Source of the DNA: Rubrobacter indicoceani
Lineage (GTDB): Bacteria; Actinomycetota; Rubrobacteria; Rubrobacterales; Rubrobacteraceae
NCBI RefSeq assembly: GCF_003568865.1
Contig: NZ_CP031115.1
Span: 434,001-498,000 of the forward strand
Direction of reading: 5' to 3'
DNA: 64,000 nucleotides
This document shows, one piece after another, positions 1 to 64,000 of this stretch. A program made the translations under genes and the position numbers. Under the pieces are notes generated by a model. That model was given only the letters and a program-made list of their open reading frames with translations, ran no database searches and was not told where the DNA came from. Position 1 is the first letter of the stretch. Every line of letters starts with the position of its first letter.

Positions 1-364
1 CCTGAGATCATCTCCTCTCTCCGAAGTCCCGGTGAATTGCTTATTTGTAAATGTTCCGTCCTTCGATTACACCGGGGAAAAGAGAATTTCACTTATTGTT
101 GGAAAATATGTAGCAAGCCTTGAGACTCACCGTCGATGGGCGTTATTCTGACGGTGTTTTCCAATAGTACGGGAACCGGGGAAGGAGAGGCACCTCTGCG
201 ACGAAGCTGGTGTCTTGCCAGGGCGAGCGGATGATGTTTCCGGCCCGGCGAGAAGCATAGAGACCCCATGCGAAAACTCAGGTGAAGATCCACGGCAGCG
301 GCACGGGGAATTCGGGAAAGGGTTCTCTTGCGTCGGGTGAAGCGGTTTACTGGAGGAGGAATCC
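1..364 (+). other. Non-coding leader upstream of groES with nested inverted repeats
   Basis: No credible gene is seen here. The right arm at 150-164 is continuous and pairs with two left blocks, 99-106 (TTGGAAAA) and 128-134 (CACCGTC), giving a 15-bp stem interrupted by a 21-nt one-sided bulge. Further short hairpins lie at 207-221 (CTGG/CCAG) and 255-271 (GCAT/ATGC), and a CCGGG block near 176 could close them with CCCGG near 244. This looks like a structured 5' leader or a cis-regulatory RNA. I find neither a CIRCE element nor a full HAIR (HspR) repeat. The function is unknown. Confidence 0.35.
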
Positions 365-628
365 ATGAAGTTCAAGCCCGTAGGCGAGCGCGTTCTGGTG
401 AAGGCCGTGGAGCGGGAGGAGAAGACTCGGTCCGGCATCTTCCTGCCCGACACGGCAGAGGAGAAGCCCCAGACGGCTGAGGTCGTGGCGGTAGGGGACT
501 CGTCGAACGGCGGCCCGAAGGAAGGCGATGTCATCGTCTTCGCAAAGTACTCGGGGACCGAGCTCAAGCTGGACGACGAAGCGCACATGATCCTCGACTC
601 CGAGGACGTACTCGGGATCATGGAGTAG
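365..628 (+). CDS. groES: Co-chaperonin GroES (Cpn10)
   Basis: 87-residue Cpn10. It forms the heptameric cap of the GroEL folding chamber in the cytoplasm. The N-terminal strand with GERVLVK, the mobile loop segment (KTRSGIFLPDTA, about residues 22-33) and the C-terminal DVLGIME strand are all present. It is slightly shorter than the usual 94-100 residues. The ATG at 365 follows a strong Shine-Dalgarno (GGAGGAGG) about 8 bases upstream. groEL starts 3 bases after the stop, so the two genes form a classic coupled groESL operon. The leader upstream is long and structured, but no CIRCE repeat is visible, so heat regulation cannot be assigned. Confidence 0.97.
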   Translation: MKFKPVGERVLVKAVEREEKTRSGIFLPDTAEEKPQTAEVVAVGDSSNGGPKEGDVIVFAKYSGTELKLDDEAHMILDSEDVLGIME

Positions 629-631
629 CGG

Positions 632-2263
632 ATGACCCACAAGGCCATCAGGTTCGACACCGCAGCCCGTAGCTCGCTGGAGCGCGGGGTAGACAAACTC
701 GTCGGGGCGGTCCGGGTTACGCTCGGGCCGAAGGGGCAGTACGTTATCCTTGACCGGGCGTTCGGGACGCCCGTGATCACGAACGACGGCGTTACCATCG
801 CCAAGGAGATCGAACTCGGCGATATCTTTGAGAACCAGGGCGCGCAACTCGTCGTGGAGGTCGCGACAAAGACCAACGACGTGGCCGGCGACGGCACCAC
901 GACCGCGCTCGTACTCGCGCAGACGATCGTCCACGAGGGTCTGAAGAACGTTGCCGCCGGGGCAAACCCGGTTATCCTGAAAACCGGAATGGAGCTGGCT
1001 CTCAGTACGGCGGTCGAATCCATCGCAAAGCAGTCAAAGGAGATATCCGGTCGGGACGACGTGGCGCGGATCGGGACCATCTCGGCCCGTTCGGAGGAGA
1101 TCGGCGGCATCATCTCCGATGCGATAGACAAGGTCGGCAAGGACGGCGTCGTAAACGTCGAAGAAGGTCAGACCTTCGGGATGGAGCTTGCGTTCACCGA
1201 GGGGATGCAGTTCGACAAGGGTTATATCTCGCCGTACTTCGTCACCGACCAGGACCGTCAGGAAGCGGTGCTGGACGAGCCTTACATCCTGCTCGTTGAC
1301 CGGAAGATCTCAAGCCTGCGGGATATCCTGCCGCTCCTGAACGAGTTGAAGGGTCAGAGCAGGCCGCTCCTGATGGTCTGCGAAGACCTCGACGGCGAGG
1401 CCCTGACGACCGTCATCACAAACCAGCTTCGCGGAACGTTCAAGGTAGCTGCTATCCGCGGGCCGGGTTTTGGGGAGCGTCGCAGAAGACAACTGGAGGA
1501 CATCGCCATCCTTACCGGGGGCGAGGTCGTAACCGATGAGACCGGCACCACCCTCGAGAACGTTAGGCTCGCGCAGCTCGGACGGGCGAGGCGGGTCGTC
1601 GTTACAAGAGACGAGACGACCATCATGGACGGCTACGGAGACGAAGAGAAAATCCGGAGCAGGCTCGCGAGGATCAAGACCGAGCTCGAGCAGATGGCGG
1701 CGGAGTTCGACCGCGAGAAGCTTCAGGAACGGCTCGCCAAGCTCGCCGGTGGCGTCGCCGTTATAAAGGTCGGGGCGGCGACCGAGGTCGAACTGAAGGA
1801 GAAGAAGCACCGGGTCGAGGATGCGCTCTCAGCGACGCGGGCTGCCCTTGAAGAGGGCATCGTGCCTGGCGGCGGGGTCGCGCTGCTCCGCGCCCAGAAA
1901 AGCGTCGAAGGGCTGGTCCGTGACCTTGACGGCGACGAGCGGACAGGGGCCATGATCGTCTTCCGCGCGCTTGAGGAACCCGTGCGGCAGATAGCGAGCA
2001 ACGCCGGGGCCGACGAGTCCATAGTCGTTGACAAGGTCCGTTTCAGCGGGGACGCACACGGGTTCAACGCCCTCACCGGAGAGTACGAAGACCTCGTGAA
2101 AGCCGGGGTGATAGACCCGGCGATGGTAACGAGGAGCGCCCTGCAGAACGCCGTCTCGATCGGTGGTCTGATCGTAACCACCAACGTCATCGTGGCCGAA
2201 CCGCCGCCGGATAGCGGGGGCGCGTCGGAGGTGCTTCGCAGGGGCATGAACATGGACTTCTGA
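632..2263 (+). CDS. groEL: Chaperonin GroEL (Cpn60)
   Basis: 543-residue group I chaperonin, the ATP-driven 14-mer that folds proteins with GroES. The ATP-site motifs are intact: LGPKGQYV near residue 30, VAGDGTTTALVLAQ near 87, and EEGIVPGGGVAL near 410. The C-terminus ends MNMDF and lacks the GGM-repeat tail found in many GroELs, which is common in actinobacterial copies. It starts with ATG, with the SD (GGAG) lying in the groES stop region, so the genes are translationally coupled. A perfect hairpin without a T-run follows at 2293-2318. Only this one copy is in the window; many actinobacteria carry a second groEL elsewhere. Confidence 0.97.
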   Translation: MTHKAIRFDTAARSSLERGVDKLVGAVRVTLGPKGQYVILDRAFGTPVITNDGVTIAKEIELGDIFENQGAQLVVEVATKTNDVAGDGTTTALVLAQTIVHEGLKNVAAGANPVILKTGMELALSTAVESIAKQSKEISGRDDVARIGTISARSEEIGGIISDAIDKVGKDGVVNVEEGQTFGMELAFTEGMQFDKGYISPYFVTDQDRQEAVLDEPYILLVDRKISSLRDILPLLNELKGQSRPLLMVCEDLDGEALTTVITNQLRGTFKVAAIRGPGFGERRRRQLEDIAILTGGEVVTDETGTTLENVRLAQLGRARRVVVTRDETTIMDGYGDEEKIRSRLARIKTELEQMAAEFDREKLQERLAKLAGGVAVIKVGAATEVELKEKKHRVEDALSATRAALEEGIVPGGGVALLRAQKSVEGLVRDLDGDERTGAMIVFRALEEPVRQIASNAGADESIVVDKVRFSGDAHGFNALTGEYEDLVKAGVIDPAMVTRSALQNAVSIGGLIVTTNVIVAEPPPDSGGASEVLRRGMNMDF

Positions 2264-2292
2264 GAAAGAGGTCCGGCAAAGAGAAGATTACC

Positions 2293-2318
2293 GGGCGACG
2301 CTTCTCACGGCGTCGCCC
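2293..2318 (+). terminator. Hairpin after groEL
   Basis: GGGCGACG at 2293-2300 and CGTCGCCC at 2311-2318 form a perfect 8-bp stem, extendable by one inner pair, around a 10-nt loop. No T-tract follows. It may be a weak terminator or an mRNA-stabilising hairpin between groEL and the small downstream gene. Confidence 0.45.
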
Positions 2319-2337
2319 CGATCTCGGGAGGTCTTAC

Positions 2338-2640
2338 ATGCAGAAAGAATCGGTGCTCGCGGACTGGACGGGGTACGGGGTGTTTGTAACCTACACCTCC
2401 GGCCCCGACCTCGACGCAAACGAACCGAACAAGCTCGTGAGGGGAGAAGCGCAGGCCGTAACGGCCTCATTTCTGCTCGAGCGGGTGGGGGAGGCGGGCA
2501 TCGAGGTCAAGCGCGGCGACAGCCCGACGATCTTTATGTCTTGGGGTGCGATCATGTACATCCAGGGGCCGCCGCCGGAGGTGAGGGCGCAGATAGACAG
2601 ACAGACGTCCAACAAGGGAACCGACGCCTCGATGAACTAG
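2338..2640 (+). CDS. Conserved-looking small hypothetical protein
   Basis: 100-residue soluble protein that I do not recognise. ATG at 2338 has a good SD (GGGAGG, spacing about 7). The middle is predicted beta-rich (GVFVTYTSGPDL, QAVTASFLLERVGEAGIEVKR, PTIFMSWGAIMYIQG), and there is no signal peptide or membrane helix. One Trp-containing segment (TIFMSWGAIMYI) is reminiscent of small SH3/PH-like barrels, but that is only an impression. It sits 75 bases downstream of groEL on the same strand behind a hairpin, so it may be a weakly expressed third cistron of the chaperonin operon. The function is unknown. Confidence 0.75.
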   Translation: MQKESVLADWTGYGVFVTYTSGPDLDANEPNKLVRGEAQAVTASFLLERVGEAGIEVKRGDSPTIFMSWGAIMYIQGPPPEVRAQIDRQTSNKGTDASMN

Positions 2641-2653
2641 AAGTCGGGGGTCC

Positions 2654-2684
2654 TTCGGGATGCCTCGGCGGCTGACATCCCGAA
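2654..2684. terminator. Bidirectional hairpin between convergent genes
   Basis: TTCGGGATG at 2654-2662 pairs perfectly with CATCCCGAA at 2676-2684 around a 13-nt loop. It lies in the 58-bp gap between the converging small gene at 2338-2640 and pntB. There is no long T-run, so intrinsic termination is plausible but not certain. Confidence 0.55.
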
Positions 2685-2698
2685 AGTTCGCCGGATTC

Positions 2699-4105
2699 CT
2701 AGCTCTTCACAGAACCGAGTACGTCCTGAAGACCCTGTTTCGCGTCGGCGAAGAGCATCATCGTCTTCTCGGTATCGTAGAAAAGCGGGTTGTCCACGCC
2801 CGCAAAGCCGGGTGAGAGGCTCCGCTTTACAAAGATTATCCGTTTCGCGCTCTCGGCGTCGAGAACGGGCATGCCGCTTATGGGCGTGTCCTGTTCGGGG
2901 TCGTTGGCCGCCGGGTTGACCACGTCGTTCGCTCCGACGATTATCACGGCGTCCGTATCGGCGAACTCGGGGTTGATGTCTTCGAGGTCGTAGAGCTTCT
3001 CGTAGGCGACCCCGACTTCGGTGAGCAGAACGTTCATGTGGCCGGGCATCCTGCCGGCGACCGGGTGTATCCCGAACAGCACTTCCTTGCCCTGCCCCTC
3101 CAGGGTGTCGGTCAGGTCGCGCATGGCCTGCTGCGCCTGAGCGACGGCCAGGCCGTAGCCCGGTATGACGATTATCTTCTGCGCCTCGTCCGTGAGGTAC
3201 TCCCCGACCGCCTCCGGCGACACGTCGTTGACCGGCTTCTCCTCGCCGTCATCGGACTTCTTGCTCGTCCCGGAGGCGGCGATGCCCGCGAAGATGATTT
3301 TCCCCAGAGGCCGCCCCAGAGCGCCGCTCATCAGCCTCGTCAGAATTGTCCCCGACGCGCCGACTATCGTTCCGGCGATTATAAGGATGTAGTTGTCGAG
3401 GACGAAGCCGCTTATGGCCGCTGCGACCCCGGTGAAGGCGTTCAGCAGCGAGATAACGATGGGCATGTCCGCACCGCCGATCGGGATAACAAGCAGCACC
3501 CCGAGAAGCGCCGAGGCCGCAAGCACCGCGACCACCGACGCGACCGGGGAGAGAAACGGCAGGATCGCACCGCCCGAGAAAGCGTTCGCCGCCAGCACCA
3601 GAATCCCGATGAATAGCACGGCGTTCACGACCTGCTGAAGCGGGAACGTAACCGACCCGGTAAACGCAACCTCCTGAAGCTTCAGAAACGCCACGACGCT
3701 ACCCATGAAGCTTACCGAACCGATCAGGACCGTCAGCGGCACGGTGATGTCCGCAACGAGGCTCGACTCGCCGCCCGCCTGGAAATGATAGAACTCCGAG
3801 AGGGCGATAAGGGCGGCGGCCCCGCCACCGACGCCGTTGTAAGCGGCGACCATCTGCGGCATCGCGGTCATCTGGACCCGTTCGGCGGACAAGGCCCCGA
3901 GGCCGCCACCGACAACGACGGCCACCCCGATCAAAAGCAGACTCTGGAACTCTATGACGAAGAGCGTCGTTACGATGGCCACTATCATCCCGAAGGCCGC
4001 GATGGTGTTGCCCGAGCGTGCCGTCTCCGGGGTGCGCAGCCGCCGGATCCCGAGGATAAAGAGCGCGGCCGCGACGAGATACGCTATAAAGGTTGCGACT
4101 TCCAA
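2699..4105 (-). CDS. pntB: NAD(P) transhydrogenase subunit beta
   Basis: 468-residue PntB. It is the membrane domain plus NADP(H)-binding domain III of the proton-translocating transhydrogenase, which reduces NADP+ with NADH using the proton gradient. About eight hydrophobic segments fill residues 1-270 (GGGLGALSAERVQMTAMPQMVAAYNGVGGGAAAL is diagnostic). Domain III (about 300-465) has the NADP fold: VIPGYGLAVAQAQ, GIHPVAGRMPGHMNVLL, GANDVVNPAA and KRSLSPGFAGVDNPLFY. It is the last gene of the operon pntA1-pntA2-pntB with 2-3 base gaps. It likely supplies NADPH for biosynthesis and redox defence. Confidence 0.96.
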   Translation of the reverse strand: MEVATFIAYLVAAALFILGIRRLRTPETARSGNTIAAFGMIVAIVTTLFVIEFQSLLLIGVAVVVGGGLGALSAERVQMTAMPQMVAAYNGVGGGAAALIALSEFYHFQAGGESSLVADITVPLTVLIGSVSFMGSVVAFLKLQEVAFTGSVTFPLQQVVNAVLFIGILVLAANAFSGGAILPFLSPVASVVAVLAASALLGVLLVIPIGGADMPIVISLLNAFTGVAAAISGFVLDNYILIIAGTIVGASGTILTRLMSGALGRPLGKIIFAGIAASGTSKKSDDGEEKPVNDVSPEAVGEYLTDEAQKIIVIPGYGLAVAQAQQAMRDLTDTLEGQGKEVLFGIHPVAGRMPGHMNVLLTEVGVAYEKLYDLEDINPEFADTDAVIIVGANDVVNPAANDPEQDTPISGMPVLDAESAKRIIFVKRSLSPGFAGVDNPLFYDTEKTMMLFADAKQGLQDVLGSVKS

Positions 4106-4108
4106 AGC

Positions 4109-4408
4109 CTAACCCCTCCTCTTCACGCGCTTGACCGGCGGGCGGAACATGCCGAGCATCCGGTTCGTGACCCAGAAGCCCCCGACGACGTTCAGCGCGC
4201 CGAAGAAGACCGCCAGAAAACCGACGGCCTTGACCCACGCCGGACCGTCCTGGGCGACCGTGATCATCCCACCCACGAGGATGATGCCGTGTATTGCGTT
4301 TGTCGCGCTCATAAGCGGCGTATGCAGAAGGTTCGGGACGCGCGAGATCAACTCGAACCCCAGAAAGGCCGCAAGCCCCAGCACCGCGAGCTGTGTCAGA
4401 AGATCCAC
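4109..4408 (-). CDS. pntA2: NAD(P) transhydrogenase subunit alpha part 2 (PntA2/PntAB)
   Basis: 99-residue membrane protein with three to four hydrophobic helices (LLTQLAVLGLAAFLGFELI, THGIILVGG-type centre, LAVFFGALNVVGGFWVTNRML). It is the N-terminal part of the transmembrane domain that is fused to subunit alpha in E. coli but separate in the split (Rhodospirillum-type) enzyme. The motif LISRVPNLLHTPLMSATNAIHGI is typical of the family. It starts 2 bases after pntA1 ends and ends 3 bases before pntB starts, so the three subunits are co-translated in equal amounts. Confidence 0.94.
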   Translation of the reverse strand: MDLLTQLAVLGLAAFLGFELISRVPNLLHTPLMSATNAIHGIILVGGMITVAQDGPAWVKAVGFLAVFFGALNVVGGFWVTNRMLGMFRPPVKRVKRRG

Positions 4409-4410
4409 GT

Positions 4411-5712
4411 CTAGTTCGCCTCTTTCTCTTTATCTCTCGCGGGTTCGAGCGCGTCCCGCGTCCGTTCGTCGCGCACCTCGCCGTCGTGGGCGATGCAGGT
4501 CTTGTCCATGATCTCATCCTCGAAGTCGAGCGTGAGCTTCGGTGAATCTTCGCCCTCGGGCTTCTCCGTGATGTGGTTTATAAGGTTCGCCATGTTTCTG
4601 GAGAGAAGCTGGCTTGCGTGTATGGGTAGCCGGCTCGGCAGGTTCACCGGACCGATGATCTCGACAAGGTTGTGCCGGACGGTCTCCCCGGCCTCCGTAA
4701 GCTCGCAGTTCCCGCCGGACTCCGCCGCGAGGTCAACGACTATCGAGCCGGGTTTCATGCTCTCGACCATCGCCTTGTCCACCAGAACCGGGGCCTTTCT
4801 GCCCGGCACGAGCGCGGTCGTTATCACGATGTCCATCTCCGGCAGCCTTCGGCGGATCAACTCCTGGTCCCGGTCGAGCTTCTCCCGGCTCCAGCCCTCA
4901 TCGCCGTCGGCGGAATCTTCCTTTTCCTCCTCGCCCTCGACAACGTAGCGGTCGCGGGGGGGCTCGGCGTAGGAGTGGAAGCCCATCTTCGTCATGAGCT
5001 TTGCAAAGCCCTGCGGTTCGTACTCGACGTACTCGTCGTTATCTCCCTCGTCTTCTTTCTCGTCGTTCGAGTCAAGAAAGGTCGCCCCGAGAGAGCGAGC
5101 CTGATCCTTTGTTTCGGGCCGGATGTCGTAGGCGAAGACCTCCGCCCCGAGACGGTTCATCATCGCGATGGCCTGAAGCCCGGCGACCGCCACCCCGAAG
5201 ACCATCACCTTCGCCGCTTTTGTCGTACCCGCCGCGCTCGACAGCATCGGGACGTACCGCCCGAGCGAATCCGCCGCGAGTATCGCCGTCTTGTAACCGG
5301 CTATGGAGCCCATCGAGCTCAGAGCGTCCATCGCCTGCGCAACGCTCGTCCTCGGTATCGCCTCGTTGGAGAAGACCGTTACGCCCGCTTTCGCGAGCTT
5401 CTCGACCGTCTCTGGAAAGGTCGGACCGTTGAGAAAGCACACAAGGGCCTGACCCTCGTGCATCAGCGTTATCTCGTCGTCGTTCGGCCTCGACACCTTT
5501 ATCACCACATCCGACCGCGAGTACAGGTCGGACGCTTCTGCGACTATCTCACCTCCGGCCTCTCTGTAGGCTTCGTCGGGGTTGTAGTCACGGCCCGCGC
5601 CGGACTCGACCAGAACCCTGAAACCCTGTTTGGATAATTTCTGGACGGTCTCCGGCACCAGGCCGACCCGCCGCTCACCTTCCTGCGTCTCCTTCGGAAC
5701 TCCTATTTTCAT
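4411..5712 (-). CDS. pntA1: NAD(P) transhydrogenase subunit alpha part 1, with acidic insertion
   Basis: 433-residue NAD(H)-binding domain I, of the alanine dehydrogenase/PNT family. N-terminal MKIGVPKETQEGERRVGLVPETV and the Rossmann segment MVFGVAVAGLQAIAMMNRLGAEV (about residues 170-195) are clear, and ITTALVPGRKAPVLV and EIIGPVNLPSR follow. The family is normally about 375-385 residues. The excess is an acidic segment (about residues 210-285, rich in D and E, encoded near 4870-5090) between the Rossmann core and the RQD-type region. No SD is seen. A TATACT hexamer ends 7 bases upstream of the ATG, suggesting a leaderless or very short-leader mRNA. Confidence 0.94.
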   Translation of the reverse strand: MKIGVPKETQEGERRVGLVPETVQKLSKQGFRVLVESGAGRDYNPDEAYREAGGEIVAEASDLYSRSDVVIKVSRPNDDEITLMHEGQALVCFLNGPTFPETVEKLAKAGVTVFSNEAIPRTSVAQAMDALSSMGSIAGYKTAILAADSLGRYVPMLSSAAGTTKAAKVMVFGVAVAGLQAIAMMNRLGAEVFAYDIRPETKDQARSLGATFLDSNDEKEDEGDNDEYVEYEPQGFAKLMTKMGFHSYAEPPRDRYVVEGEEEKEDSADGDEGWSREKLDRDQELIRRRLPEMDIVITTALVPGRKAPVLVDKAMVESMKPGSIVVDLAAESGGNCELTEAGETVRHNLVEIIGPVNLPSRLPIHASQLLSRNMANLINHITEKPEGEDSPKLTLDFEDEIMDKTCIAHDGEVRDERTRDALEPARDKEKEAN

Positions 5713-5719
5713 GTGTCCA

Positions 5720-5725
5720 AGTATA
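5720..5725 (-). promoter_or_regulatory. Candidate -10 box for the pnt operon
   Basis: On the minus strand TATACT lies 7 bases before the pntA1 ATG, with no Shine-Dalgarno between them. Spacing of this kind places transcription start at or next to the start codon, as in leaderless actinobacterial mRNAs. No convincing -35 box was found. Confidence 0.4.
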
Positions 5726-5928
5726 GGTAGGATGTGCTCCCCGCGCTACGGCCCTGCAGGGCGTGGATGATGGTGACCTCTACCCCAGAACCGGCAGGGT
5801 CGTTGCCGGTGTGGTTGTTGCCGGATTGTAATGTCGCCCGTGTAATATAGCGACGGACCGCTCCGCTGGAGCGTCCGACAAGCCTCCGATAACGAACGTC
5901 GAAGTACGAAGTGAGAGGGGAATCCCCT

Positions 5929-6684
5929 TTGAAGGTCTACAGAAGCAACCGTTTCGGGCTCGGCGAGCTTGGCTGCCGCCCGGCGAAACCCCCGAAACCC
6001 CAAAAAGCCCGCGCACCGGAAGAATCCGCCCCGGGTCGAGAGCCTTTTCAGACGGCCCGACCGACCTCGCGCCGGGAGCTTCGCCGGGAGAAGACCCCCT
6101 CGAAAAAGACCGCTGCCGGGCGCAGACGACGGCCTCTGGCGGGCTTGCTGAGCGTGCTCATGGTTCTCGCCGGGCTGGGGGTGGTCGGCTACTCGGTGTT
6201 CGGGAGCTCCATGGTGGGCATCGCAAACTCTGTCGTCAACCCGGCCCCCGTCCCGACTGACAACGAGCTTACCCTCACGGTACCGGGGATGTCGCGGGTG
6301 GATGACGACCCGGTCTATACCGCTCAGGCCTCCGACACGGCGATGCTCGACCGGGGCGCGGTGCATGTAGAGGGCACCGGCTACCCCTGGGAAGAAGAGG
6401 CCAACGTCTACATTGCAGGCCACAGGATAGGATACGCCGGCTCGGACAGCTTCTTTCAGTTCTACGACCTGAACAAGCTGGAGAGCGGGGATGAGATCCT
6501 GCTCACCGACTCGAACGGCACCGAGTACACCTATACCGTCTTCAACAAGATAACCGTCTCGCCCACCGACGCGCAGGTGCTCGACCCGATACCCGGAAAG
6601 AACATCGTCAGCCTCCAGACCTGCACCCTGCCCGACTACTCCCGACGCCTGATAGTCCAGGGCGAACTCACGACCGTCGCCTGA
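5929..6684 (+). CDS. Class E-type sortase, membrane anchored
   Basis: 251-residue transpeptidase of the sortase fold, which joins proteins to the cell wall or to each other outside the membrane. A long basic Pro/Arg-rich cytoplasmic tail (residues 1-70) precedes one membrane helix (about 71-95, LAGLLSVLMVLAGLGVVGYSV). The catalytic set is visible: His165 (IAGHRIGY), Cys232 (SLQTC) and Arg239/240 (SRRLIVQG). I prefer the TTG at 5929, preceded by GAGAGGGG at good spacing; a GTG at 5911 in the same frame is the alternative. No gene with an LPXTG or LAXTG tail lies nearby. It is one of three sortases in the window. Confidence 0.88.
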   Translation: MKVYRSNRFGLGELGCRPAKPPKPQKARAPEESAPGREPFQTARPTSRRELRREKTPSKKTAAGRRRRPLAGLLSVLMVLAGLGVVGYSVFGSSMVGIANSVVNPAPVPTDNELTLTVPGMSRVDDDPVYTAQASDTAMLDRGAVHVEGTGYPWEEEANVYIAGHRIGYAGSDSFFQFYDLNKLESGDEILLTDSNGTEYTYTVFNKITVSPTDAQVLDPIPGKNIVSLQTCTLPDYSRRLIVQGELTTVA

Positions 6685-6720
6685 GCGACGAAAACCCCCG
6701 AACGAGAAGGGGGAAAGACC

Positions 6721-6748
6721 GGGTGAGACGAAGTGAATCGTCTCACCC
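6721..6748. terminator. Bidirectional hairpin terminator
   Basis: GGGTGAGACG at 6721-6730 and CGTCTCACCC at 6739-6748 form a perfect 10-bp stem with an 8-nt loop, between the converging sortase and the small charged gene at 6770-7015. It is preceded by a short GA-rich stretch. It is a good candidate for termination from both sides although T-runs are short. Confidence 0.6.
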
Positions 6749-6769
6749 GCCCGGCACGTTTAGAAGATC

Positions 6770-7015
6770 CTACCTGCGACGCGAGGGACCGGAGCCGCCT
6801 CCGCCTCCGAACTTATCCCGGACAAACCTCTCGGCCTTTTCGAAGATGCCCTTCTCCTGCGCCCGGTCTATGAGCTTGTCTATGCTTCCTTTCTCACGTC
6901 CGCTCTGGCTTGAACGGTTTCCTTCGGTCCGGTCGTTGTCCGGGCTGTCGGGGCCGGGGCGAGTACCTTCGTTGCGCCTCAGCCTCTCCCGGCGGTTTTC
7001 TTCGTTGCGATCCAT
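6770..7015 (-). CDS. Small highly charged hypothetical protein
   Basis: 81-residue protein. The first 45 residues are extremely rich in Arg, Glu, Asn, Asp and Gly and probably disordered. An amphipathic helix follows (SIDKLIDRAQEKGIFEKAERFVRDKF, about residues 44-69), and the tail is Gly/Ser/Arg-rich. The ATG at 7015 has an ideal SD (AAAGGAG, 6 bases upstream), which rules out the longer in-frame extension overlapping the ferredoxin gene. There is no membrane segment or signal peptide. The helix plus disordered tails could suit a nucleic-acid or protein-binding accessory role, but nothing identifies it. Confidence 0.72.
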   Translation of the reverse strand: MDRNEENRRERLRRNEGTRPGPDSPDNDRTEGNRSSQSGREKGSIDKLIDRAQEKGIFEKAERFVRDKFGGGGGSGPSRRR

Positions 7016-7089
7016 GGAAAACTCCTTTCGTATCGCACACGCTCTACTTGCCCGTTTAGCGTACCGAACGAAACGCCGCCGGAACCTCT

Positions 7090-7422
7090 CTACCTGAAAT
7101 CCGCCGACAGCCTCTCGACCGGGCGACCGCAGGAGAGATGCTCCTCGACTATCGCCGGTACGTCCCGCTCCGAAACGCCGACGTACCACGTCCCTTCCGG
7201 GTAGACGACGGCGTTCGGACCGTGCTTGCAGAGCCCGAGACACCCGACGGAATCGAGACGCACGTCCCGCCCCAGACCCGCGTCCTTGACCTCGTCTTTG
7301 AGCGTCTTCCGTACGTCCTTCGCCCCGCGCTTCTTGCAGCTGCCGCCGGAACACACGAGCACGTGCGACTCGTAGCCCCGTACCTTTACCCGCTTCGATG
7401 CGAGCTTCGCGCCTTTCGCCAA
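7090..7422 (-). CDS. Thioredoxin-like [2Fe-2S] ferredoxin
   Basis: 110-residue protein of the thioredoxin-like [2Fe-2S] family (NuoE/Aquifex ferredoxin type). Four cysteines are spaced as Cys24-x4-Cys29 and Cys61-x3-Cys65 (VCSGGSC and GCLGLC), matching the cluster ligands of that family. A following beta segment (GPNAVVYPEGTWYVGVS) is also typical. It probably carries electrons in the cytoplasm, with an unknown partner. It is divergently oriented from ppx (start 7572) with about 150 bases between, so the two may share a promoter region. It stands alone, not next to hydrogenase or Nuo genes. Confidence 0.85.
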   Translation of the reverse strand: MAKGAKLASKRVKVRGYESHVLVCSGGSCKKRGAKDVRKTLKDEVKDAGLGRDVRLDSVGCLGLCKHGPNAVVYPEGTWYVGVSERDVPAIVEEHLSCGRPVERLSADFR

Positions 7423-7571
7423 GATCCCTCGTTTCTAACCGGAAGCCATGCCCCCGTGAATGTTCCGTTAAATGAGAACAGTTCCCGATGTCAAGATACC
7501 TCATTTCGAGGCATCTGGTCGGTGCGAGGGTTATCATTTCGCAAGGTTTGTTTATTCTGGATGGAGGTTTC

Positions 7572-8456
7572 TTGAGCCGGTACTCGGTAATAGACGTTGG
7601 GTCGAACACGATTCACCTGCTCGTCGGGGAGGTGACGGAGGCCGGGGTGTTGCCGGTAACGGGGGAGAAGGTCTCGGCGCGGCTCGGCAGCGGGGTGGAG
7701 AAGACGGGGAGCATTGCCCCGGAGCGGCTGGAGCTTGCGGCGCGAGCGATAAGCCTTTTTGCCGGGATAGCGGCGTTAAACGGGGCGGAGGAGCCGGCGA
7801 TCCTTGCGACGAGCGCGGTTCGGGACGCAGAGAACGGCCCGGACCTTGTAAAGCGGGTCGAGGAGGAGACGGGCATCTCCATGCGCCTCATAAGCGGCGA
7901 GGAGGAGGCGACGCTCGGTTTCAAGGGTGCGGTATCGGCGGTCGGGGAAGACCCGTGGGAGGGGCCGGCGCTGGTCGTTGACCTCGGGGGCGGGTCGGCG
8001 CAGTTCACGCTCGGGGAGGCTCAGGCGGGGCCGCTCATGCAGACCTCCCTGCCGCTCGGGTCGAACCGTACGACCGAGCGTTTCGTCGAGCATGATCCTC
8101 CGAAGAAAAAAGAACTCAAGGCGCTCGACGACCACGTAAAGGAGATCCTGCCGGACTGGCAGATAGTTCAGGGCGTTCCGGTTGTTGCGGTGGGGGGTTC
8201 GGCGCGGGCTATTCTCAAGATCACCCCGGACAGGCTCACCGTCGAGCGGCTCAGGACGCTCGCCGACGAGCTGCGGGAGACAAAGTCGGCGGAGCTTGCC
8301 CGGGATCATGGCCTCGCTCCCGAGCGGGCAAAGGTGATGCCCGCCGCCGTTACGACGCTCGCGGCGGTTCTGGAGCACTTCGGGCGCGACGAACTCAACG
8401 TCGTGCGCGGCGGGCTTCGGGAGGGGACGATAATCTCTCTGGCGGAGAAGTCGTAG
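7572..8456 (+). CDS. ppx: Exopolyphosphatase, Ppx/GppA family
   Basis: 294-residue enzyme that removes terminal phosphate from polyphosphate (or from pppGpp). The actin-like fold motifs are intact: VIDVGSNTIHLLVGEV at the N-terminus, SGEEEATLGFKG near 110, VVDLGGGSAQFTLGE near 138, and VVAVGGSARAILKI near 204. The length matches the short, single-module actinobacterial Ppx rather than the 500-residue E. coli form. The TTG at 7572 is chosen because GGAGG lies 5 bases upstream and the protein then begins at the family start; upstream codons are out of family. It is the first gene of the polyphosphate block. Confidence 0.92.
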   Translation: MSRYSVIDVGSNTIHLLVGEVTEAGVLPVTGEKVSARLGSGVEKTGSIAPERLELAARAISLFAGIAALNGAEEPAILATSAVRDAENGPDLVKRVEEETGISMRLISGEEEATLGFKGAVSAVGEDPWEGPALVVDLGGGSAQFTLGEAQAGPLMQTSLPLGSNRTTERFVEHDPPKKKELKALDDHVKEILPDWQIVQGVPVVAVGGSARAILKITPDRLTVERLRTLADELRETKSAELARDHGLAPERAKVMPAAVTTLAAVLEHFGRDELNVVRGGLREGTIISLAEKS

Positions 8457-8510
8457 AACGGACCCCGGCGGGTAAAGAGACGCAGAGGACCGAGCGGAGA
8501 GGACAGACCC

Positions 8511-10643
8511 ATGACCGGAACACAGCCGAAGGCGCATCAGAAACACCGGCCCGAAGTGCAACCCGCCGGGAAAGACGACCGGGGGCCGAACCTCTCGGAC
8601 CCCGCGCTGTACATAAACCGGGAGCTCTCGTGGCTTCAGTTCAACGACCGGGTGCTGGCGCAGGCCACCGACAGGCGGCATCCGCTTCTGGAGCGGGCGA
8701 GGTTCGTCTCCATCTCCGAAACAAACCTGGACGAGTTTTTCATGATCCGGGTGGCAGGACTCCAGCAGCAGGTCGCCTCCGAACTTCCGAACCCCGGCGT
8801 TGACGGGATGACCCCGGAGGAACAGCTTGTCCGCATCCACGAACACTCCCTTGAGTTCTTCAAGGCGCAGCGGCGCGCCCTGAAGGTTATCCTCGAAGAA
8901 CTCGAAGGCGAGGGCATCCGCATCGTGCCGCACGCAAAGCTCCGGGCCGCCGAGAAGCGGGATCTCAGAGCGCGTTTCGCAAGCGACGTGCTGCCCGTTC
9001 TGACACCCTTGGCCATTGACCCGGCGCATCCGTTCCCGCACATCTCAAACCTCTCGCTGAACCTTCTGGCCGTTATAGAGGACCGGGGACGGCACGTTAT
9101 GGCGCGGGTGAAGGTTCCGACGACCATCGGGCGCTTCATGCGGCTGCCGCAGGAGGAGTCCGAGACGGCGGACGGCGCGCGGGCCGAAATACGCCTCGTG
9201 CGCGTGGAGGAAGTCATCGCGGCGAACCTCGACGAACTGTTTCCGGGAAAGGAAATCTCGGCCAGCTACGTCTTTCAGGTAACGAGAAACGCCGACTACG
9301 TGATCGAGGAGGACGAGGCCTCCGACCTTCTGCAGGTGATCGAAGACGAGATAGCGAGCCGGTGGTTCGGGCAGAGCGTCAGGCTGATGGTCACGGAGAA
9401 GATGCCGGATAACCTGTGCAGCTGGCTTGCCCGCAACCTGCAGATAGACCCCGGCTCGGTCTACTCCGTGCCGGAGCCGCTCGGCCTCGCGGAGATAGAC
9501 GAACTCACCCACCTCGACCGGCCCGACCTTCTCTACCCGCCCTTCACGCCGAGGATTCCGCCGGAAATAAGAAACCAGCGGTCCATCACCCGCGCTATAA
9601 GGCAGGGTGACATCCTTCTCTATCATCCCTACGAATCGTTCGCCCCGGTTGTCGAGTTCGTGCGGGCGTCGTCCTCGGACCCGGACGTGCTCGCCATAAA
9701 GCAGACGCTCTACCGCGTCGGGTCGAACTCCCCGATAGTCGAGGCGCTCTCGGAGGCCAGAGACGAACAGACGCAGGTCGCGGTGCTGGTGGAGCTCAAG
9801 GCCCGCTTCGACGAGCAGCCGAACATCGGCTGGGCCAGAAAGCTTGAGTCGCAGGGGGTCCACGTCGCCTACGGCCTCGTCGGCCTGAAGACCCACGCCA
9901 AGCTCTGCCTCGTGGTCCGGCGGGAGGGTGAGAGCCTCCGAAGGTACATCCACCTCGGCACCGGAAACTACAACCCCGGGACCGCGCGAGTCTACACCGA
10001 CTTCTCCTACTTCACGGACGATCAGGAACTCGCCGAAGACGTCTCCGACCTCTTCAACCACCTGACGGGGTATTCGGATCAGGAAGAGTACCAGAGCCTT
10101 CTTGTCGCGCCGCACGGTATCCGCGAGGGCGTGCTGAAGCTTGTCCACGAACAGACGGAGCTTGCAAAAGAAGGCAAGCCCGCCCGGATCACCTGCAAAT
10201 CGAACTCCCTGACGGACCCGAGGATCATCGCAGCGCTCTATGAGGCTTCTCAGGCCGGGGTGAAGGTCGACCTTATACTGCGTGGCATCTGTTGTCTGAG
10301 ACCCGGCGTTGCGGGGGTCAGCGAGAACATCCGGGTCGTCTCGCTTGTCGGACGGTTTCTGGAGCACGCCCGGGTGTTCGCGTTCGGGGAGGGGGAAGAT
10401 GAGAAGATGTACATCGGCAGCGCGGACCTGATGCAGCGCAACCTCGACCGCCGCGTGGAGCAGGTCGTACCCCTGCGTGAGGAGGCCCACGTAAGGAAAG
10501 TCCGGCGCATCCTGGACCTGCAACTGGCCGATACGGTCAACGGCTGGGAACTGAAGAGCGACGGCGACTTCGTCCGGCTCGAACCGGACGAGGGCGAGGA
10601 ACCGCTCGATAGCCAGGCCGCCATGCTCGAAGAACCGGGCTGA
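8511..10643 (+). CDS. ppk1: Polyphosphate kinase 1
   Basis: 710-residue Ppk1, which reversibly makes polyphosphate from ATP. The N-terminal domain begins with YINRELSWLQFNDRVLAQA, and the head domain follows. The two phospholipase-D-like catalytic domains carry THAKLCLVVRREGE and YIHLGTGNYNPGTARVYTDFSYFT (about residues 465-505, including the His that is autophosphorylated), and KMYIGSADLMQRNLDRRVEQVVPL near 635. ATG at 8511 lies 54 bases after ppx. Having synthesis (ppk1) and breakdown (ppx) in one transcription unit suggests control of polyphosphate turnover; no Pho box could be identified by eye. Confidence 0.97.
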   Translation: MTGTQPKAHQKHRPEVQPAGKDDRGPNLSDPALYINRELSWLQFNDRVLAQATDRRHPLLERARFVSISETNLDEFFMIRVAGLQQQVASELPNPGVDGMTPEEQLVRIHEHSLEFFKAQRRALKVILEELEGEGIRIVPHAKLRAAEKRDLRARFASDVLPVLTPLAIDPAHPFPHISNLSLNLLAVIEDRGRHVMARVKVPTTIGRFMRLPQEESETADGARAEIRLVRVEEVIAANLDELFPGKEISASYVFQVTRNADYVIEEDEASDLLQVIEDEIASRWFGQSVRLMVTEKMPDNLCSWLARNLQIDPGSVYSVPEPLGLAEIDELTHLDRPDLLYPPFTPRIPPEIRNQRSITRAIRQGDILLYHPYESFAPVVEFVRASSSDPDVLAIKQTLYRVGSNSPIVEALSEARDEQTQVAVLVELKARFDEQPNIGWARKLESQGVHVAYGLVGLKTHAKLCLVVRREGESLRRYIHLGTGNYNPGTARVYTDFSYFTDDQELAEDVSDLFNHLTGYSDQEEYQSLLVAPHGIREGVLKLVHEQTELAKEGKPARITCKSNSLTDPRIIAALYEASQAGVKVDLILRGICCLRPGVAGVSENIRVVSLVGRFLEHARVFAFGEGEDEKMYIGSADLMQRNLDRRVEQVVPLREEAHVRKVRRILDLQLADTVNGWELKSDGDFVRLEPDEGEEPLDSQAAMLEEPG

Positions 10644-10756
10644 TAACGGGTGTCGGCCCGGCTGCTGGAATGCCGCAGGGTCAGGCGGGGTAAGGCTGCT
10701 TCTGCGTATGCCGGCCTGAAAAGACCGGAACCGGGGACGACGGAGATTACAACGGG

Positions 10757-12382
10757 ATGAAAAAGAACCACGATGTCCAGGAAGTCGAGTGGCAGTTCGA
10801 CGCCCTCGATCTGCGTCCCGTCCTGCGCTGGCTGGCGGCGGCGGCCTCGCCCGAGGGGGCGCCGGACGGCTTCACCGTCGAGCCTCTCGGTGAGAGAAAG
10901 CTCTCCGACTCATACCTCGACACCGCAGACTGGAGCGTCTTCCGGGCCGGGTACGCGCTCAGAATCCGGCGCAGGGACGGAGAAGTCGAGGCGACGATAA
11001 AGCGGTTGAGCTCCCTCTCCGGCGTGGGCCCGAAGGTGAGGCGGGAGATCTCCGAACCCTTCGAAGAGGCCGGAGCCCTCGACTTCAAAGGGGCGAAAAG
11101 CATGCTCGGGGACTGGGTGCGTTCGCTCTGCGGCGACCGGAAGCTCCTTGAGCTCTTCGAGGTTCAGACGAGCCGCAGGACCTGCCGCCTCCTGTACCAC
11201 GCGCCGGACGGAGAGGAAGTCTCCCGCGCCGAAATCGCTCTGGACGAGACGGAGATCCCGGTCGCGGGCGGTAGACCCGTCTCGCTGAGACGGGTGGAGG
11301 TCGAGCTGGAGGCCGGGGAAGCCTGGGAGTTGCATGCGTTTGTAGAGAACCTGGCGGAGCGCTTCAGGCTCTCGCCGTCGCGCGTCTCCAAGTACGAGGC
11401 CGGTCTCTTCGGCCTCGGTCTGACCCCGCCGGAGCAGCCGCCAGACTTCGGCCAGACGGAGCTTTCTCCGACGATGCCGACGGGCGAGTACGCCTTTGCG
11501 GTGCTGCGCGAGCAGTTCCGTCGGTTCCTCGCCCACGAGCCGGGGACGAGGATCGGCGAAGCCCCCGACGAACTCCACGACATGCGCGTTGCAAGCCGCA
11601 GGATGCGGGCGGCCATAAAGCTCTTCGGGGTCGCTCTTCCGACGCGGGCGAGGCACTTTGACGGCGAGTTGAGATGGGTGGCGACCTTTCTCGGCGAAGT
11701 CCGCGACCTCGACGTGCAGTTAAGTCAGATAGAAGCGTGGGCCTCCGAATCGGACGGTGCCCCGGGGGCCTTCAAAGAACTCCGTCGGACGCTCGAAGTC
11801 GAGCGGGACGCGGCCCGCCGGAAGATGCTTCTTTCGCTGGAGTCGAGCCGCTACGGACGGTTCCTGGAGCTGTACTCGGGCTTTCTTCGACGCGGTCCGT
11901 CTCCGGGGCCCCTTGCCGGACACATCCCGGTAACGAAATCCGGGGCCGGGATCATCTCCAGGGCGTACCGGAAGTTCCGCAAGCACGGCGACCGCGTGGC
12001 GGACAACTCCCCGGTCGAGGCTTACCACAGCCTGAGAAAGCGCGGCAAAAGGCTCCGGTACGCCCTTGAGTTCCTGACTCCAGTCTACGGCGGCCCGGCA
12101 GAGAAGATGGTCGCGACCCTCAAGACCGTGCAGGACGTACTCGGGGATCACCAGGACGCGGCCGTGGCCGCCGGACAACTCAGCGACCTCGCACCGGCCT
12201 CCAGAAGGGGCCGGTCCCTTGCGCCACGCACCTACTTCATCATGGGGAAGCTCGCCGCCCGCTACGAGGCTGAGATGTCCGGGGCCGAGGAGCGGTTCTC
12301 GGGGGTCTACCCGAAGATAAAGGGCAAACCCTGGAAGCGTTTCCGCCGGAGCATGAAACGCACCGCCGACGAGGGGGGCTGA
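10757..12382 (+). CDS. CYTH-CHAD domain protein
   Basis: 541-residue two-domain protein. A CYTH triphosphate-tunnel domain fills about residues 1-210 (EVEWQFDALDL, SDSYLDTADWSVFRAGYALRIR, EATIKRLS, VSRAEIALDETEI) and a CHAD domain about 240-530 (LHDMRVASRRMRAAIKLF, VRDLDVQLSQI, HSLRKRGKRLRYALEFL, LGDHQDAA). CHAD domains bind polyphosphate through conserved His/Arg/Lys, which agrees with its place after ppk1. The family ExExK signature of CYTH reads E-V-E-W-Q here, so the lysine is lost and triphosphatase activity may be weakened. It is likely a polyphosphate-binding or polyphosphate-hydrolysing protein. Confidence 0.9.
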   Translation: MKKNHDVQEVEWQFDALDLRPVLRWLAAAASPEGAPDGFTVEPLGERKLSDSYLDTADWSVFRAGYALRIRRRDGEVEATIKRLSSLSGVGPKVRREISEPFEEAGALDFKGAKSMLGDWVRSLCGDRKLLELFEVQTSRRTCRLLYHAPDGEEVSRAEIALDETEIPVAGGRPVSLRRVEVELEAGEAWELHAFVENLAERFRLSPSRVSKYEAGLFGLGLTPPEQPPDFGQTELSPTMPTGEYAFAVLREQFRRFLAHEPGTRIGEAPDELHDMRVASRRMRAAIKLFGVALPTRARHFDGELRWVATFLGEVRDLDVQLSQIEAWASESDGAPGAFKELRRTLEVERDAARRKMLLSLESSRYGRFLELYSGFLRRGPSPGPLAGHIPVTKSGAGIISRAYRKFRKHGDRVADNSPVEAYHSLRKRGKRLRYALEFLTPVYGGPAEKMVATLKTVQDVLGDHQDAAVAAGQLSDLAPASRRGRSLAPRTYFIMGKLAARYEAEMSGAEERFSGVYPKIKGKPWKRFRRSMKRTADEGG

Positions 12383-12387
12383 GCTCG

Positions 12388-12918
12388 GTGGATCTCTACC
12401 TCATCCGTCACGCCATAGCCCATGCTCGCGACCCGGACCGCTGGCCCGAGGACTCGAACCGCCCCCTGTCCTCGCTCGGGAAGTCGCGATTTGAGCGGGT
12501 CGCGGCCGAAGTCTCCAGCTTCGTAACGCCGCCGCACCGGCTGCTCACCAGCTCGTTTGCCCGGGCCTGGCAGACGGCTCAGATTCTGCACGAGATCGCC
12601 GGGTGGCCCGTTCCGGAGTCTTTTCCACCCCTTGCGGCGGACGTCTCGCCCGAAGAGACGGCAAAGGCCCTTGCGGGCCTGTCGGGTGGTGAAGAGCAGA
12701 GGCTGGCGCTTGTCGGGCACCGCCCGAACCTTCACGAGCTCGCCTCGCACCTGCTCACCGGAAAACCCGATGGCATGAACATAAAGATAAAGAAGGGCGG
12801 TGTGCTATACCTGAGCTTCGACGCTCGCTCGGGGCCGGGGAGCGCCGAGCTCCGGTGGCACACCACCCCGAAGATGGCCCTGCGGCGCGTCGGGTCGGGC
12901 CCGACGAACCTGTTCTAG
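12388..12918 (+). CDS. SixA-like phosphohistidine phosphatase (histidine phosphatase superfamily)
   Basis: 176-residue member of the histidine phosphatase (phosphoglycerate-mutase-like) family. The N-terminal catalytic motif is LYLIRHAIAHARD (RH at about residues 7-8), followed by TSSFARAWQTAQIL and the second catalytic His in LVGHRPNLHEL (about residue 111). SixA proteins remove phosphate from phosphohistidine. GTG at 12388 lies 5 bases after the CHAD gene and is in the same operon, so it may act on a polyphosphate-linked phosphoprotein or a small phosphoester; the substrate cannot be read from sequence. Its stop overlaps the convergent ligase gene by 4 bases. Confidence 0.87.
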   Translation: MDLYLIRHAIAHARDPDRWPEDSNRPLSSLGKSRFERVAAEVSSFVTPPHRLLTSSFARAWQTAQILHEIAGWPVPESFPPLAADVSPEETAKALAGLSGGEEQRLALVGHRPNLHELASHLLTGKPDGMNIKIKKGGVLYLSFDARSGPGSAELRWHTTPKMALRRVGSGPTNLF

Positions 12919-13559
12919 CGTAGCGGCAACCGGGCGAAGACCTTCGGCCTCGCGTACTCGCTGCAGAGGTCCAGAACGGTGAGGTCGACGTGCCGCGCCG
13001 TAAACGAACCGACCGTCCGGTTCCGAAGCGGCTCAACGGCTTCTATCAGGCCCTCGGGGGCGTCCGTCTCTTCTTCGACCTTGAAGTACGCCAGGGTAAG
13101 GTGCGGCGGTCCGGGTTTGCTCTGAAGGCCGCAGCCGACAAGGAGGGCGTCGCGCAGGATGTCTATCTCGCCGTTGCGGTCATGGGCCTCGATAAAGGCC
13201 GCCGACGGGAAAAGGCCCAGGTTTGCAAGGTCTATCCGAAACTCCCCGAAGCCCGAAACCGCCTCTCCTGCCGACTCCGCAAGGCTGGCGAGACCTTCTT
13301 CGGAGAACTCGTCGGGGCTTTCGGGGGCGGCGGTGAGGAACCCGACGATAACAAGCGAGATGTGCATGAAGTGGTCCGGGTGCAGGGAGACAAACGGAAA
13401 AGGCCGCAGAGCGTCCCGGGCGGCGGCGATTCCTTCTATGCAGCCCCTGACTTCAACCGGGATGACAAAGGCCGCCGAGCGAGTGTGTTCGCCGCGCCAG
13501 TCCGGGTCGGTATGGCCGCCGGGTTCGAGCTTTCTCCTGCGCCGGAAATCCTGCCAGAT
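12915..13559 (-). CDS. 2'-5' RNA ligase family protein (2H phosphoesterase), start uncertain
   Basis: Both HxS/T motifs of the 2H phosphoesterase fold are present: HIS at the first conventional ATG (13367) and HLT further on (PHLTLAYF). The family needs about 40 residues before the first motif. The reading frame upstream of 13367 does encode a family-like N-terminus, including the stretches HTDPDWRGEHTRSAAFVIPVEV (read on the minus strand, 13370-13520) and FVSLHPDHF. Yet there is no ATG, GTG or TTG in frame between 13368 and 13758. The coordinate given is a possible ATC start; the true start could be another rare codon or be hidden by a frameshift. The product would process RNA ends or cyclic phosphodiesters. 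Confidence 0.7.
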   Translation of the reverse strand: MWQDFRRRRKLEPGGHTDPDWRGEHTRSAAFVIPVEVRGCIEGIAAARDALRPFPFVSLHPDHFMHISLVIVGFLTAAPESPDEFSEEGLASLAESAGEAVSGFGEFRIDLANLGLFPSAAFIEAHDRNGEIDILRDALLVGCGLQSKPGPPHLTLAYFKVEEETDAPEGLIEAVEPLRNRTVGSFTARHVDLTVLDLCSEYARPKVFARLPLR

Positions 13560-13578
13560 CTGGTTGAAGTCCTCTGAA

Positions 13579-14418
13579 CTAGGCGGCGACGTTTGTCTCC
13601 ACGAGCTTGCCCCGCACGACCAGGCGCACGTCGTAGTCGGGCGGGTTGATACAGGTCTGCAGGGAGACGACGTCCCCGCCGACCGGCTCCATAACCCAGG
13701 TCTCGTAGATGGAGACCTGCAGGATTTCGTACACCTCGTAGCGGTACTCGGTGCCGTTGGCGTCGGCTATGAAGATCTCATCCCCGTAGGTTACGTTCGG
13801 CAACTCGGCGAAGTGCAGGTAGCTTCCCGTACCCTCGTAGCCGAGCACGTGCGATGCTATGTAAGTGTTCGCCCCTTCCTGCCACGGAAAGCCGGTCTCC
13901 GGGACGTGACCGGCACCGTTGGTGAGCGTCGCCTCGTCCACGCCGTTGGCTACGTAGTCCTGCGAAAGACCCATCTTCGGTACGGTCAGGTACAACTCCG
14001 GGCTCGCCGGGGCCGGAACAGAGGCAAGGTCCACCCCGCCGCCCGCCCCCTCGACCACCGGCTCTTCTGTTACCGGCTCTTCTGCTACCGGGACTTCCTC
14101 GACCGGCTCTTCTTCGACCGGAGCCTCAGCGGTCTGCGCCTCCGTGGTTCTCTCCCGCTGAGCTTCCTTCTCTACCGTCTGCTCTTCGCTGGTGCGCTCC
14201 CGGCTGGTCTCCTCGGCGGCGCGGGTCGTCTCTTCGGTGGTGGCTTCAACCGTGCTCTCCACCGGGTCGGCTCCGGCGATGTCGGGGGTCGGGGAGGAGG
14301 TGCTGAGCATGCTGAGCCCGAACAGAAGCGCGCCGACGACGACTACCCCGCATGCCAGCAGCGCGTAGAGGCCGGAGCGGTTCTTTCTTTTTGCCAGTCT
14401 CTCGGATCTTCTGCTCAT
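13579..14418 (-). CDS. Class E-type sortase with Thr/Glu-rich stalk
   Basis: 279-residue sortase. The ATG at 14418 has GAGAGGG 7 bases upstream and gives a short basic N-terminus (MSRRSERLAKRKNRSG), one membrane helix (about 17-40), then a 75-residue low-complexity Glu/Thr/Pro/Ala stalk containing short VEE-P-VEE-type repeats, and a C-terminal sortase domain. Catalytic His lies in IASHVLGY, Cys256 in SLQTC, and Arg in DVRLVVRG. The stalk would hold the catalytic domain away from the membrane, within the wall. Its stop abuts the ligase-like reading frame. No sorting-signal substrate is encoded next to it. An AT-rich stretch (14540-14570) with TTGCAA and TAGGCT spaced 17 bases upstream could be its promoter. 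Confidence 0.88.
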   Translation of the reverse strand: MSRRSERLAKRKNRSGLYALLACGVVVVGALLFGLSMLSTSSPTPDIAGADPVESTVEATTEETTRAAEETSRERTSEEQTVEKEAQRERTTEAQTAEAPVEEEPVEEVPVAEEPVTEEPVVEGAGGGVDLASVPAPASPELYLTVPKMGLSQDYVANGVDEATLTNGAGHVPETGFPWQEGANTYIASHVLGYEGTGSYLHFAELPNVTYGDEIFIADANGTEYRYEVYEILQVSIYETWVMEPVGGDVVSLQTCINPPDYDVRLVVRGKLVETNVAA

Positions 14419-14633
14419 GCCGGGGCCCTCTCTTGGAAATATGTATTCTCTGAAAACGGATTCAGGTAGGTTCGTTGACCGGAGCCTGAAGGCAGGTCCT
14501 ATTTTTACCCGCTTCCAGCCTAACCGCGTGTCCTGCAAATTGCAACAAAATTTTCATTAAATGTGGAAGGAAGCGACTTCCCGAACGCAAAGCCCGGGGG
14601 AGCCGGAGGAGGCCGGGTTCCGGGGGGCTCCGG

Positions 14634-16071
14634 TCAGACGGCGGTGTTTGGGAGGGTGATGATAAAGTGCGAGCCCCGGCCCGCCGGGCTCTCGGCCTGC
14701 AGCCGACCTCTGTGAGAGCGAACGATATTCTCGACAAGCGCGAGCCCGGTGCCACCACGTCTTCTTGAGCGGGAGCGGTCGCCCCTGTAGAACGGCTCGA
14801 AGATGCTCGGCAGGTCTTCCGGGGGGATGCCTTCGCCCTCGTCGGCGACCCGCAGTTTCACGGACGAGCCGTCTTGCTCCCAGCCGATCGTGATGCTCCC
14901 GCCCGGCGGCGTGTGCCGGGCGGCGTTGTCGGTAAGGTGAAAGAGGGCCTGCTTCAAAAGGTCCGGGTCGGCGTTGAGCTTCAGGGGCGGGCCTTCTTCA
15001 AGTCGAATGTCGTGCTCCGGGGCGAGGTGTTCGGCCTGCCGGGTGAAATCCTCGCAGGGGGAACTCCCGGAAGTTCAGGGCCAGCGGGGAGTTAAGTCGA
15101 GAGAGGTCCAGAAGCTGCTCCGAGACTCTTCCGAGGCGCAGGACCTCGCGGTGCATGCCCCGTATAAGACGGTTGGCCGCCTGCGGATCGTCGCCGGAGC
15201 CGCGCAGAAGCACTTCGAGCGATCCTCCGAGGGCGGTGAGGGGGGTGCGGAGTTCGTGGGCGGCGTCGGCGGAGAAGCGTTGCTGGGAGGCAAAGGTGGC
15301 CTCCAGTCTTTCGGCCATGTCGTCAAAGGCACTGGCGAGCTGTCCGACCTCGTCCTTGCGATGAGGGAGGTTGACCCGTTCGCCGAGATCGCCCGAGGCC
15401 AGGCGGCGGCAGGTCGAGACTATCTGCCTCAGAGGTTCAAGGGCCGCGCCCGTTATAGCCAGGCCGCCGAGCGTTCCGAGGAGCAGCGCGAGCAGCATGC
15501 TGGCTCCGAGGAAGATACGCTCTCTGAAGAGGATCTGATCCGTAACAGCGAGCGGGGTGTTGAGCTGGACAACGCCCAGGACCGTCTCGGGGTTTTCAGG
15601 GCTTCTGAGCGGGATCAGCAGGACGAGCATGCGCTCCTCTGCGGCGTCTCTCGCCGTGTAGCCGATCTCGTTCTCCCCGCCGAGCGCGCGGGCTACGTGT
15701 TTCGAACTTGGGGCGATGGCCGGGATTTCCTCCTCCAGTCTGCGTCCGTTTGCAAGGTAGGTTCCGTCGCTGTCCAGTACGGTCGCGGTCGTGTCTCGGG
15801 AGGTGAGGTTGCGGCTCAGGTTCTCCGCCACGCCGGGGATGGTCGCTTGCTCCTGAGCGGAGGGGTTTTCGACGGAGAGGAACCGCTCGATGGTCGGCTT
15901 GGCCTGAGCGCGGAGCCGGGTCTCGGTGCTGTCTATAAGGAAGGCGCGCAGGTCGAGGTAGATAAAGACGCTGAGCGTCGCGAGCAGAACGGCGAGCAGA
16001 ACCACGTATAGCAGCGTCATCCGCAGACGCAGCGAGCGGTTATTCCACCGGTTCTTGAGGCTTCTCTCCAT
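14634..16071 (-). pseudogene. Sensor histidine kinase, frameshifted
   Basis: The N-terminal part (16071 down to about 15054) encodes a membrane helix near residue 17, an extracytoplasmic sensor region, a second helix near 180, a HAMP linker and a HisKA domain with the phospho-His in AAHELRTPLTAL. The C-terminal part (to 14634) encodes the ATPase domain with N box (LTDNAARHTPPGG), G1 (DEGEGIP) and G2 (GGTGLALV). The frames differ by one base: removing one C from the five-base homopolymer at 15057-15061 restores FREFP-C-EDFTRQAEHLAPEH across the join. Either the gene is disrupted or there is a sequencing error. It overlaps the regulator gene by 32 bases. Confidence 0.85.
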
Positions 16072-16805
16072 CGGACCTGAAAGTGTATCCCATGCCGTAA
16101 ACCGTCTGTATGGTTCTGCGCTCGCCGCCCCGGTCGCCGATCTTGCGTCTGAGGTGGCTTATATGTACGTCCACCACGTTTGTATCGCCGTAGTAGTCGA
16201 AGCCCCAGACGCGGTTGACGAGCGTCTCGCGAGTAAAGACGCGGTTCGGATGGCTCATAAGCAGGGCGAGCAGAGAGAACTCCGTTCTGGTGAGCTCGAG
16301 GCGGACGCCGTCCCGGTAGACCTCGTGCGTCTGTGGGTCCAAGACCAGCCCCGCCCCGGAGAGCTTACTGTCTTGCGGGTGATCCAACCCCCTCCGGCGC
16401 AGGACGGCCTGTATCCGGGCGAGGAGCTCCTCGAAGCTGAAGGGCTTGGTTACGTAGTCGTCGGCCCCGATGGTGAGGCCCGCAACCCGGTCGGGGACGT
16501 TTGTTCTGGCGGTCAGCATGATCAGGGGCACCTCGCTCCCCGACCCCCGGAGCCTGCGGCAGACTTCGAAACCATCCAGACCGGGCAGCATGACGTCGAG
16601 TATGACAAGGATGTTAATCGCCCTCGATCGCCAGACGAAGCCCCCGGCGCCCGTCCTGAGCCGTCTCGACCTCGAAACCTTCGTAGGAGAGCCCGACGCG
16701 CAGAAACTCCGCGATGGAGTACTCGTCCTCGACTACAAGAACCCTGCTACCCGGTCCGGTCGGAGTCCGCCCCCGACCGCCGGAACCACCAGCCTCAGAT
16801 GTCAT
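16040..16805 (-). pseudogene. OmpR-family response regulator, frameshifted in the receiver domain
   Basis: The first part (16805 to about 16614) holds an N-terminal tail and receiver start with the acidic pocket in RVLVVEDEYSIAEF, and stops after AIEGD. One base fewer near 16612 restores ILVILDVMLPGLDGFEVCRRLR, which contains the phosphorylation Asp. The rest is normal: receiver end with KPFSFEELLARI, then a winged-helix DNA-binding domain (LTRTEFSLLALLMSHPNRVFTRETLVNRVWG, VDVHISHLRRKI, IQTVYGMGYTF). It is paired with the histidine kinase downstream, which is also frameshifted. The C-terminal DNA-binding half could in principle still be made from internal starts. Confidence 0.85.
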
Positions 16806-17073
16806 CCCGATAGCGCCCCTGAATTTCCCGCGTCGTATAAGCCTTTTCGTATTTTATCAAGGCTCGACACGAGGCCCGGTAAAGCCCGGCACGCCACGGG
16901 TGCTCCCGCTCTATGCTGCAGCGGGGACCGGAACGCGGGCGGCGTGAATGCTGCGGGGGCATGCGTAACATCTGAAAGAGCGGGTGGAGATCAGGGCCCG
17001 GAGACGACAGGCCGTCGACGAACGGGCCTTTGCGGAGGCTCGCGCAGAACCGAGCCCCGGACGGGACGTATCC

Positions 17074-17460
17074 TCAGGAAGAGCGGCGGTCCATGGTCTC
17101 GCAGGCTTCGAGGTGTTCGACGTTGCCGCACATAATGCGCTGGCCTATCTCGAGCATCTCGAGAACCCGCTCGTCGGAGATAGAGTAGTAGGCGTTTCGG
17201 CCTTCGCGGCGCGCCTTGACGTACCCGCACCACGCAAGACAGCGGAGGTGATCCGAAACCCTCGGCTGCGGAGCGTCCAGCTCCTCGACAAGCTCCCCGA
17301 CCTTGGCCTCGCCCTTCTCGGCGAGCAGGATCAGGATGGAAAGCCTCGTGGAGTTCGCGAACCCGTTGAAGAACTTCGCCAGCAGACAGAGGTCCTCGCT
17401 GTTGCGACCGACCGTAAGCTCGGACAGCAGCCCTGCGGACTTCTCGGTTTCGCTGTGCAT
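17074..17460 (-). CDS. ArsR/SmtB-family metal sensor, CmtR-like
   Basis: 128-residue winged-helix repressor. The HTH reads ELVEELDAPQPRVSDHLRCLAWCGYV, followed by the beta wing REGRNAYYSI. Two cysteines in the recognition helix (CLAWC, a C-x3-C pair) match the Cd(II)/Pb(II) ligands of Mycobacterium CmtR (SCLRGCG), and further cysteines near the C-terminus (MCGNVEHLEAC) could supply the third ligand. Metal binding would release DNA. No metal exporter lies beside it; the upstream gene on the same strand is an aldo/keto reductase. A large hairpin (17514-17559) lies about 55 bases upstream of the ATG and could be part of its operator region. Confidence 0.85.
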   Translation of the reverse strand: MHSETEKSAGLLSELTVGRNSEDLCLLAKFFNGFANSTRLSILILLAEKGEAKVGELVEELDAPQPRVSDHLRCLAWCGYVKARREGRNAYYSISDERVLEMLEIGQRIMCGNVEHLEACETMDRRSS

Positions 17461-17513
17461 TGCACGCCCCTTTCACGCCCTCGATATTGCGGAGCCCGCG
17501 CTCTCATTCGGTC

Positions 17514-17559
17514 TCCTGGAAAGGTTTCGACACCTTCCGGTGTTGCGACCTTTCCAGGA
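17514..17559. repeat. Long inverted repeat upstream of the ArsR-type gene
   Basis: TCCTGGAAAGGT at 17514-17525 and ACCTTTCCAGGA at 17548-17559 are perfect 12-base complements. Inside, ACACC/GGTGT adds 5 pairs around a TTCC loop, with a 4-base internal mismatch between the blocks. There is no T-run on either side. It may be an operator, an attenuator hairpin or a terminator for the aldo/keto reductase reading from the right. Confidence 0.6.
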
Positions 17560-17652
17560 TTCTATCCGTTTTAACGACCCGATGCCAAATGTGCGCTCCG
17601 GTTTCGGTGCTTCTGTGCGTTATCGAACGTTGGGGGGCCTGCGAAGGGCGCG

Positions 17653-18492
17653 TCAGCCGGAGAGTTTCTCGAGATCGCCTTCCGAGAGGGTTATCGCGGT
17701 AGCGGCGACGTTCTCGCGCAGGTGCTCGACCGAAGAGGTGCCGGGTACCGGCACGATAACCGGGGAGAGCGCGAGAAGCCAGGCCAGAGCAACCTGACCG
17801 TGCGTAACGCCACGCTCGGAGGAGATCTCATCCACCGCACCGCCGGAATCTGCGAGGTCTCCGGCGGCCATCGGAAAGTAGGGAAGAAACGCCGTCCCGT
17901 CTTTCTCACACTCTTCGAGCACGTCTTTCGAGGTCTGATCGGATAGGTTGAAGAGGTTCTGCACGGAGGCTATGGGGCAGATCCCGCGCGCCGTCCGGAG
18001 TTGCTCGACGCTTACGTTGGAGAGCCCGATGTTCAGGATCTCCCCGGCCTCCCGAAGCTCCGCGAGCGCGCCGATCGATTCTTCGAAGGGTACTTCCGGG
18101 TCGGGGGTGTGAAGCTGGTAGAGGTCTATGGCTTCGACCCCGAGGCGTTTCATGCTTCCTCTGCAGGCGGCCCTCAGGTGCTCGGGGCGACCGTCGGGGT
18201 TCCAGCTTCTGTCCCGGCCGCGCACGATGCCGCCCTTTGTGGCGATGCGGAAGTCTTCCGGGTAGGGCGAGAGGGTCTCGTGGATCAGATCCTCGTTTGT
18301 GTACGGACCGTAGGCGTCGGCGGTGTCCAGAAGCGTAACCCCGAGCCGAACGGTCTCTATAAGCACCTCCTGGGCCTGATTACGGTTCTCCGCGCAGCCC
18401 CAGACCCCCGTCCCCGTGAGCCGCATCGCTCCGTACCCGAGGCGGCCCACGGTAAGGCCGTCTCCGAACTCTATTGATCCCTGAACGTTCAC
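17653..18492 (-). CDS. Aldo/keto reductase
   Basis: 279-residue NADPH-dependent TIM-barrel reductase of carbonyl compounds. The catalytic tetrad is recognisable: Asp and Tyr in LLDTADAYGPYTNEDLI (about residues 55-70), Lys in IATKGGIVRG and His in DLYQLHTPDP. C-terminal NADP contacts fit VPVPGTSSVEHLRENV. The GTG at 18492 is taken as start as no better codon lies upstream. It is encoded behind the aldehyde dehydrogenase on the same strand with a gap of 133 bases. The substrate is unknown; together with the dehydrogenase it may handle toxic aldehydes. Confidence 0.9.
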   Translation of the reverse strand: MNVQGSIEFGDGLTVGRLGYGAMRLTGTGVWGCAENRNQAQEVLIETVRLGVTLLDTADAYGPYTNEDLIHETLSPYPEDFRIATKGGIVRGRDRSWNPDGRPEHLRAACRGSMKRLGVEAIDLYQLHTPDPEVPFEESIGALAELREAGEILNIGLSNVSVEQLRTARGICPIASVQNLFNLSDQTSKDVLEECEKDGTAFLPYFPMAAGDLADSGGAVDEISSERGVTHGQVALAWLLALSPVIVPVPGTSSVEHLRENVAATAITLSEGDLEKLSG

Positions 18493-18625
18493 CTGATACT
18501 CGCCGTCTTTCGTTGCGCTTTTTTACCTACGTGTGCACAAATGATGCCCGACGCGCGGCCCGGCTAATCTACCCGGACGGATCCCGGTCCGGCTCACCGG
18601 CGCGAAATCGCCGGCTGTCCGGACG

Positions 18626-20221
18626 CTACGGCAGCCGGAATCCCGGTTCCGACGGCAGCTCCATCATCTCCATCTGTGCTTTCTGGAGCCTCCCGGCGTA
18701 GTCCCAGTTCATGGACTGCCAGCGGGTGAACTGGTCAAGAACCCACACCCCCGACTGACGGCTCCCGTTTCCGCTTTTGCCGTTCCCCCCGAACGGGAGA
18801 TGCGCCTCCGCGCCCGACGTGGAGTTGTTGACGGACAGCATACCCGCCGACACACGCTCCCGGAACTGGAAGGCCCGGCCCGCGCTCCCGGTGTAGACCG
18901 CCGCCGAGAGCCCGTACCCGGTTCCGTTGGCGAGCTCGACGGCCTCTTCGAAGTCCGAAAACGCCATCACGCCGACAAGCGGTCCGAAGGTCTCGGTCGA
19001 GTAGAGTCTGTCCCCGCGCTCTAGGCCGGAGACGATGGTCGGGTGGTAGAAGAGGCCGCGCTCCGCGTCACCGACAAACCCCTTGCGCGGATTCCGGGCC
19101 GTGATCCGACCCGTCCCCGTCGAGCCGGAGACCCTGTGGTGCGGCCTTATAAGGTCGAGAAACCCCTCGAAGTTATCCGCGAACTTCCGGGAGAGCATCG
19201 GCCCGTAGAGAACGTCCTGGGCCGGGTCGCCGATCTCTGCGCCCGCAACGGCCTCCGTCAGCTTCAGGACGAATTCCCCGTAGACGGACTCGTGGACTAT
19301 CGCTGTCCCGAGGGAGGTGCAGCGCTGCCCCGCCGTCCCGAAGCCGCTGAAGAGCGCGCCCTCCACCGCAAGGTCTATCTCCGCATCGTCCATCACGACA
19401 AGCGGATTCTTGCCGCCGAGCTCGAGGCACGGGGCCTGGAGGTGCCTGCCGCAAAGAGCCCCGATCTCCCGCCCGACCGCCGTCGAGCCGGTGAACCCGA
19501 CCTTGTCCACGAGTCCCTCGGCCAGAGCATCCTCCAGCCCCTCGAAGGTCGCCGGACCGCTTGCCTGCACGACGTTCAGAACCCCGTCGGGGAGCCCGCC
19601 CGCCACCAGCAGTTTCGCCAGCGCGTCGCCGAGGGCCGGGGCGTAGTCGGCGGGTTTAAAGACAACTGCGTTTCCGCAGACCAGCGCCGGGACTATGTAC
19701 CACGACGGAACGGCGACGGGGAAGTTTCCGGCGGTTACTATCGCCGCCACCCCGACCGGGACGCGAAAGGTGAACAGCTGCTTGTCCGGCATCTCGGAGG
19801 GGACGGTCTGGCCGTAGAGGCGGCGGCCCTCGCTCGTAAAGAAATCGCAGGTGTCCACTATCTCCTGCACCTCCCCGAGCGACTCGGCGTACGGTTTACC
19901 GACCTCGCGGGTCAGAAGCCGGGCAAGAGCCTCCTTGTTGGCCTCTACGATCCTCCCGGCGCGCTTTACAACCTGCGAGCGGACGGGGGCCGGGACCCCG
20001 GCCCATCTTCTCTGCGCCTCACGGGCCGCCCGGCAGGCCGAGACGAAAGTGCCGGGATCTCCCATCGAAACCTCCGCGACGACGTCCGAACCGTCTGCGG
20101 GGTTTGTGGAAACGGTCTTGCCGCCCGGCGCATCGGAGACGTAAGCCCCCCCGATCACGGATGACAGACGGCGAACCACCGCGTCGGGGTCGTCCCCGGA
20201 TTCTGAAAAGCTCCGGCCCAT
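18626..20221 (-). CDS. NAD(P)-dependent aldehyde dehydrogenase
   Basis: 531-residue ALDH that oxidises an aldehyde to a carboxylate. Cofactor and catalytic motifs are intact: VTAGNFPVAVPSWYIVPAL near 155, KVGFTGSTAVGREI near 238, catalytic Glu in LELGGKNPLVVMDDAEID and catalytic Cys in GTAGQRCTSLGTA (about residue 300), with the C-terminal FGGNGKSGNGSRQSG. The ATG at 20221 has GGGAGG 7 bases upstream; an in-frame extension of 13 codons is possible but has no SD. The C-terminus is about 20 residues longer than typical ALDHs. It belongs to a subgroup related to succinate-semialdehyde and other semialdehyde dehydrogenases, but the substrate cannot be fixed. Confidence 0.9.
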   Translation of the reverse strand: MGRSFSESGDDPDAVVRRLSSVIGGAYVSDAPGGKTVSTNPADGSDVVAEVSMGDPGTFVSACRAAREAQRRWAGVPAPVRSQVVKRAGRIVEANKEALARLLTREVGKPYAESLGEVQEIVDTCDFFTSEGRRLYGQTVPSEMPDKQLFTFRVPVGVAAIVTAGNFPVAVPSWYIVPALVCGNAVVFKPADYAPALGDALAKLLVAGGLPDGVLNVVQASGPATFEGLEDALAEGLVDKVGFTGSTAVGREIGALCGRHLQAPCLELGGKNPLVVMDDAEIDLAVEGALFSGFGTAGQRCTSLGTAIVHESVYGEFVLKLTEAVAGAEIGDPAQDVLYGPMLSRKFADNFEGFLDLIRPHHRVSGSTGTGRITARNPRKGFVGDAERGLFYHPTIVSGLERGDRLYSTETFGPLVGVMAFSDFEEAVELANGTGYGLSAAVYTGSAGRAFQFRERVSAGMLSVNNSTSGAEAHLPFGGNGKSGNGSRQSGVWVLDQFTRWQSMNWDYAGRLQKAQMEMMELPSEPGFRLP

Positions 20222-20403
20222 CCCTGCACCTCCCGGCTCTGCGTCTTCAGCGGTCGGCACAATCGTAGCACCGCCGAAGACCGCCCGGACCCGGGCACAG
20301 AGGAGGAAAAGACGGCGTCATTAGCGTAGTCTTCCGGGAAACGGAGATCCGGGAAACAGAAAATCAGACCAGAAAAACAGACACAAGGGGGAGGTGGGAG
20401 TCC

Positions 20404-21918
20404 GTGGCGGAAGAGCGAGGTCAGGCGAGGGACCAGTGGGCCGGGAAGCTCGGCTTCATGCTGGCGGCCATCGGGTCGGCGGTCGGGCTGGGCAACATCT
20501 GGCGGTATCCGTACATCGCCTACGAGAACGGCGGCGGGGCGTTTCTCGTGCCGTACTTTATCGCGCTGGTGACGGCGGGCATTCCGGTCTTGATCCTTGA
20601 GTACGCGCTCGGCCACAAGTACCGCAGCGCGGCGCCGTTCTCCTTCAGAGCTTTGTCGCAGCGTTGGGAGTGGCTCGGGTGGTGGCAGATAGGCGTCTCC
20701 TTCTTCATCATCACCTACTACATGGTCATCATCGGGTGGGTTCTGAGCTACTGCTACTACTCCTTCGGGACGCGGTGGGGAAGCGATCCGGACACGTTCT
20801 TCAACGAGAGCTTTCTCGGCCTGAGCGCGGGTTTCTGGGAGTTCGGCGGGCTTCAGTGGAGGGTGCTGCTGGCGACCGCCATAGCGTGGATTCTGACGTA
20901 CTGGCTTCTGCAGCGGGGCGTAAGCCGGGGGATAGAGCTTGCAAGCAAGATCCTTATCCCCGCGCTGGTGGTGATGATCCTTATCTTTGTCGTGCGCGGC
21001 CTGACCCTGCCGGGTGCGGTGGACGGCCTGAACGTGCTTCTGACCCCGGACTTCAGCGCGCTTTTGAACCCGAGCGTGTGGGTTGCGGCTTATGGTCAGA
21101 TCTTCTTCTCTTTAAGCGTCGGGTTCTCTATCATGATCGCCTACGCAAGCTACCTCAACCGCCGCTCGGACCTGACGAACAGCGCGTTTATCGTCGCCCT
21201 CTCGAACACGGGCTTTGAGTTTCTGGCCGCGCTCGGGGTCTTCAGCGTACTCGGCTTTCTTGCCTTCCAGCAGAACGCCACGGTGGACGAGGTCGTTACC
21301 TCGGGCATCGGGCTGGCGTTCGTGGCGTTCCCGCAGATAATCAACGAGCTTCCGGGGCTCAACTCGTTTTTCGGGGTGATCTTCTTCGGCGCGCTGCTCT
21401 TTGCGGGCGTTACCTCGGCCGTCTCCATTCTTGAATGCGCCATCGCCGGGGTACGCGAGAAGTTCGGCCTGACGCGCCGGGCCGCCGTGAACTGGGTCTG
21501 CGGGCTGGCCGCGCTGGTCAGCATCATCTACGCCACGCGGGGCGGCCTCTACTACCTGGACGTGGTGGACCGCTGGATGAACAACTACGGCCTCGTGCTG
21601 ACCGGGCTGGCCGAGATACTCTTCGTCGTCTTTGTCGTGCGCCGACTCCGCTCGCTGCAGGATCACGTCAACGAACGCTCGTACATCCGGGCCGGGGGGT
21701 GGTGGATCATCGCCCTGACCGCCGTTACGCCCGCCCTGCTTGGCCTCGTGACCATCCTGAACCTCTACGGGGAGCTTACAAGCCGCTACGGCGAATACCC
21801 CCTGAGCGGCCTGCTCGTCTTCGGCTGGGGACTCGCCGTGCTCGTCGTTGTTGCGGGCTTTGTTTTCCAGGGAATCACCGGCAGGGAAGATCCCGCGACC
21901 GCAGAGGAGAACGCATGA
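20404..21918 (+). CDS. Neurotransmitter:sodium symporter (NSS) family amino-acid transporter, MetP-like
   Basis: 504-residue LeuT-fold Na+/amino-acid symporter with 12 predicted membrane helices. The first helix carries the family signature WAGKLGFMLAAIGSAVGLGNIWRYPYIAYENGGGAFL. The GTG at 20404 follows a GGGGGAGG-type SD. The stop overlaps the next gene (ATGA), which encodes a one-helix MetS-like small subunit, as in the Corynebacterium MetPS methionine/alanine importer. The downstream genes oxidise proline to glutamate, so the likely cargo here is proline or a related amino acid; that is inference from position. Tyr and Trp codons are frequent in the helices, as normal for NSS proteins. Confidence 0.93.
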   Translation: MAEERGQARDQWAGKLGFMLAAIGSAVGLGNIWRYPYIAYENGGGAFLVPYFIALVTAGIPVLILEYALGHKYRSAAPFSFRALSQRWEWLGWWQIGVSFFIITYYMVIIGWVLSYCYYSFGTRWGSDPDTFFNESFLGLSAGFWEFGGLQWRVLLATAIAWILTYWLLQRGVSRGIELASKILIPALVVMILIFVVRGLTLPGAVDGLNVLLTPDFSALLNPSVWVAAYGQIFFSLSVGFSIMIAYASYLNRRSDLTNSAFIVALSNTGFEFLAALGVFSVLGFLAFQQNATVDEVVTSGIGLAFVAFPQIINELPGLNSFFGVIFFGALLFAGVTSAVSILECAIAGVREKFGLTRRAAVNWVCGLAALVSIIYATRGGLYYLDVVDRWMNNYGLVLTGLAEILFVVFVVRRLRSLQDHVNERSYIRAGGWWIIALTAVTPALLGLVTILNLYGELTSRYGEYPLSGLLVFGWGLAVLVVVAGFVFQGITGREDPATAEENA

Positions 21919-22070
21919 ACACCGGGGCGCTTGTTATGCTCATCATCGGCATCGTCGGATTGTGGGGGGGGCTGATCGTCTCCATAATGAACTACCTGAG
22001 AGCCTCCCGCGAAGAGGCCCGCACGGACAACACCACCGCAGGGAGAGGTCCGGAGGTAGACCGCAGTTAA
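21915..22070 (+). CDS. MetS-like NSS transporter small subunit
   Basis: 51-residue protein with one membrane helix (GALVMLIIGIVGLWGGLIVSIMNYL, residues 4-28) and a charged, acidic C-terminal tail. It overlaps the NSS transporter stop by 4 bases (ATGA), so it is translationally coupled to it. Size, position and topology match MetS, the small subunit required by Corynebacterium MetP. The GGAGAACGC sequence just upstream of the ATG provides an SD. It is easily missed by length-filtered annotation. A 19-base gap separates it from proline dehydrogenase. Confidence 0.88.
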   Translation: MNTGALVMLIIGIVGLWGGLIVSIMNYLRASREEARTDNTTAGRGPEVDRS

Positions 22071-22089
22071 AGCCCGAGACCGGAGGAAC

Positions 22090-23013
22090 ATGGGGCTGCT
22101 GGACAGAGCCATAGCAACAACCGTACCCGCCATCCCGAAACCCCTCGTCCGAAAGGTCTCAAGCCGCTACATCGCCGGACGGAACCTCCGGGAAGCCGTT
22201 CGAACCGTCCGGCAGCTCAACGCCGAAGGCTCCGCCGCAACCCTCGACGTGCTCGGCGAGGGCGTACGGGACGTGTCCCAGGCCGAAGAGACGGTCCGCG
22301 AATACAAACGGGCCCTCGACCTGCTCGCAACCGAGAACCTGAACTCCGGCGTCTCCGTCAAGCTCACCGCCCTCGGGCTCGACCTGGACCAGTCGCAATG
22401 TAGAAACAATATAAAACGAATCCTTGAATACGCAGCGGCGCGAGACCGCTTCGTCAGGGTAGACATGGAAGACTCGCCGTACACGGAGCGCACCATCCAG
22501 ACCGTTCTGGATCTGCATGCGGACTACGGCAACACCGGGGCGGTGGTGCAGGCGTACATGCGCCGCAGCGTCTTCGACGTGGAGCGGCTGGCGGAGCGGA
22601 AAGTATCCGTTCGGCTGTGCAAGGGGATCTACGTAGAGCCGCGACGCGTTGCGTACAAGAACTTCGACGTGGTACGCGAAAACTACGTCTGGCTTCTTGA
22701 GAAGCTCTTCAGGGCGGGCTGTTACGTCGGGGTGGCGACCCACGACGAATACCTTGTCTGGCACGCCCTGCGGCTGGTGCACGACCTCGGGGTCCCCGGG
22801 AGCGGGTATGAGTTTCAGATGCTTCTCGGGCTCGGGGTGGACGAGCCGCTCAGGAAGATCCTTGTTGGGGCGGGGCATCGGATGCGGGTCTACGTGCCGT
22901 ACGGTGAGCAGTGGTACGAGTACTCCGTTCGCCGTCTCAAGGAGAACCCGAAAGTAGCGACGTACGTAACCCGCGACGTAGTGGCGGAGATGGCGAACTA
23001 CCTGAGGCGTTAG
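22090..23013 (+). CDS. Proline dehydrogenase
   Basis: 307-residue FAD-dependent TIM-barrel enzyme, the first step of proline breakdown (proline to pyrroline-5-carboxylate). It is the short monofunctional form rather than a PutA fusion. Diagnostic segments: VSVKLTALGLDLD, FVRVDMEDSPYTERTI, VSVRLCKGIYVEPRRVAYKNF (substrate-loop Lys) and the C-terminal YVPYGEQWYEYSVRRLKENP, whose two Arg bind the proline carboxylate. The ATG at 22090 is preceded by GGAGGAAC. It lies between the transporter pair and P5C dehydrogenase in one operon. Electrons probably go to the menaquinone pool. Confidence 0.95.
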   Translation: MGLLDRAIATTVPAIPKPLVRKVSSRYIAGRNLREAVRTVRQLNAEGSAATLDVLGEGVRDVSQAEETVREYKRALDLLATENLNSGVSVKLTALGLDLDQSQCRNNIKRILEYAAARDRFVRVDMEDSPYTERTIQTVLDLHADYGNTGAVVQAYMRRSVFDVERLAERKVSVRLCKGIYVEPRRVAYKNFDVVRENYVWLLEKLFRAGCYVGVATHDEYLVWHALRLVHDLGVPGSGYEFQMLLGLGVDEPLRKILVGAGHRMRVYVPYGEQWYEYSVRRLKENPKVATYVTRDVVAEMANYLRR

Positions 23014-23039
23014 ATAAAAGAGAAAGACGGGGGAGAACC

Positions 23040-24590
23040 ATGGGGCTCATACCTTACAGAAACGAAGCCTACCTGGACTGGGCGGATGAAAAAAACACGG
23101 CGGCGATGCAGGAGGCTCTCGGAAAAGTCGGCGGCGAGCTCGGGAAGCTTTACCCGCTTGTAATCGGCGGTCGGGAGGTAGAGACGGACGGCGGCATCCC
23201 GTCCGTGAACCCGGCGAAACCCTCCGAGGTCGTCGGTACGACCGGGAGTGCAACGACAGAGGAGGCCGACCTCGCCCTTCGGACCGCGACCGAAGTCTTC
23301 GAGACCTGGAGCCGGACGGCTCCTGAGGCGCGGGCCAGGGTTCTGCTCAGGGCCTCGGCCATAATGAAGCGCAGAAAATTCGAGTTCCTTGCGTGGGAGA
23401 AGTTCGAGGGCGGCAAGCCCTGGGCCGAGGCCGACGCGCAGGTCGCCGAAGCGATAGATTTCCTTGAATACTACGCGCGGGAGATGCTCAGGCTCAAGGA
23501 CGGCGTTCCCATATACTCCGTCCCGGGCGAGGAGTCGAGTTACTTCTATCGTCCCATGGGGGTCGGGGTCGTGATCGCGCCGTGGAACTTCCCGACCGCG
23601 ATCCTCATGGGCATGTCGGCGGCGGCCATCGTGGCCGGGAACACCGTGATCATGAAGCCTTCGGAGTTCACGAGCGTTATCGGGGCGAAGGTCGCGGAGG
23701 TTTTCGCCGAGGCGGGCTTGCCGGATGGGGTCCTGAACTACCTGCCGGGGTACGGGGCCGAGATCGGGGACTACCTTGTTGGCGACCCGAGGACGCGGTT
23801 TATCTCGTTTACGGGTTCGATGAAGACGGGCCTCGGGATCAACGAGCTGGCGGCGAAGCGCGGCCCGGAGCAGCGCTGGATCAAGCGCGTCATAGCCGAG
23901 ATGGGCGGAAAAGACGCGATGGTGATAGACGAATCCGCCGACACGGACGCCGCGGCCTTCGATATCGTAAAGAGCGCGTACGGCTACTCCGGGCAGAAGT
24001 GCAGCGCGGCGAGCCGGGCGATAATCCACGCGGAGGTCTACGACGAAGTGCTGGAGAAAGTCCTTCTGAACGCGAGGCGATTGAAGATCGGGCCGCCGGA
24101 CTCGGCCGACGTAAACATCGGACCGGTTATAAGCGAGCCGCAGTTTGCGAAGGTGACAAGCTACATAGACTCTGGCGACCGGGAGGGCGAGCGGCTCCTC
24201 GGTGAAGACCCCGGCGACGGGTCGGACGGTTATTTCGTGAGCCCCACCATCTTCGCCACCGACGAGAAGGCAAAGGTCGCAAGGGAGGAGGTCTTCGGTC
24301 CCGTACTCTCCGTTCTCAGGGCCCGCGATTTCGACGACGCGCTGAGGATCGCCAACGACTCGCCGTACGGTCTGACGGGCGGCGTGTACTCAAGGAACCG
24401 CGAGCATCTGGAGCGCGCCCGCAACGAGTTCAAGGCCGGAAACGTCTACTTCAACCGCACCATAACGGGCGCGCTCGTCGGGGTGCAGCCCTTCGGCGGC
24501 TTCGACCTCTCCGGCACGGACTCAAAGGCCGGCGGACCGGACTACCTGCCGCTGCACATGCTCGCCAAAACCGTCGTGGAGCGCTTCTAG
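23040..24590 (+). CDS. pruA: L-glutamate gamma-semialdehyde (P5C) dehydrogenase
   Basis: 516-residue aldehyde dehydrogenase family 4 member that oxidises glutamate semialdehyde to glutamate, the second step of proline use. It has the family core VGVVIAPWNFPTAILMGMSAAAIVAGNTVIMKPSEFT, RFISFTGSMKTG, catalytic Glu in AEMGGKDAMVIDESAD and catalytic Cys in YGYSGQKCSAASRAI (about residue 322), and the C-terminal GVQPFGGFDLSGTDSKAGGPDYL. The ATG at 23040 follows GGGGGAG and gives the standard length. It is 26 bases behind proline dehydrogenase. Confidence 0.96.
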   Translation: MGLIPYRNEAYLDWADEKNTAAMQEALGKVGGELGKLYPLVIGGREVETDGGIPSVNPAKPSEVVGTTGSATTEEADLALRTATEVFETWSRTAPEARARVLLRASAIMKRRKFEFLAWEKFEGGKPWAEADAQVAEAIDFLEYYAREMLRLKDGVPIYSVPGEESSYFYRPMGVGVVIAPWNFPTAILMGMSAAAIVAGNTVIMKPSEFTSVIGAKVAEVFAEAGLPDGVLNYLPGYGAEIGDYLVGDPRTRFISFTGSMKTGLGINELAAKRGPEQRWIKRVIAEMGGKDAMVIDESADTDAAAFDIVKSAYGYSGQKCSAASRAIIHAEVYDEVLEKVLLNARRLKIGPPDSADVNIGPVISEPQFAKVTSYIDSGDREGERLLGEDPGDGSDGYFVSPTIFATDEKAKVAREEVFGPVLSVLRARDFDDALRIANDSPYGLTGGVYSRNREHLERARNEFKAGNVYFNRTITGALVGVQPFGGFDLSGTDSKAGGPDYLPLHMLAKTVVERF

Positions 24591-24936
24591 CCCGCTGCCC
24601 CGCAGACAAAGCCGAACGCAAGTCCGGAGCCGGGGTACGTCCGGCCGCAAGGCGTAGGGTTCACGCCGGGCCGCAGAGCGCCAGAGCCGAGCGGCCCGGC
24701 AACCGGGTATGTAGAGGGCCAGGGCTTCGGAGAACGGGCGGGCTTTCCGGTCTAAACCCCTGTTTTACCGGGATCTGACTTCAAAGAGTGTCAGGGACTA
24801 CAAAGATACGATCTTCCGGGCCGATAACCGGGGTAAGAACAACAACACTTACACGGTTCGCACCTTTGGGCATTGTCGAGGCGGCTGTTCGACGTTTGCA
24901 TTGGCGGGCCTGACGGGAGCAGGAGGTAGCGGGCTC
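24591..24936 (+). other. GC-rich structured leader before the GGDEF-EAL gene
   Basis: 346 bases without a gene. The first half (24598-24720) has many short hairpins: CCCCG near 24598 with CGGGG near 24631, GGCGT/ACGCC at 24651-24667, and GGCCGC/GCGGCC-type pairs. A stretch ACGCAAGTCCGGAGCCGGGG near 24616 loosely recalls parts of class I cyclic-di-GMP riboswitches, but the order of elements does not match well. The second half becomes AT-richer near 24830-24860. It could be a 5' UTR with a structured RNA; I cannot name it. Confidence 0.25.
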
Positions 24937-27498
24937 ATGGAATCCAAAGTCGAGGTGAACGGGAACGGGGCGGGTGGAGCGCTGTCGCGGCTGCGTCTGT
25001 TCGAGTCCATAGTCGAGAACGCCAACGACGCCATACTCGTCGCCGAGGCCGAGCCGGTGGACGAGCCGGGGCCGAGGATAGTGTATGCCAACGCGAGCTT
25101 CTCCCGGATGACCGGCTACGCGGCGGAGGAGATCATCGGCAAGACCCCGCGCATCCTTCAGGGGCCGAAGTCCGAGCGGGCGACGCTGGACAAGATCCGT
25201 GCGGCTCTCAAGGCCTGGAGGCCCGTTCGCGTCGAGGTGCTGAACTACCGCAAGAGCGGTGAGGAGTTCTGGGTCGAGCTGGACATCGTGCCGGTTGCGG
25301 ACGAGACGGGCTGGTTTACGCACTGGGTCTCCATCCAGCGGGACACGACGGAGCGCAAGCTCAAGGAGCAGAAGCGGCTGCTGGACGAGGAGCGTTTCCG
25401 CTCGGCGCTGGGCCGTTACTCCTCGGACTTCGTCGCCATCGTCGAGGCCGACGGCTCCATCCGCTACCTGACCCCTTCGGTCGTCGAGGTTCTCGGCTAC
25501 CGGCCGGAGGAGATGGTCGGGGCGGGCTTTTCGGCTTACGTGCACCCCGAAGACATCTGGCGGACGCGGGAGGTGTTCGCCGAGGCGACAAGGGCCCCCG
25601 GCCTCGGCAAACCCGTCGAGGTGCGCGTCAAGCGAAAGGACGGCTCGTGGCTGCACCTGGAGGTGATCGGCAACAACCTGCTGGATGATTCGAGCGTCTA
25701 CGGCATCGTTCTCAACGTCTGGGACGTAAGCGAGCGCCGGGAGGCCGAGGAGGCGCTCAGGGAGAGCGAGAAGCGTTTCCGGCAGCTCTTCGAGCAGTCG
25801 GTGGACGCCCTTCTCGTACACGACCGCGAGGGATGGATGGTGGACTGCAACTCCGAAGCCTGCCGCTCTCTGGGCTACTCGCGCAAGGAGCTTCTCTCAC
25901 TCAACGTCCGGGACTTCGCGACAAACCTTCTCTCGGAAGAAGAGAAGCTCACCATGGCGGGACGCAGCCTCTGGGAGCGCGTTCTCGCGGGTGAGATGGA
26001 AGAGGAGACGAGCTTTCACATCGGCGAGCACCGGCGGAAGGACGGCACTACCTTTCACGTAGAGGTCGGGGTCAGCGCGATAGAGCGCCTGGGGGAGCGT
26101 TTGATCTTCGCGACGGCCCGCGACGTTACCGAGCGCAAAGCCTTTGAGGCGGAGCTCAAGTACCAGGCCTTTCACGACGCCCTCACCGGGCTTCCGAATC
26201 GCTCCATGCTCATGGAGCGTCTGCGCCACGCCCTTGAACGACTGCGCTCGGGACGCTTCAAGCCGGGAGAGTCCGTGGCCGTGATCTTCATGGACCTGGA
26301 TAATTTCAAGGTGGTGAACGACTCGCTCGGGCACGAGGCGGGGGACCGGTTGCTCGTGGAGGTGTCGGACCGCCTGAGCGCGTGCCTCAGGCCCGGCGAC
26401 ACCCTTGCCCGCCTCGGCGGGGACGAGTTCGTCATCCTGCTCGAAAACCTCGCCAGCACCCCGGAGTCAGGCGGTGAGGCGGCGGAGGTCGCGGTAAGCG
26501 TCGCGCAGAGAGTCCGGGAAGCCCTCGACGAACCGTTCGACATAGACTCCCACGAGGTGCTCGTCACCGCCAGCCTGGGGGTGGTGGTCTCTTCGCCCGG
26601 AGAGGATCGCGCCGACGAACTCCTGCGCGATGCCGATCTCGCCATGTACGCCGCAAAAAAGAACGGCAAGGACAGCCACAAGGTCTTTGACCCGAGCATG
26701 GGGGTACACGCCCTTGAACGGCTCAAGCTGGAGACCGACCTCCGGCGGGCGCTGGACGGCGACGAGTTCGTTATCTACTACCAGCCGAAGATATCGCTCC
26801 TGACCGGCGAGGTTGTGGGAACGGAGGCGCTGGTCAGGTGGGATCACCCCCGGCGGGGGCTGGTGTCCCCGGTGGAGTTTATACCGCTAGCCGAGGAGAC
26901 GGGCCTTATAGTCCCCCTCGGACTCCAGGTACTCGAAAAGGCGTGTCGTCAGGCCCGCCGCTGGCAACTGGACCATCCGACCGACCCGGCGCTCAAGATG
27001 AGCGTGAACCTCTCGGCCAGACAGTTCCGTCAGCCGGGGCTGATCGAAGACATAAGGCGGGTGCTGCGGCAGACCGGCGTGATACCGTCGAGCCTTATAC
27101 TCGAGATCACCGAGGGGGTGCTTATGGAAGACGCCCCCGCCACCGTGACCGCGCTCGACCAGCTGAAGAACCTCGGGGTCGGGATCTCCGTGGACGACTT
27201 CGGCACCGGCTACTCCTCGCTTTCGTACCTCAGGAGCTTCCCCGTGGACTACCTCAAGATAGACCGCTCGTTCGTGGAGGATCTCAAGGACGACGCCGAG
27301 GGACAGGGTATCGTAACGGCGACGATCGCCCTCGCTCATACCCTTGGACTGCAGGCGGTCGCGGAGGGGGTCGAGACCGAGGAGCAGCTCCTGCGCCTTC
27401 AGGAGCTTGGCTGCGATTTCGCCCAGGGCTTCCATCTTGCGCGCCCCGGCCCCGGAAAGGTAGTATCCGACCTGCTGGCCTCCCGGAACCACCGGTAG
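24937..27498 (+). CDS. PAS-PAS-PAS-GGDEF-EAL cyclic-di-GMP enzyme
   Basis: 853-residue soluble signalling protein. Three PAS domains (about 15-135, 145-270, 275-395) precede a GGDEF domain with an intact GGDEF at residues 494-498 and an EAL domain with Glu-Ala-Leu at 630-632 plus DDFGTGYSSLSYLRSFPVDYLKID and IAEGVETEEQ-like sequence (AVAEGVETEEQLLRLQELGCDFAQGF). Both cyclase and phosphodiesterase sites look complete, so activity may switch with the PAS input. PAS1 has GKTPRILQGPK, where a LOV domain would have the photoactive Cys, so it is not a LOV. The ATG at 24937 has AGGAGG 10 bases upstream. There are no membrane segments. Confidence 0.94.
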   Translation: MESKVEVNGNGAGGALSRLRLFESIVENANDAILVAEAEPVDEPGPRIVYANASFSRMTGYAAEEIIGKTPRILQGPKSERATLDKIRAALKAWRPVRVEVLNYRKSGEEFWVELDIVPVADETGWFTHWVSIQRDTTERKLKEQKRLLDEERFRSALGRYSSDFVAIVEADGSIRYLTPSVVEVLGYRPEEMVGAGFSAYVHPEDIWRTREVFAEATRAPGLGKPVEVRVKRKDGSWLHLEVIGNNLLDDSSVYGIVLNVWDVSERREAEEALRESEKRFRQLFEQSVDALLVHDREGWMVDCNSEACRSLGYSRKELLSLNVRDFATNLLSEEEKLTMAGRSLWERVLAGEMEEETSFHIGEHRRKDGTTFHVEVGVSAIERLGERLIFATARDVTERKAFEAELKYQAFHDALTGLPNRSMLMERLRHALERLRSGRFKPGESVAVIFMDLDNFKVVNDSLGHEAGDRLLVEVSDRLSACLRPGDTLARLGGDEFVILLENLASTPESGGEAAEVAVSVAQRVREALDEPFDIDSHEVLVTASLGVVVSSPGEDRADELLRDADLAMYAAKKNGKDSHKVFDPSMGVHALERLKLETDLRRALDGDEFVIYYQPKISLLTGEVVGTEALVRWDHPRRGLVSPVEFIPLAEETGLIVPLGLQVLEKACRQARRWQLDHPTDPALKMSVNLSARQFRQPGLIEDIRRVLRQTGVIPSSLILEITEGVLMEDAPATVTALDQLKNLGVGISVDDFGTGYSSLSYLRSFPVDYLKIDRSFVEDLKDDAEGQGIVTATIALAHTLGLQAVAEGVETEEQLLRLQELGCDFAQGFHLARPGPGKVVSDLLASRNHR

Positions 27499-27583
27499 AG
27501 GTCGTTCTTCCGCGTGTTTTTCGGTTGCGGAGGGGCCCCGCCGCCGACCATACCGAACACCGGGAACCGGTAAAGCTCCGAAG

Positions 27584-28567
27584 CTACCCGACGTAGAGCG
27601 AAACCTTCCCGACCGACCGGCGTTCCTCGATGGCGCGGTGTGCCTCGGCGGCCCCGGCCAGAGGAAAAGAAGGGCCTTCAACGACCCGCAGCCTGCGACC
27701 TTCGAGGTAACCCGAGAGCTCTCTGCGGGCTCTCTGCGCCGCTCCGGGGCGGAGCCAGGGCCCCCCGTAACCGCTGATCGTCTGCCCCTTCAGGTTGAGT
27801 TGCCACATGTCCGGTGCTTCGGAAGGCCCGCCGCTGGAACTGCCGAAGACAACGAATCGACCGAGCAGCGCGAGGGCCTCGTAAGCCTGACGCCCGATAT
27901 CACCCCCGACCGACTCCAGAACTACGTCCACCCCCCGCCCACCGGTCGCCTCAAGCACTTCCCCGACCCAGCCGCTCTCTGTGTAGTCCACGGCGTGGTC
28001 GGCCCCGAGAGAGAGCGCAAGCTCGCGTTTTTCATCGCTGCCAGCCGTACCTATAACGGTCCCCGCACCCGCGAGCTTTGCAAGCTGCAGGGCCAGGGTT
28101 CCGACCCCGCCGCCCGCCGCCTGCACCAGCAAGCTCTCGCCTTCTCCGATGCGCGCCGAGTCGTGGAGGATGCCGTAGGCCGTGATCCCCTGAACAAGCA
28201 GGGCCGCCGTCGCGGAGACAGAGCCAACGCCCTCGGGAACCCTTACAACGGCCTCGGCCGAAGCAACGGCGTACTCGGCGTAGCCGCCCCCCGAGAGGAC
28301 GCTCACCACCCGGGCTCCCTCCAGAGAAGTGTCCACGCCCGCGCCCACCGCCTCCACCGTGCCCGCGACCTCGAAGCCGGGCGTCACGGGCAGACCGTCC
28401 CTCGCCGGACCGTGAAACATGCCCCGGCGCATCCCGGTATCCGCGTAGTTCACCCCGGCGATCTCGACCTTTACAAGCACCTCACCCGCCCCCGGCTCGG
28501 GCTTCTCGACCTCCTCGAGCCTCAGAACCTCGGGCGGTCCGAACTCGCTCATCACAACTGCCCTCAC
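27584..28567 (-). CDS. NADPH:quinone reductase-like, MDR family
   Basis: 327-residue medium-chain dehydrogenase/reductase without structural zinc ligands. Its segments VKVEIAGVNYADTGMRRG, PGFEVAGTVEAVGAGV, SLLVQAAGGGVGTLALQLAKLAGAGTVIGTAGSDEK (NADPH Rossmann loop) and HAVDYTESGW match quinone oxidoreductases. The reaction is reduction of quinones or enones with NADPH in the cytoplasm. GTG at 28567 has AGGAG at a spacing of about 8. It follows the NAD(P)-binding reductase gene on the same strand by 43 bases, and both are divergent from the TetR gene, which probably controls them. Confidence 0.92.
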   Translation of the reverse strand: MRAVVMSEFGPPEVLRLEEVEKPEPGAGEVLVKVEIAGVNYADTGMRRGMFHGPARDGLPVTPGFEVAGTVEAVGAGVDTSLEGARVVSVLSGGGYAEYAVASAEAVVRVPEGVGSVSATAALLVQGITAYGILHDSARIGEGESLLVQAAGGGVGTLALQLAKLAGAGTVIGTAGSDEKRELALSLGADHAVDYTESGWVGEVLEATGGRGVDVVLESVGGDIGRQAYEALALLGRFVVFGSSSGGPSEAPDMWQLNLKGQTISGYGGPWLRPGAAQRARRELSGYLEGRRLRVVEGPSFPLAGAAEAHRAIEERRSVGKVSLYVG

Positions 28568-28610
28568 AACAGGTTCTCCTTTTCGGTAGCTTGTCCCCGG
28601 CGGTCCCTGC

Positions 28611-29240
28611 TCAGTAGCTCACCATCGGCATCCGGTGCAGGTAGTCGTCGCCGGTTATCTGTTCGAGCATGAAGTCGGCCACGTCGGCGCGTGATATCCG
28701 GGTTCCGCTGTTCTTGCCGACGTAGCCGACGCGGTACCGACCCCGGGCGGCCTCCCCGGTCAGCCGGGGAGCACGGACTATCACCCAGTCCAACCCGCTG
28801 CCCCTGATAACCTCCGCGTGCCGCTCGGCGTCCTCCAGGACATCGGGCTGCAAACGCCCGAGCAGAAACCCGAAGGCCCGGTCCACGAGCTTCGGCCTGT
28901 CTTCAGGCACCCGTACCCCCGCCCCCGTGAGGCTGACGAGCCTCGGAACGCCCCGCTCTTTCATCGCCTCGACGATGTTTTCCGTCCCGACGGTCTGCAC
29001 GTCCTTTGAAGAGGTCTTTGTATGGCCGAGCGCGCTCAACACCGCGTCCCGACCCGTAACCGCCACCCTGACCGCCGCCCCGTCCCCCACATCACCCCGA
29101 AAGACCTTGAGCCGCCCGTCGGGGATCTCCAGCCTCGCAGGATCGCGCACAAACACCCCGACCTCGTGACCCGCCCCGAGCGCTCTCTCTACAAGGTAAC
29201 GCCCCGTCCGCCCCGTCGCCCCGAAGATAACTACCTTCAT
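28611..29240 (-). CDS. NAD(P)H-binding SDR-like reductase (NmrA/BVR-B type)
   Basis: 209-residue atypical short-chain dehydrogenase. It begins MKVVIFGATGRTGRYLVERALGAGHEVGVFVRDPARL, the NAD(P) Rossmann GxxGxxG, and continues with VLSALGHTKTSSKD, RLVSLTGAGV and a C-terminal SRADVADFMLEQI that is typical of this group. It probably reduces a quinone, flavin or biliverdin-like substrate; the exact one is unknown. The ATG at 29240 has GGGGGA 10 bases upstream, so the longer frame to 29294 is not needed. It is transcribed away from the TetR gene across a region with overlapping GGAC/GTCC palindromes. Confidence 0.88.
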   Translation of the reverse strand: MKVVIFGATGRTGRYLVERALGAGHEVGVFVRDPARLEIPDGRLKVFRGDVGDGAAVRVAVTGRDAVLSALGHTKTSSKDVQTVGTENIVEAMKERGVPRLVSLTGAGVRVPEDRPKLVDRAFGFLLGRLQPDVLEDAERHAEVIRGSGLDWVIVRAPRLTGEAARGRYRVGYVGKNSGTRISRADVADFMLEQITGDDYLHRMPMVSY

Positions 29241-29295
29241 TGCCTGTTCGTCCCCCGCTCTCTTGCCCCGACCGACCCCACCCGATACACTCAAG

Positions 29296-29338
29296 CGGAC
29301 AATTGTCCGTTTGTCCGATACTACCGGACAGCAGTCCG
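29296..29338. promoter_or_regulatory. Stacked palindromic operator between the SDR and TetR genes
   Basis: CGGACAATTGTCCG at 29296-29309 is a perfect 14-bp palindrome. TGTCCG at 29312-29317 pairs with CGGACA at 29325-29330, and CGGAC/GTCCG (29325-29338) overlaps that second site. All share the GGAC/GTCC half-site and fill the gap between the divergent reductase (ATG 29240) and the TetR-type regulator (TTG 29369). This is the usual layout of an autoregulating TetR operator. Confidence 0.7.
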
Positions 29339-29368
29339 TTTAGCAAGACTGGAGGTTTCGAGAGGGCT

Positions 29369-29977
29369 TTGGCGTACAAGACAAGCGAGCGCAGCGACGC
29401 GGCGACCAACAGGCGCCGGATACTTTCTGCGGCGCGGCGGCTGTTCGACGAGCGGGGTGTGGGGGTGGTCAGCATGCACGAGGTCGGTCGGTCGGCGGGC
29501 GTGGGGCAGGGCACTCTCTACCGGCGGTTCCGCAACAAGGGGGAGTTGTGCGCCGCGTTGCTGGAGGGCAGGGTGGAAGAGTTCGAGGGCGAGGCCCGGG
29601 GCAGGATCGAGGGGGGTGAGGAATCGGCTCTGGAGCTTCTGGGCTGGTTTCTCGAGCGCCTGGCGGATTTCAACGAGGAGAACGGGCCGCTGCTCGAGGC
29701 GATAAGGGATTCCCGAGTCGGCGGGCGGGAGGTGGAGATGCGGCGCAACCCGTTCTACGGCTGGCTGCGCCGGACCGTGGCCGGGCTGCTTCGAAAGGCC
29801 GAGGCCGAAGGAGAAACCCGCCGCGACCTTGACGTCGAGGTTCTCACCGACATCGTGCTTGCGCCGCTCGACATCGACCTCTGGATCTACCAGCGGGAAG
29901 AGCAGGGTCTGCCGCCCCGGCGCATCGTTGCCGCGATTCTGGATCTCGTGCTCAAGGGTTTAAAAGCGACCGACTGA
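29369..29977 (+). CDS. TetR/AcrR-family transcriptional regulator
   Basis: 202-residue regulator. The N-terminal HTH is ATNRRRILSAARRLFDERGVGVVSMHEVGRSAGVGQGTLYRRFRNKGELCAALLEG (about residues 12-65), and a helical ligand-binding domain follows. The TTG at 29369 is chosen because the protein then has the usual short N-terminal arm and GGAGG lies upstream; the frame extends further but through the operator region. It is divergent from two reductase genes and likely represses them and itself through the palindromes at 29296-29338. The ligand is unknown, perhaps a quinone or an electrophile given the targets. Confidence 0.92.
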   Translation: MAYKTSERSDAATNRRRILSAARRLFDERGVGVVSMHEVGRSAGVGQGTLYRRFRNKGELCAALLEGRVEEFEGEARGRIEGGEESALELLGWFLERLADFNEENGPLLEAIRDSRVGGREVEMRRNPFYGWLRRTVAGLLRKAEAEGETRRDLDVEVLTDIVLAPLDIDLWIYQREEQGLPPRRIVAAILDLVLKGLKATD

Positions 29978-30103
29978 ACCCCAGGCCGGTGGCTCGGAAT
30001 ACTTCGGTCCGGAGGACGTGGAAGAGAAGAGTTCCGGGTAGGCCGGAGGCCGCTACCGTGGCGGCTGGTCGGGTAGAGCTTCGGATATCAGGGACCGAGT
30101 CGG

Positions 30104-30745
30104 CTACCCCGGCTTGCCGGAGCCCGGCTTGCGGAGCGTCACAAGGTCGAAGAAGAAGCCGGGTCCGACCTTTTCGTGCCTCCGAAGCTCAAGGGAGGGC
30201 GCACCGGTCCGTATCTCCGAGAAGCGCAGGTCGAAGCGCATGGCGAAGTGTCCGAGAAGCCAGCCTGCGGCGCGGACCGCTGCGGGACGGGCTTTCTCTT
30301 CCGACCAGAACCTGTCCGCGACCACTATGCGGCCCTCGGGCGCAGCGACCCGTGCGGCCTCGCCGAGAACCCGCGCACCGCTCTCGGCGACGGTGAGGAT
30401 CAGGGGCAGGTAAACGGCCTCGAAGCTCCCGTCCGGGAAGTCGAGCCTCTGCGCGTCCATAACCCGGAGGTCTAAGCCTTCCATCCGGAGCTTCCTGCGC
30501 CGCCTTCTTGCTCTTCTGAGCATGCCGTCGCTCAGGTCCACGCCGACGCCCCGGGTCCGGGTGGGGAGATGCTCGAGCTCCATACCGGACCCCACCCCGA
30601 CGATGAGCAGGCGGTCGCCTTCGCGAAGGTCGAGGGCTCCAGCCGCCGCCCGGCGGACCTTGCGGGACCAGAAGCCCAGGGCCGCGTCGTAGAGGCCGCC
30701 GATGTGGTTGTAGACCCGCAGGTTGGAGAAGAGGCGCGGTTTCAT
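30104..30745 (-). CDS. SAM-dependent class I methyltransferase
   Basis: 213-residue methyltransferase. SAM-binding motif I is RLLIVGVGSGMELEHLP (about residues 47-63), the acidic loop is GVGVDLSDGMLRRARRR, and motif III is ESFEAVYLPLILTVAESGARVLGEAARVAAPEGRIVVADRFW. The arrangement resembles UbiE/PmtA-type lipid or quinone methyltransferases. The ATG at 30745 is preceded by GAAGGG. It stands alone between the TetR gene and coaA, which run on the other strand. The window also holds menaquinone genes, but a demethylmenaquinone role cannot be claimed since the sequence lacks the usual length and motifs of UbiE. Confidence 0.84.
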   Translation of the reverse strand: MKPRLFSNLRVYNHIGGLYDAALGFWSRKVRRAAAGALDLREGDRLLIVGVGSGMELEHLPTRTRGVGVDLSDGMLRRARRRRRKLRMEGLDLRVMDAQRLDFPDGSFEAVYLPLILTVAESGARVLGEAARVAAPEGRIVVADRFWSEEKARPAAVRAAGWLLGHFAMRFDLRFSEIRTGAPSLELRRHEKVGPGFFFDLVTLRKPGSGKPG

Positions 30746-31208
30746 GACCCTTCAACCTTAACCCATTGCGGCGTTCCGGGCTTCGGGATCAGAGAGGCGC
30801 GCCCGCTACTCTGCGGCCGGGGACGTTCGCTTCAACCGGCAGCCCTGCAGGCGCTCCTGTCGGGGGCCGTTCCCTGGAGGGCCGCGACGGGCGGCGAGCA
30901 TCGCCCCGACCCGTTAGCCGGGGATGCGCTCCGTAGAGTACATCGTCGTTTCTGTAGGGGCGAGGCCGCAGATTGTTCTGGCAGGGAATGGCGTAGTTTC
31001 CGGGGACGGGGGGTTTCTGGGTTACAACGCTGCGGCGGGGAGGCCGGTCTCCGGTTCCGGTCCGTCTACGAGGCCGCCCTCGACACGCTTCGGTGGTGAA
31101 GAAGGCAGGGCGGCGGGCTTCCGGGCGGGCCGTCCCCGGCGCGGGAGAACCGCTTTACCGAGGAGTGTTCGCGCGCGATTTAACGAAGCTGCTATTCTTC
31201 CGGCTTAC
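30746..31208. other. Intergenic region before coaA
   Basis: 463 bases with no supported gene. The coaA frame stays open leftwards to 30924, and its translation there has some regularity ([19 protein letters not shown]) but no family match and an Arg/Gly/Pro-rich bias, so I read it as non-coding. The composition is very GC-rich until about 31170. The last 40 bases are AT-richer and include TATTCT at 31193-31198. Confidence 0.4.
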
Positions 31209-32165
31209 ATGCGCGTCGCTGCCAACAGGGGATACGAAAACTCACGCTACATCCACTTCTCCCGCGAAGAGTGGGCGGAGCTTCGGGCCGCGACGCCGCT
31301 CGTGCTCGGGGAGGAAGACCTCGCAGACCTTCGCGGCATCAACGAAAAGCTCTCGCTGGAGGAGATCGCCTCGATCTACCTGCCGCTCTCGCGGCTTCTG
31401 AACCTCTACGTCGCGGCGGCCCAGAGCCTCTACAAGGTCACGGATACGTTTCTTGGCAGCCCGGCCACAAAGGTTCCGTACATCATCGGCATCGGCGGTT
31501 CGGTTGCGGTCGGTAAAAGCACGACGGCGAGGATTCTGCAGGCGCTTCTGTCCCGCTGGCCGGACCACCCCCGCGTGGACCTCGTTACCACCGACGGCTT
31601 TCTGCATCCGAATCGCGTCCTCGAGGAGCGCGGCCTGATGCGCCGCAAGGGCTTCCCAGAGAGCTACGACCAGCGCAGGCTTGTCCGGTTTCTGGCGGAC
31701 GTGAAGAGCGGTCGGGACGAGGTCGCCGCCCCGGTGTACTCGCACCTGACCTACGACATCATCCCCGACGAACGGCGCGTCGTAAAGCAGCCGGACATCG
31801 TTATTCTGGAAGGCCTGAACGTTCTGCAGAGCGGGGATCTATGTCTCGGGAAACAGAGCACGTTCGTCTCGGACTTCTTTGATTTCTCGATCTACGTCGA
31901 CGCCGACGTTCGCGACATCGAACGCTGGTACGTTGACCGGTTCCTGACCTTCAAGAACACCGTGTTCAAGGACGAGAACTCGTACTTCCGGCGTTACGTG
32001 GATTTCACCGATGAGGAGGCCATACGGGAGGCCGAGGGTATCTGGGGCGAAATAAACGGTCCCAACCTCCGCGAGAACATCCTCCCGACCCGCGAACGCG
32101 CCCAGCTTATCCTTGAGAAAAGCTCCCGCCACGAAGTAAAGAAAGTCCGGCTCAGGAAGATCTGA
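31209..32165 (+). CDS. coaA: Type I pantothenate kinase
   Basis: 318-residue kinase, the first and committed step of coenzyme A synthesis (pantothenate + ATP). It is strongly like actinobacterial Coa[14 protein letters not shown] at the start, P-loop [21 protein letters not shown] (about residues 96-116), [65 protein letters not shown] and [21 protein letters not shown]. The ATG at 31209 gives the family length; no SD is seen, and TATTCT ends 10 bases before it, which fits a very short leader. It ends 14 bases inside the convergent CoA-disulfide reductase gene, another CoA-linked enzyme. Confidence 0.96.
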
Positions 32166-33528
32166 CCTTTCCCGAAAGCACGGTCGCGGCCTGGATGACG
32201 GGGCTGTTCGTCGGGCCGAACGGCGGGGCGTAGGCGAGGTCGGCGTTTACGAGGTCGTCGCAGGTGAGCCGCGCCCAGATGGCCGTCGCCGCCACGTCCG
32301 TGAGCTTGTCCACCCCCGACCCGACGGCCTCCACCCCGAGAACCCTGCCCGTTTTGCCGTCCGCGACCATCTCAAGGAGAACCGGCCTCGCGCCGGGGTA
32401 ATATCCGGCCCTGTCCCTGGCCTCTATCGTAACGGAGACCGGGTCGAAGCCCGCGTCCCGCGCTTCGCCCTCGGAGAGACCCGTCGCCCCGACGCCGAGG
32501 TCGAAGACCTTGAAGATGCCGGTCCCGAGCACGCCGGGGAAAGCGAGCGTCGGCTGGCCCGTCGCGGCATTTGTCCCGGCGACGCGGCCCATCTTGTTTG
32601 CAACGTCCCCGAGCGCGAGCCACATCGGCTTTCCGCTCACGCGGTTCGTCGTCTCGACGCAGTCGCCCGCCGCCCAGACATCGGCCACGTTTGTCCGCAT
32701 GTTTTCGTCTACCTCTATGGCACCGGTCTCTCCGAGCTTCACCCCGAAGGACTCTGCAAGCCTGACCTCCGGCCTCACCCCGATGCCGACAAGGACGAAG
32801 TCCGCCGGAAGCTCCGTGTCGCCGAAGCGGACGGACTCGACGCGCCCGGTGCAGTCCTCGGCCTCGCCCGGAACGCAGGACACCTCGTCGGCGGCGGCGC
32901 AGACGTGCACGCGAACGCCCTGCCCTTCGAGGTGTCCCCGGACCCGGTCCGCCACCGTCTCCCCGTAGGTCGGGGCGAGGTGTTCTCCGGCCTCCACGAC
33001 CTGAACCTCCATCCCGAGGTGATGGAGGTTCTCCGCCATCTCGAGCCCGATGTAGCCACCCCCGACGACCACGGCCCGCTCTGGAGAGCGTTTCTTTATG
33101 TAAGCCTTCATGGCGTCGGCGTCGGTCAGGAACTTCAGGGTGAAGACGCCTTCGAGGTCCGCTCCGGGGACGGGCAGCTTGACGGACTTCGACCCGGTCG
33201 CGACTATAAGCCGGTCGTAGGTGTCCTCGAACGTCTCGCCCGAGTCAAGGTTCTTTACCGTGAGCCTTCTGCCTTCGGGGTCTACGGCTTCGACGCGGTG
33301 GCGGACCTTTGCCTCGATGTCGTTCTCGGCGAACTTCTCCGGGGTTCGGGCCACGAGGCGTTCTCTATCGGGGATAACCTCCGAGACGTGGTAGGGGAGG
33401 CCGCACTCGCTGATCGAAACCTCGGGCTCGGCCTGATAGACAACGACCTCCAACTCCGGCGCGACGCGCTTCGCGCGCGAAGCGGCCTTTGTCCCGGCGG
33501 CCACCCCGCCTATTACCACAAGCCTCAT
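32152..33528 (-). CDS. CoA-disulfide reductase-type FAD-dependent oxidoreductase
   Basis: 458-residue pyridine-nucleotide disulfide oxidoreductase. FAD motif [21 protein letters not shown] at the N-terminus, single redox Cys42 in [12 protein letters not shown] (the CoADR/NADH-oxidase signature, without a second active-site Cys), NAD(P) motif [23 protein letters not shown] near 150, and FAD motif [16 protein letters not shown] near 270. It would reduce CoA-disulfide or related persulfides. It lies beside coaA (convergent, 14-bp overlap) and upstream of the sodA side, which agrees with a thiol-redox role. There is no fused rhodanese domain. Confidence 0.92.
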
Positions 33529-33715
33529 CGCAGCCCCTTCCCGTCTACCGTAGAGTTTGCAAGATGCGCTCCAGAGACTACGCGCAGGTTGTTACGGAGA
33601 GATCATCACAGAAGTATGTACGGAGTTTCGAGTTTCGAAGTATTGAATCTCACAACGTAGAAAAGCCCCGCCCCCGTAAAAAAGGACGAGGCTTCGGTTG
33701 CGGCTTTCCGGGCCC

Positions 33716-34333
<618 letters not shown>

Positions 34334-34463
34334 CTCGATTCCTCCTCTGTTGCTTTGTACGCTCCGATACTCTGTACCCACAATTCAACGGTTTAAAAGC
34401 AAAAAACCGGTCCCGGACGGCCCGGGGATTTCGTTTGATCGGGCTGTTTTGTAGAATGGGGCG

Positions 34464-37058
34464 ATGAGAGGTTTCGAGGCAGACGGCTTGCGGGAGTTCA
34501 GAGACGGCAACGAGCTTGCAAGGGCCTGGGACCTGCGCAACGGAGACGAGATGCGGCGGCTGCTCGACCGGGCCGTCTCCGCGAGCGTAAACGGCATCGT
34601 TATAACTGACCCGACGCTGCCGGACGATCCCATCATCTACACCAACCGGGCCTTCGAGCGGATGACGGGCTACACCCGGGAGGAGAGCGTCGGACACAAC
34701 TGCCGGTTTCTTCAGAAAGACGACGGGGACCAGGAGGAAATCGAGCGGCTGAGGGACGCGCTCCGCAAAGGGCGGGAGTCGCGGGTGGTGATCCGCAACT
34801 ACCGGAAGTCTGGGGAGATGTTCTGGAACGAACTCTACGTCTCTCCGGTTCACGACGAGAAGGGCAACCTGACGAACTTCATCGGGGTGCAGCACGACAT
34901 CACCGAGCGCAAAAGGGCCCAGGACGCCTTGAGCGAGCAGGAAGCCCAGTGGCGCACCCTGATAGAGAACAACCCCTCCTTTGTCGCCCTTATAAACCTT
35001 GACGGAACGGCGACCTACTACAACGCCGGCTGGCTGGAGTACCTCGGGGTGGAATCCGAAGAACTTCTGCGGCGCGAATGGCCGCAGAAGATACACCCGG
35101 AGGACCGGGACGACCTGCGCCGGACCCTGAAGGCGGCCTACGAGGCGGGCGAGAACTTCTCCATCCCGAGCATGAGGATTCAGCGGGGGGACGGAAACTA
35201 CCACTGGTTCTCGGCCCTTGTCTCCCCGGTCGTGGACGAGTCGGGTGAGATCACGTCCTGGATCACGGTCTCGACCGACATCGAGGAGATTCGCAAGACC
35301 GAGCAGGTGCTCCGCGAGAGTGAAGAGCGGCTCAGGCTGGCCCTTCGCGCAACCTCTCTTGGAACGTGGGACTACAACCCGATCGCGGGCGACCTCCGCT
35401 GGGACGACCGCACAAAGGCGATGTTCGGGCTTCCGCCGGAGTTCGAGAACGTCACCTACGACACCTTTCATCAGGGGCTGCACGCCTCGGAACGAGACCG
35501 GGTGGAGGGGGCCATAAAGCAAGCCTTCGACCCGGAGGGCGACGGCATCTTCGAGGAAGTGTTTCAGGTCACCGGGGCCGACGGCGTCGTTCGCTGGCTG
35601 TACTCGACCGGGCAGGCATTTTTCAGCAGGGTGAGCGGTGTAAAACAGACTCACCGCTTTATCGGCACGATACTGGACATAACCGAGCGCAAGCGGGCCG
35701 AGGAGGAGCGGGACCTGCTGCTCGCCCGCGAGCAACTGGCCCGTGCCGAGGCCGTCTCCGCCCGGCGCAGGCTCGACTTTCTGGTGGAGGCCGACACGGT
35801 CCTACTCTCCTCGACGGGCTACAAGCAGCGGCTCCGGGACACCGCGAAGCTCGCGGCGCGCAACCTCTGCGACTGGTGTCTTGTGGATGTTGTCGACGAG
35901 ACCGGAAACCTGACTCAGGTCTCCTCGCACCACGAAGACCCGCTTAAACAGGAGCTTCTCGATGAGCTGGAGCGGCACCGCAACCTCGGCGAAGGGGCCA
36001 CCGGCGTAGCGACGAGCGTCTACGAAAGCGGCAAGCCCCTTCTGATGCCCGACACTTCGGCGCTCGTTGCGGGCAACGCCTTTATAGACGAGGAGCGCCG
36101 GAAACTTCTTGAAAAGCTCGGGATGGGCTCGCTGATGAGCGTCCCGCTGCTCGCCCGGGGAAGAACGCTCGGGGTAATGACGCTTGTCTCCTCGGACCCG
36201 ATCCGGACCTACGGCAGGGAAGACCTCTCGCTCGCCGAGAACCTTGCTTACCGCTGCGCGCTGGCTGCGGACAACGCGCTCCTCTACCGGGAACGAAGCC
36301 GCATCGCCCGGACGCTCCAGCAAAGCCTGCTGCCGAAGATACCGGAAGTCGAGAACGTCGAGGTCGGGGTCGTCTACCTCTCGGTCGGAGAAGAGAGCCT
36401 TATCGGCGGCGATTTCTACGATCTCATCCAGACGGATTCCGGCAAGCTGCTTGCGGTCGTCGGGGACGTGTGCGGTAAAGGCCCGGCGGCGGCGGCCGTT
36501 ACCGCCCTTGCCCGCTACACCATCCAGGCGGTCGTGATGGAGAAGGACTCCCCGGCGAACGCGCTGAACTCCCTGAACCGGGCGATGCTCCGGCAGGTGG
36601 AGGACGTGAAGTTCTGCACGGTGGCCTGCGGTCGGCTCGAAGAGGCCGAAGGGACAAACGGTGAGTTCGACTTTATCGTGGCGCGGGGCGGACATCCGGC
36701 CCTTATCCTTGTGAGGGCCTCCGGGGAGGTCGAGAAGATCAACCCGAAAGGCCGGGTCATCGGGGTCTTCGACGCTCCCGGCCTCGAAGAGGAGTGGGTC
36801 CGTCTGAAGCCGGGGGACTCCGTCGTCCTCTACACGGACGGGGTCATCGAGGCAAAGAACGCCGAAGGCGAACTGTTTGGCGAGGAACACCTGCTGGAGA
36901 CGCTGGCCGGCCTGAAAGGTCTGTCGGCCAGGCAGATTGCCGACGGCCTGTGCGACATGGCCCACGAGTTCTCCGACGGTTCTCTTAAAGACGACATCGC
37001 TATCCTCGTGATCAGGATCCCACCCGAGCCCCCGCTGAACGGAACCTCTCCTGCGTAA
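34464..37058 (+). CDS. LOV-PAS-PAS-GAF-SpoIIE (PP2C) phosphatase
   Basis: 864-residue soluble protein. The LOV domain (about 30-145) has the flavin-binding signature VGHNCRFLQ with the photoactive Cys80, plus IVITDPTLPDDPIIYTNRAFERMTGY and RNYRKSGEMFWNELYVSP, all standard for blue-light LOV sensors. Two PAS domains (150-270, 275-410), a GAF domain (435-605) and a SpoIIE/RsbU serine phosphatase domain (620-855) follow: GGDFYDLI, GDVCGKGPAAAAVTALARY, ARGGHPALIL, LYTDGVIEAKN and SLKDDIAILVI carry the metal Asp residues. It probably controls an anti-anti-sigma pathway by light. No partner is nearby. TAGAAT lies 6 bases before the ATG and there is no SD. Confidence 0.94.
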   Translation: MRGFEADGLREFRDGNELARAWDLRNGDEMRRLLDRAVSASVNGIVITDPTLPDDPIIYTNRAFERMTGYTREESVGHNCRFLQKDDGDQEEIERLRDALRKGRESRVVIRNYRKSGEMFWNELYVSPVHDEKGNLTNFIGVQHDITERKRAQDALSEQEAQWRTLIENNPSFVALINLDGTATYYNAGWLEYLGVESEELLRREWPQKIHPEDRDDLRRTLKAAYEAGENFSIPSMRIQRGDGNYHWFSALVSPVVDESGEITSWITVSTDIEEIRKTEQVLRESEERLRLALRATSLGTWDYNPIAGDLRWDDRTKAMFGLPPEFENVTYDTFHQGLHASERDRVEGAIKQAFDPEGDGIFEEVFQVTGADGVVRWLYSTGQAFFSRVSGVKQTHRFIGTILDITERKRAEEERDLLLAREQLARAEAVSARRRLDFLVEADTVLLSSTGYKQRLRDTAKLAARNLCDWCLVDVVDETGNLTQVSSHHEDPLKQELLDELERHRNLGEGATGVATSVYESGKPLLMPDTSALVAGNAFIDEERRKLLEKLGMGSLMSVPLLARGRTLGVMTLVSSDPIRTYGREDLSLAENLAYRCALAADNALLYRERSRIARTLQQSLLPKIPEVENVEVGVVYLSVGEESLIGGDFYDLIQTDSGKLLAVVGDVCGKGPAAAAVTALARYTIQAVVMEKDSPANALNSLNRAMLRQVEDVKFCTVACGRLEEAEGTNGEFDFIVARGGHPALILVRASGEVEKINPKGRVIGVFDAPGLEEEWVRLKPGDSVVLYTDGVIEAKNAEGELFGEEHLLETLAGLKGLSARQIADGLCDMAHEFSDGSLKDDIAILVIRIPPEPPLNGTSPA

Positions 37059-37249
37059 GCCGCATGATGCAGGCCGGGCCCCGGAGGTCTTTACCGCCCC
37101 CGAATGCTCGAACCCGGCTTTTTCATAGGCCCGGATCGCCGCGGCGTTCTCCAGGTCTATGATGCACACCGCAACGCGCCCGTCGGCGAAAACGACGGAC
37201 CGATGAAATCGCGGAGGATAAGCGGCCCCAGCCCCCGGTGCGGGATCAT
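37012..37249 (-). pseudogene. 3' remnant of a GNAT (AAC(6')-like) acetyltransferase
   Basis: Three adjacent minus-strand frames spell one GNAT C-terminal half: MIPHRGLGPLILRDF (from 37249), then RSVVFADGRVAVCIIDLENAAAIRAYEKAGF (through 37169), then GPACIMRLTQERF ending at a TGA at 37012-37014. Two single-base losses explain the frame changes. The first half of the gene is absent: upstream sequence is the copper amine oxidase promoter region. The end overlaps the SpoIIE gene's 3' end antisense by 47 bases. It resembles aminoglycoside 6'-acetyltransferase-type GNATs. No product is expected. Confidence 0.75.
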
Positions 37250-37344
37250 ACTACCCCCGACCTATGGCAGCGGCTACAGCAAACTAGTAGAGTCCATAGA
37301 ACACAGGTTGTATCGGGGTCTGTCGGGGTAGAGGAGGAGTCTAT

Positions 37345-39276
37345 TTGACCGTAAGCGGACATTTTTACCCGCTGGATCCGCTTTCGGAGGCGGAGATACG
37401 CGTCGTCGTGGGCGTCCTGAAAAGGGACCGGCGGATGGATAGTCGCTGGCGGTTCGCCTCCATCGAGCTGAAGGAACCGGATAAAGAGCGGCTGAAAAGC
37501 CATGACGCCGGAGAAGAAATCCCCCGCGAGGCTGACCTCGTCGTCTGGAACCGGGAGGACGGGCAGGCATACAAGGCAAGAGTCTCTCTGACGGAGGGGA
37601 CCGTGATCGGCTGGGAGCCTCGTCCCGGCGAGCAGCCTAACATCACCGTAGACGAGTTCCACGAGGCCGACGAGATGCTCCGTCAGCACCCGGACGCGAT
37701 AGAAGCTCTCAAAAAGCGCGGCATCACGGACTTGAACAAGGTTCTCTTCGACGTGTGGGCTTACGGTGGGTCGCTCGTCGCCGAGAGGCATCGAGGTCGG
37801 CGGGTCGGGTGGGCGGACGTGTGGGTTCGGGACCACGAAGACTCCAACCCGTATGCAAACCCCGTAAACGGGCTGCACTTCGTCGTGGACCTGAACAGCG
37901 TCGAGTTGCTCGAGGTCGAAGACGACTACGCCGTAGAACGTCCGGACGTCATGGGCGAGTACCTTCCGAAGTACGTGCCGGACCAGAAGCTGAGAGACGA
38001 CCTGAAGCCGCTGGAGATAGCGCAACCCGAGGGCGTCTCCTTCACCCTCGAAGGGAACCTGCTTGAGTGGCAGAAGTGGAGCCTGCGCGTCGGGTTCAAC
38101 TACCGCGAGGGGCTGGTGCTCCACACCGTCGGCTACAGAGACGAACGGGACGGCGGTCGTACCAGATCCATCGCGCATCGGATGTCGTTTGCGGAGATGA
38201 TCGTACCGTACCGCGACCCGTCGCCCGACCACTACCGCAGGACCGCCTTCGATATCGGGGAGTGGGGCCTCGGCTACATGACAAGCTCCCTGGAACTCGG
38301 CTGCGACTGTCTCGGTGAGATCCGCTACCTGGACGCCGTTCTCTCGGACTCGAAGGGCGAGCCGTACACCATAAAGAACGCCGTCTGCATCCACGAGGAG
38401 GACGACGCGCTTCTCTGGAAGCACGTCGACGAGGTCGCCGGCTCGGAGGTCAGGCGCAGCCGGAGGCTCGTCATATCGTTTCACGCGACCGTCGCCAACT
38501 ACGAGTACATCGTCTACTGGCGGTTCTATCAGGACGGCAACATCGAGTGCGAGGTACGGGCGACCGGGATCATGGTAACGACGAGCTTCGAGGGCGAAAG
38601 GCCGCCCTACGGGACGCTCGTAGACAGACGCACCTACGCCCCGCACCACCAGCACTTTCTTGTCGCTCGCCTCGACCTCGACGTGGACGGCGAGACGAAC
38701 ACCGTCTACATGACCGAGTCCGAGGCGACCCCCGTCTCCGACGAAAACCCCCACGGCCTCGGCCTCGTGCAGAAGTCCACGCCGCTCAAAACGGAGTCCG
38801 AGGGCAGGCAGGACTACAACTGGAACACGCAGCGGGCCTGGAAGGTCGTCAACGACGGAAAGAAGAACCGGCTCGGAACCTCGGTGGGGTACAAGCTTGT
38901 ACCGGGGGCGTGTTTCCCGGCGATGATGGATAAATCGTCGCCCGTCTTCAAGCGGGCCGGGGTCGTCGGCCACAACCTCTGGGTTACACCTTATTCCGAG
39001 GACGAACGCTGGCCCTGCGGGGAGTTCGTCAACCAGAGCGAGGTGGACTCCGGCCTGACGAAATGGACAGAACGGAACCGGAACATCGAAGAGGCGGATG
39101 TCGTGCTGTGGTACGTCTTCGGGATACACCACATCACCCGCCCGGAGGACTGGCCCGTCATGCCCGTGGATACCGTCTCGTTCTGGATGAAGCCCGTCGG
39201 GTTCTTTGACCGGAACCCGGCCCTCGACGTGCCGCCCGCGAGCAAAGGACATTGCCATTCAGGTGATCCGTCGTGA
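37345..39276 (+). CDS. Copper-containing primary-amine oxidase
   Basis: 643-residue quinoprotein that oxidises primary amines to aldehydes with release of ammonia and H2O2. Tyr386 in VANYEYIVYW is the residue converted to topaquinone (N-Y-E/D-Y motif), the copper ligands include the H-x-H pair at about 435-437 (HHQHFL), and the catalytic Asp lies in FDIGEWGLGYMTSSLELGCDC. No signal peptide is seen, so it appears cytoplasmic, as in Arthrobacter enzymes. TTG at 37345 has GAGGAGG upstream. It begins a four-gene overlapping operon with agmatinase and aminobutyraldehyde dehydrogenase, so putrescine or another diamine is the probable substrate. Confidence 0.95.
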   Translation: MTVSGHFYPLDPLSEAEIRVVVGVLKRDRRMDSRWRFASIELKEPDKERLKSHDAGEEIPREADLVVWNREDGQAYKARVSLTEGTVIGWEPRPGEQPNITVDEFHEADEMLRQHPDAIEALKKRGITDLNKVLFDVWAYGGSLVAERHRGRRVGWADVWVRDHEDSNPYANPVNGLHFVVDLNSVELLEVEDDYAVERPDVMGEYLPKYVPDQKLRDDLKPLEIAQPEGVSFTLEGNLLEWQKWSLRVGFNYREGLVLHTVGYRDERDGGRTRSIAHRMSFAEMIVPYRDPSPDHYRRTAFDIGEWGLGYMTSSLELGCDCLGEIRYLDAVLSDSKGEPYTIKNAVCIHEEDDALLWKHVDEVAGSEVRRSRRLVISFHATVANYEYIVYWRFYQDGNIECEVRATGIMVTTSFEGERPPYGTLVDRRTYAPHHQHFLVARLDLDVDGETNTVYMTESEATPVSDENPHGLGLVQKSTPLKTESEGRQDYNWNTQRAWKVVNDGKKNRLGTSVGYKLVPGACFPAMMDKSSPVFKRAGVVGHNLWVTPYSEDERWPCGEFVNQSEVDSGLTKWTERNRNIEEADVVLWYVFGIHHITRPEDWPVMPVDTVSFWMKPVGFFDRNPALDVPPASKGHCHSGDPS

Positions 39277-40259
39277 TAGACCCGACCCGGCGCTGGAGCG
39301 AGTACGGCGAGAAGCCGGACTACGCCGGGCTTCTGAGCTTCGGGGGCGCGCCGTACACCGAGAGCGCGGCGGAGCTTGCGGGCTTTGACGTGGCCATCAT
39401 CGGGGCGCCGATGGACGACCTCGTGTCGGACCGGCCGGGGACAAGGTTCGCCCCGCGCGCGATCCGGGCCGCTTCGTGTCCGCCCGGCCCGAACCTCGAG
39501 ACGGAGGTAGACGCCTTCGAGGCGCTCCGCATAGTGGACTTCGGGGATGCTCCGGTCGTTCCGGCGAATCCGGCCAAGTCCCACGAGGCCATCGAGAAGA
39601 CCGTGAGCGAAGCGCTCGGGGCGGGTTGCATTCCGGTTGTACTCGGGGGGGATCACTCGATCTCCGAGCCGGGCATCCGGGCGGTCGCGAGAAAGCACGG
39701 GCCGCCTGGGCTGGTCCATTTCGACACGCACACGGACACCGGGAGGACGGTTTTCGGGGCGGAGCTTTCGCACGGGACCATAATGCGCCGTCTTGTAGAG
39801 CAGGGCCACGTGGACCCGAACCGTTACGTCCAGATCGGCCTCCGGGGATACTGGCCGGGCGAAGAGGAGTTTCGGTGGCAACGGGAGCGGGGCATCAAGA
39901 GCATCTTCATGCACGAGATCCGGGACGGCGGCGTAGAGAACGCGGTGCGTCGCGCGGTCGCGGAGGTCGGGGCCGGGCCGGTTTTCCTCAGCGTGGACAT
40001 AGACGTTCTCGACCCGGCCTTCGCGCCCGGAACGGGGACGCCGGAGCCGGGCGGCCTGACCACGACGGAGCTGCTCCGGGCCGTTCGGGAGGTCGGTGAG
40101 GGGCTGGATCTCGTCGGGGCGGACGTCGTGGAGGTTATACCGGCGGCGGTCGGCTCGGCGGATATCACGGCGCTTGCGGCGGAGAGAGTCGTGCGGGAGG
40201 TTCTCGGCGGGCTGGCCGCGAGAAGGAAACCCGTGGAGCAGACGTGTCGGGGTTTCTGA
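39273..40259 (+). CDS. Agmatinase/guanidino-acid hydrolase of the ureohydrolase family
   Basis: 328-residue binuclear Mn enzyme that splits urea from agmatine or a similar guanidino compound. Metal motifs are intact: VLGGDHSISEPGI (about residue 125), LVHFDTHTDTGRT (about 150) and FLSVDIDVLDPAFAPGTGTPEPGG (about 235). In the last motif EPGG is shared by agmatinases and related enzymes. GTG at 39273 overlaps the amine oxidase stop by 4 bases (GTGA), meaning translational coupling. With the neighbours it fits agmatine to putrescine and urea; guanidinobutyrase remains possible. Confidence 0.9.
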   Translation: MIDPTRRWSEYGEKPDYAGLLSFGGAPYTESAAELAGFDVAIIGAPMDDLVSDRPGTRFAPRAIRAASCPPGPNLETEVDAFEALRIVDFGDAPVVPANPAKSHEAIEKTVSEALGAGCIPVVLGGDHSISEPGIRAVARKHGPPGLVHFDTHTDTGRTVFGAELSHGTIMRRLVEQGHVDPNRYVQIGLRGYWPGEEEFRWQRERGIKSIFMHEIRDGGVENAVRRAVAEVGAGPVFLSVDIDVLDPAFAPGTGTPEPGGLTTTELLRAVREVGEGLDLVGADVVEVIPAAVGSADITALAAERVVREVLGGLAARRKPVEQTCRGF

Positions 40260-40522
40260 AGATTCTGGCCGGGGTGTACGGCGTTCTCTGCCTGCTTGCC
40301 CTGTTCGTGATCCCGGCGAGCGCGAACGGCTGGTTCGGCTTCGAGCCGGACCCGCTCAGCGCGGTACCGGCGATCTTTCTGGCCCTGCCCTGGAGCCTCG
40401 GGTTTGGTCTTCTGGGGGAGGTCGGAGCATTTTTGAGCGTGCTGGCGCTCGTGGGTGCGATGTTAACAAACGCGGGGATTCTGTACGGGGTCTCCCGCCT
40501 GATAGAGAGGAAGGGACCGTGA
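40244..40522 (+). CDS. Small membrane protein coupled to agmatinase and aldehyde dehydrogenase
   Basis: 92-residue protein with two or three hydrophobic helices (LAGVYGVLCLLALFVIPAS, AVPAIFLALPWSLGFGLL and VGAFLSVLALVGAMLTNAGILYGV) and a short basic C-terminus. GTG at 40244 lies 16 bases inside the agmatinase end, and its stop overlaps the GTG of the aldehyde dehydrogenase by 4 bases. So it is locked into the polyamine operon although I do not recognise the family. It could be an accessory membrane factor, for example a transporter subunit, but nothing in the sequence proves that. Confidence 0.82.
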   Translation: MSGFLKILAGVYGVLCLLALFVIPASANGWFGFEPDPLSAVPAIFLALPWSLGFGLLGEVGAFLSVLALVGAMLTNAGILYGVSRLIERKGP

Positions 40523-41949
40523 CGAGGACGCTAAAGAACTTTATTGGAGGGGACTACGTCGAGGCGGGCGCAAACGGAGGATTCGGCCTCGTGAACCCCG
40601 CGAGCGAAGAGACGTTCGCCGAGTCGCCCGCAACGGACGGGGCCGGGATCAACGCCGCCTTCAGGGCCGCAGAGAAAGCCTTTGAAGCTTACCGGGACTC
40701 GACCCCGGCGGACCGGCAGAAGGCCCTGCTCGGCATCGCCGACAGGATCGAAGAAAGGGCCGAGGAGATAGTCGCTGCCGAGTCCGAGAACACCGGAAAG
40801 CCGCTCGGGCTGACGCTTGAGGAAGAGATCCCGATGGCGACGGATCAGATCCGGTTCTTCGCCGGGGCCGCCCGCGTCCTTGAAGGGAAGGCCGCCGGGG
40901 AGTACATGGAGGGCATGACGAGCTTTGTCCGGCGCGAGCCGATCGGCGTCTGCGCGCAGGTTACGCCCTGGAACTACCCGCTCCTTATGGCGATCTGGAA
41001 GATCGCTCCGGCGCTCGCGGCCGGGAACACCGTCGTGTTGAAACCCTCGGACACGACCCCGGTCTCCACGCTGATGCTCGCCGAGATCGCAAGCGAGTTC
41101 CTTCCGGCGGGCGTCCTGAACGTGGTCTGCGGCGACCGCGACACCGGACGCGCCCTGATAGAACACCCCACCCCGCAGATGGTCTCCATCACCGGCTCTG
41201 TCCGGGCGGGGATGGAGGTCGCGAAGAGCGCGGCCTCAGACCTGAAGAAAGTCCACCTGGAACTCGGCGGGAAGGCCCCGGTCATTGTCTTTGATGACGC
41301 GGACATCGAAGGAGCCGCCGAGGAGATAGCGGGCGCGGGCTACTTCAACGCCGGACAGGACTGCACCGCCGCGACCCGTGTTCTTGTCGCGCCGGGCGTC
41401 CACGAGGAGTTCGTCGCCGCGCTCACCGAACAGGCCAGAGGTTCAAAGACCGGCCAGCCCGACGATGAAGATATCCTCTACGGTGCGCTCAACAACGAGA
41501 ACCAGCTGGCCCACGTCAGCGGCATGGTCGAGCGGACGCCGTCGCACGCCGAAGTCAAGACGGGCGGCAGGCGGCAGGGTGAGCGCGGCTACTTCTACGA
41601 GGCGACGGTCGTGGACGGGCTGCGTCAGGACGACGAGCTTTCGCAGAACGAGGTCTTCGGGCCGGTTATAACCGTGCAGCAGTTCTCCGACGAGGACGAG
41701 GCCGTGAGGTGGGCGAACGGCGTGAAGTACGGGCTTGCGTCGAGCGTCTTCACCCGGGACCACGGCCGGGCGATGCGGGTCAGCCGGCGGCTGGACTTCG
41801 GGTGCGTCTGGATCAACACGCACATCCCGCTTGTCGCCGAGATGCCCCACGGCGGTTTCAAGCACTCCGGCTACGGCAAGGACCTCTCGATGTACGGCCT
41901 CGAAGACTACACCCGTATCAAGCACGTAATGACCAACCTCGGGGTGTAG
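40519..41949 (+). CDS. Gamma-aminobutyraldehyde dehydrogenase-type ALDH
   Basis: 476-residue NAD-dependent aldehyde dehydrogenase close to PatD/Prr and betaine-aldehyde dehydrogenases. Motifs: GVCAQVTPWNYPLLMAIWKIAPALAAGNTVVLKPSDTTP (about 140-178), SITGSVRAGMEVAKSAA, catalytic Glu in HLELGGKAPVIVFDDADIE (about 245) and catalytic Cys in YFNAGQDCTAATRVLV (about 281), then FGPVITVQQF and GGFKHSGYGKDLSMYGLEDYTRIKHVM, whose C-terminal helix is typical of 4-aminobutanal enzymes. It oxidises aminobutyraldehyde from putrescine to GABA. GTG at 40519 overlaps the preceding gene (GTGA), with GAGAGGAAGGGA as SD. A weak hairpin follows at 41970-41989. Confidence 0.92.
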   Translation: MTRTLKNFIGGDYVEAGANGGFGLVNPASEETFAESPATDGAGINAAFRAAEKAFEAYRDSTPADRQKALLGIADRIEERAEEIVAAESENTGKPLGLTLEEEIPMATDQIRFFAGAARVLEGKAAGEYMEGMTSFVRREPIGVCAQVTPWNYPLLMAIWKIAPALAAGNTVVLKPSDTTPVSTLMLAEIASEFLPAGVLNVVCGDRDTGRALIEHPTPQMVSITGSVRAGMEVAKSAASDLKKVHLELGGKAPVIVFDDADIEGAAEEIAGAGYFNAGQDCTAATRVLVAPGVHEEFVAALTEQARGSKTGQPDDEDILYGALNNENQLAHVSGMVERTPSHAEVKTGGRRQGERGYFYEATVVDGLRQDDELSQNEVFGPVITVQQFSDEDEAVRWANGVKYGLASSVFTRDHGRAMRVSRRLDFGCVWINTHIPLVAEMPHGGFKHSGYGKDLSMYGLEDYTRIKHVMTNLGV

Positions 41950-41969
41950 AGAAGTCCTACCGGAAAGAG

Positions 41970-41989
41970 GGAGCCGGACCGCAGGCTCC
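41970..41989 (+). terminator. Weak hairpin after the polyamine operon
   Basis: GGAGCC at 41970-41975 and GGCTCC at 41984-41989 form a 6-bp stem with an 8-nt loop just after the aminobutyraldehyde dehydrogenase stop. A TTGTTTTTCTTCTT stretch follows about 20 bases later. It may end the operon or only slow the polymerase. Confidence 0.35.
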
Positions 41990-42249
41990 GAGGGCGCAGC
42001 TATGTTGTTTTTCTTCTTCCGTGCAAAGCACGGCTCCTGGAAGTCTAGGATAGCCGCGCCCTGCGGATGCGCGATCCCGGGGTTGCTTTAAGCGCCCTCG
42101 CAGGCTGGCCCGAAATATGCAAATCCCGGCCCGGGGGGTATCCTCCTGAGCGACAAGGTTAGAATGGCCTTTTAGAGTGCTTCGATCTTCTGCGGAGCCC
42201 GGACCCAACGACGATGAGCTCGCCCGTTTCGGGCGCGGAAAGGCTTGAG

Positions 42250-42798
42250 ATGAGCGAAGAGCAGACCCGGCAGGGATTCTCCGCGGACCACGATGCCGCG
42301 AAGGATGGACAGGTCCGGCACAGAATCCTGGAAGGCTACGACGCCGGGGAGCAGCCCCTTCAGTCCTACACCGTCCTTGCGGGGGTGTTCAACCTGATCT
42401 TCGCGGTCTTCCTGCTCCTTGCGAAGGGGACGGGCCGGGGGCTGCCGGAGCGCATAGAGACAAGGGACATCGTGCTGCTCGGGGTCGCGACGCACAAGCT
42501 GAGCACCCTGATAGCCAACGACGCCGTTACCAGCTTTCTGCGCGCCCCGTTTACCGAGCTTCAGGAAAAGGACAGCCCCAAGAGCGTCGAGGAGAAGCCC
42601 CGGGGCAGCGGCTTTCAGCGCTCCATCGGCGAGCTCGTCACCTGCAAGTTCTGCATGGGGCAGTGGATCGCCTCCTTCTTTACCTACGGCCTGGTCTTTG
42701 TCCCGACCGTTACACGGCTCGTCGCGACCGTCTTCGCCATCGTCACGGTCTCCGACCACCTGCACCAGATCTACAAAGCCCTCTCGAACCGGGCTTAG
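42250..42798 (+). CDS. DUF1360-type membrane protein
   Basis: 182-residue protein (194 if the ATG at 42214 is used). I choose 42250 because GGAAAGG lies 6 bases upstream. The core matches DUF1360: DIVLLGVATHKLSTLIANDAVTSFLRAPF, the Pro/Glu/Lys stretch, GELVTCKFCMGQWIASFFTYGLV with a conserved C-x2-C pair, and a C-terminal SDHLHQIYKAL. Two to three membrane helices are predicted. Members of this family are common in soil actinobacteria and Bacillus spores, but the role is unknown. It lies between the polyamine operon and the convergent permease operon. Confidence 0.83.
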   Translation: MSEEQTRQGFSADHDAAKDGQVRHRILEGYDAGEQPLQSYTVLAGVFNLIFAVFLLLAKGTGRGLPERIETRDIVLLGVATHKLSTLIANDAVTSFLRAPFTELQEKDSPKSVEEKPRGSGFQRSIGELVTCKFCMGQWIASFFTYGLVFVPTVTRLVATVFAIVTVSDHLHQIYKALSNRA

Positions 42799-42838
42799 AG
42801 GGGCTCACCGGGGTTCGGCTGCGACCGTCTCCATCTAG

Positions 42839-44407
42839 CTAGCGGCGTTTCTTCGGCGCCTCCGGGGGCGCGCCGGCCGTCTCGGTGACCTTTACCTCAC
42901 CGGAAGCCACCTCCGGCGGGACAGTCTCCGGCTTGCGTCCGAAGAACTCCTCGTGGCCACCACCGGTTACGCGCCAGAGAACCATGAAGACCACCCCGAG
43001 CAGCAGGAAGCCGAGGCCGATCACGAGCGGCATACCGATCCCGAGAAACGACCCGCCCGTGTAAGACGCACCGGGGTCCGAGAGGTCTACTATCGAGACA
43101 AAGAACAGGTACGCAAGAAGCGATGCCCCGAGCACCGGAGCCAGCCCGATGAAAAGGAAGTTCTTGACCGACTTCGTGAGTTCCTTTCTGTAGTAGATAG
43201 CGCACGCGAAGCCGGTGAGGGCGTAGTAGAAGGCGATCATCAAGGAGAGCGCGCTCAGCGTGTCGAAGAGGAAGTTCTCGCTTACGAGGTTTATCGGGAC
43301 GTACCAGATTATCGCGAGTATCCCGATGGCCATCGTCGAGACGTGCGGGGTGAGGAACCTCGGATGTACCTTCCCCATCACCCTCGGAAACGCTCCGGCC
43401 CGCGCCATCGAGAGCGTGGTGCGCGAGGCCGGGAGGATGGTCGTCTGCGTCGAGGCGAGCGCGCTCGTCAGCACGGAGACGACCACGAGCAGGTACCAGG
43501 GCGAGCCGAGGACACCCGTGGCGACGGTTGAGAGAATCGCGTCGTCGTCGGCGAACTCCGTAACCGTCCCGAGCCCGGCGAAGGCCACGACCGCCACCGC
43601 GACGGAGAGGTACGTCGCAAGGAGGATCACCGTGGAGAACACCGCCGCAAGCCCCGGCGTCGAGGAGGAGTCGGTCGTCTCTTCGGTCAGGTTCACGGAC
43701 GATTCCCAGCCCCAATAGATAAAGACCCCGATCAGCAAGCCGCCGATAAGCGCGCTCGAATCCTGTATCGCAAACGGGTTAAACCAGGAGAGTTCCGGGG
43801 AGAGCGAGGTCGCCGAGGAGCCGGAGAAGACAAGGTAGAGAGCGACCCCGGCGAAGACGAGCAGCGTAACGACCTGAGCGACGATCATGACGTTCTGGAC
43901 CTTTGCCGAGAGTTCTATCCCGATAACGCACACCGCCGTCATGACGATCATGTACACGACCGCGAGCAAAGTTATGGCGGGTTTCGAGGCCGCAAGCCCG
44001 TCGAGGGAGAACAGCAGGTAGGTGTAGCGGGCGGCCACGTCCGCAAGCGACCCGATAACGAGGATCCCCGTAACGCAGATGGCCCAGCCGCCCATCCACC
44101 CGGCCCATGGACCCATCGCCCGCGTAACCCACGAAAAGGTCGTGCCGCAGTCCTGATCCGCGCGGTTCATGTAGTAGAAAGCCGTTGCGATAAAGAACAT
44201 CGGGACAAACGAGGCGAACAGAACCGCCGGGGACTGAACCCCGACCGTTACGACTATCAGCCCGATAACCGCCGCCAGCGAGTACGCCGGAGCCGTTGAC
44301 GCTATCCCGATGACGAGCGCGTCCATAAAGCCTATCGCGCCCTTTTTGAGCCCCTTTTCGCCGGTCTCGGGTGCGCCGCCCGCCGTCTTCTCCGATATCT
44401 GTGCCAT
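42839..44407 (-). CDS. APC-superfamily amino acid/polyamine permease
   Basis: 522-residue transporter with 12 predicted helices. The N-terminus has GAIGFMDALVIGIASTAPAYSLAAVIGLIV with the APC unwound-helix signature, then DCGTTFSWVTRAMGPWAGWMGGWAICVTGIL and, near residue 230, FIYWGWESSVNLTEET. The ATG at 44407 has GGGGAAGGG as SD. It is the third gene of the operon aminotransferase, amine oxidase, permease, so polyamine or diamine import is the best inference. The C-terminal tail after the last helix is a long charged cytoplasmic extension (about 45 residues). Confidence 0.92.
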   Translation of the reverse strand: MAQISEKTAGGAPETGEKGLKKGAIGFMDALVIGIASTAPAYSLAAVIGLIVVTVGVQSPAVLFASFVPMFFIATAFYYMNRADQDCGTTFSWVTRAMGPWAGWMGGWAICVTGILVIGSLADVAARYTYLLFSLDGLAASKPAITLLAVVYMIVMTAVCVIGIELSAKVQNVMIVAQVVTLLVFAGVALYLVFSGSSATSLSPELSWFNPFAIQDSSALIGGLLIGVFIYWGWESSVNLTEETTDSSSTPGLAAVFSTVILLATYLSVAVAVVAFAGLGTVTEFADDDAILSTVATGVLGSPWYLLVVVSVLTSALASTQTTILPASRTTLSMARAGAFPRVMGKVHPRFLTPHVSTMAIGILAIIWYVPINLVSENFLFDTLSALSLMIAFYYALTGFACAIYYRKELTKSVKNFLFIGLAPVLGASLLAYLFFVSIVDLSDPGASYTGGSFLGIGMPLVIGLGFLLLGVVFMVLWRVTGGGHEEFFGRKPETVPPEVASGEVKVTETAGAPPEAPKKRR

Positions 44408-44458
44408 CTGTTCTACCCTTCCCCCAGTTATCCGGGATTCGGCCTCGACCGACTTGTC

Positions 44459-45790
44459 CTACCGGAACCCGCCTAGCGCCCCCGAGACCCTCTCCGCCGC
44501 CTTTATGCCAGCTACGACCGCGCTGTTCATGAAGCTCGGCGCGGGGGCATAACCTTCGCACCCGGCGAGCTGCAAGTTGCCGAACGAGCCGCCCATCGCG
44601 CCGCCGAACGTCGCAAGGTCGCCGGGTGCGAGGATCATATAACTCCCCCCGGAGTACACGTCTTCCGCCCAGACACTCTCCACGACCGCCTTCGGTTCCG
44701 GGACATCGTAGAGCTTCGTCAGCGCCTGTACATCCCTCGCCAGACGGTTTTCCTTTGAAAGTCCAAGCTCCGGCAAGAGCGGTTCGCCCCCTGAAAACGA
44801 AACGACGCCCGATAAACCAACGCCGGACTGTGAAGCCCCGCAGTACCCGAGCGGCCCGTCCGAAACGGTGAAGGGTACTTCTCCAGTATCCCCCTCGAAG
44901 ACGAAGTGCAGCTTTCTGACGATCCCGTAGGACGCCCGTCGGGACATCTTGCGCCAGGTGAGCGGCAAGGATTTGTCCGGCGAGAACTCGATGCGTCGCC
45001 AGACCGGAGGCGGAACCGCGAGGATGGCTTTTCGCCCCCGATAAACAACGTATCCATCCGATGTTATGCACCGCACGGAAACTCCGTCCTCGTCCTGCTC
45101 TATCCCGACGACGGGGCTGGAATAAGAGATCCTCCCTGAAAGCTCCCCTGCCATCGTCGCGGCGACGCTGCCCGCCCCCCCGACGACCCGGTACTCGTTG
45201 CCTTTGCCGGGGCCGCCGCGCGTAGCGGCCTTGTTCGCGTAGGCGTAGAAAGACATCTTGCCGAGCGGAACGGTCGAGCCGCAGGAGGCGAGCAAAGTTT
45301 CCAGAACGTGCAGGCCATCATCCGACATGCCTTCCCGCAAAAGCCATGTACGAACACTAACGTCGACGTCGCGGTGGTGTGGAGCGTTACGCAGGAACGT
45401 GCCAGTATCGTTTGACCCGGATACGTCGTGCATCGCCTCGTTCATGCGCCTGTAGATGCGCTCGTCCGGGCCGTTCAGGGGGATATGATCCGTGCTCTCG
45501 CCCCGGATGTACCACAGACCGCCGCTTTTCTTGCCGCTCGTCGGCGCGAGTTCGAGGCCGAGTTCTTCTACGAGGTCGCGCAATGCGGTGTGGGCGGCGT
45601 CCACCCATTCGCCGCCGAGGTCGAGGGTAACGCCGTCTACCTCGCGGGTGCAGGTTCTTCCGCCCGGTCGGTCGCGGGCTTCGAGAACCGTTACCTCGGC
45701 GCCGTCCCGGACGAGTTCTCGGGCCGCGACGAGGCCGGAGAGCCCCGCTCCGACCACCACCACGTCGGTCGGGTAAGGTTTGTTGTTCAA
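44459..45790 (-). CDS. FAD-dependent monoamine/putrescine oxidase
   Basis: 443-residue flavin amine oxidase. FAD-binding GAGLSGLVAARELVRDGAEVTVLEARDRPGGRTCTREVDGVTLDLGGEWVD lies at the N-terminus (about residues 14-65), and the C-terminal FAD contact is GCEGYAPAPSFMNSAVVAGIKAAERV. It oxidises an amine with O2, giving an aldehyde, ammonia and H2O2. Close relatives include actinobacterial putrescine oxidases, which fits the operon. The TTG at 45790 lies 6 bases after the aminotransferase stop, with GGAG 10 bases upstream. It is a second amine oxidase in this region, mechanistically unrelated to the copper enzyme at 37345-39276. Confidence 0.92.
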   Translation of the reverse strand: MNNKPYPTDVVVVGAGLSGLVAARELVRDGAEVTVLEARDRPGGRTCTREVDGVTLDLGGEWVDAAHTALRDLVEELGLELAPTSGKKSGGLWYIRGESTDHIPLNGPDERIYRRMNEAMHDVSGSNDTGTFLRNAPHHRDVDVSVRTWLLREGMSDDGLHVLETLLASCGSTVPLGKMSFYAYANKAATRGGPGKGNEYRVVGGAGSVAATMAGELSGRISYSSPVVGIEQDEDGVSVRCITSDGYVVYRGRKAILAVPPPVWRRIEFSPDKSLPLTWRKMSRRASYGIVRKLHFVFEGDTGEVPFTVSDGPLGYCGASQSGVGLSGVVSFSGGEPLLPELGLSKENRLARDVQALTKLYDVPEPKAVVESVWAEDVYSGGSYMILAPGDLATFGGAMGGSFGNLQLAGCEGYAPAPSFMNSAVVAGIKAAERVSGALGGFR

Positions 45791-45796
45791 GGTCGG

Positions 45797-47161
45797 TTAG
45801 CTCCGGTAGCCGAGCTGCTTTTCGAGCTCTGTCAGGGCCGAGTCTGTTATGTCTGCGATCTTCGACAGGATCTCTTTGTCCGAGATAAGCGCGGGGGAGA
45901 ACTGAATCACCGGGTCGTCCTTGTCGTCGAAGCGGCAGATCAGACCACCCTCCAGAAGCTTCCGAGACACTACGCCCTTGAAATATCTCTGGTATTCGTC
46001 GCCCTGCAAAGGCGTGCCGTCGGCCTTTTCGGGGTTGATCTCGACCGCCCAGAAAAAGCCCATCCCGCGCACCTCACTGACCACCGGGTGATCGGCGGCC
46101 ATCCGGCGCAGTTCGTCTCCGAAGTGTCCTTCTAAGTTGTGGACGTTTTCGAGAAGCTTCTCCCGCTCGATGATCCGGATGTTCTCTAGCGCAACCGCGC
46201 TCGATACGGGATGACCGCCGAACGTCGAGCCGTGGCTGAACATCGGGGCGTTTTCTTTCAGGGTGTTCGCTATCCTGTCGTTTACGACGACGCCGCCCAT
46301 CGGCAGGTAGCCCGACGTAACGCCCTTGGCGAACGTGCTCATGTCCGGTACGACACCGAAGCGTTCGATCCCGAACCACTCTCCGAGCCGCCCGAAGGCG
46401 CAGATAACCGCGTCCGAGACAAGCAGGACGCCGTGCCTGTCGCAGATCTCCCTTACCCGCTTCCAGTAGTCCATCGGCGGGACAAGGCAGCCGCCCGCGT
46501 TCTGCACGGGTTCGAGGATGACGGCGGCGATCTGATCCGGCCCCTCGGCTTCGATCATCTGCTCTATCGCGTCCGCCGCGCCTTCCGGGTCCTGCTGGGT
46601 GTTCCTGACGTGATGGAAGCCCGCCGGGAGCGGCTCGAACGGGGCCTTGAAACCCGGCAGACCCGTTACGCTCAGGGCCCCCAGCGTCGTCCCGTGATAG
46701 GCAACGTCGCGCGAGATGATCTTGTACCGCCCCGGCTCCCCGTTTACCTTGTGATACTGCCGCGCCAGCTTTATGACGCTCTCCACCGCCTCCGAGCCGC
46801 TCGACACAAAGAACGTGCTGTTCAAATCCCCCGGCGCGATTTCAGCTATCTTTTTCGCAAGCTCCAGGCTCCTCGGGTGCTGGAAACTCCAGTTCGGGAA
46901 AAAGCCAAGCTGCCTCATCTGCCCCGCTGCGACCTCTGCAAGCTCCTCGCGCCCGTGCCCGACCTGCGTCGTGAACAGCCCCGCAAGCCCGTCTATGTAC
47001 GTGTCGCCCCTGCTGTCCGTGACGTGACAACCCTCGCCCGAAACGATAACGGGCAACTTCGACCAGTCTTCGGCATACGGCGTGAAGTGCAGCATCAGGT
47101 TGTCGACCCCCGAAAGCAGAGTCCGCGAACCCTCTTCACCCAGACCGTGCATCACATCCAT
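45797..47161 (-). CDS. Class III (omega) aminotransferase
   Basis: 454-residue PLP enzyme of fold type I. It has FFVSSGSEAVESVIKLARQYH (phosphate cup), YHGTTLGALSVTG, and the PLP Asp in LLVSDAVICAFGRLGEW (the usual DEV reads DAV here, common in this subgroup), with Schiff-base Lys in MSTFAKGVTSGYLPMGGV (about residue 286). Such enzymes move the terminal amino group of putrescine, spermidine or beta-alanine to pyruvate. ATG at 47161 has AGGAGG. A promoter with TTGACC, 17-bp spacer and TAGGAT lies upstream, and a TTACTGTAA palindrome sits in the spacer. Confidence 0.92.
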   Translation of the reverse strand: MDVMHGLGEEGSRTLLSGVDNLMLHFTPYAEDWSKLPVIVSGEGCHVTDSRGDTYIDGLAGLFTTQVGHGREELAEVAAGQMRQLGFFPNWSFQHPRSLELAKKIAEIAPGDLNSTFFVSSGSEAVESVIKLARQYHKVNGEPGRYKIISRDVAYHGTTLGALSVTGLPGFKAPFEPLPAGFHHVRNTQQDPEGAADAIEQMIEAEGPDQIAAVILEPVQNAGGCLVPPMDYWKRVREICDRHGVLLVSDAVICAFGRLGEWFGIERFGVVPDMSTFAKGVTSGYLPMGGVVVNDRIANTLKENAPMFSHGSTFGGHPVSSAVALENIRIIEREKLLENVHNLEGHFGDELRRMAADHPVVSEVRGMGFFWAVEINPEKADGTPLQGDEYQRYFKGVVSRKLLEGGLICRFDDKDDPVIQFSPALISDKEILSKIADITDSALTELEKQLGYRS

Positions 47162-47216
47162 AAAGCACCTCCTACGCCGGAGACCGTCCGGCCCCGAACT
47201 TTCCCGATTTCTGTAA

Positions 47217-47245
47217 ATCCTACATACTTACTGTAAGGCGGTCAA
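47217..47245 (-). promoter_or_regulatory. Promoter and operator of the aminotransferase-oxidase-permease operon
   Basis: On the minus strand TTGACC (47245-47240) and TAGGAT (47222-47217) are separated by exactly 17 bases, close to a sigma-A consensus. The palindrome TTACTGTAA (47228-47236), extendable to CTTACTGTAAG, lies inside the spacer, where a bound repressor would block RNA polymerase. A related half-site (TTTCTGTAAAT, 47208-47218) follows. The same TTACNGTAA word occurs in front of alanine dehydrogenase at 48236-48244. Confidence 0.6.
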
Positions 47246-47259
47246 GAAGGCTGCAGGGT

Positions 47260-48078
47260 TCAGAAAGTCGGCGGGGTATTGACGTAGACCGCCTCCACGT
47301 CCTCTTCTCCGGCCCACCAGCGGTGGGGGATCGTGGAGTGGAAGTAGAAGGTGTCTCCGGGGCCCAGGGCGTGGACTTCCCGGTCGGTGAGTTCAAAGTA
47401 CATGATGCCCTTTACGATGTAGACGAATTCTTCGCCTTCGTGGGCGTAGAAGCCCTCGCTCCCGGCCCCGGCGGGGACCTTTATGTACGATGGGTCCATC
47501 GCCGTATCGCCGCAGGCCATCTCTTCGAAGCGAATGCCGTTCTCCCAGGTCATGACCGGGCGTTCGTCGGCCCGGACAAGCGGGGTCTTCTCTTCGAGGT
47601 CGGCCCCGAAGAGTTCACGGGTCGTGATACCGTAGGCCGAGGCCAGCACCTTCAGGGACGCGACCGAAGCCCCCGAGCCGCCCCGCTCCAGCGCGGAGAT
47701 AAACGAGATAGAGAGGCCCGTGATCTCCGCGACCTCCTTGAGCGTCTTGTGGGTCTTCATCCTCAGCCGCCGCAGACGTTCACCGGGCGATTGGCCGTTC
47801 AGAACCTCCGGGCCGGGTGCATGGTGGCCGTTCGTACTCTCCGGCGGCCCGAGGGACTTCCGGATAGCCGCGAAGTTCAGACCCTCGGACGTCCTGAGGT
47901 ACTTGATCTTCCTGAGCCGCTTCACGTCGTACTCCGAATAGACCCTGTATCCCCGCCCCGTCCTGCCCGGGCTCACGAGCTCCTCCCGTTCCCACAATCT
48001 CAGCGTCTGAGGCGCAAGACCCACCGACCGGGAAACCTCCCCGATGGAAAAGCCCAGCGAACCGTCCCTCGTAGCCAT
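47260..48078 (-). CDS. MerR-XRE-cupin triple-domain transcriptional regulator
   Basis: 272-residue regulator with two different DNA-binding domains. Residues 9-76 are a MerR HTH and wing (FSIGEVSRSVGLAPQTLRLWEREELVSPGRTGRGYRVYSEYDVKRLRKIKYLR). Residues 99-155 are an XRE HTH (GERLRRLRMKTHKTLKEVAEITGLSISFISALERG). Residues 198-268 form a cupin (EGFYAHEGEEFVYIVKG, ALGPGDTFYFHSTIPHRW) with metal or ligand His and Glu. The XRE-cupin part resembles PuuR, the putrescine repressor. ATG at 48078 has AGGAG about 12 bases upstream; a GTG at 48111 is an alternative. It sits between the aminotransferase operon and alanine dehydrogenase and probably controls both. Confidence 0.92.
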   Translation of the reverse strand: MATRDGSLGFSIGEVSRSVGLAPQTLRLWEREELVSPGRTGRGYRVYSEYDVKRLRKIKYLRTSEGLNFAAIRKSLGPPESTNGHHAPGPEVLNGQSPGERLRRLRMKTHKTLKEVAEITGLSISFISALERGGSGASVASLKVLASAYGITTRELFGADLEEKTPLVRADERPVMTWENGIRFEEMACGDTAMDPSYIKVPAGAGSEGFYAHEGEEFVYIVKGIMYFELTDREVHALGPGDTFYFHSTIPHRWWAGEEDVEAVYVNTPPTF

Positions 48079-48232
48079 ACTCTTCTCAGTCTCCTGACGA
48101 CCGTCGCTCACCAGATACAGTTTGAAGTATACCTATTGATCAGATCATTTTCGTAGCAGACCACCAACCCCGAGAATGTCTATTGTCATGCATTATATGC
48201 CATAAGATATGGTGAAATCCTTATTCTCTACA

Positions 48233-48261
48233 TCTTTACCGTAAGCTGAGCTGAGTATAAG
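48233..48261 (+). promoter_or_regulatory. Promoter/operator in front of alanine dehydrogenase
   Basis: TTACCGTAA at 48236-48244 is a perfect palindrome with the same TTACNGTAA form as the one in front of the aminotransferase operon. A -10-like TATAAG lies at 48256-48261, so the palindrome covers the -35 region. The whole 48079-48321 gap is much richer in A+T than its surroundings and separates the divergent regulator and ald genes. Confidence 0.5.
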
Positions 48262-48321
48262 ATACGGGCATCGAACGGGGCGGCGACTGCTCTGGCGGGG
48301 TACAGAGACGGGGGTATCGTT

Positions 48322-49440
48322 ATGACGGTGGTAGGTGTTCCGAAGGAGATCAAGGACAAAGAGGGTCGGGTTGCGATGCAGCCGGACGGTATCCACGAGC
48401 TTCTGCATCACGGTCACGAGGTTGTCGTGCAGTCGGGTGCGGGGGGCGGGGCCGGGTTCTCCGACGCCGAGTACGAGACCGTCGGGGCGAGGATAGTCGG
48501 CACGGCGGAGGAGGTTTTCGGGGGGGCAGATCTCATCGTCAAGGTCAAGGAGCCCGTTCCCGGGGAGTACGGGTTGTTTCGGGAGGGCCAGCAGCTCTTT
48601 ACGTATCTTCACCTTGCCGCCGACCGCGGTCTGACGGAGTTTCTGATGGAGCGGAAGATAGACTCCGTCGCCTACGAGACCGTCGAGGAGTCGGATGGTA
48701 CGCTGCCGCTGCTCACGCCGATGAGCGAGGTGGCCGGGAGGATGGCGACGCAGGCGGCGGCGCACTGCCTTGAGAGCCCGCAGGGCGGGGCGGGGGTGCT
48801 GATGGGCGGTGTTCCGGGGACCCCGGCGGCGAAGGTTACCATCATCGGCGGCGGGGTCGTCGGCTTCGAGGCCGCGAAGATAGCCGTCGGGATGCGGGCG
48901 ATAGTCCGGGTTTTGGACATCAGCCCCAAGCGGCTGGCCTACCTCGGGGACGTATTCGACGGGCGCGTGGACCTCGTCGTACCGAACCGGGCGAGGACGG
49001 CGGCCTACGTTGCGGAGTCCGATGTGGTGATCGGGGCCGTTCTCGTGCACGGAGCGAAAGCCCCGAAGCTCGTGAGCCGGGAGATGATAGCTTCGATGCG
49101 CGACGGAAGCGTCGCGGTGGACGTCGCCATAGATCAGGGCGGCTGCATTGAGACCGCCCGCCCGACGACCCACTCCGACCCGACCTACGTGGAGGAGGGC
49201 GTCGTGCATTACTGCGTTGCGAACATCCCCGGCGCGGTCGCGAGAACCTCCACGCTCGCACTTACAAGCGTAACCCTGCCGTTTCTGGTGAAGATCGCAG
49301 ACAGCGGGGTAGAGGGGGCGGCCCGTTCGGACGCCGCGCTCTACAAGGGGCTTTCGACGCTCCGGGGCGATCTCGTGAGCAAACCCGTCTCGGAGGCACA
49401 CGAGCTCGCCTACACCGATGCGGCGAAGGTACTGGGCTGA
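48322..49440 (+). CDS. ald: Alanine dehydrogenase
   Basis: 372-residue NAD-dependent enzyme interconverting L-alanine and pyruvate plus ammonia. It begins MTVVGVPKEIKDKEGRVAMQPDGIHELLHHGHEVVV, has catalytic Lys/His in VKVKEPVPGEYGLF and FTYLHLAADRGLT, and the NAD Rossmann motif VTIIGGGVVGFEAAKIAVGMRA (about 170-190). C-terminal NIPGAVARTSTLALT is diagnostic. The length is standard. It is divergent from the MerR-XRE-cupin gene and followed by a permease remnant and gabT. In this setting it can recycle the alanine formed when amines are transaminated to pyruvate. Confidence 0.96.
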   Translation: MTVVGVPKEIKDKEGRVAMQPDGIHELLHHGHEVVVQSGAGGGAGFSDAEYETVGARIVGTAEEVFGGADLIVKVKEPVPGEYGLFREGQQLFTYLHLAADRGLTEFLMERKIDSVAYETVEESDGTLPLLTPMSEVAGRMATQAAAHCLESPQGGAGVLMGGVPGTPAAKVTIIGGGVVGFEAAKIAVGMRAIVRVLDISPKRLAYLGDVFDGRVDLVVPNRARTAAYVAESDVVIGAVLVHGAKAPKLVSREMIASMRDGSVAVDVAIDQGGCIETARPTTHSDPTYVEEGVVHYCVANIPGAVARTSTLALTSVTLPFLVKIADSGVEGAARSDAALYKGLSTLRGDLVSKPVSEAHELAYTDAAKVLG

Positions 49441-49455
49441 GTTCGGGTCTGTCAG

Positions 49456-49668
49456 GGGGGGGATTCAAGCGGTTCCGGCGGGGAGAGCTTTGTAAGGGTG
49501 CTCGGGTAGCGGGATGTCATCGCGCGCGCTTTCGGGGCCACGATCGGCTTCGGGTGGGTCGTGCTGACGTGTTCGTGGCTGCTCGACGCTGGAAGCCTCG
49601 GGGCGATTGTGGCGTTCCTGATCGGGGTCACGCTCGTCGTCTTCGCGGGCCGGAGTAGGATGTTGTGA
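49456..49668 (+). pseudogene. N-terminal remnant of an APC-type permease
   Basis: In frame directly behind ald, the translation reads ESFVRVLG, a TAG stop (49507-49509), then RDVIARAFGATIGFGWVVLTCSW, a 20-residue helix LGAIVAFLIGVTLVVFAG, then SRML and TGA at 49666-49668. This is the typical first two helices of an APC amino-acid permease, in which the position of the TAG is normally a Tyr. The remaining ten helices are absent. It is therefore a decayed N-terminal fragment, probably of the transporter that once belonged to the ald-gabT unit. No start or SD is seen. Confidence 0.7.
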
Positions 49669-49737
49669 AGACCAGCGGGCGCGTCTGTACGGAGCATGCC
49701 CGGTTATACTCGCACAAGACAAGAAAGAGGTGCATGG

Positions 49738-51057
49738 ATGCTCAAGTCAACGCAGATAAAGACGGAGATACCCGGCCCGAAAAGCCTGGAGCTTCAGGAA
49801 CGCAGGAAAAAGGCCGTGAGCGCGGGGCTTGGAACGGCCATTCCGGTGTGGGCCGCCGAGGCTGAGGGCGCGCTCGTCACCGACGTGGACGGCAACGTCT
49901 TTCTGGACTTCGGGGGCGGCATCGGGGTTTTAAACGCCGGACACAACCACCCGAAGGTAGTCGAGGCGATAAAGGAGCAGGCCGGGAAGCTTATCCACAC
50001 CTGCTTCTATGCGACGCAGTACGAGCCGTACCTGGAGCTCGCCGAGAAGCTGAACGAGATCGCCCCCGGAAGCTTCGAGAAGCACTCCTTTCTTGTCAAC
50101 TCCGGGGCCGAGGCGGTCGAGAACGCCGTCAAAATCGCCCGCGCCTACACCGGGAAACCGGGCGTTCTCGCCTTTGAGAACGGCTTTCACGGGCGGACGC
50201 TTCTGGCGGCGACCCTGACGGCGAAGGCGAACCCGTACAAGCAGAGCTTCGGGCCGCTCGCGCCGGAGGTTCACCGGATGCCCGCGCCGTATCCGTACCG
50301 CCGTCCGTCCGAGGACTGGTTTGAGGCGTTCAAGCGTTCGCTGTCGAACGTGGACCTGACGATGGTCGGGTGCGCCATCGTCGAACCGGTTCAGGGTGAG
50401 GGTGGTTTTCACCCGTGGCCGAAGCGCGACCTCGAAAAGCTCGCGGCGTGGTGCAGGGAGAACGACGTCCTCTTTATAGACGACGAGGTGCAGAGCGGCT
50501 TCGGGCGTACGGGGAAGATGCTCGCCATCGAGCACTACGATGTAGAGCCGGACCTCGTGACGACTGCCAAGAGCATGGGCGGCGGGATGCCGATCTCGGG
50601 CGTCACGGGGCGGGCGGAGGTGATGGATCACGTCCACGTCGGCGGCATCGGCACGACCTACGGCGGCAACCCCGTCTCGTGCGCCGCGGCCCTGGCGGTC
50701 ATCGAAGCTTTCGAGGAAGACAACGTTCTCGAACGGGCGGAGAGGCTCGGAGAGCGGCTGCTCACCGGCCTGAAGGAGATCCAGCACAACAACCCGGACT
50801 TCGTCGGTGATGCTCGCGGTCTCGGGCCGATGGCGGGGCTGGAGTTCGTAACTGACTCGGCGAGCAAGACCCCCGACCCGGAAGGCACGAAGCGCGTCGT
50901 GCATCACGCCCTCGAAAACGGCCTGATGCTCCTTACGGCGGGCGGCTACGGCAACGTCATACGGACGCTCATGCCGCTCGTTATCACCGACGAGCAACTG
51001 GACGAGGGGCTTGCGATCCTCGCCCGCGCCGTGGGCGAGGCGGCCTCGGAGAAGTAA
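49738..51057 (+). CDS. gabT: 4-aminobutyrate aminotransferase-type class III aminotransferase
   Basis: 439-residue PLP enzyme. Motifs: LVTDVDGNVFLDFGGGIGVLNAGHNHPKVV at the N-terminus, SFLVNSGAEAVENAVKIARAYTGKPGVLAFENGFHGRT, VQGEGGFHPWP, FIDDEVQSGFGRTGKMLAIEHYDVEPDLVTTAKSMGGGMPISGVTGRAEVMD (Asp for PLP N1; Schiff-base Lys about residue 282) and TTYGGNPVSCAAALAV. It closely follows the GabT pattern that converts GABA and 2-oxoglutarate to succinate semialdehyde and glutamate. ATG at 49738 follows AAAGAGGTG. A succinate-semialdehyde dehydrogenase is not adjacent; the ALDH at 18.6 kb is a distant candidate only. Confidence 0.93.
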   Translation: MLKSTQIKTEIPGPKSLELQERRKKAVSAGLGTAIPVWAAEAEGALVTDVDGNVFLDFGGGIGVLNAGHNHPKVVEAIKEQAGKLIHTCFYATQYEPYLELAEKLNEIAPGSFEKHSFLVNSGAEAVENAVKIARAYTGKPGVLAFENGFHGRTLLAATLTAKANPYKQSFGPLAPEVHRMPAPYPYRRPSEDWFEAFKRSLSNVDLTMVGCAIVEPVQGEGGFHPWPKRDLEKLAAWCRENDVLFIDDEVQSGFGRTGKMLAIEHYDVEPDLVTTAKSMGGGMPISGVTGRAEVMDHVHVGGIGTTYGGNPVSCAAALAVIEAFEEDNVLERAERLGERLLTGLKEIQHNNPDFVGDARGLGPMAGLEFVTDSASKTPDPEGTKRVVHHALENGLMLLTAGGYGNVIRTLMPLVITDEQLDEGLAILARAVGEAASEK

Positions 51058-51075
51058 CGACCGGTCCACGCATCA

Positions 51076-51117
51076 AACCGGGTCTGCGAAACTTTCCTGC
51101 AGACCCGGTTGTATTTT
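51076..51117. terminator. Strong bidirectional terminator
   Basis: AACCGGGTCTGC at 51076-51087 and GCAGACCCGGTT at 51099-51110 form a perfect 12-bp stem with an 11-nt loop, followed by GTATTTT. It lies between the converging gabT and the small lipoprotein gene and should serve both directions. Confidence 0.85.
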
Positions 51118-51118
51118 C

Positions 51119-51304
51119 CTAGTCGTCGTTTTCTTCCTCATCGTCTTCGCCGCCACCGCCGTTGTCGCCGTCCTGCATCATCTCCTGATCCTCCCCGTCC
51201 TCGTCTCCCTCTCCGCCGCCGAGAAAGGCACACCCACCGAGCGTGAGGGTCAGGGTGAGGAGCAGGCCGGTCAGCAGGGTCATCAACCTGCGAGAGGTCG
51301 TCAT
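51119..51304 (-). CDS. Small acidic lipoprotein
   Basis: 61-residue secreted lipoprotein. The N-terminus is a signal peptide (MTTSRRLMTLLTGLLLTLTLTLGGC) with the lipobox L-G-G-C at residues 22-25. The mature part is only about 36 residues and is almost entirely Gly, Glu and Asp (GGGEGDEDGEDQEMMQDGDNGGGGEDDEEENDD). It has no fold that I recognise and may bind metal ions or positively charged surfaces. The ATG at 51304 has GAGGAAAGGA as SD. The next gene to the left converges on it. Confidence 0.75.
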   Translation of the reverse strand: MTTSRRLMTLLTGLLLTLTLTLGGCAFLGGGEGDEDGEDQEMMQDGDNGGGGEDDEEENDD

Positions 51305-51426
51305 GGTCTTCCTTTCCTCTAGTTGCGTCGGGGCGAATCGTACCCGTAAGCGTACAGAGGTAGTCCGGGACGGAGTTATCCCAACCGTGTCAACAAGTCG
51401 TGCGCCGGGGGGGTGTTAAGTACTTA

Positions 51427-51455
51427 TTGTACAAGCAGCCTTGCGGGGCTAGTAT
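51427..51455 (+). promoter_or_regulatory. Promoter of the mannitol PTS operon
   Basis: TTGTAC at 51427-51432 and TAGTAT at 51450-51455 are separated by exactly 17 bases, close to a sigma-A promoter, about 65 bases before the mtlA ATG at 51522. A small palindrome GTAC-TTATT-GTAC (51420-51432) overlaps the -35 box and could be a binding site for MtlR. The region upstream (51305-51420) shows no other gene. Confidence 0.55.
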
Positions 51456-51521
51456 GCCTGCATAAGGTGGGTCGAAGGCGGGCGTTATGCCCCGAGAGAT
51501 GGATCACGGGAAGGGGTCGTT

Positions 51522-53348
51522 ATGGCGCAAGCTGGTTCTGCGGCGAGTAAGCCGGGGATGCGGGTAAGGGTACAGAGGTTCGGGAGTTACCTGAGCGGGA
51601 TGGTGATGCCCAACATCGGGGCGTTTATCGCGTGGGGGCTTATCACGGCGATGTTCATTCCTACCGGGTGGATCCCGAACGAGACGCTGGCTCAGCTGGT
51701 TGATCCCATGATCACGTACCTCCTGCCGCTCCTGATCGGCTACACGGGCGGTCGTCTTGTATACGACGTTCGCGGCGGCGTGGTCGGTGCGATAGCCACG
51801 ATGGGCGTGATAGTCGGGGCGGACATCCCGATGTTCCTCGGCGCGCTTATCATGGGGCCTCTGGGCGGTTACCTTATCAAGACCTTCGACCGCTACACGG
51901 CTCACCGCGTCCGTCAGGGCTTCGAGATGCTCGTCAACAACTTCTCGGCGGGCATCCTCGGCGGTGCGCTGGCGATACTCGGTCTGCTCGGCGTCAGCCC
52001 GGTCGTAACCGCTATAAGCAACGCCCTCGGCGCGGCGGTGAACGGCCTTATCAGCGCGGGGCTTCTGCCGCTCGTGAGCATCTTTGTCGAGCCGGCCAAG
52101 ATACTTTTCCTCAACAACGCCATCAACCACGGCATCCTCACCCCGATAGCCCTTGAACAGGCCGGGGAGACGGGCCAGTCCATTCTTTTCCTGGTGGAGA
52201 CGAACCCGGGGCCGGGGCTCGGGATTCTGCTTGCGTACTGGGTTTTCGGGAGCGGTCTTGCGCGGGCCTCGGCGCCGGGGGCCATAGTTATTCAGTTTCT
52301 CGGTGGGATACACGAGATCTACTTCCCCTACGTCCTGATGAAGCCGCTTCTGGTCTTGGCCGCGATCGCGGGCGGAGCGAGCGGTCTTTTCGTCGAGACG
52401 CTGTTCGGTGTCGGGCTGGTCGCGACGCCGTCGCCGGGGAGCATCTTCGCCATCCTCGCCCTTACGCCGCAGGGCAACTTCATCGGCGTCATACTCGGCG
52501 TCCTGACCGCAGCGACGGTCTCGTTTCTTGTCTCGGCGGCGATACTCAAGGCTTCTCCGGTACGCGGCGGCGACGAGAACGACCTTGCAGCGGCCTCCGA
52601 GCAGATGCAGGACATGAAGGGAAAGAAGAGCGCGGCTGCCGGGAGCCTTGTCGGGGCCGGGGCCGGAACGTCCAATGGCGCAGACGGAAACTCCGAGGCG
52701 CACAGGATAGCCAACGCCAGCCACGTTATCTTTGCCTGCGACGCCGGGATGGGTTCGAGCGCGATGGGGGCTTCGCTTCTGAAGAAGAAGGTCAGGGACG
52801 CCGGGCTGGACGTGGAGGTTACAAACGTCTCCATCGCCAACCTCACACCCGACGCCGAGGTGGTCGTTACGCACAAGGACCTCACCGACCGCGCCCGTAA
52901 CAAGGCCCCGAACGCCGCGCACGTCTCGGTAGACAACTTTCTCGGCAGCCCGAAGTACGACGAGCTCGTGGCGCAGCTCCAGGGCGGGAAGAACGGCTCC
53001 GCGAGCGGCTCGACCAACGGCCACACGAACGGTGAAGGGCCCGGTGCGGATTACGGCGACGTGCGGAAGGTTATCTTTGCCTGCGACGCCGGGATGGGCT
53101 CGAGCGCGATGGGGGCTTCGCTTCTGAAGAAGAAGGTCAGGGACGCCGGGCTGGACGTGGAGGTTCGGAACACGGCCATAAACGACCTTCCCTCAGACGC
53201 CGACGTGGTCGTCACGCACAAAGACCTCACCGACCGGGCGAAGGCGAAGCTGCCGAACGCAAAGCACATCTCGGTGGACAATTTCCTTAACAGTCCGAAG
53301 TACGATGAACTCGTGAACGGCATGGCCTCCTCACGAGTTACGGGCTAG
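51522..53348 (+). CDS. mtlA: Mannitol PTS transporter subunit IICBB
   Basis: 608-residue PTS permease. Residues 1-350 form the IIC membrane domain (SGMVMPNIGAFIAWGLITAMFIPTGWIPNETLAQLVDPMITYLLPLLIGYTGGRLVY; NNAINHGILTPIALEQ; LGGIHEIYFPYVLMKP). A Ser/Gly/Ala/Asn-rich linker leads to two successive IIB domains, with phosphocysteines at residues 406 and 521 in FACDAGMGSSAMGASLLKKKV. Normal MtlA has one IIB. A second Gly/Ser/Asn-rich linker joins them. The IIA function is on the separate gene mtlF. The ATG has GGGAAGGGG upstream. The IIB copies are 115 codons apart with near-identical first halves. Confidence 0.95.
   Translation: MAQAGSAASKPGMRVRVQRFGSYLSGMVMPNIGAFIAWGLITAMFIPTGWIPNETLAQLVDPMITYLLPLLIGYTGGRLVYDVRGGVVGAIATMGVIVGADIPMFLGALIMGPLGGYLIKTFDRYTAHRVRQGFEMLVNNFSAGILGGALAILGLLGVSPVVTAISNALGAAVNGLISAGLLPLVSIFVEPAKILFLNNAINHGILTPIALEQAGETGQSILFLVETNPGPGLGILLAYWVFGSGLARASAPGAIVIQFLGGIHEIYFPYVLMKPLLVLAAIAGGASGLFVETLFGVGLVATPSPGSIFAILALTPQGNFIGVILGVLTAATVSFLVSAAILKASPVRGGDENDLAAASEQMQDMKGKKSAAAGSLVGAGAGTSNGADGNSEAHRIANASHVIFACDAGMGSSAMGASLLKKKVRDAGLDVEVTNVSIANLTPDAEVVVTHKDLTDRARNKAPNAAHVSVDNFLGSPKYDELVAQLQGGKNGSASGSTNGHTNGEGPGADYGDVRKVIFACDAGMGSSAMGASLLKKKVRDAGLDVEVRNTAINDLPSDADVVVTHKDLTDRAKAKLPNAKHISVDNFLNSPKYDELVNGMASSRVTG
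52725..52820 (+). repeat. First copy of the near-identical IIB segment
   Basis: This 96-bp segment of mtlA encodes IIB residues around Cys406. It is identical to 53070-53165 except for one base (GGTTCG versus GGCTCG). Flanking parts of the two IIB domains differ at many positions, so near-identity is limited to this block. Confidence 0.9.
53070..53165 (+). repeat. Second copy of the near-identical IIB segment
   Basis: This is the 96-bp partner of 52725-52820 (95 of 96 bases the same by eye), shifted by exactly 345 bases (115 codons). It surrounds Cys521. The in-frame spacing keeps both IIB domains intact. Confidence 0.9.
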
Positions 53349-53378
53349 AGAACGACCGGGAGAAGGATCACAGGCGAC

Positions 53379-55499
53379 GTGGCGGGGCTTTCGACCAGGG
53401 ATGCGAAGCTGGTCGAGGCTCTGCTCCGTCGTCCCGAAGGTCTGACCGCCTCGGACCTCGCCGCCGCCCTGAACGTCAGCGCCCGCACGGTGCATCGGGA
53501 CCTTGCGCCCGGTCGCGCCGCCGAGGATTTCTTGAGATCACACGGCCTGACCCTGACCCGGCAGTCCGGGCGCGGCCTCGCCGTGGAGGGCGAGGCGGGG
53601 GATATCGAGCGGGCGATACGAGACCTCGGCACGGCCTCCGCAGCGGACGTATCGCCGGACAAACGGCGGGTCGCCGTCCTGGTCCACCTCCTGAGGGCCG
53701 GCGGGCCCGTTAAACTCCGCGCCATCGCGAGCGGGTTGAACGTCGCCGTCGGGACCGCGAGCCGTGACCTCGACGACGCCGAAGTCTGGCTTGAAGATTT
53801 CCGGCTCACGCTCGTGCGCCGCCGGGGCTACGGGGTCGAGATAGTCGGCTCCGAGTCCGAACGTCGCCGGGCCATGAGCCGCCTTGTCTTCGAGAACCTC
53901 GACGAATCGGAGCTTCTGCCCGGCCTCGAGGATCACACCCCCGAAGCGTCCCGCAGGCTTCTCGGCCTCGTTGACCCCGAACGACTCCGGACCGTAGAGC
54001 GTCTCACCCGCGAAGAGGTCGGGAAACTCCCGTACTCCATCGCCGATGAAGCCTTCGCCGCGCTTGTCGTCCACGTCGCGCTCATGGCCGAGCGAGCCTT
54101 CGCCGGAGGCCGCGTCGAGATGTCCGACGACCTTCTCTCCCGGCTGTCGGAAACAGGCGAATACCCCCACGCCGCAAACCTCGCTCACCGGATCTCGGAG
54201 AGATTCAGCGTCGCAATCCCCGAACCGGAGGTCGGCTACGTAACCCTCCACCTGCGCGGCACCAAACTCCGCCAGGACTACGCCCTGGAGCAGTACTTCG
54301 CTACATCCGATCTGGAAGTAGCGTCGCGGGTGCGGGCTTTGATCCGCTATATGGAGGACCGGACGGGCGTGGTGCTCGGCGGGGACGGGTCGCTTTATAC
54401 GGGGCTTCTGGCGCATCTGGAGCGGGCGCTGTACCGGGTGAGGGAGGGGATGAGGATCTACAATCCCCTTCTTGAGGACGTGAAGCGCGACTACCCGGCC
54501 CTCTTCGCGCTTGTTGACGAGGCGATGCGGAGGGTCTTTCTCGACTCGGAGGTTCCGGCGGAGGAGGTCGGGTTCGTGGCGATGCACTTCGGGGCGGCGC
54601 TGGACCGGGGGCAGGGGGATTTCCCGAGGAGCGTACTCGTTATCTGTTCAAGCGGCATCGCGACCTCCAAAGTGCTCGCCTCGCGGCTGGAGGCGGCGTT
54701 TCCGCGCATCCGGCACGTCAGAAACGCCTCCGTCTTCGAGCTTCCCGGCATAGAACCCGAGGACTTCGACCTCGTGGTCTCGACCGTACTGCTGCCGCTG
54801 CCGGAGAAGGCCTACGTGCAGGTCAGGCCGTTTGTAACGGAGAGGGAGATCGAGGAGATAAGATCCCACCTCCTCGAAAAGAACCTGACCCGCCGCGTTC
54901 CGTCCAGCCTGTCCGGGGCGCCGGACGGCTCCGCGGGACGCGCGGCTTCCGAGTCGCTGGAGGTCTTCGGGGGCGGGCAGGAGCGGTTTCACCAGATGGT
55001 CGAGGCGACGCAGGTTGTCGCGGACCTCATGGACGATTTCTTTCTTGCGGCTCACGTGGCGCGCGGCGACGAGTCCAGAGCCGTATGGCTTATGTGCGGG
55101 TCGCTTGAGGAGCGGGGGCTCGCGGCGAGCGCGAAAAGCCTGGCCGGAGAGCTTACGGGCCGGGCTGAGCGCGGCGGCATCGGGATACCGGGGACGGGGC
55201 TTGCGCTCTTTCACGCGCGAGACGGCGGGGTTCCGAGGCCGTCGTTCAGCGTGCACCAGCTCGACGTGCCACTCGTTATGGAGGGGATGGACGGTGAGGC
55301 GATGCGCGTCGGGCGCGCGCTCTTGATGGTCGCGCCGCTGGATATGTCGGCGGTCGCACTTGAGACCGTCAGTGAGATCTCCGCTGCGATGGTCGAGCGT
55401 TCGGTGGCCAGAGAGACCTTCGAGCGCGGCGACGAAGAGGCCATATCCTCGGTACTGCGGGCGATTTTCTCGCAGTACCTGCAGGACAGGCTTACCTAG
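53379..55499 (+). CDS. mtlR: MtlR-type PTS-controlled transcriptional activator
   Basis: 706-residue regulator. An N-terminal HTH (LTASDLAAALNVSARTVHRDL) and a second (LRAIASGLNVAVGTASRDLDDAEVWL) precede two PRD domains (about 200-410) with His residues for PTS phosphorylation, e.g. ALVVHVALMAER, YVTLHLRG and FVAMHFGAAL. A IIB-Gat-like domain follows, with Cys in VLVICSSGIATSKVLASRLEAAF, then a IIA-like domain (about 520-700) with its His in LALFHARDG. It likely activates the mtl operon when mannitol PTS flux is high. GTG at 53379 lies 30 bases after mtlA, in the same transcription unit. Confidence 0.93.
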   Translation: MAGLSTRDAKLVEALLRRPEGLTASDLAAALNVSARTVHRDLAPGRAAEDFLRSHGLTLTRQSGRGLAVEGEAGDIERAIRDLGTASAADVSPDKRRVAVLVHLLRAGGPVKLRAIASGLNVAVGTASRDLDDAEVWLEDFRLTLVRRRGYGVEIVGSESERRRAMSRLVFENLDESELLPGLEDHTPEASRRLLGLVDPERLRTVERLTREEVGKLPYSIADEAFAALVVHVALMAERAFAGGRVEMSDDLLSRLSETGEYPHAANLAHRISERFSVAIPEPEVGYVTLHLRGTKLRQDYALEQYFATSDLEVASRVRALIRYMEDRTGVVLGGDGSLYTGLLAHLERALYRVREGMRIYNPLLEDVKRDYPALFALVDEAMRRVFLDSEVPAEEVGFVAMHFGAALDRGQGDFPRSVLVICSSGIATSKVLASRLEAAFPRIRHVRNASVFELPGIEPEDFDLVVSTVLLPLPEKAYVQVRPFVTEREIEEIRSHLLEKNLTRRVPSSLSGAPDGSAGRAASESLEVFGGGQERFHQMVEATQVVADLMDDFFLAAHVARGDESRAVWLMCGSLEERGLAASAKSLAGELTGRAERGGIGIPGTGLALFHARDGGVPRPSFSVHQLDVPLVMEGMDGEAMRVGRALLMVAPLDMSAVALETVSEISAAMVERSVARETFERGDEEAISSVLRAIFSQYLQDRLT

Positions 55500-55545
55500 T
55501 AAGCTACGCGAAACCAGACGGGAAACCGACCGAAAGGAAAGAAAA

Positions 55546-55980
55546 GTGCCGGAGATACTGACGGAGCAGACGGTGGAGTTGAACGCGAGTTTCGCCGGAA
55601 GGGATGAGGCGATCCGCCGCGCCGGGGAGCTTCTCGTCGCGAACGGCAACGTGGACGAACGCTACATAGACTCGATGTTCGAACGCGAGCAGTCCGTCTC
55701 GACTTTTATGGGGAACGCAGTCGCCATCCCGCACGGTACAAACGAATCAAAAGACGCCGTTCTCAGCTCCGGGCTCTCCATAATCACGGTGCCGGAGGGC
55801 GTGGACTACGGCGACGGGAACGTTGCCCGGCTTATCGTCGGCATCGCGGGCAAGGGCGGGGAGCACCTGGAGATTCTGTCTCAGATCGCCCTCGTGGTCA
55901 GCGAGGAGGAGAACGTAGAGAAGATAGTCGCCTCCCGGTCCAAGGAGGAACTCCTCGCCCACTTCGACGAGGTGGAGTAG
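55546..55980 (+). CDS. mtlF: Mannitol PTS subunit IIA
   Basis: 144-residue IIA protein that passes phosphate from HPr to the IIB domains of MtlA. The phosphorylated residue is His63 in GNAVAIPHGTNESKDAV, with NGNVDERYIDSMFEREQSVSTFMG before it and VDYGDGNVARLIVGIAGKGGEHLEILSQIALV after, all typical of the mannitol family. GTG at 55546 has GAAAGGAAAG upstream; the longer in-frame opening to the left overlaps mtlR and is not needed. Its stop is directly followed by mtlD ATG at 55981. Confidence 0.95.
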   Translation: MPEILTEQTVELNASFAGRDEAIRRAGELLVANGNVDERYIDSMFEREQSVSTFMGNAVAIPHGTNESKDAVLSSGLSIITVPEGVDYGDGNVARLIVGIAGKGGEHLEILSQIALVVSEEENVEKIVASRSKEELLAHFDEVE

Positions 55981-57138
55981 ATGCCCGGGCTTAAAGCCCT
56001 GCACTTCGGGGCGGGCAATATCGGGCGCGGCTTTATCGGGCTGCTGCTGTCCGACGCAGGCTACGGGGTCACCTTTGCGGACGTGAGGGACGAGGTCGTG
56101 GACGCGCTGAAACGCGAGGGACGCTACGAGGTCGTTCTCGCCGGGGAGCTGGAGGAGCGCGTCCCCGTCGAGGGGGTGAGGGCCGTCCACTCCGTCAACG
56201 AGGCGGAAGAACTCGTCAGGCTTATCGCCACGGCGGACCTTATCACCACCGCCGTCGGGCCGAACGTGCTGCCCGTGATCGCCGGGGCCGTCGCCGAGGG
56301 CCTTACGGAGCGGGCGAAGAACGGCGGCTCTCCGGTGAACGTTATCGCGTGTGAAAACATGGTCGGCGGGAGCGCGGCCCTGCAGGGCTACGTCGTGGAG
56401 AAGGTCGCGGAGAACGATCGGGAAGCCGTCGGGAGAGTTGCGGCCTTCCCGAACGCCGCCGTTGACCGGATCGTCCCGGAGCAACCCGAAGGCTCCGGCC
56501 TCGATGTTCTGGTGGAGCCTTTCAGCGAGTGGGTCGTGGACGAATCGCAGCTCGTCGGGGGGAAGCCGGAGATAGAGGGCGTAACCTACGTCGAAGACCT
56601 CGGTCCGTACATAGACCGTAAGCTCCTTACGGTGAACACGGGACACGCGGCGGTCGCGTACCTCGGACACGCAGGCGGCAAGCGGACGATCTCGGAGTCC
56701 CTCGCGGACGAGGCCGTGTGGGCCGAGGCGTCGGGGGCGCTGGAGGAGACGGGGACGCTTGTCGTGGAGAAGCATGGCTTCGATGCGGAGGAACACCGGA
56801 GATACCGGGAAAAGACCCTGATGCGGTTCACGAACCCGGCGATAAGCGACAGCGTGCGGCGCGTCGCCCGGACCCCGATACGCAAGCTCGGGCATGAGGA
56901 GCGGCTCGTCTCACCCGCGTTGCAGCTTATCGAGCGCGGCTACACGCCCGAGCACCTGGCGAGGGTCATAAAGTCCGTTCTCGCCTACAGCGACCCGGAC
57001 GATGAGCAGTCGGTAGAGCTGAGAGAGGCGGTCGAGTCGGAGGGGGAGCGGGCGGCGTTTGCGAGGTACGCCGGGATCCCGGAGGATCACCCGCTTGTAG
57101 AACTCGTAGCCAGGGAGCGACAGCGGGTCGGGTTCTAG
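55981..57138 (+). CDS. mtlD: Mannitol-1-phosphate 5-dehydrogenase
   Basis: 385-residue NAD-dependent long-chain dehydrogenase that oxidises mannitol-1-phosphate to fructose-6-phosphate. NAD motif ALHFGAGNIGRGFIGLLLSDAGYGVTFADV at the N-terminus; catalytic core NVIACENMVGGSAALQGYV and FPNAAVDRIVP, with KLLTVNTGHAAVAYLGHAGG (catalytic Lys and His) and LMRFTNPAISDSVRRVARTPIRKLGHEERL. The length is standard. The ATG is adjacent to the mtlF stop, so the last two genes are co-translated. It completes the mannitol import and entry pathway to glycolysis. Confidence 0.96.
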   Translation: MPGLKALHFGAGNIGRGFIGLLLSDAGYGVTFADVRDEVVDALKREGRYEVVLAGELEERVPVEGVRAVHSVNEAEELVRLIATADLITTAVGPNVLPVIAGAVAEGLTERAKNGGSPVNVIACENMVGGSAALQGYVVEKVAENDREAVGRVAAFPNAAVDRIVPEQPEGSGLDVLVEPFSEWVVDESQLVGGKPEIEGVTYVEDLGPYIDRKLLTVNTGHAAVAYLGHAGGKRTISESLADEAVWAEASGALEETGTLVVEKHGFDAEEHRRYREKTLMRFTNPAISDSVRRVARTPIRKLGHEERLVSPALQLIERGYTPEHLARVIKSVLAYSDPDDEQSVELREAVESEGERAAFARYAGIPEDHPLVELVARERQRVGF

Positions 57139-57178
57139 TATCCTTTGAAGCGACGAAAAACAGCGAGAGGAGAGCGGC

Positions 57179-57367
57179 GTGTCCGAAGAGATAAAGGTCG
57201 GGGACTGGGTCTCCTTCAAGTCCTCCGGCTTTAAAAACGAGGGCAAGGTTACAAAGGTCGAGGAGGGATCCTACAGGGTCGAGATCCCTTCGGACGGTTC
57301 CGGCGTCTATGTAGACGTGCCGAAAGGCCCGAAGGTCTCAAAGGTCGACCCGCCCGCGGGCAGCTAG
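57179..57367 (+). CDS. Small SH3-like hypothetical protein
   Basis: 62-residue protein. It reads as a short beta-barrel: KVGDWVSFKSSGFKNEGKVTKVEEGSYRVEIPSDGSGVYVDVPKGPKV, with Gly/turn spacing similar to small SH3- or Tudor-like (DUF2945-type) proteins. GTG at 57179 follows a GGAGAG SD. It is 40 bases behind mtlD on the same strand and overlaps the convergent bioY stop by 4 bases. The function is unknown; its link to mannitol is only positional. Confidence 0.75.
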   Translation: MSEEIKVGDWVSFKSSGFKNEGKVTKVEEGSYRVEIPSDGSGVYVDVPKGPKVSKVDPPAGS

Positions 57368-57912
57368 GCCCGCGACGAAGCGATAGCCGGAGCCGCGGCG
57401 GTGGCGACGGCGGCTGCGAGGCCGATCTTCACGAGGTCGAAGACGACAAAGGGCAGCACGCCCTGCGCCACCGCGACGCTCGCCGGAAGCTGCGTCACGA
57501 CGGCGAGTTGCGTCGCCCCGAGCGCGTAGATAACCGCGAGCGCGGCGCAGCCCCAGCCGAAGCTCACCGCAAGCGCGCGGCCCCTCGGGGAGTTAGCCGC
57601 CGCACCCGCAGCCAGACCGGCCAGTAGAGCCGCAAACGGGTAGGAGAGCAGATACCCTCCCGAAGGCCCGACCAGCTCGTCGAAGCCCCCTCTGAAGTTT
57701 GCGAAGACCGGAACCCCGACCGCCCCGACGAGCAGGTAGACAACCATCGCGGTCGCCCCGTACCTCGGGCCGAGCAGAAACCCGGCCAGAACGACCCCGA
57801 GCACCTGAAGCGTAAACGGAATAGGAGAGAACGGCAACGGAATCGCGATCTGAGCCGCGACCGCCATCACCGCAACCATAAGAGCAACCCTGGTCATCAC
57901 ACGAGTGTTCAA
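57364..57912 (-). CDS. bioY: Biotin transporter BioY
   Basis: 182-residue integral membrane S-component of an ECF-type biotin transporter (BioY can also act alone). Six hydrophobic helices are seen: VALMVAVMAVAAQIAIPLPFSPIPFTLQVLGVVLAGFLLGPRYGATAMVVYLLVGAVGVPVFANFRGGFDELVGPSGGYLLSYPFAALLAGLAAG is the diagnostic N-terminal half, including PFTLQVLGVVLAG and GPSGGYL. TTG at 57912 has AAAGGCGGG upstream; GTG 57900 and ATG 57897 are alternatives, and the ORF also opens further. No bioM/bioN energising genes lie nearby, so ATP coupling would come from a shared module. Confidence 0.92.
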   Translation of the reverse strand: MNTRVMTRVALMVAVMAVAAQIAIPLPFSPIPFTLQVLGVVLAGFLLGPRYGATAMVVYLLVGAVGVPVFANFRGGFDELVGPSGGYLLSYPFAALLAGLAAGAAANSPRGRALAVSFGWGCAALAVIYALGATQLAVVTQLPASVAVAQGVLPFVVFDLVKIGLAAAVATAAAPAIASSRA

Positions 57913-58189
57913 ACTGCAGACCCGCCTTTCCCGAAACGAAGTTCTCCGCTTTTGACGCTCCATTCGGTGTCCCCGATGTGTGGAGCAGGCGGAATCTTAC
58001 CCTTACTCTTCTCGGAAATCATCTATAACCACTTCAGCTACCCCGCTCTGGCGGGGCTGATTCACGCTCAAGTGAAGTGTGTGCTAGTGTATCGGCGATT
58101 ATGGTGACCGGGGTGTGCGGTTCGGGTTGATCCGGGTCGGCCAGAAAGTGATAGGCAGAAAGAGAAGCAGATTCTGGAAGGGTGATCCA

Positions 58190-58849
58190 ATGCATCTACG
58201 AACAGGCAGGTTTGCCGCGGCGCTTGTAGCTTTGGTCTTTATGGTCGTGCTCGGAGGGTGCGGCTCGCTTGTGCAGGGCGGTGGCGGCGACAGCGGCGGC
58301 GGCGAACAGCAGGGCGGCGGTCAGACCGAAGGGCAGGGCGGGGATCAGGCCCCCGAGGAGACGCAGCAGGGCGGCGAGCAGGCGGCCGAAGTCCCGGAGG
58401 ACCCGACCCTCAGCCTCTCCATCCCGAGCATAAACAAGAACATCGACGATATCCCGACCGGACGCGGCGACGACGTGCAGCTCCTCATCGACAACGCCGC
58501 CGTACACGTCTACCCGACGGGCTTCCCGTGGCAGGAGGGGGCGAACACCTTTCTCGCCGGGCACGTCGAGGGCTACGAGGGGACGCCGAGCTACAAGGCC
58601 TTCGACGGCATCCAGCAGCTCCAGAACGGTGATGAGATCATCGTAACCGACGCCAACGGCACGGATTACACCTACCAGGTCTACAACACCGAGATAGTGC
58701 AGCCGGAGGACGTCCAGATCCTTGATCCGGTTCCGGGCCAGAGCATCGTGACGCTACAGACCTGTGAGATAGTCGAACTCAACCCCGACGGTACGCCGAA
58801 CTACTCGGACACCGAGCGGTTCATCGTTCAGGGCGAACTCGTCAGCTAG
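58190..58849 (+). CDS. Lipoprotein-type sortase (class E-like)
   Basis: 219-residue sortase with a lipoprotein signal instead of a membrane helix. The N-terminus (MHLRTGRFAAALVALVFMVVLGGC) ends in a lipobox with Cys24. A Gly/Gln/Glu-rich linker of about 45 residues follows, then the sortase domain with His125 (LAGHVEGYEGTPSY), Cys192 (TLQTCEI) and Arg in ERFIVQG. The ATG at 58190 has GAAGGG 7 bases upstream, so the basic in-frame sequence before it is excluded. It would act on the outer face of the membrane, anchored by lipid. No sorting-signal protein is encoded nearby. Confidence 0.87.
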   Translation: MHLRTGRFAAALVALVFMVVLGGCGSLVQGGGGDSGGGEQQGGGQTEGQGGDQAPEETQQGGEQAAEVPEDPTLSLSIPSINKNIDDIPTGRGDDVQLLIDNAAVHVYPTGFPWQEGANTFLAGHVEGYEGTPSYKAFDGIQQLQNGDEIIVTDANGTDYTYQVYNTEIVQPEDVQILDPVPGQSIVTLQTCEIVELNPDGTPNYSDTERFIVQGELVS

Positions 58850-58870
58850 CGCCGGAACGGAGGAAACGTT

Positions 58871-58904
58871 CGGGGCGGGGCCTTGCGGCCCGGCCCCGTT
58901 TTTT
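58871..58904 (+). terminator. Rho-independent terminator after the lipoprotein sortase
   Basis: CGGGGCGGGGCC at 58871-58882 and GGCCCGGCCCCG at 58887-58898 pair over 12 positions with one mismatch, around a TTGC loop, and six T residues (58899-58904) follow directly. This is a standard intrinsic terminator. It separates the sortase from the menaquinone genes. Confidence 0.85.
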
Positions 58905-58940
58905 GTGAGCGGAAACGCTCCCCCGCTCGTTACACATTGC

Positions 58941-58946
58941 TACACT
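58941..58946 (+). promoter_or_regulatory. Candidate -10 box before menF
   Basis: TACACT ends 9 bases before the menF ATG (58956). The only purine-rich stretch between them (GGAG) touches the start codon too closely to act as an SD. This is consistent with a leaderless or near-leaderless transcript. No clear -35 was identified. Confidence 0.35.
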
Positions 58947-58955
58947 ACCCGGAGC

Positions 58956-60389
58956 ATGATAAAGCCCGAAGACACCCCCGCCGTCCGGCTCTCCGGTAAA
59001 GTCGAGGAAGCGTTGCTCGGCTGGAACTCCGGGGCTTCAAGCGCCGGCGCTCGTGAGATCGTCCGGGTCAGCGTGGCGACCGGGGACGCGTCGCCTCTGG
59101 GCTGGCTGGCCGCGCAGGCACGTCCGGGGCTCTTGAGGGCTTACTGGTCGGGCCGGGACGACGCTCGCTCCGAGGGCCGCGAGGCGGCTATGGTCGGCGT
59201 TGCGGACTCCGTCGCCCGGGTGGAAGACGTGCTCCTCACCGAAAGCCGCGCTTTCCGGGCCCGCTACTACGGTGGGTTCCGGTTCGACCCCGGCTCGGAG
59301 CGGGGCCGGGAGTGGGCCGCGTTCGGCGAGGGCGGTCTCTTTCTGCCGAGGTTCGAGTTTGTCCGGGACGATTCCGGAGCGACGCTCTCCTGTAACCTTG
59401 TCCTTCCCGACGATGCCGGAAAGATCCGGGAGATAGTCGAGCAGGCCGAGGCTCTGGCAGAAGCCTTCGGCGCGGAGAAGGAACCGCAGAGAAGCCCCCG
59501 GCTCACGCGACGGCTCGACACCCCGGAATACGAAACGTGGCGGGGGAACGTCGAGCGCGTGACGGCGGAGTTCAGGCAGAAGCCGGGCAAGGTGGTCTTT
59601 GCCCGCCGGGCCGACCTCACCTTCGAGGCGGAACTGGACCCGCTCTCCATCTTCAAGCGGCTCAAGGCCAGAACGCCGGGGTGCTTCCACTTCTACTTCG
59701 AGCCGGCGAGGGGCTCTTCGGAGGCGGGGGCCGCGTTTATCGGGGCGACGCCGGAGAGGCTCTACGGCAGGGACGGTCGGGCCGTGAGAAGCGAGGCCGT
59801 CGCCGGGACGAGGCCGAGGGGCACATCGGGCGACGACGACGCGGGGCTGAGAAAAGAGCTGCTCGGCAGCGAGAAAGACCGGGCCGAACAGCGCTACGTC
59901 CGGGACAGCGTCGAGGAGGACCTCCGAGGTCTGTGCGCCGCCCTCACCGTCGAGGAGGGGGTCTCGGAGATGAAGCTCGCGAGCCGCAGGCATCTCGTCT
60001 CGCGGTTCCGGGGGACGCTCGGCGAAACCGTAACGGACGCCGAGATACTCGATGTGCTGCACCCGACCCCTGCGGTCGGCGGTTACCCGAAACCGGAGGC
60101 GATGGAGGAGATCCGGGCCTCCGAGAATTTTGACCGGGGGTTGTACGCCGGGCCGGTCGGCTGGGTGTCGGGGGAGGGCGCGGAGTTCGCGGTCGGTATC
60201 CGTTCGGGCCTTGTATGCGGGAAGACGCTCTCGCTTTTCTCGGGGGCCGGTATCGTCGCCGGTTCCACCCCCGCGGGGGAGTGGGCCGAGATCGAGCAGA
60301 AAATCTCCGACTTCGTGGATATCCTGAGCTCGGCGGAGGACCCGGAAGGCCCGGTCCCCGGCGAGACCGTTCTGGAGCGCGCCGGGTAG
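58956..60389 (+). CDS. menF: Isochorismate synthase
   Basis: 477-residue chorismate-binding enzyme that converts chorismate to isochorismate, the first step toward menaquinone. Family core: FHFYFEPARGSSEAGAAFIGATPERLYGRDGRAVRSEAVAGTRPRG (about 240-285, with the catalytic Lys/Glu environment), HLVSRFRGTLGETVTDAEILDVLHPTPAVGGYPKPEAMEEI and FDRGLYAGPVGWVSGEGAEFAVGIRSGLV, which carries the Mg-binding Glu. ATG at 58956 is taken because MIKPEDTPAVRL starts the family-like region. menD follows after one base, confirming the menaquinone assignment over salicylate or enterobactin paralogs. Confidence 0.94.
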   Translation: MIKPEDTPAVRLSGKVEEALLGWNSGASSAGAREIVRVSVATGDASPLGWLAAQARPGLLRAYWSGRDDARSEGREAAMVGVADSVARVEDVLLTESRAFRARYYGGFRFDPGSERGREWAAFGEGGLFLPRFEFVRDDSGATLSCNLVLPDDAGKIREIVEQAEALAEAFGAEKEPQRSPRLTRRLDTPEYETWRGNVERVTAEFRQKPGKVVFARRADLTFEAELDPLSIFKRLKARTPGCFHFYFEPARGSSEAGAAFIGATPERLYGRDGRAVRSEAVAGTRPRGTSGDDDAGLRKELLGSEKDRAEQRYVRDSVEEDLRGLCAALTVEEGVSEMKLASRRHLVSRFRGTLGETVTDAEILDVLHPTPAVGGYPKPEAMEEIRASENFDRGLYAGPVGWVSGEGAEFAVGIRSGLVCGKTLSLFSGAGIVAGSTPAGEWAEIEQKISDFVDILSSAEDPEGPVPGETVLERAG

Positions 60390-60390
60390 C

Positions 60391-62151
60391 TTGAACGATA
60401 CGGCCCGGTCCAACCTTCTCTGGGCCACCCTGCTTGTCGAGGAGTGCCGCCGCTGTGGCGTAACGGACTTTTTTGTTGCGCCGGGGTCGCGCTCGACCCC
60501 GATGGTCGCCGCCCTCGCCGCGAACGACCGGGTAAAGGTCCACGTTCACTACGACGAACGCGGCACCGCCTTTGCCGCCCTCGGGTACGCTCGGGCGACC
60601 GGACGGCCGGCGGCTTGGGTAACGACCTCAGGAACCGCCGTGGCGAACGGGCTGCCCGCCGTTGTCGAGGCCGGGACGGACAACGTGCCGATGGTCCTTC
60701 TGAGCGCCGACCGTCCACCGGAGCTTCGGCAGACCGGGGCAAACCAGACGGTACACCAGCCCGGTATCTTCGGGTGCTACGTCCGGTGGGGGTTCGACGT
60801 GCCCGCCCCCGACCCGCACTCCGACCCGGCCTCGCTGCTGACGCTCGTGGACAACGCCGTCCACCGCGCCCGCCGCGCCCCTTCGGGTCCGGTGCACCTG
60901 AATCTTATGTTCCGCGAACCGCTTATCCCGGAACCCGAAGAGAACCGGGGGATCAAGCTCCCGCAGCACCTCTCCCGCTGGAAGAGCGGCGACGCACCGT
61001 ACACGACCTACCCGAAACCCGAAACGGCCCCGCCCGAAACAGCGGAGATCACGGAGCGCATTTCCCCCGCCGAGCGGGGGGTCGTCGTCGCCGGGAGGCT
61101 CGGAAGCCGGGAGGAGGCCGAGGCGGCCGGGGAGCTTGCCCGGCGGCTCGGGTGGCCGCTCTTTGCGGACGTCGGGTCGCAGGCGCGCTTCGGGGGAGAG
61201 CCCGAGAACCTTGTCTGGAACCACGACCTCGTCCTGCTCGACAAAGGCTTTGCCCGGCGCAACCGGCCCGAGGCGGTTCTGCAGCTCGGGGGCGGTCCCG
61301 TCTCGAAGCGGCTCGGGCGGTTTATCGGGGAGAGCCGTCCCGAAACGCACGTTGTCGTGCGCGAAGGACCGGACCGGCTGGACCCGGCCCACATCGTTAC
61401 GCACCGGGTCGAGTCGGACGTTGCTGTTTTCTGCGGACGGGTGATGGACGGCGCGGGGAAGCGCGGAGGTGGCGGCTGGCTCTCCGGATGGCTCGGCGCG
61501 GCGGGTCGGGTCGAGCGGACGCTGCACCGGGTCGAGAAAGAGAACGGGGAAGAACTCGCCGAGCCGTTCGTGGCCCGGGCCGTGATGCGGGATATGCCAT
61601 CCGGATCGGGTCTGGTCGTTGCGAGCAGCATGCCCGTTCGCGACGTTGACTCCTACGCCGGGCTGCGGGCCGACGCGGAGTACATCCCCGTCGCGGCGAA
61701 CCGGGGGGCGAGCGGCATAGACGGCACGGTGGCGACGGCGGCGGGCTTTGCGCTCGGCTCCGGGCGGGCGGTGACCGTCCTGATCGGCGACCTCGCGCTG
61801 CTCCACGACCTTAACTCGCTGGCGATGCTGCGGGGTCTCCCCGTAACGTTCGTCGTTGTAAACAACGACGGGGGCGGAATCTTTTCGATGCTCCCGGTAG
61901 CTAGACACGAAACCTTCTTCGAGCGGTTCTTCGGGACGCCGCACGGCCTCGGCTTCAAGGACGCGGCCCGGATGTTCGGCCTGGACTACGCCCGGCCCCG
62001 GACGATAAGTGAGTTCCGGGACGCCTACTCGGAGCGCTCGGGTTCTTCGGGACCGGGTCTTATCGAGGTTGTAACCGAGCGCGAAAAAAGCGCGGCCCTC
62101 CGGCAGGAGATCTCAGCCCGGGTCAGGGTCGGAATCGAGGAGCAGCCATGA
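60391..62151 (+). CDS. menD: SEPHCHC synthase MenD
   Basis: 586-residue thiamine-diphosphate enzyme that joins 2-oxoglutarate to isochorismate. It has the N-terminal ThDP-family domain FFVAPGSRSTPMVAALAANDRVKVHVHYDERGTAFAALGYARATGRPAAWVTTSGTAVANGLPAVVEA, the NQTVHQPGIFG loop, and the C-terminal ThDP and Mg site in VAANRGASGIDGTVATAAGFALGSG and VTVLIGDLALLHDLNSLAMLRGLPVTFVVVNNDGGGIFSML. TTG at 60391 is one base after the menF stop with GGGTAG upstream. Its stop overlaps the start of the next gene by 4 bases (ATGA). Confidence 0.95.
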   Translation: MNDTARSNLLWATLLVEECRRCGVTDFFVAPGSRSTPMVAALAANDRVKVHVHYDERGTAFAALGYARATGRPAAWVTTSGTAVANGLPAVVEAGTDNVPMVLLSADRPPELRQTGANQTVHQPGIFGCYVRWGFDVPAPDPHSDPASLLTLVDNAVHRARRAPSGPVHLNLMFREPLIPEPEENRGIKLPQHLSRWKSGDAPYTTYPKPETAPPETAEITERISPAERGVVVAGRLGSREEAEAAGELARRLGWPLFADVGSQARFGGEPENLVWNHDLVLLDKGFARRNRPEAVLQLGGGPVSKRLGRFIGESRPETHVVVREGPDRLDPAHIVTHRVESDVAVFCGRVMDGAGKRGGGGWLSGWLGAAGRVERTLHRVEKENGEELAEPFVARAVMRDMPSGSGLVVASSMPVRDVDSYAGLRADAEYIPVAANRGASGIDGTVATAAGFALGSGRAVTVLIGDLALLHDLNSLAMLRGLPVTFVVVNNDGGGIFSMLPVARHETFFERFFGTPHGLGFKDAARMFGLDYARPRTISEFRDAYSERSGSSGPGLIEVVTEREKSAALRQEISARVRVGIEEQP

Positions 62152-62570
62152 ACTCGAAGGTACGAAATAGCGGCGGGTGTTTGTGCGGGGGCGTCAGGTA
62201 CGAGGTGCGCGGGCCGCTGCGTCCGGTCGTGAACTGCCACTGCTCGCAGTGCCGCAGGACAAGCGGTCACTTCGTTGCGGCGACGGCTGCAAAAAAGAGA
62301 GACCTCGAAATTCACGAGGCCGGAGTGCTCAGGTGGTACAAATCGTCTGAGAAAGCCCGGCGAGGTTTCTGCGCCGCGTGCGGTTCAAGCCTTTTCTGGG
62401 AACCTTTTGAAGAAGGGTGGGTTGCGATCATGGCCGGGACGCTTGACGGGCCGACCGGACTCCGGACCGAGGCCGACATATTCGTGGCGGACGCGGGAGA
62501 CTACTACCGGGTCGCCGACTCCTCTACCGGCAGAAACGACGGCGAACACGGTCTTTTCCTGGAGGACTGA
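62148..62570 (+). CDS. GFA-family zinc protein
   Basis: 140-residue protein of the glutathione-dependent formaldehyde-activating (GFA/CENP-V) fold. Zinc-binding cysteines: CLCGGVRYEV and NCHCSQCRRTSGHF at the N-terminal end, and GFCAACGSSLFWE in the middle. Despite the name most members have no proven formaldehyde role. The ATG at 62148 overlaps the menD stop (ATGA). It is translationally coupled inside the men operon, although no known menaquinone step needs it. Confidence 0.86.
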   Translation: MNSKVRNSGGCLCGGVRYEVRGPLRPVVNCHCSQCRRTSGHFVAATAAKKRDLEIHEAGVLRWYKSSEKARRGFCAACGSSLFWEPFEEGWVAIMAGTLDGPTGLRTEADIFVADAGDYYRVADSSTGRNDGEHGLFLED

Positions 62571-62585
62571 GACCGGAACATCACC

Positions 62586-63110
62586 TCAGATCCCGGCGAC
62601 GTTCACCACGAAAAACACTATCAGGGCGAGGTCGAGCAGCAGGGCAGCTACAAAGCCCGGATATTCCGGGTAGACGGCGGCCCTGATCCCCGGTGCGAGT
62701 CCGAGCAGGGAATAGGCGGTCGCCGTCGCAAGCAGGATAACAAAGCAGGCGAGCCCGAACGCCCCGGTCTCGATCCAGAACCCGACGGGCAGCCCGGCGA
62801 GCGAGAGCGCGACCGGAACGACCGTGAAGGCGAGCAGCAGGCCTCCGGCCACCGCAACGTAGCGCAGAACCGTAGCCTGGAGCCGGGCCGGGAGCCCCTC
62901 GAAGCCGGGCTTCTCCGCGTCCCGCCGGAAACGGGCCTCCGCCCGGCGCATCACCCAGACCGAGACCCCGGCCCACGCCGCAAGGCACAGAGCCGCCGCG
63001 AGAAGCACCGGCAACCCCCCGAGAAAAACATCGAAGACAAAGGCCAGCGGCACCCCGTACATCCCCGCTTCAAGCAGGCCGAGGGAGACGTGGTACATCC
63101 TTCGCGCCAC
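62586..63110 (-). CDS. Hypothetical multi-pass membrane protein
   Basis: 174-residue membrane protein with about five hydrophobic helices: MYGVPLAFVFDVFLGGLPVLLAAALCLAAWAGVSVWVM, LRYVAVAGGLLLAFTVVPVALSLAGL, TGAFGLACFVILLATATAYSLLGL and FVAALLLDLALIVFFVVNV. A short charged loop (RRAEARFRRDAEKPGF) sits on one side. I do not recognise the family. The GTG at 63110 has a weak SD; an ATG four codons inside is an alternative. It is transcribed against the men genes, between GFA and menH. Confidence 0.75.
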   Translation of the reverse strand: MARRMYHVSLGLLEAGMYGVPLAFVFDVFLGGLPVLLAAALCLAAWAGVSVWVMRRAEARFRRDAEKPGFEGLPARLQATVLRYVAVAGGLLLAFTVVPVALSLAGLPVGFWIETGAFGLACFVILLATATAYSLLGLAPGIRAAVYPEYPGFVAALLLDLALIVFFVVNVAGI

Positions 63111-63181
63111 AGCGACCGTCCCGTCCGAAGCCCCGGTTCTATCCAGCTGTAATCACCCCCGGCAAGCCCTCCGGACTCGGT

Positions 63182-63187
63182 TAACAT
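63182..63187 (+). promoter_or_regulatory. Candidate -10 box before menH
   Basis: TAACAT ends 11 bases before the menH ATG at 63199. GGAG touches the start codon, so it is not a usable SD. menH therefore probably has its own promoter and a very short leader, separate from menF-menD, because the gene between them runs the other way. Confidence 0.35.
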
Positions 63188-63198
63188 AACCTTCGGAG

Positions 63199-63981
63199 AT
63201 GAGCTTACCGCTTTACACCGGACCCGGCACGAACGCGCTGTTCCTGCACGGTTTTCTCGGTTCCGGAGCCGACTGGACCGGCCTCGCAGGCGACCTCCCC
63301 TTCCGCCTCCTTGTCCCGGACCTCCCCGGACACGGAGCGGCCGTCGGGCTGCCACAGGAGCTTTACTCGATGGAAGGCGCGGCGGAGTTCATGCTTTGCA
63401 TGCTCGACGGGAGAGGCGTGGAAACCTGCAACATCGTCGGCTACTCGATGGGCGGCAGGCTCGCCCTCTACCTCGCGCTTCGACATCCGGAGCGGGTGAA
63501 GGCCCTTGTCCTTGAGTCGTCCTCCCCCGGTCTTAAGACGGAAAAAGAACGCGCAGCCCGCAGGAAGTCCGACAAACGACTTGCAGACCGACTCGAAGCC
63601 TCGGATAGAGAAGACCTCCGTTGTTTCCTTGAAGGCTGGCACCGTCAGCTGCTCTTTGCTTCGCTTGCAGACCATGAAGGTCTGACGGAAAAACTCGTCG
63701 CCGAACGCTTGAGCAACGACCCGAGAGAACTCGCGAGGTCCCTGCGCTCGATGGGGACCGGAAGCCAGCCGTCGCTCTGGGACGAGTTGCCGGACCTGCG
63801 GGTCCCGACCCTCGCCGTCGCCGGAGAACTCGACGGGAAATTCCGGGGCATCGCCCGTGAGATGGCCCGACTCTCCGAGAACATAGAGATCGTCGTCGTC
63901 GAGGGGGCGGGGCACAACGTACACGTCGAGAAGCCGCAGGAGTTCGCCCGGCTTGTCGGAAGTTTTTCGAGAGAGGACTAG
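63199..63981 (+). CDS. menH: SHCHC synthase-like alpha/beta hydrolase MenH
   Basis: 260-residue alpha/beta hydrolase that removes pyruvate from the MenD product in menaquinone synthesis. The nucleophile Ser83 lies in IVGYSMGGRLALYLALRHPERV, the oxyanion-side motif in LHGFLGSGADWTGLA, and the catalytic His239 in VEGAGHNVHVEKPQEFARLV. An Asp lies in VAGELDGKF. The length is standard and the position near menF and menD supports the assignment over a generic hydrolase. The ATG at 63199 has TAACAT 11 bases upstream but no SD at normal spacing. Confidence 0.9.
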   Translation: MSLPLYTGPGTNALFLHGFLGSGADWTGLAGDLPFRLLVPDLPGHGAAVGLPQELYSMEGAAEFMLCMLDGRGVETCNIVGYSMGGRLALYLALRHPERVKALVLESSSPGLKTEKERAARRKSDKRLADRLEASDREDLRCFLEGWHRQLLFASLADHEGLTEKLVAERLSNDPRELARSLRSMGTGSQPSLWDELPDLRVPTLAVAGELDGKFRGIAREMARLSENIEIVVVEGAGHNVHVEKPQEFARLVGSFSRED

Positions 63982-63990
63982 AATACCCGC

Positions 63991-64000
63991 ATGACTAATA
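63991..64000 (+). CDS. Start of the next gene, cut by the window edge
   Basis: ATG at 63991 lies 9 bases after the menH stop; GAGAGG at 63971-63976 is a possible SD, at a somewhat long spacing. Only three codons are visible. In this gene order the next member is often menB (DHNA-CoA synthase), but the sequence shown cannot prove that. Confidence 0.35.

What the first reader, a model, noticed from the sequence alone, without database searches (positions are those of the whole stretch)
47227..48261. MerR-XRE-cupin regulator with the same TTACNGTAA palindrome in both flanking promoters
The sequence shows one protein with two different HTH domains (MerR 9-76, XRE 99-155) and a PuuR-like cupin. 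It also shows TTACTGTAA at 47228-47236, inside a 17-bp promoter spacer of the aminotransferase operon, and TTACCGTAA at 48236-48244, over the -35 region of ald. XRE-cupin proteins such as PuuR sense putrescine, and MerR proteins twist promoter DNA. My inference is that one protein uses two DNA contacts to switch both operons in response to a polyamine or an amino-acid signal. This may be an undescribed regulator architecture.
Basis: partly seen in the sequence, partly recalled or inferred. Interest (0 to 1): 0.7.

Follow-up and report, generated by a model that had tools for sequence, protein, structure and literature searches.

The report
Two-headed regulator of polyamine breakdown genes
In Rubrobacter bacteria a single protein that fuses two different DNA-reading heads to a small-molecule sensor sits between two sets of genes for breaking down polyamines and alanine, and a conserved DNA tag found essentially nowhere else in these genomes marks both sets as its likely targets.

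Summary
The protein (ATG 48078 to stop 47260, minus strand, 272 aa) has MerR, XRE and cupin domains, all above Pfam cut-offs. TTACNGTAA occurs in the window only at the two stated sites. The 9-mer alone is weak: 15 copies in the genome, the 13 others in coding sequence as read here. It is the left part of a longer element, TTACARTAANNNTGYAR (17 bp, perhaps 21). In 39 family genomes (about 127 Mb) exact copies occur 17 times, all upstream of the aminotransferase (16) or ald (1), none for the reversed control. Near-copies recur at ald, at the aminotransferase and, in other genera, at the regulator's own promoter, mostly where the regulator gene is present. Both HTH domains are strongly conserved. 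Neighbours (agmatinase, amine oxidases, aldehyde dehydrogenase, GABA aminotransferase, PotABCD-like transporters) point to agmatine/putrescine catabolism. Best reading: a local, probably autoregulated repressor released by a polyamine-pathway metabolite. MerR-style promoter twisting is not supported, because the aminotransferase promoter spacer is already 17 bp. The MerR-XRE-cupin architecture is rare in the genomes sampled and I found no paper describing it. Which HTH reads which part of the element is unresolved.

The parts
47260..48078 (-). Regulator gene, 272 aa: MerR (aa 9-75), variable linker (77-97), XRE (101-155), cupin (198-264)
   Evidence: Pfam hits above cut-offs; ATG 48078 consistent with the orthologue alignment
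47220..47236 (-).
   Evidence: conserved in other genera
47217..47245 (-). Promoter of the aminotransferase operon, TTGACC-17-TAGGAT, with the operator lying in the spacer and over the -10
48228..48244 (-).
   Evidence: conserved in other genera
48256..48261 (+). Likely -10 of ald (TATAAG), conserved as TTATAAG in relatives
   Evidence: not scored by the consensus scanner
45797..47161 (-). Class-III omega-aminotransferase, first gene of the operon
   Evidence: NF005102 above cut-off; related to solved polyamine:pyruvate and beta-alanine:pyruvate transaminases
44459..45790 (-). FAD amine oxidase; nearest solved relatives are putrescine oxidases
42839..44407 (-). APC amino-acid/polyamine permease
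48322..49440 (+). Alanine dehydrogenase (ald)
   Evidence: TIGR00518 above cut-off
49696..51057 (+). 4-aminobutyrate aminotransferase (gabT)
   Evidence: TIGR00700 above cut-off
37345..41946 (+). Nearby copper amine oxidase (37345-39273), agmatinase (39273-40256, TIGR01230 above cut-off) and aldehyde dehydrogenase (inside ORF 40096-41946); pathway context, no operator found upstream
   Evidence: no operator nearby with 2 or fewer mismatches

Best explanation
The MerR-XRE-cupin protein is a dedicated local regulator of an agmatine/putrescine catabolic locus in Rubrobacteraceae. It most likely binds, as a dimer or higher oligomer, a roughly 17-21 bp element (TTACARTAANNNTGYAR plus a conserved T four bases on) that overlaps the core promoters of ald and of the omega-aminotransferase operon and, in several genera, of its own gene. 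By occupying these promoters it represses transcription; when its cupin domain binds a pathway metabolite (agmatine, putrescine, GABA or a near relative) repression is relieved. The co-regulated enzymes make sense together: the omega-aminotransferase would pass amino groups to pyruvate, giving alanine, and alanine dehydrogenase would regenerate pyruvate and release ammonia. Shown by computation: domains, conservation of both HTHs, a conserved single-locus element in three promoter contexts, co-occurrence with the regulator, pathway neighbours. Inferred: that this protein binds the element, the sign of regulation, the ligand and the aminotransferase's substrates.
For: The domains are present and both HTH regions are nearly invariant in 22 orthologues (MerR 79%, XRE 85% mean pairwise identity, linker 22%). 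Exact TTACARTAANNNTGYAR occurs 17 times in 39 genomes (about 127 Mb), all upstream of the aminotransferase or ald, reversed control 0. Element against regulator presence: aminotransferase promoters 17/19 with the regulator, 2/10 without (Fisher p = 0.0004); ald promoters 17/22 against 1/8 (p = 0.0025). The element overlaps core promoter sequence in all three contexts. The order ald - regulator - (peptidase-like gene) - aminotransferase is kept in most genera. Agmatinase and an aldehyde dehydrogenase follow ald, and PotABCD-like transporters and amine oxidase follow the aminotransferase, in relatives. XRE-cupin proteins of Pseudomonas are local repressors of neighbouring metabolic genes, including PauR for polyamines (PMC7901475).
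Against: No binding or expression data. The pattern was derived from the sites it then recovers, so only the absence of hits elsewhere is independent evidence. Species are related, so the Fisher tests overstate independence. Genus g2 (G002, G014, G022) keeps the regulator beside ald but lacks the element. G025 and one aminotransferase copy in G035 have the element although no regulator was found; both are fragmented drafts. A strong, well-spaced promoter suggests repression, but activation cannot be excluded from sequence.
Confidence: 0.66

Rival explanations
1. The regulator is an activator, or has both signs: its MerR domain works in TnrA fashion, or the fusion bends the promoter, and ligand binding turns transcription on directly.
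For: The best solved MerR relatives are TnrA and GlnR. Their site TGTNAN7TNACA has the same 5-7-5 geometry as TTRCA-N7-TGYAA, and TnrA mainly activates from optimally spaced promoters (PMC6191146). In the aminotransferase promoter the element lies in the -35/-10 spacer, the classic MerR position.
Against: The spacer is 17 bp, so no twisting is needed. At ald the element lies over the -35 side, and at the aminotransferase and own promoters it runs into or abuts the -10, positions where a bound protein would block polymerase. Described XRE-cupins are inhibitors (PMC7901475).
Confidence: 0.2
2. Only one HTH domain recognises the element; the other is a dimerisation or structural module or binds elsewhere. 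(This is a rival on mechanism and is compatible with the best explanation on targets.)
For: The 17-bp TTRCA-N7-TGYAA reading matches a MerR-type (TnrA/GlnR) operator by itself. A MerR repressor, CvkR, uses AnnACATnATGTnnT, with a 9-bp core shaped like TTACNGTAA (PMC9938897).
Against: Both recognition regions are nearly invariant. The conserved columns are not explained by one dyad: TAA at 7-9 fits only the 9-mer dyad and A16 only the 17-bp dyad. However, neither dyad exceeds a column-shuffled null, so this is weak.
Confidence: 0.45
3. Another, unlinked regulator binds the element and the MerR-XRE-cupin protein is a bystander.
For: G025 and G035 carry the element with no regulator detected; genus g2 has the regulator without the element.
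Against: The exact element is confined to this locus in 39 genomes, as expected for a dedicated local regulator; this regulator gene lies between or beside the targets in most genera; presence correlates. The element also recurs at the regulator's own promoter.
Confidence: 0.1
4. The repeated 9-mer is a chance or composition effect.
For: 15 copies genome-wide, 13 in coding sequence; two in a 64-kb window is reached by 3% of shuffles.
Against: Position-specific conservation across many genera in three promoter contexts, and no exact 17-mer elsewhere in about 127 Mb.
Confidence: 0.01

Closest known systems
XRE-cupin regulators (PuuR of E. coli; PauR, PsdR, ErfA of Pseudomonas)
   Same: XRE HTH followed by a cupin sensor; local control of neighbouring metabolic genes; polyamine context; likely autoregulation
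   Different: An extra N-terminal MerR winged-HTH domain; PuuR model score far below its equivalog cut-off
MerR branch TnrA/GlnR
   Same: MerR-type winged HTH (best solved MerR relatives); 17-bp site of 5-7-5 geometry; optimally spaced promoters (PMC6191146)
   Different: TnrA/GlnR respond to glutamine synthetase through a C-terminal tail and have no XRE or cupin domain; the site letters differ (TGTNA against TTRCA)
CvkR, a MerR-type repressor of CAST systems (PMC9938897)
   Same: MerR-type repressor with a short palindromic core around a single central base; one target promoter has a 17-bp spacer
   Different: No second, XRE-type HTH; unrelated targets

Membership tests
XRE-cupin regulators | HTH_3 domain followed by a Cupin_2 domain | tested here: met
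   foldseek best hit 1y9q, an XRE-cupin protein (domain placement in the model uncertain, pTM 0.44)
XRE-cupin regulators | Target genes adjacent to the regulator gene, sites over core promoters | tested here: met
   by sequence only: candidate operators; family property from PMC7901475
XRE-cupin regulators | Transcription inhibitor | not testable with these tools
   promoter overlap is suggestive only
PuuR (NCBIfam NF007408 equivalog) | Score above the equivalog cut-off | tested here: not met
   42.9 bits against 211
MerR superfamily | MerR winged-HTH domain at the N terminus | tested here: met
   PF13411 80.5 bits, PF00376 50.8 bits
MerR superfamily (classic metal/drug/redox activators) | Operator inside an over-long 19-20 bp promoter spacer | tested here: not met
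   17-bp spacer at the aminotransferase promoter; element over the -35 side at ald
TnrA/GlnR | 17-bp site TGTNAN7TNACA | tested here: not met
   same 5-7-5 spacing but different letters, TTRCAN7TGYAA

The most novel reading that the evidence does not exclude
One protein reads a single composite, asymmetric operator with two unrelated HTH domains at once: one head on the TTACNGTAA palindrome, the other on the flanking TGYAA arm. This would be a distinct operator-recognition mode for a MerR-XRE-cupin family of local catabolic regulators.
Probability: 0.3. Interest if true: 0.72.

Novelty: new variant of a known kind. Interest (0 to 1): 0.52.

Why it matters
Bacterial one-component regulators usually have one DNA-binding domain and one sensor. 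A regulator with two different, both conserved HTH domains and an operator that can be defined closely from sequence gives a ready test of how two heads share one site. It also gives a first candidate control system for agmatine/putrescine use in Rubrobacter, and a natural case of omega-aminotransferase and alanine dehydrogenase under one regulator, a pairing used in biocatalysis (from general knowledge).

Tried and rejected
(1) Chance repeat of the 9-mer: rejected by conservation across genera. (2) Genome-wide regulon: rejected; the 13 other 9-mers are coding and the exact 17-mer is confined to this locus. (3) Choosing between the 9-mer and the 17-bp dyad by symmetry: the 9-mer dyad scores highest (7.76), the 17-bp dyad lower (4.22), neither beyond the 95% shuffled-column value of 8.25; undecided. 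(4) Explaining G025 by a contig break beside ald: its ald is preceded by a different MerR gene and an MFS gene, so the regulator, if present, lies elsewhere; unresolved. (6) An alternative conserved palindrome for genus g2: GGAAGTATACTTCC in one species overlaps a likely -10 and is not kept as a palindrome in the others. (7) First ald counts (17/19 against 1/9) left out genus g2 and counted a site with only 17 bp of upstream sequence; corrected.

Full report
What was checked. The protein has MerR, XRE and cupin domains, all above Pfam cut-offs. The window lies in a 3.08-Mb genome; close orthologues are from Rubrobacter and uncultured Rubrobacteraceae.

Is the 9-mer special? By itself, barely. 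The genome has 15 copies against 2 for the reversed control. Reading the surroundings of the other 13 showed them inside reading frames, often in Val/Thr codons (for L005 the frame was judged by eye).

The real element. Oriented upstream regions of family members showed that conservation runs past the 9-mer. Sites at the aminotransferase promoter (17 genes), the ald promoter (20 rows, one genome entered twice) and the regulator's own promoter (11) share TTACARTAANNNTGYAR, with TAA at 7-9, T13 and A16 among the best-kept letters and a further conserved T at 21. The exact 17-mer occurs 17 times in 39 genomes: sixteen upstream of the aminotransferase, one upstream of ald, none elsewhere, none for the reversed control. 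In the window's own genome the only matches with at most one mismatch are the two sites here. The pattern came from these sites, so the independent content is the absence of hits anywhere else.

Link to the regulator. Aminotransferase promoters carry the element in 17 of 19 cases with the regulator gene and 2 of 10 without; ald promoters in 17 of 22 and 1 of 8. Related species are not independent, so these p-values are optimistic. Exceptions: genus g2 (regulator, no element) and the drafts G025 and G035 (element, no regulator found). In G025 the gene upstream of ald is a different MerR protein.

Where the element sits. At the aminotransferase promoter (TTGACC-17-TAGGAT) it fills most of the spacer and touches the -10. 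At ald it overlaps the -35 side; in many relatives TTGCAC within it is followed by 17 bp and TATAAG (from sequences, counted by hand). At the own promoter it lies just upstream of a TATACT-like -10. These placements suit a repressor; the 17-bp spacers make MerR-type twisting unnecessary.

The protein. Across 22 orthologues the MerR (79%), XRE (85%) and cupin (76%) parts are conserved while the linker is not (22%), and both recognition regions are nearly identical. The structure prediction is fair per domain (mean pLDDT 78.8) but not for domain arrangement (pTM 0.44). The best solved MerR relatives are TnrA structures, with GlnR close behind; their 17-bp site has the same 5-7-5 spacing (PMC6191146). 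The MerR repressor CvkR shows that a 9-bp core around one central base can also be a MerR site (PMC9938897), so geometry alone does not assign the heads.

Pathway. The window holds a copper amine oxidase, agmatinase, aldehyde dehydrogenase, permease, FAD amine oxidase (nearest solved relatives putrescine oxidases), omega-aminotransferase, ald and gabT. In relatives agmatinase and an aldehyde dehydrogenase lie downstream of ald, and PotABCD-like transport genes lie on the aminotransferase side. This points to agmatine/putrescine use. The pyruvate-alanine cycle through aminotransferase and alanine dehydrogenase follows from known enzyme chemistry; the amino acceptor was not tested.

Wider family. 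Orthologues (63% identity or more) occur in 22 of 39 Rubrobacteraceae genomes, with a 46% relative in one more; in a sample of another actinobacterial class 10 of 395 genomes matched, two of these only in part. Their neighbours differ: a BCCT transporter and beta-keto acid cleavage enzyme (G004), a methane/phenol/alkene-type hydroxylase (G074, G254, G310), amidohydrolase and polysaccharide deacetylase (G419). This fits local regulators reused for different catabolic genes. Paper searches found no description of the fusion, but only open-access papers are held.

Verdict. A new variant of the XRE-cupin local regulator with an added MerR head.

Noticed in passing
L057, L068, L069, L070, L058 upstream of the aminotransferase: Aminotransferase promoters that lack the element in G001 (second contig), G002, G004, G014 and G011 share another stretch around GTCGAC followed by an ATACAGTATAT-like run, suggesting a different regulator there.
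   Followed up: no
L116:6291-7614 (G001, C4): The aminotransferase copy next to the regulator is interrupted (two frames, one TGA) while a second intact copy lies on another contig without the element.
   Followed up: no
L112:6221-8035 and equivalents: In many genera a peptidase-like gene (its start recalls S9 prolyl oligopeptidases; no NCBIfam hit) lies between regulator and aminotransferase; it is absent in the window genome.
   Followed up: partly
L108:4474-6513 (G025): A separate MerR gene and an MFS-like transporter gene lie upstream of ald where the regulator would be expected.
   Followed up: partly
L114, L194, L195: Distant MerR-XRE-cupin proteins sit beside a methane/phenol/alkene-type hydroxylase gene carrying a YHS domain in three actinobacterial genera.
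   Followed up: partly
window 34464-37055 (+): Large ORF upstream of the copper amine oxidase whose start recalls PAS-type regulators; not examined.
   Followed up: no
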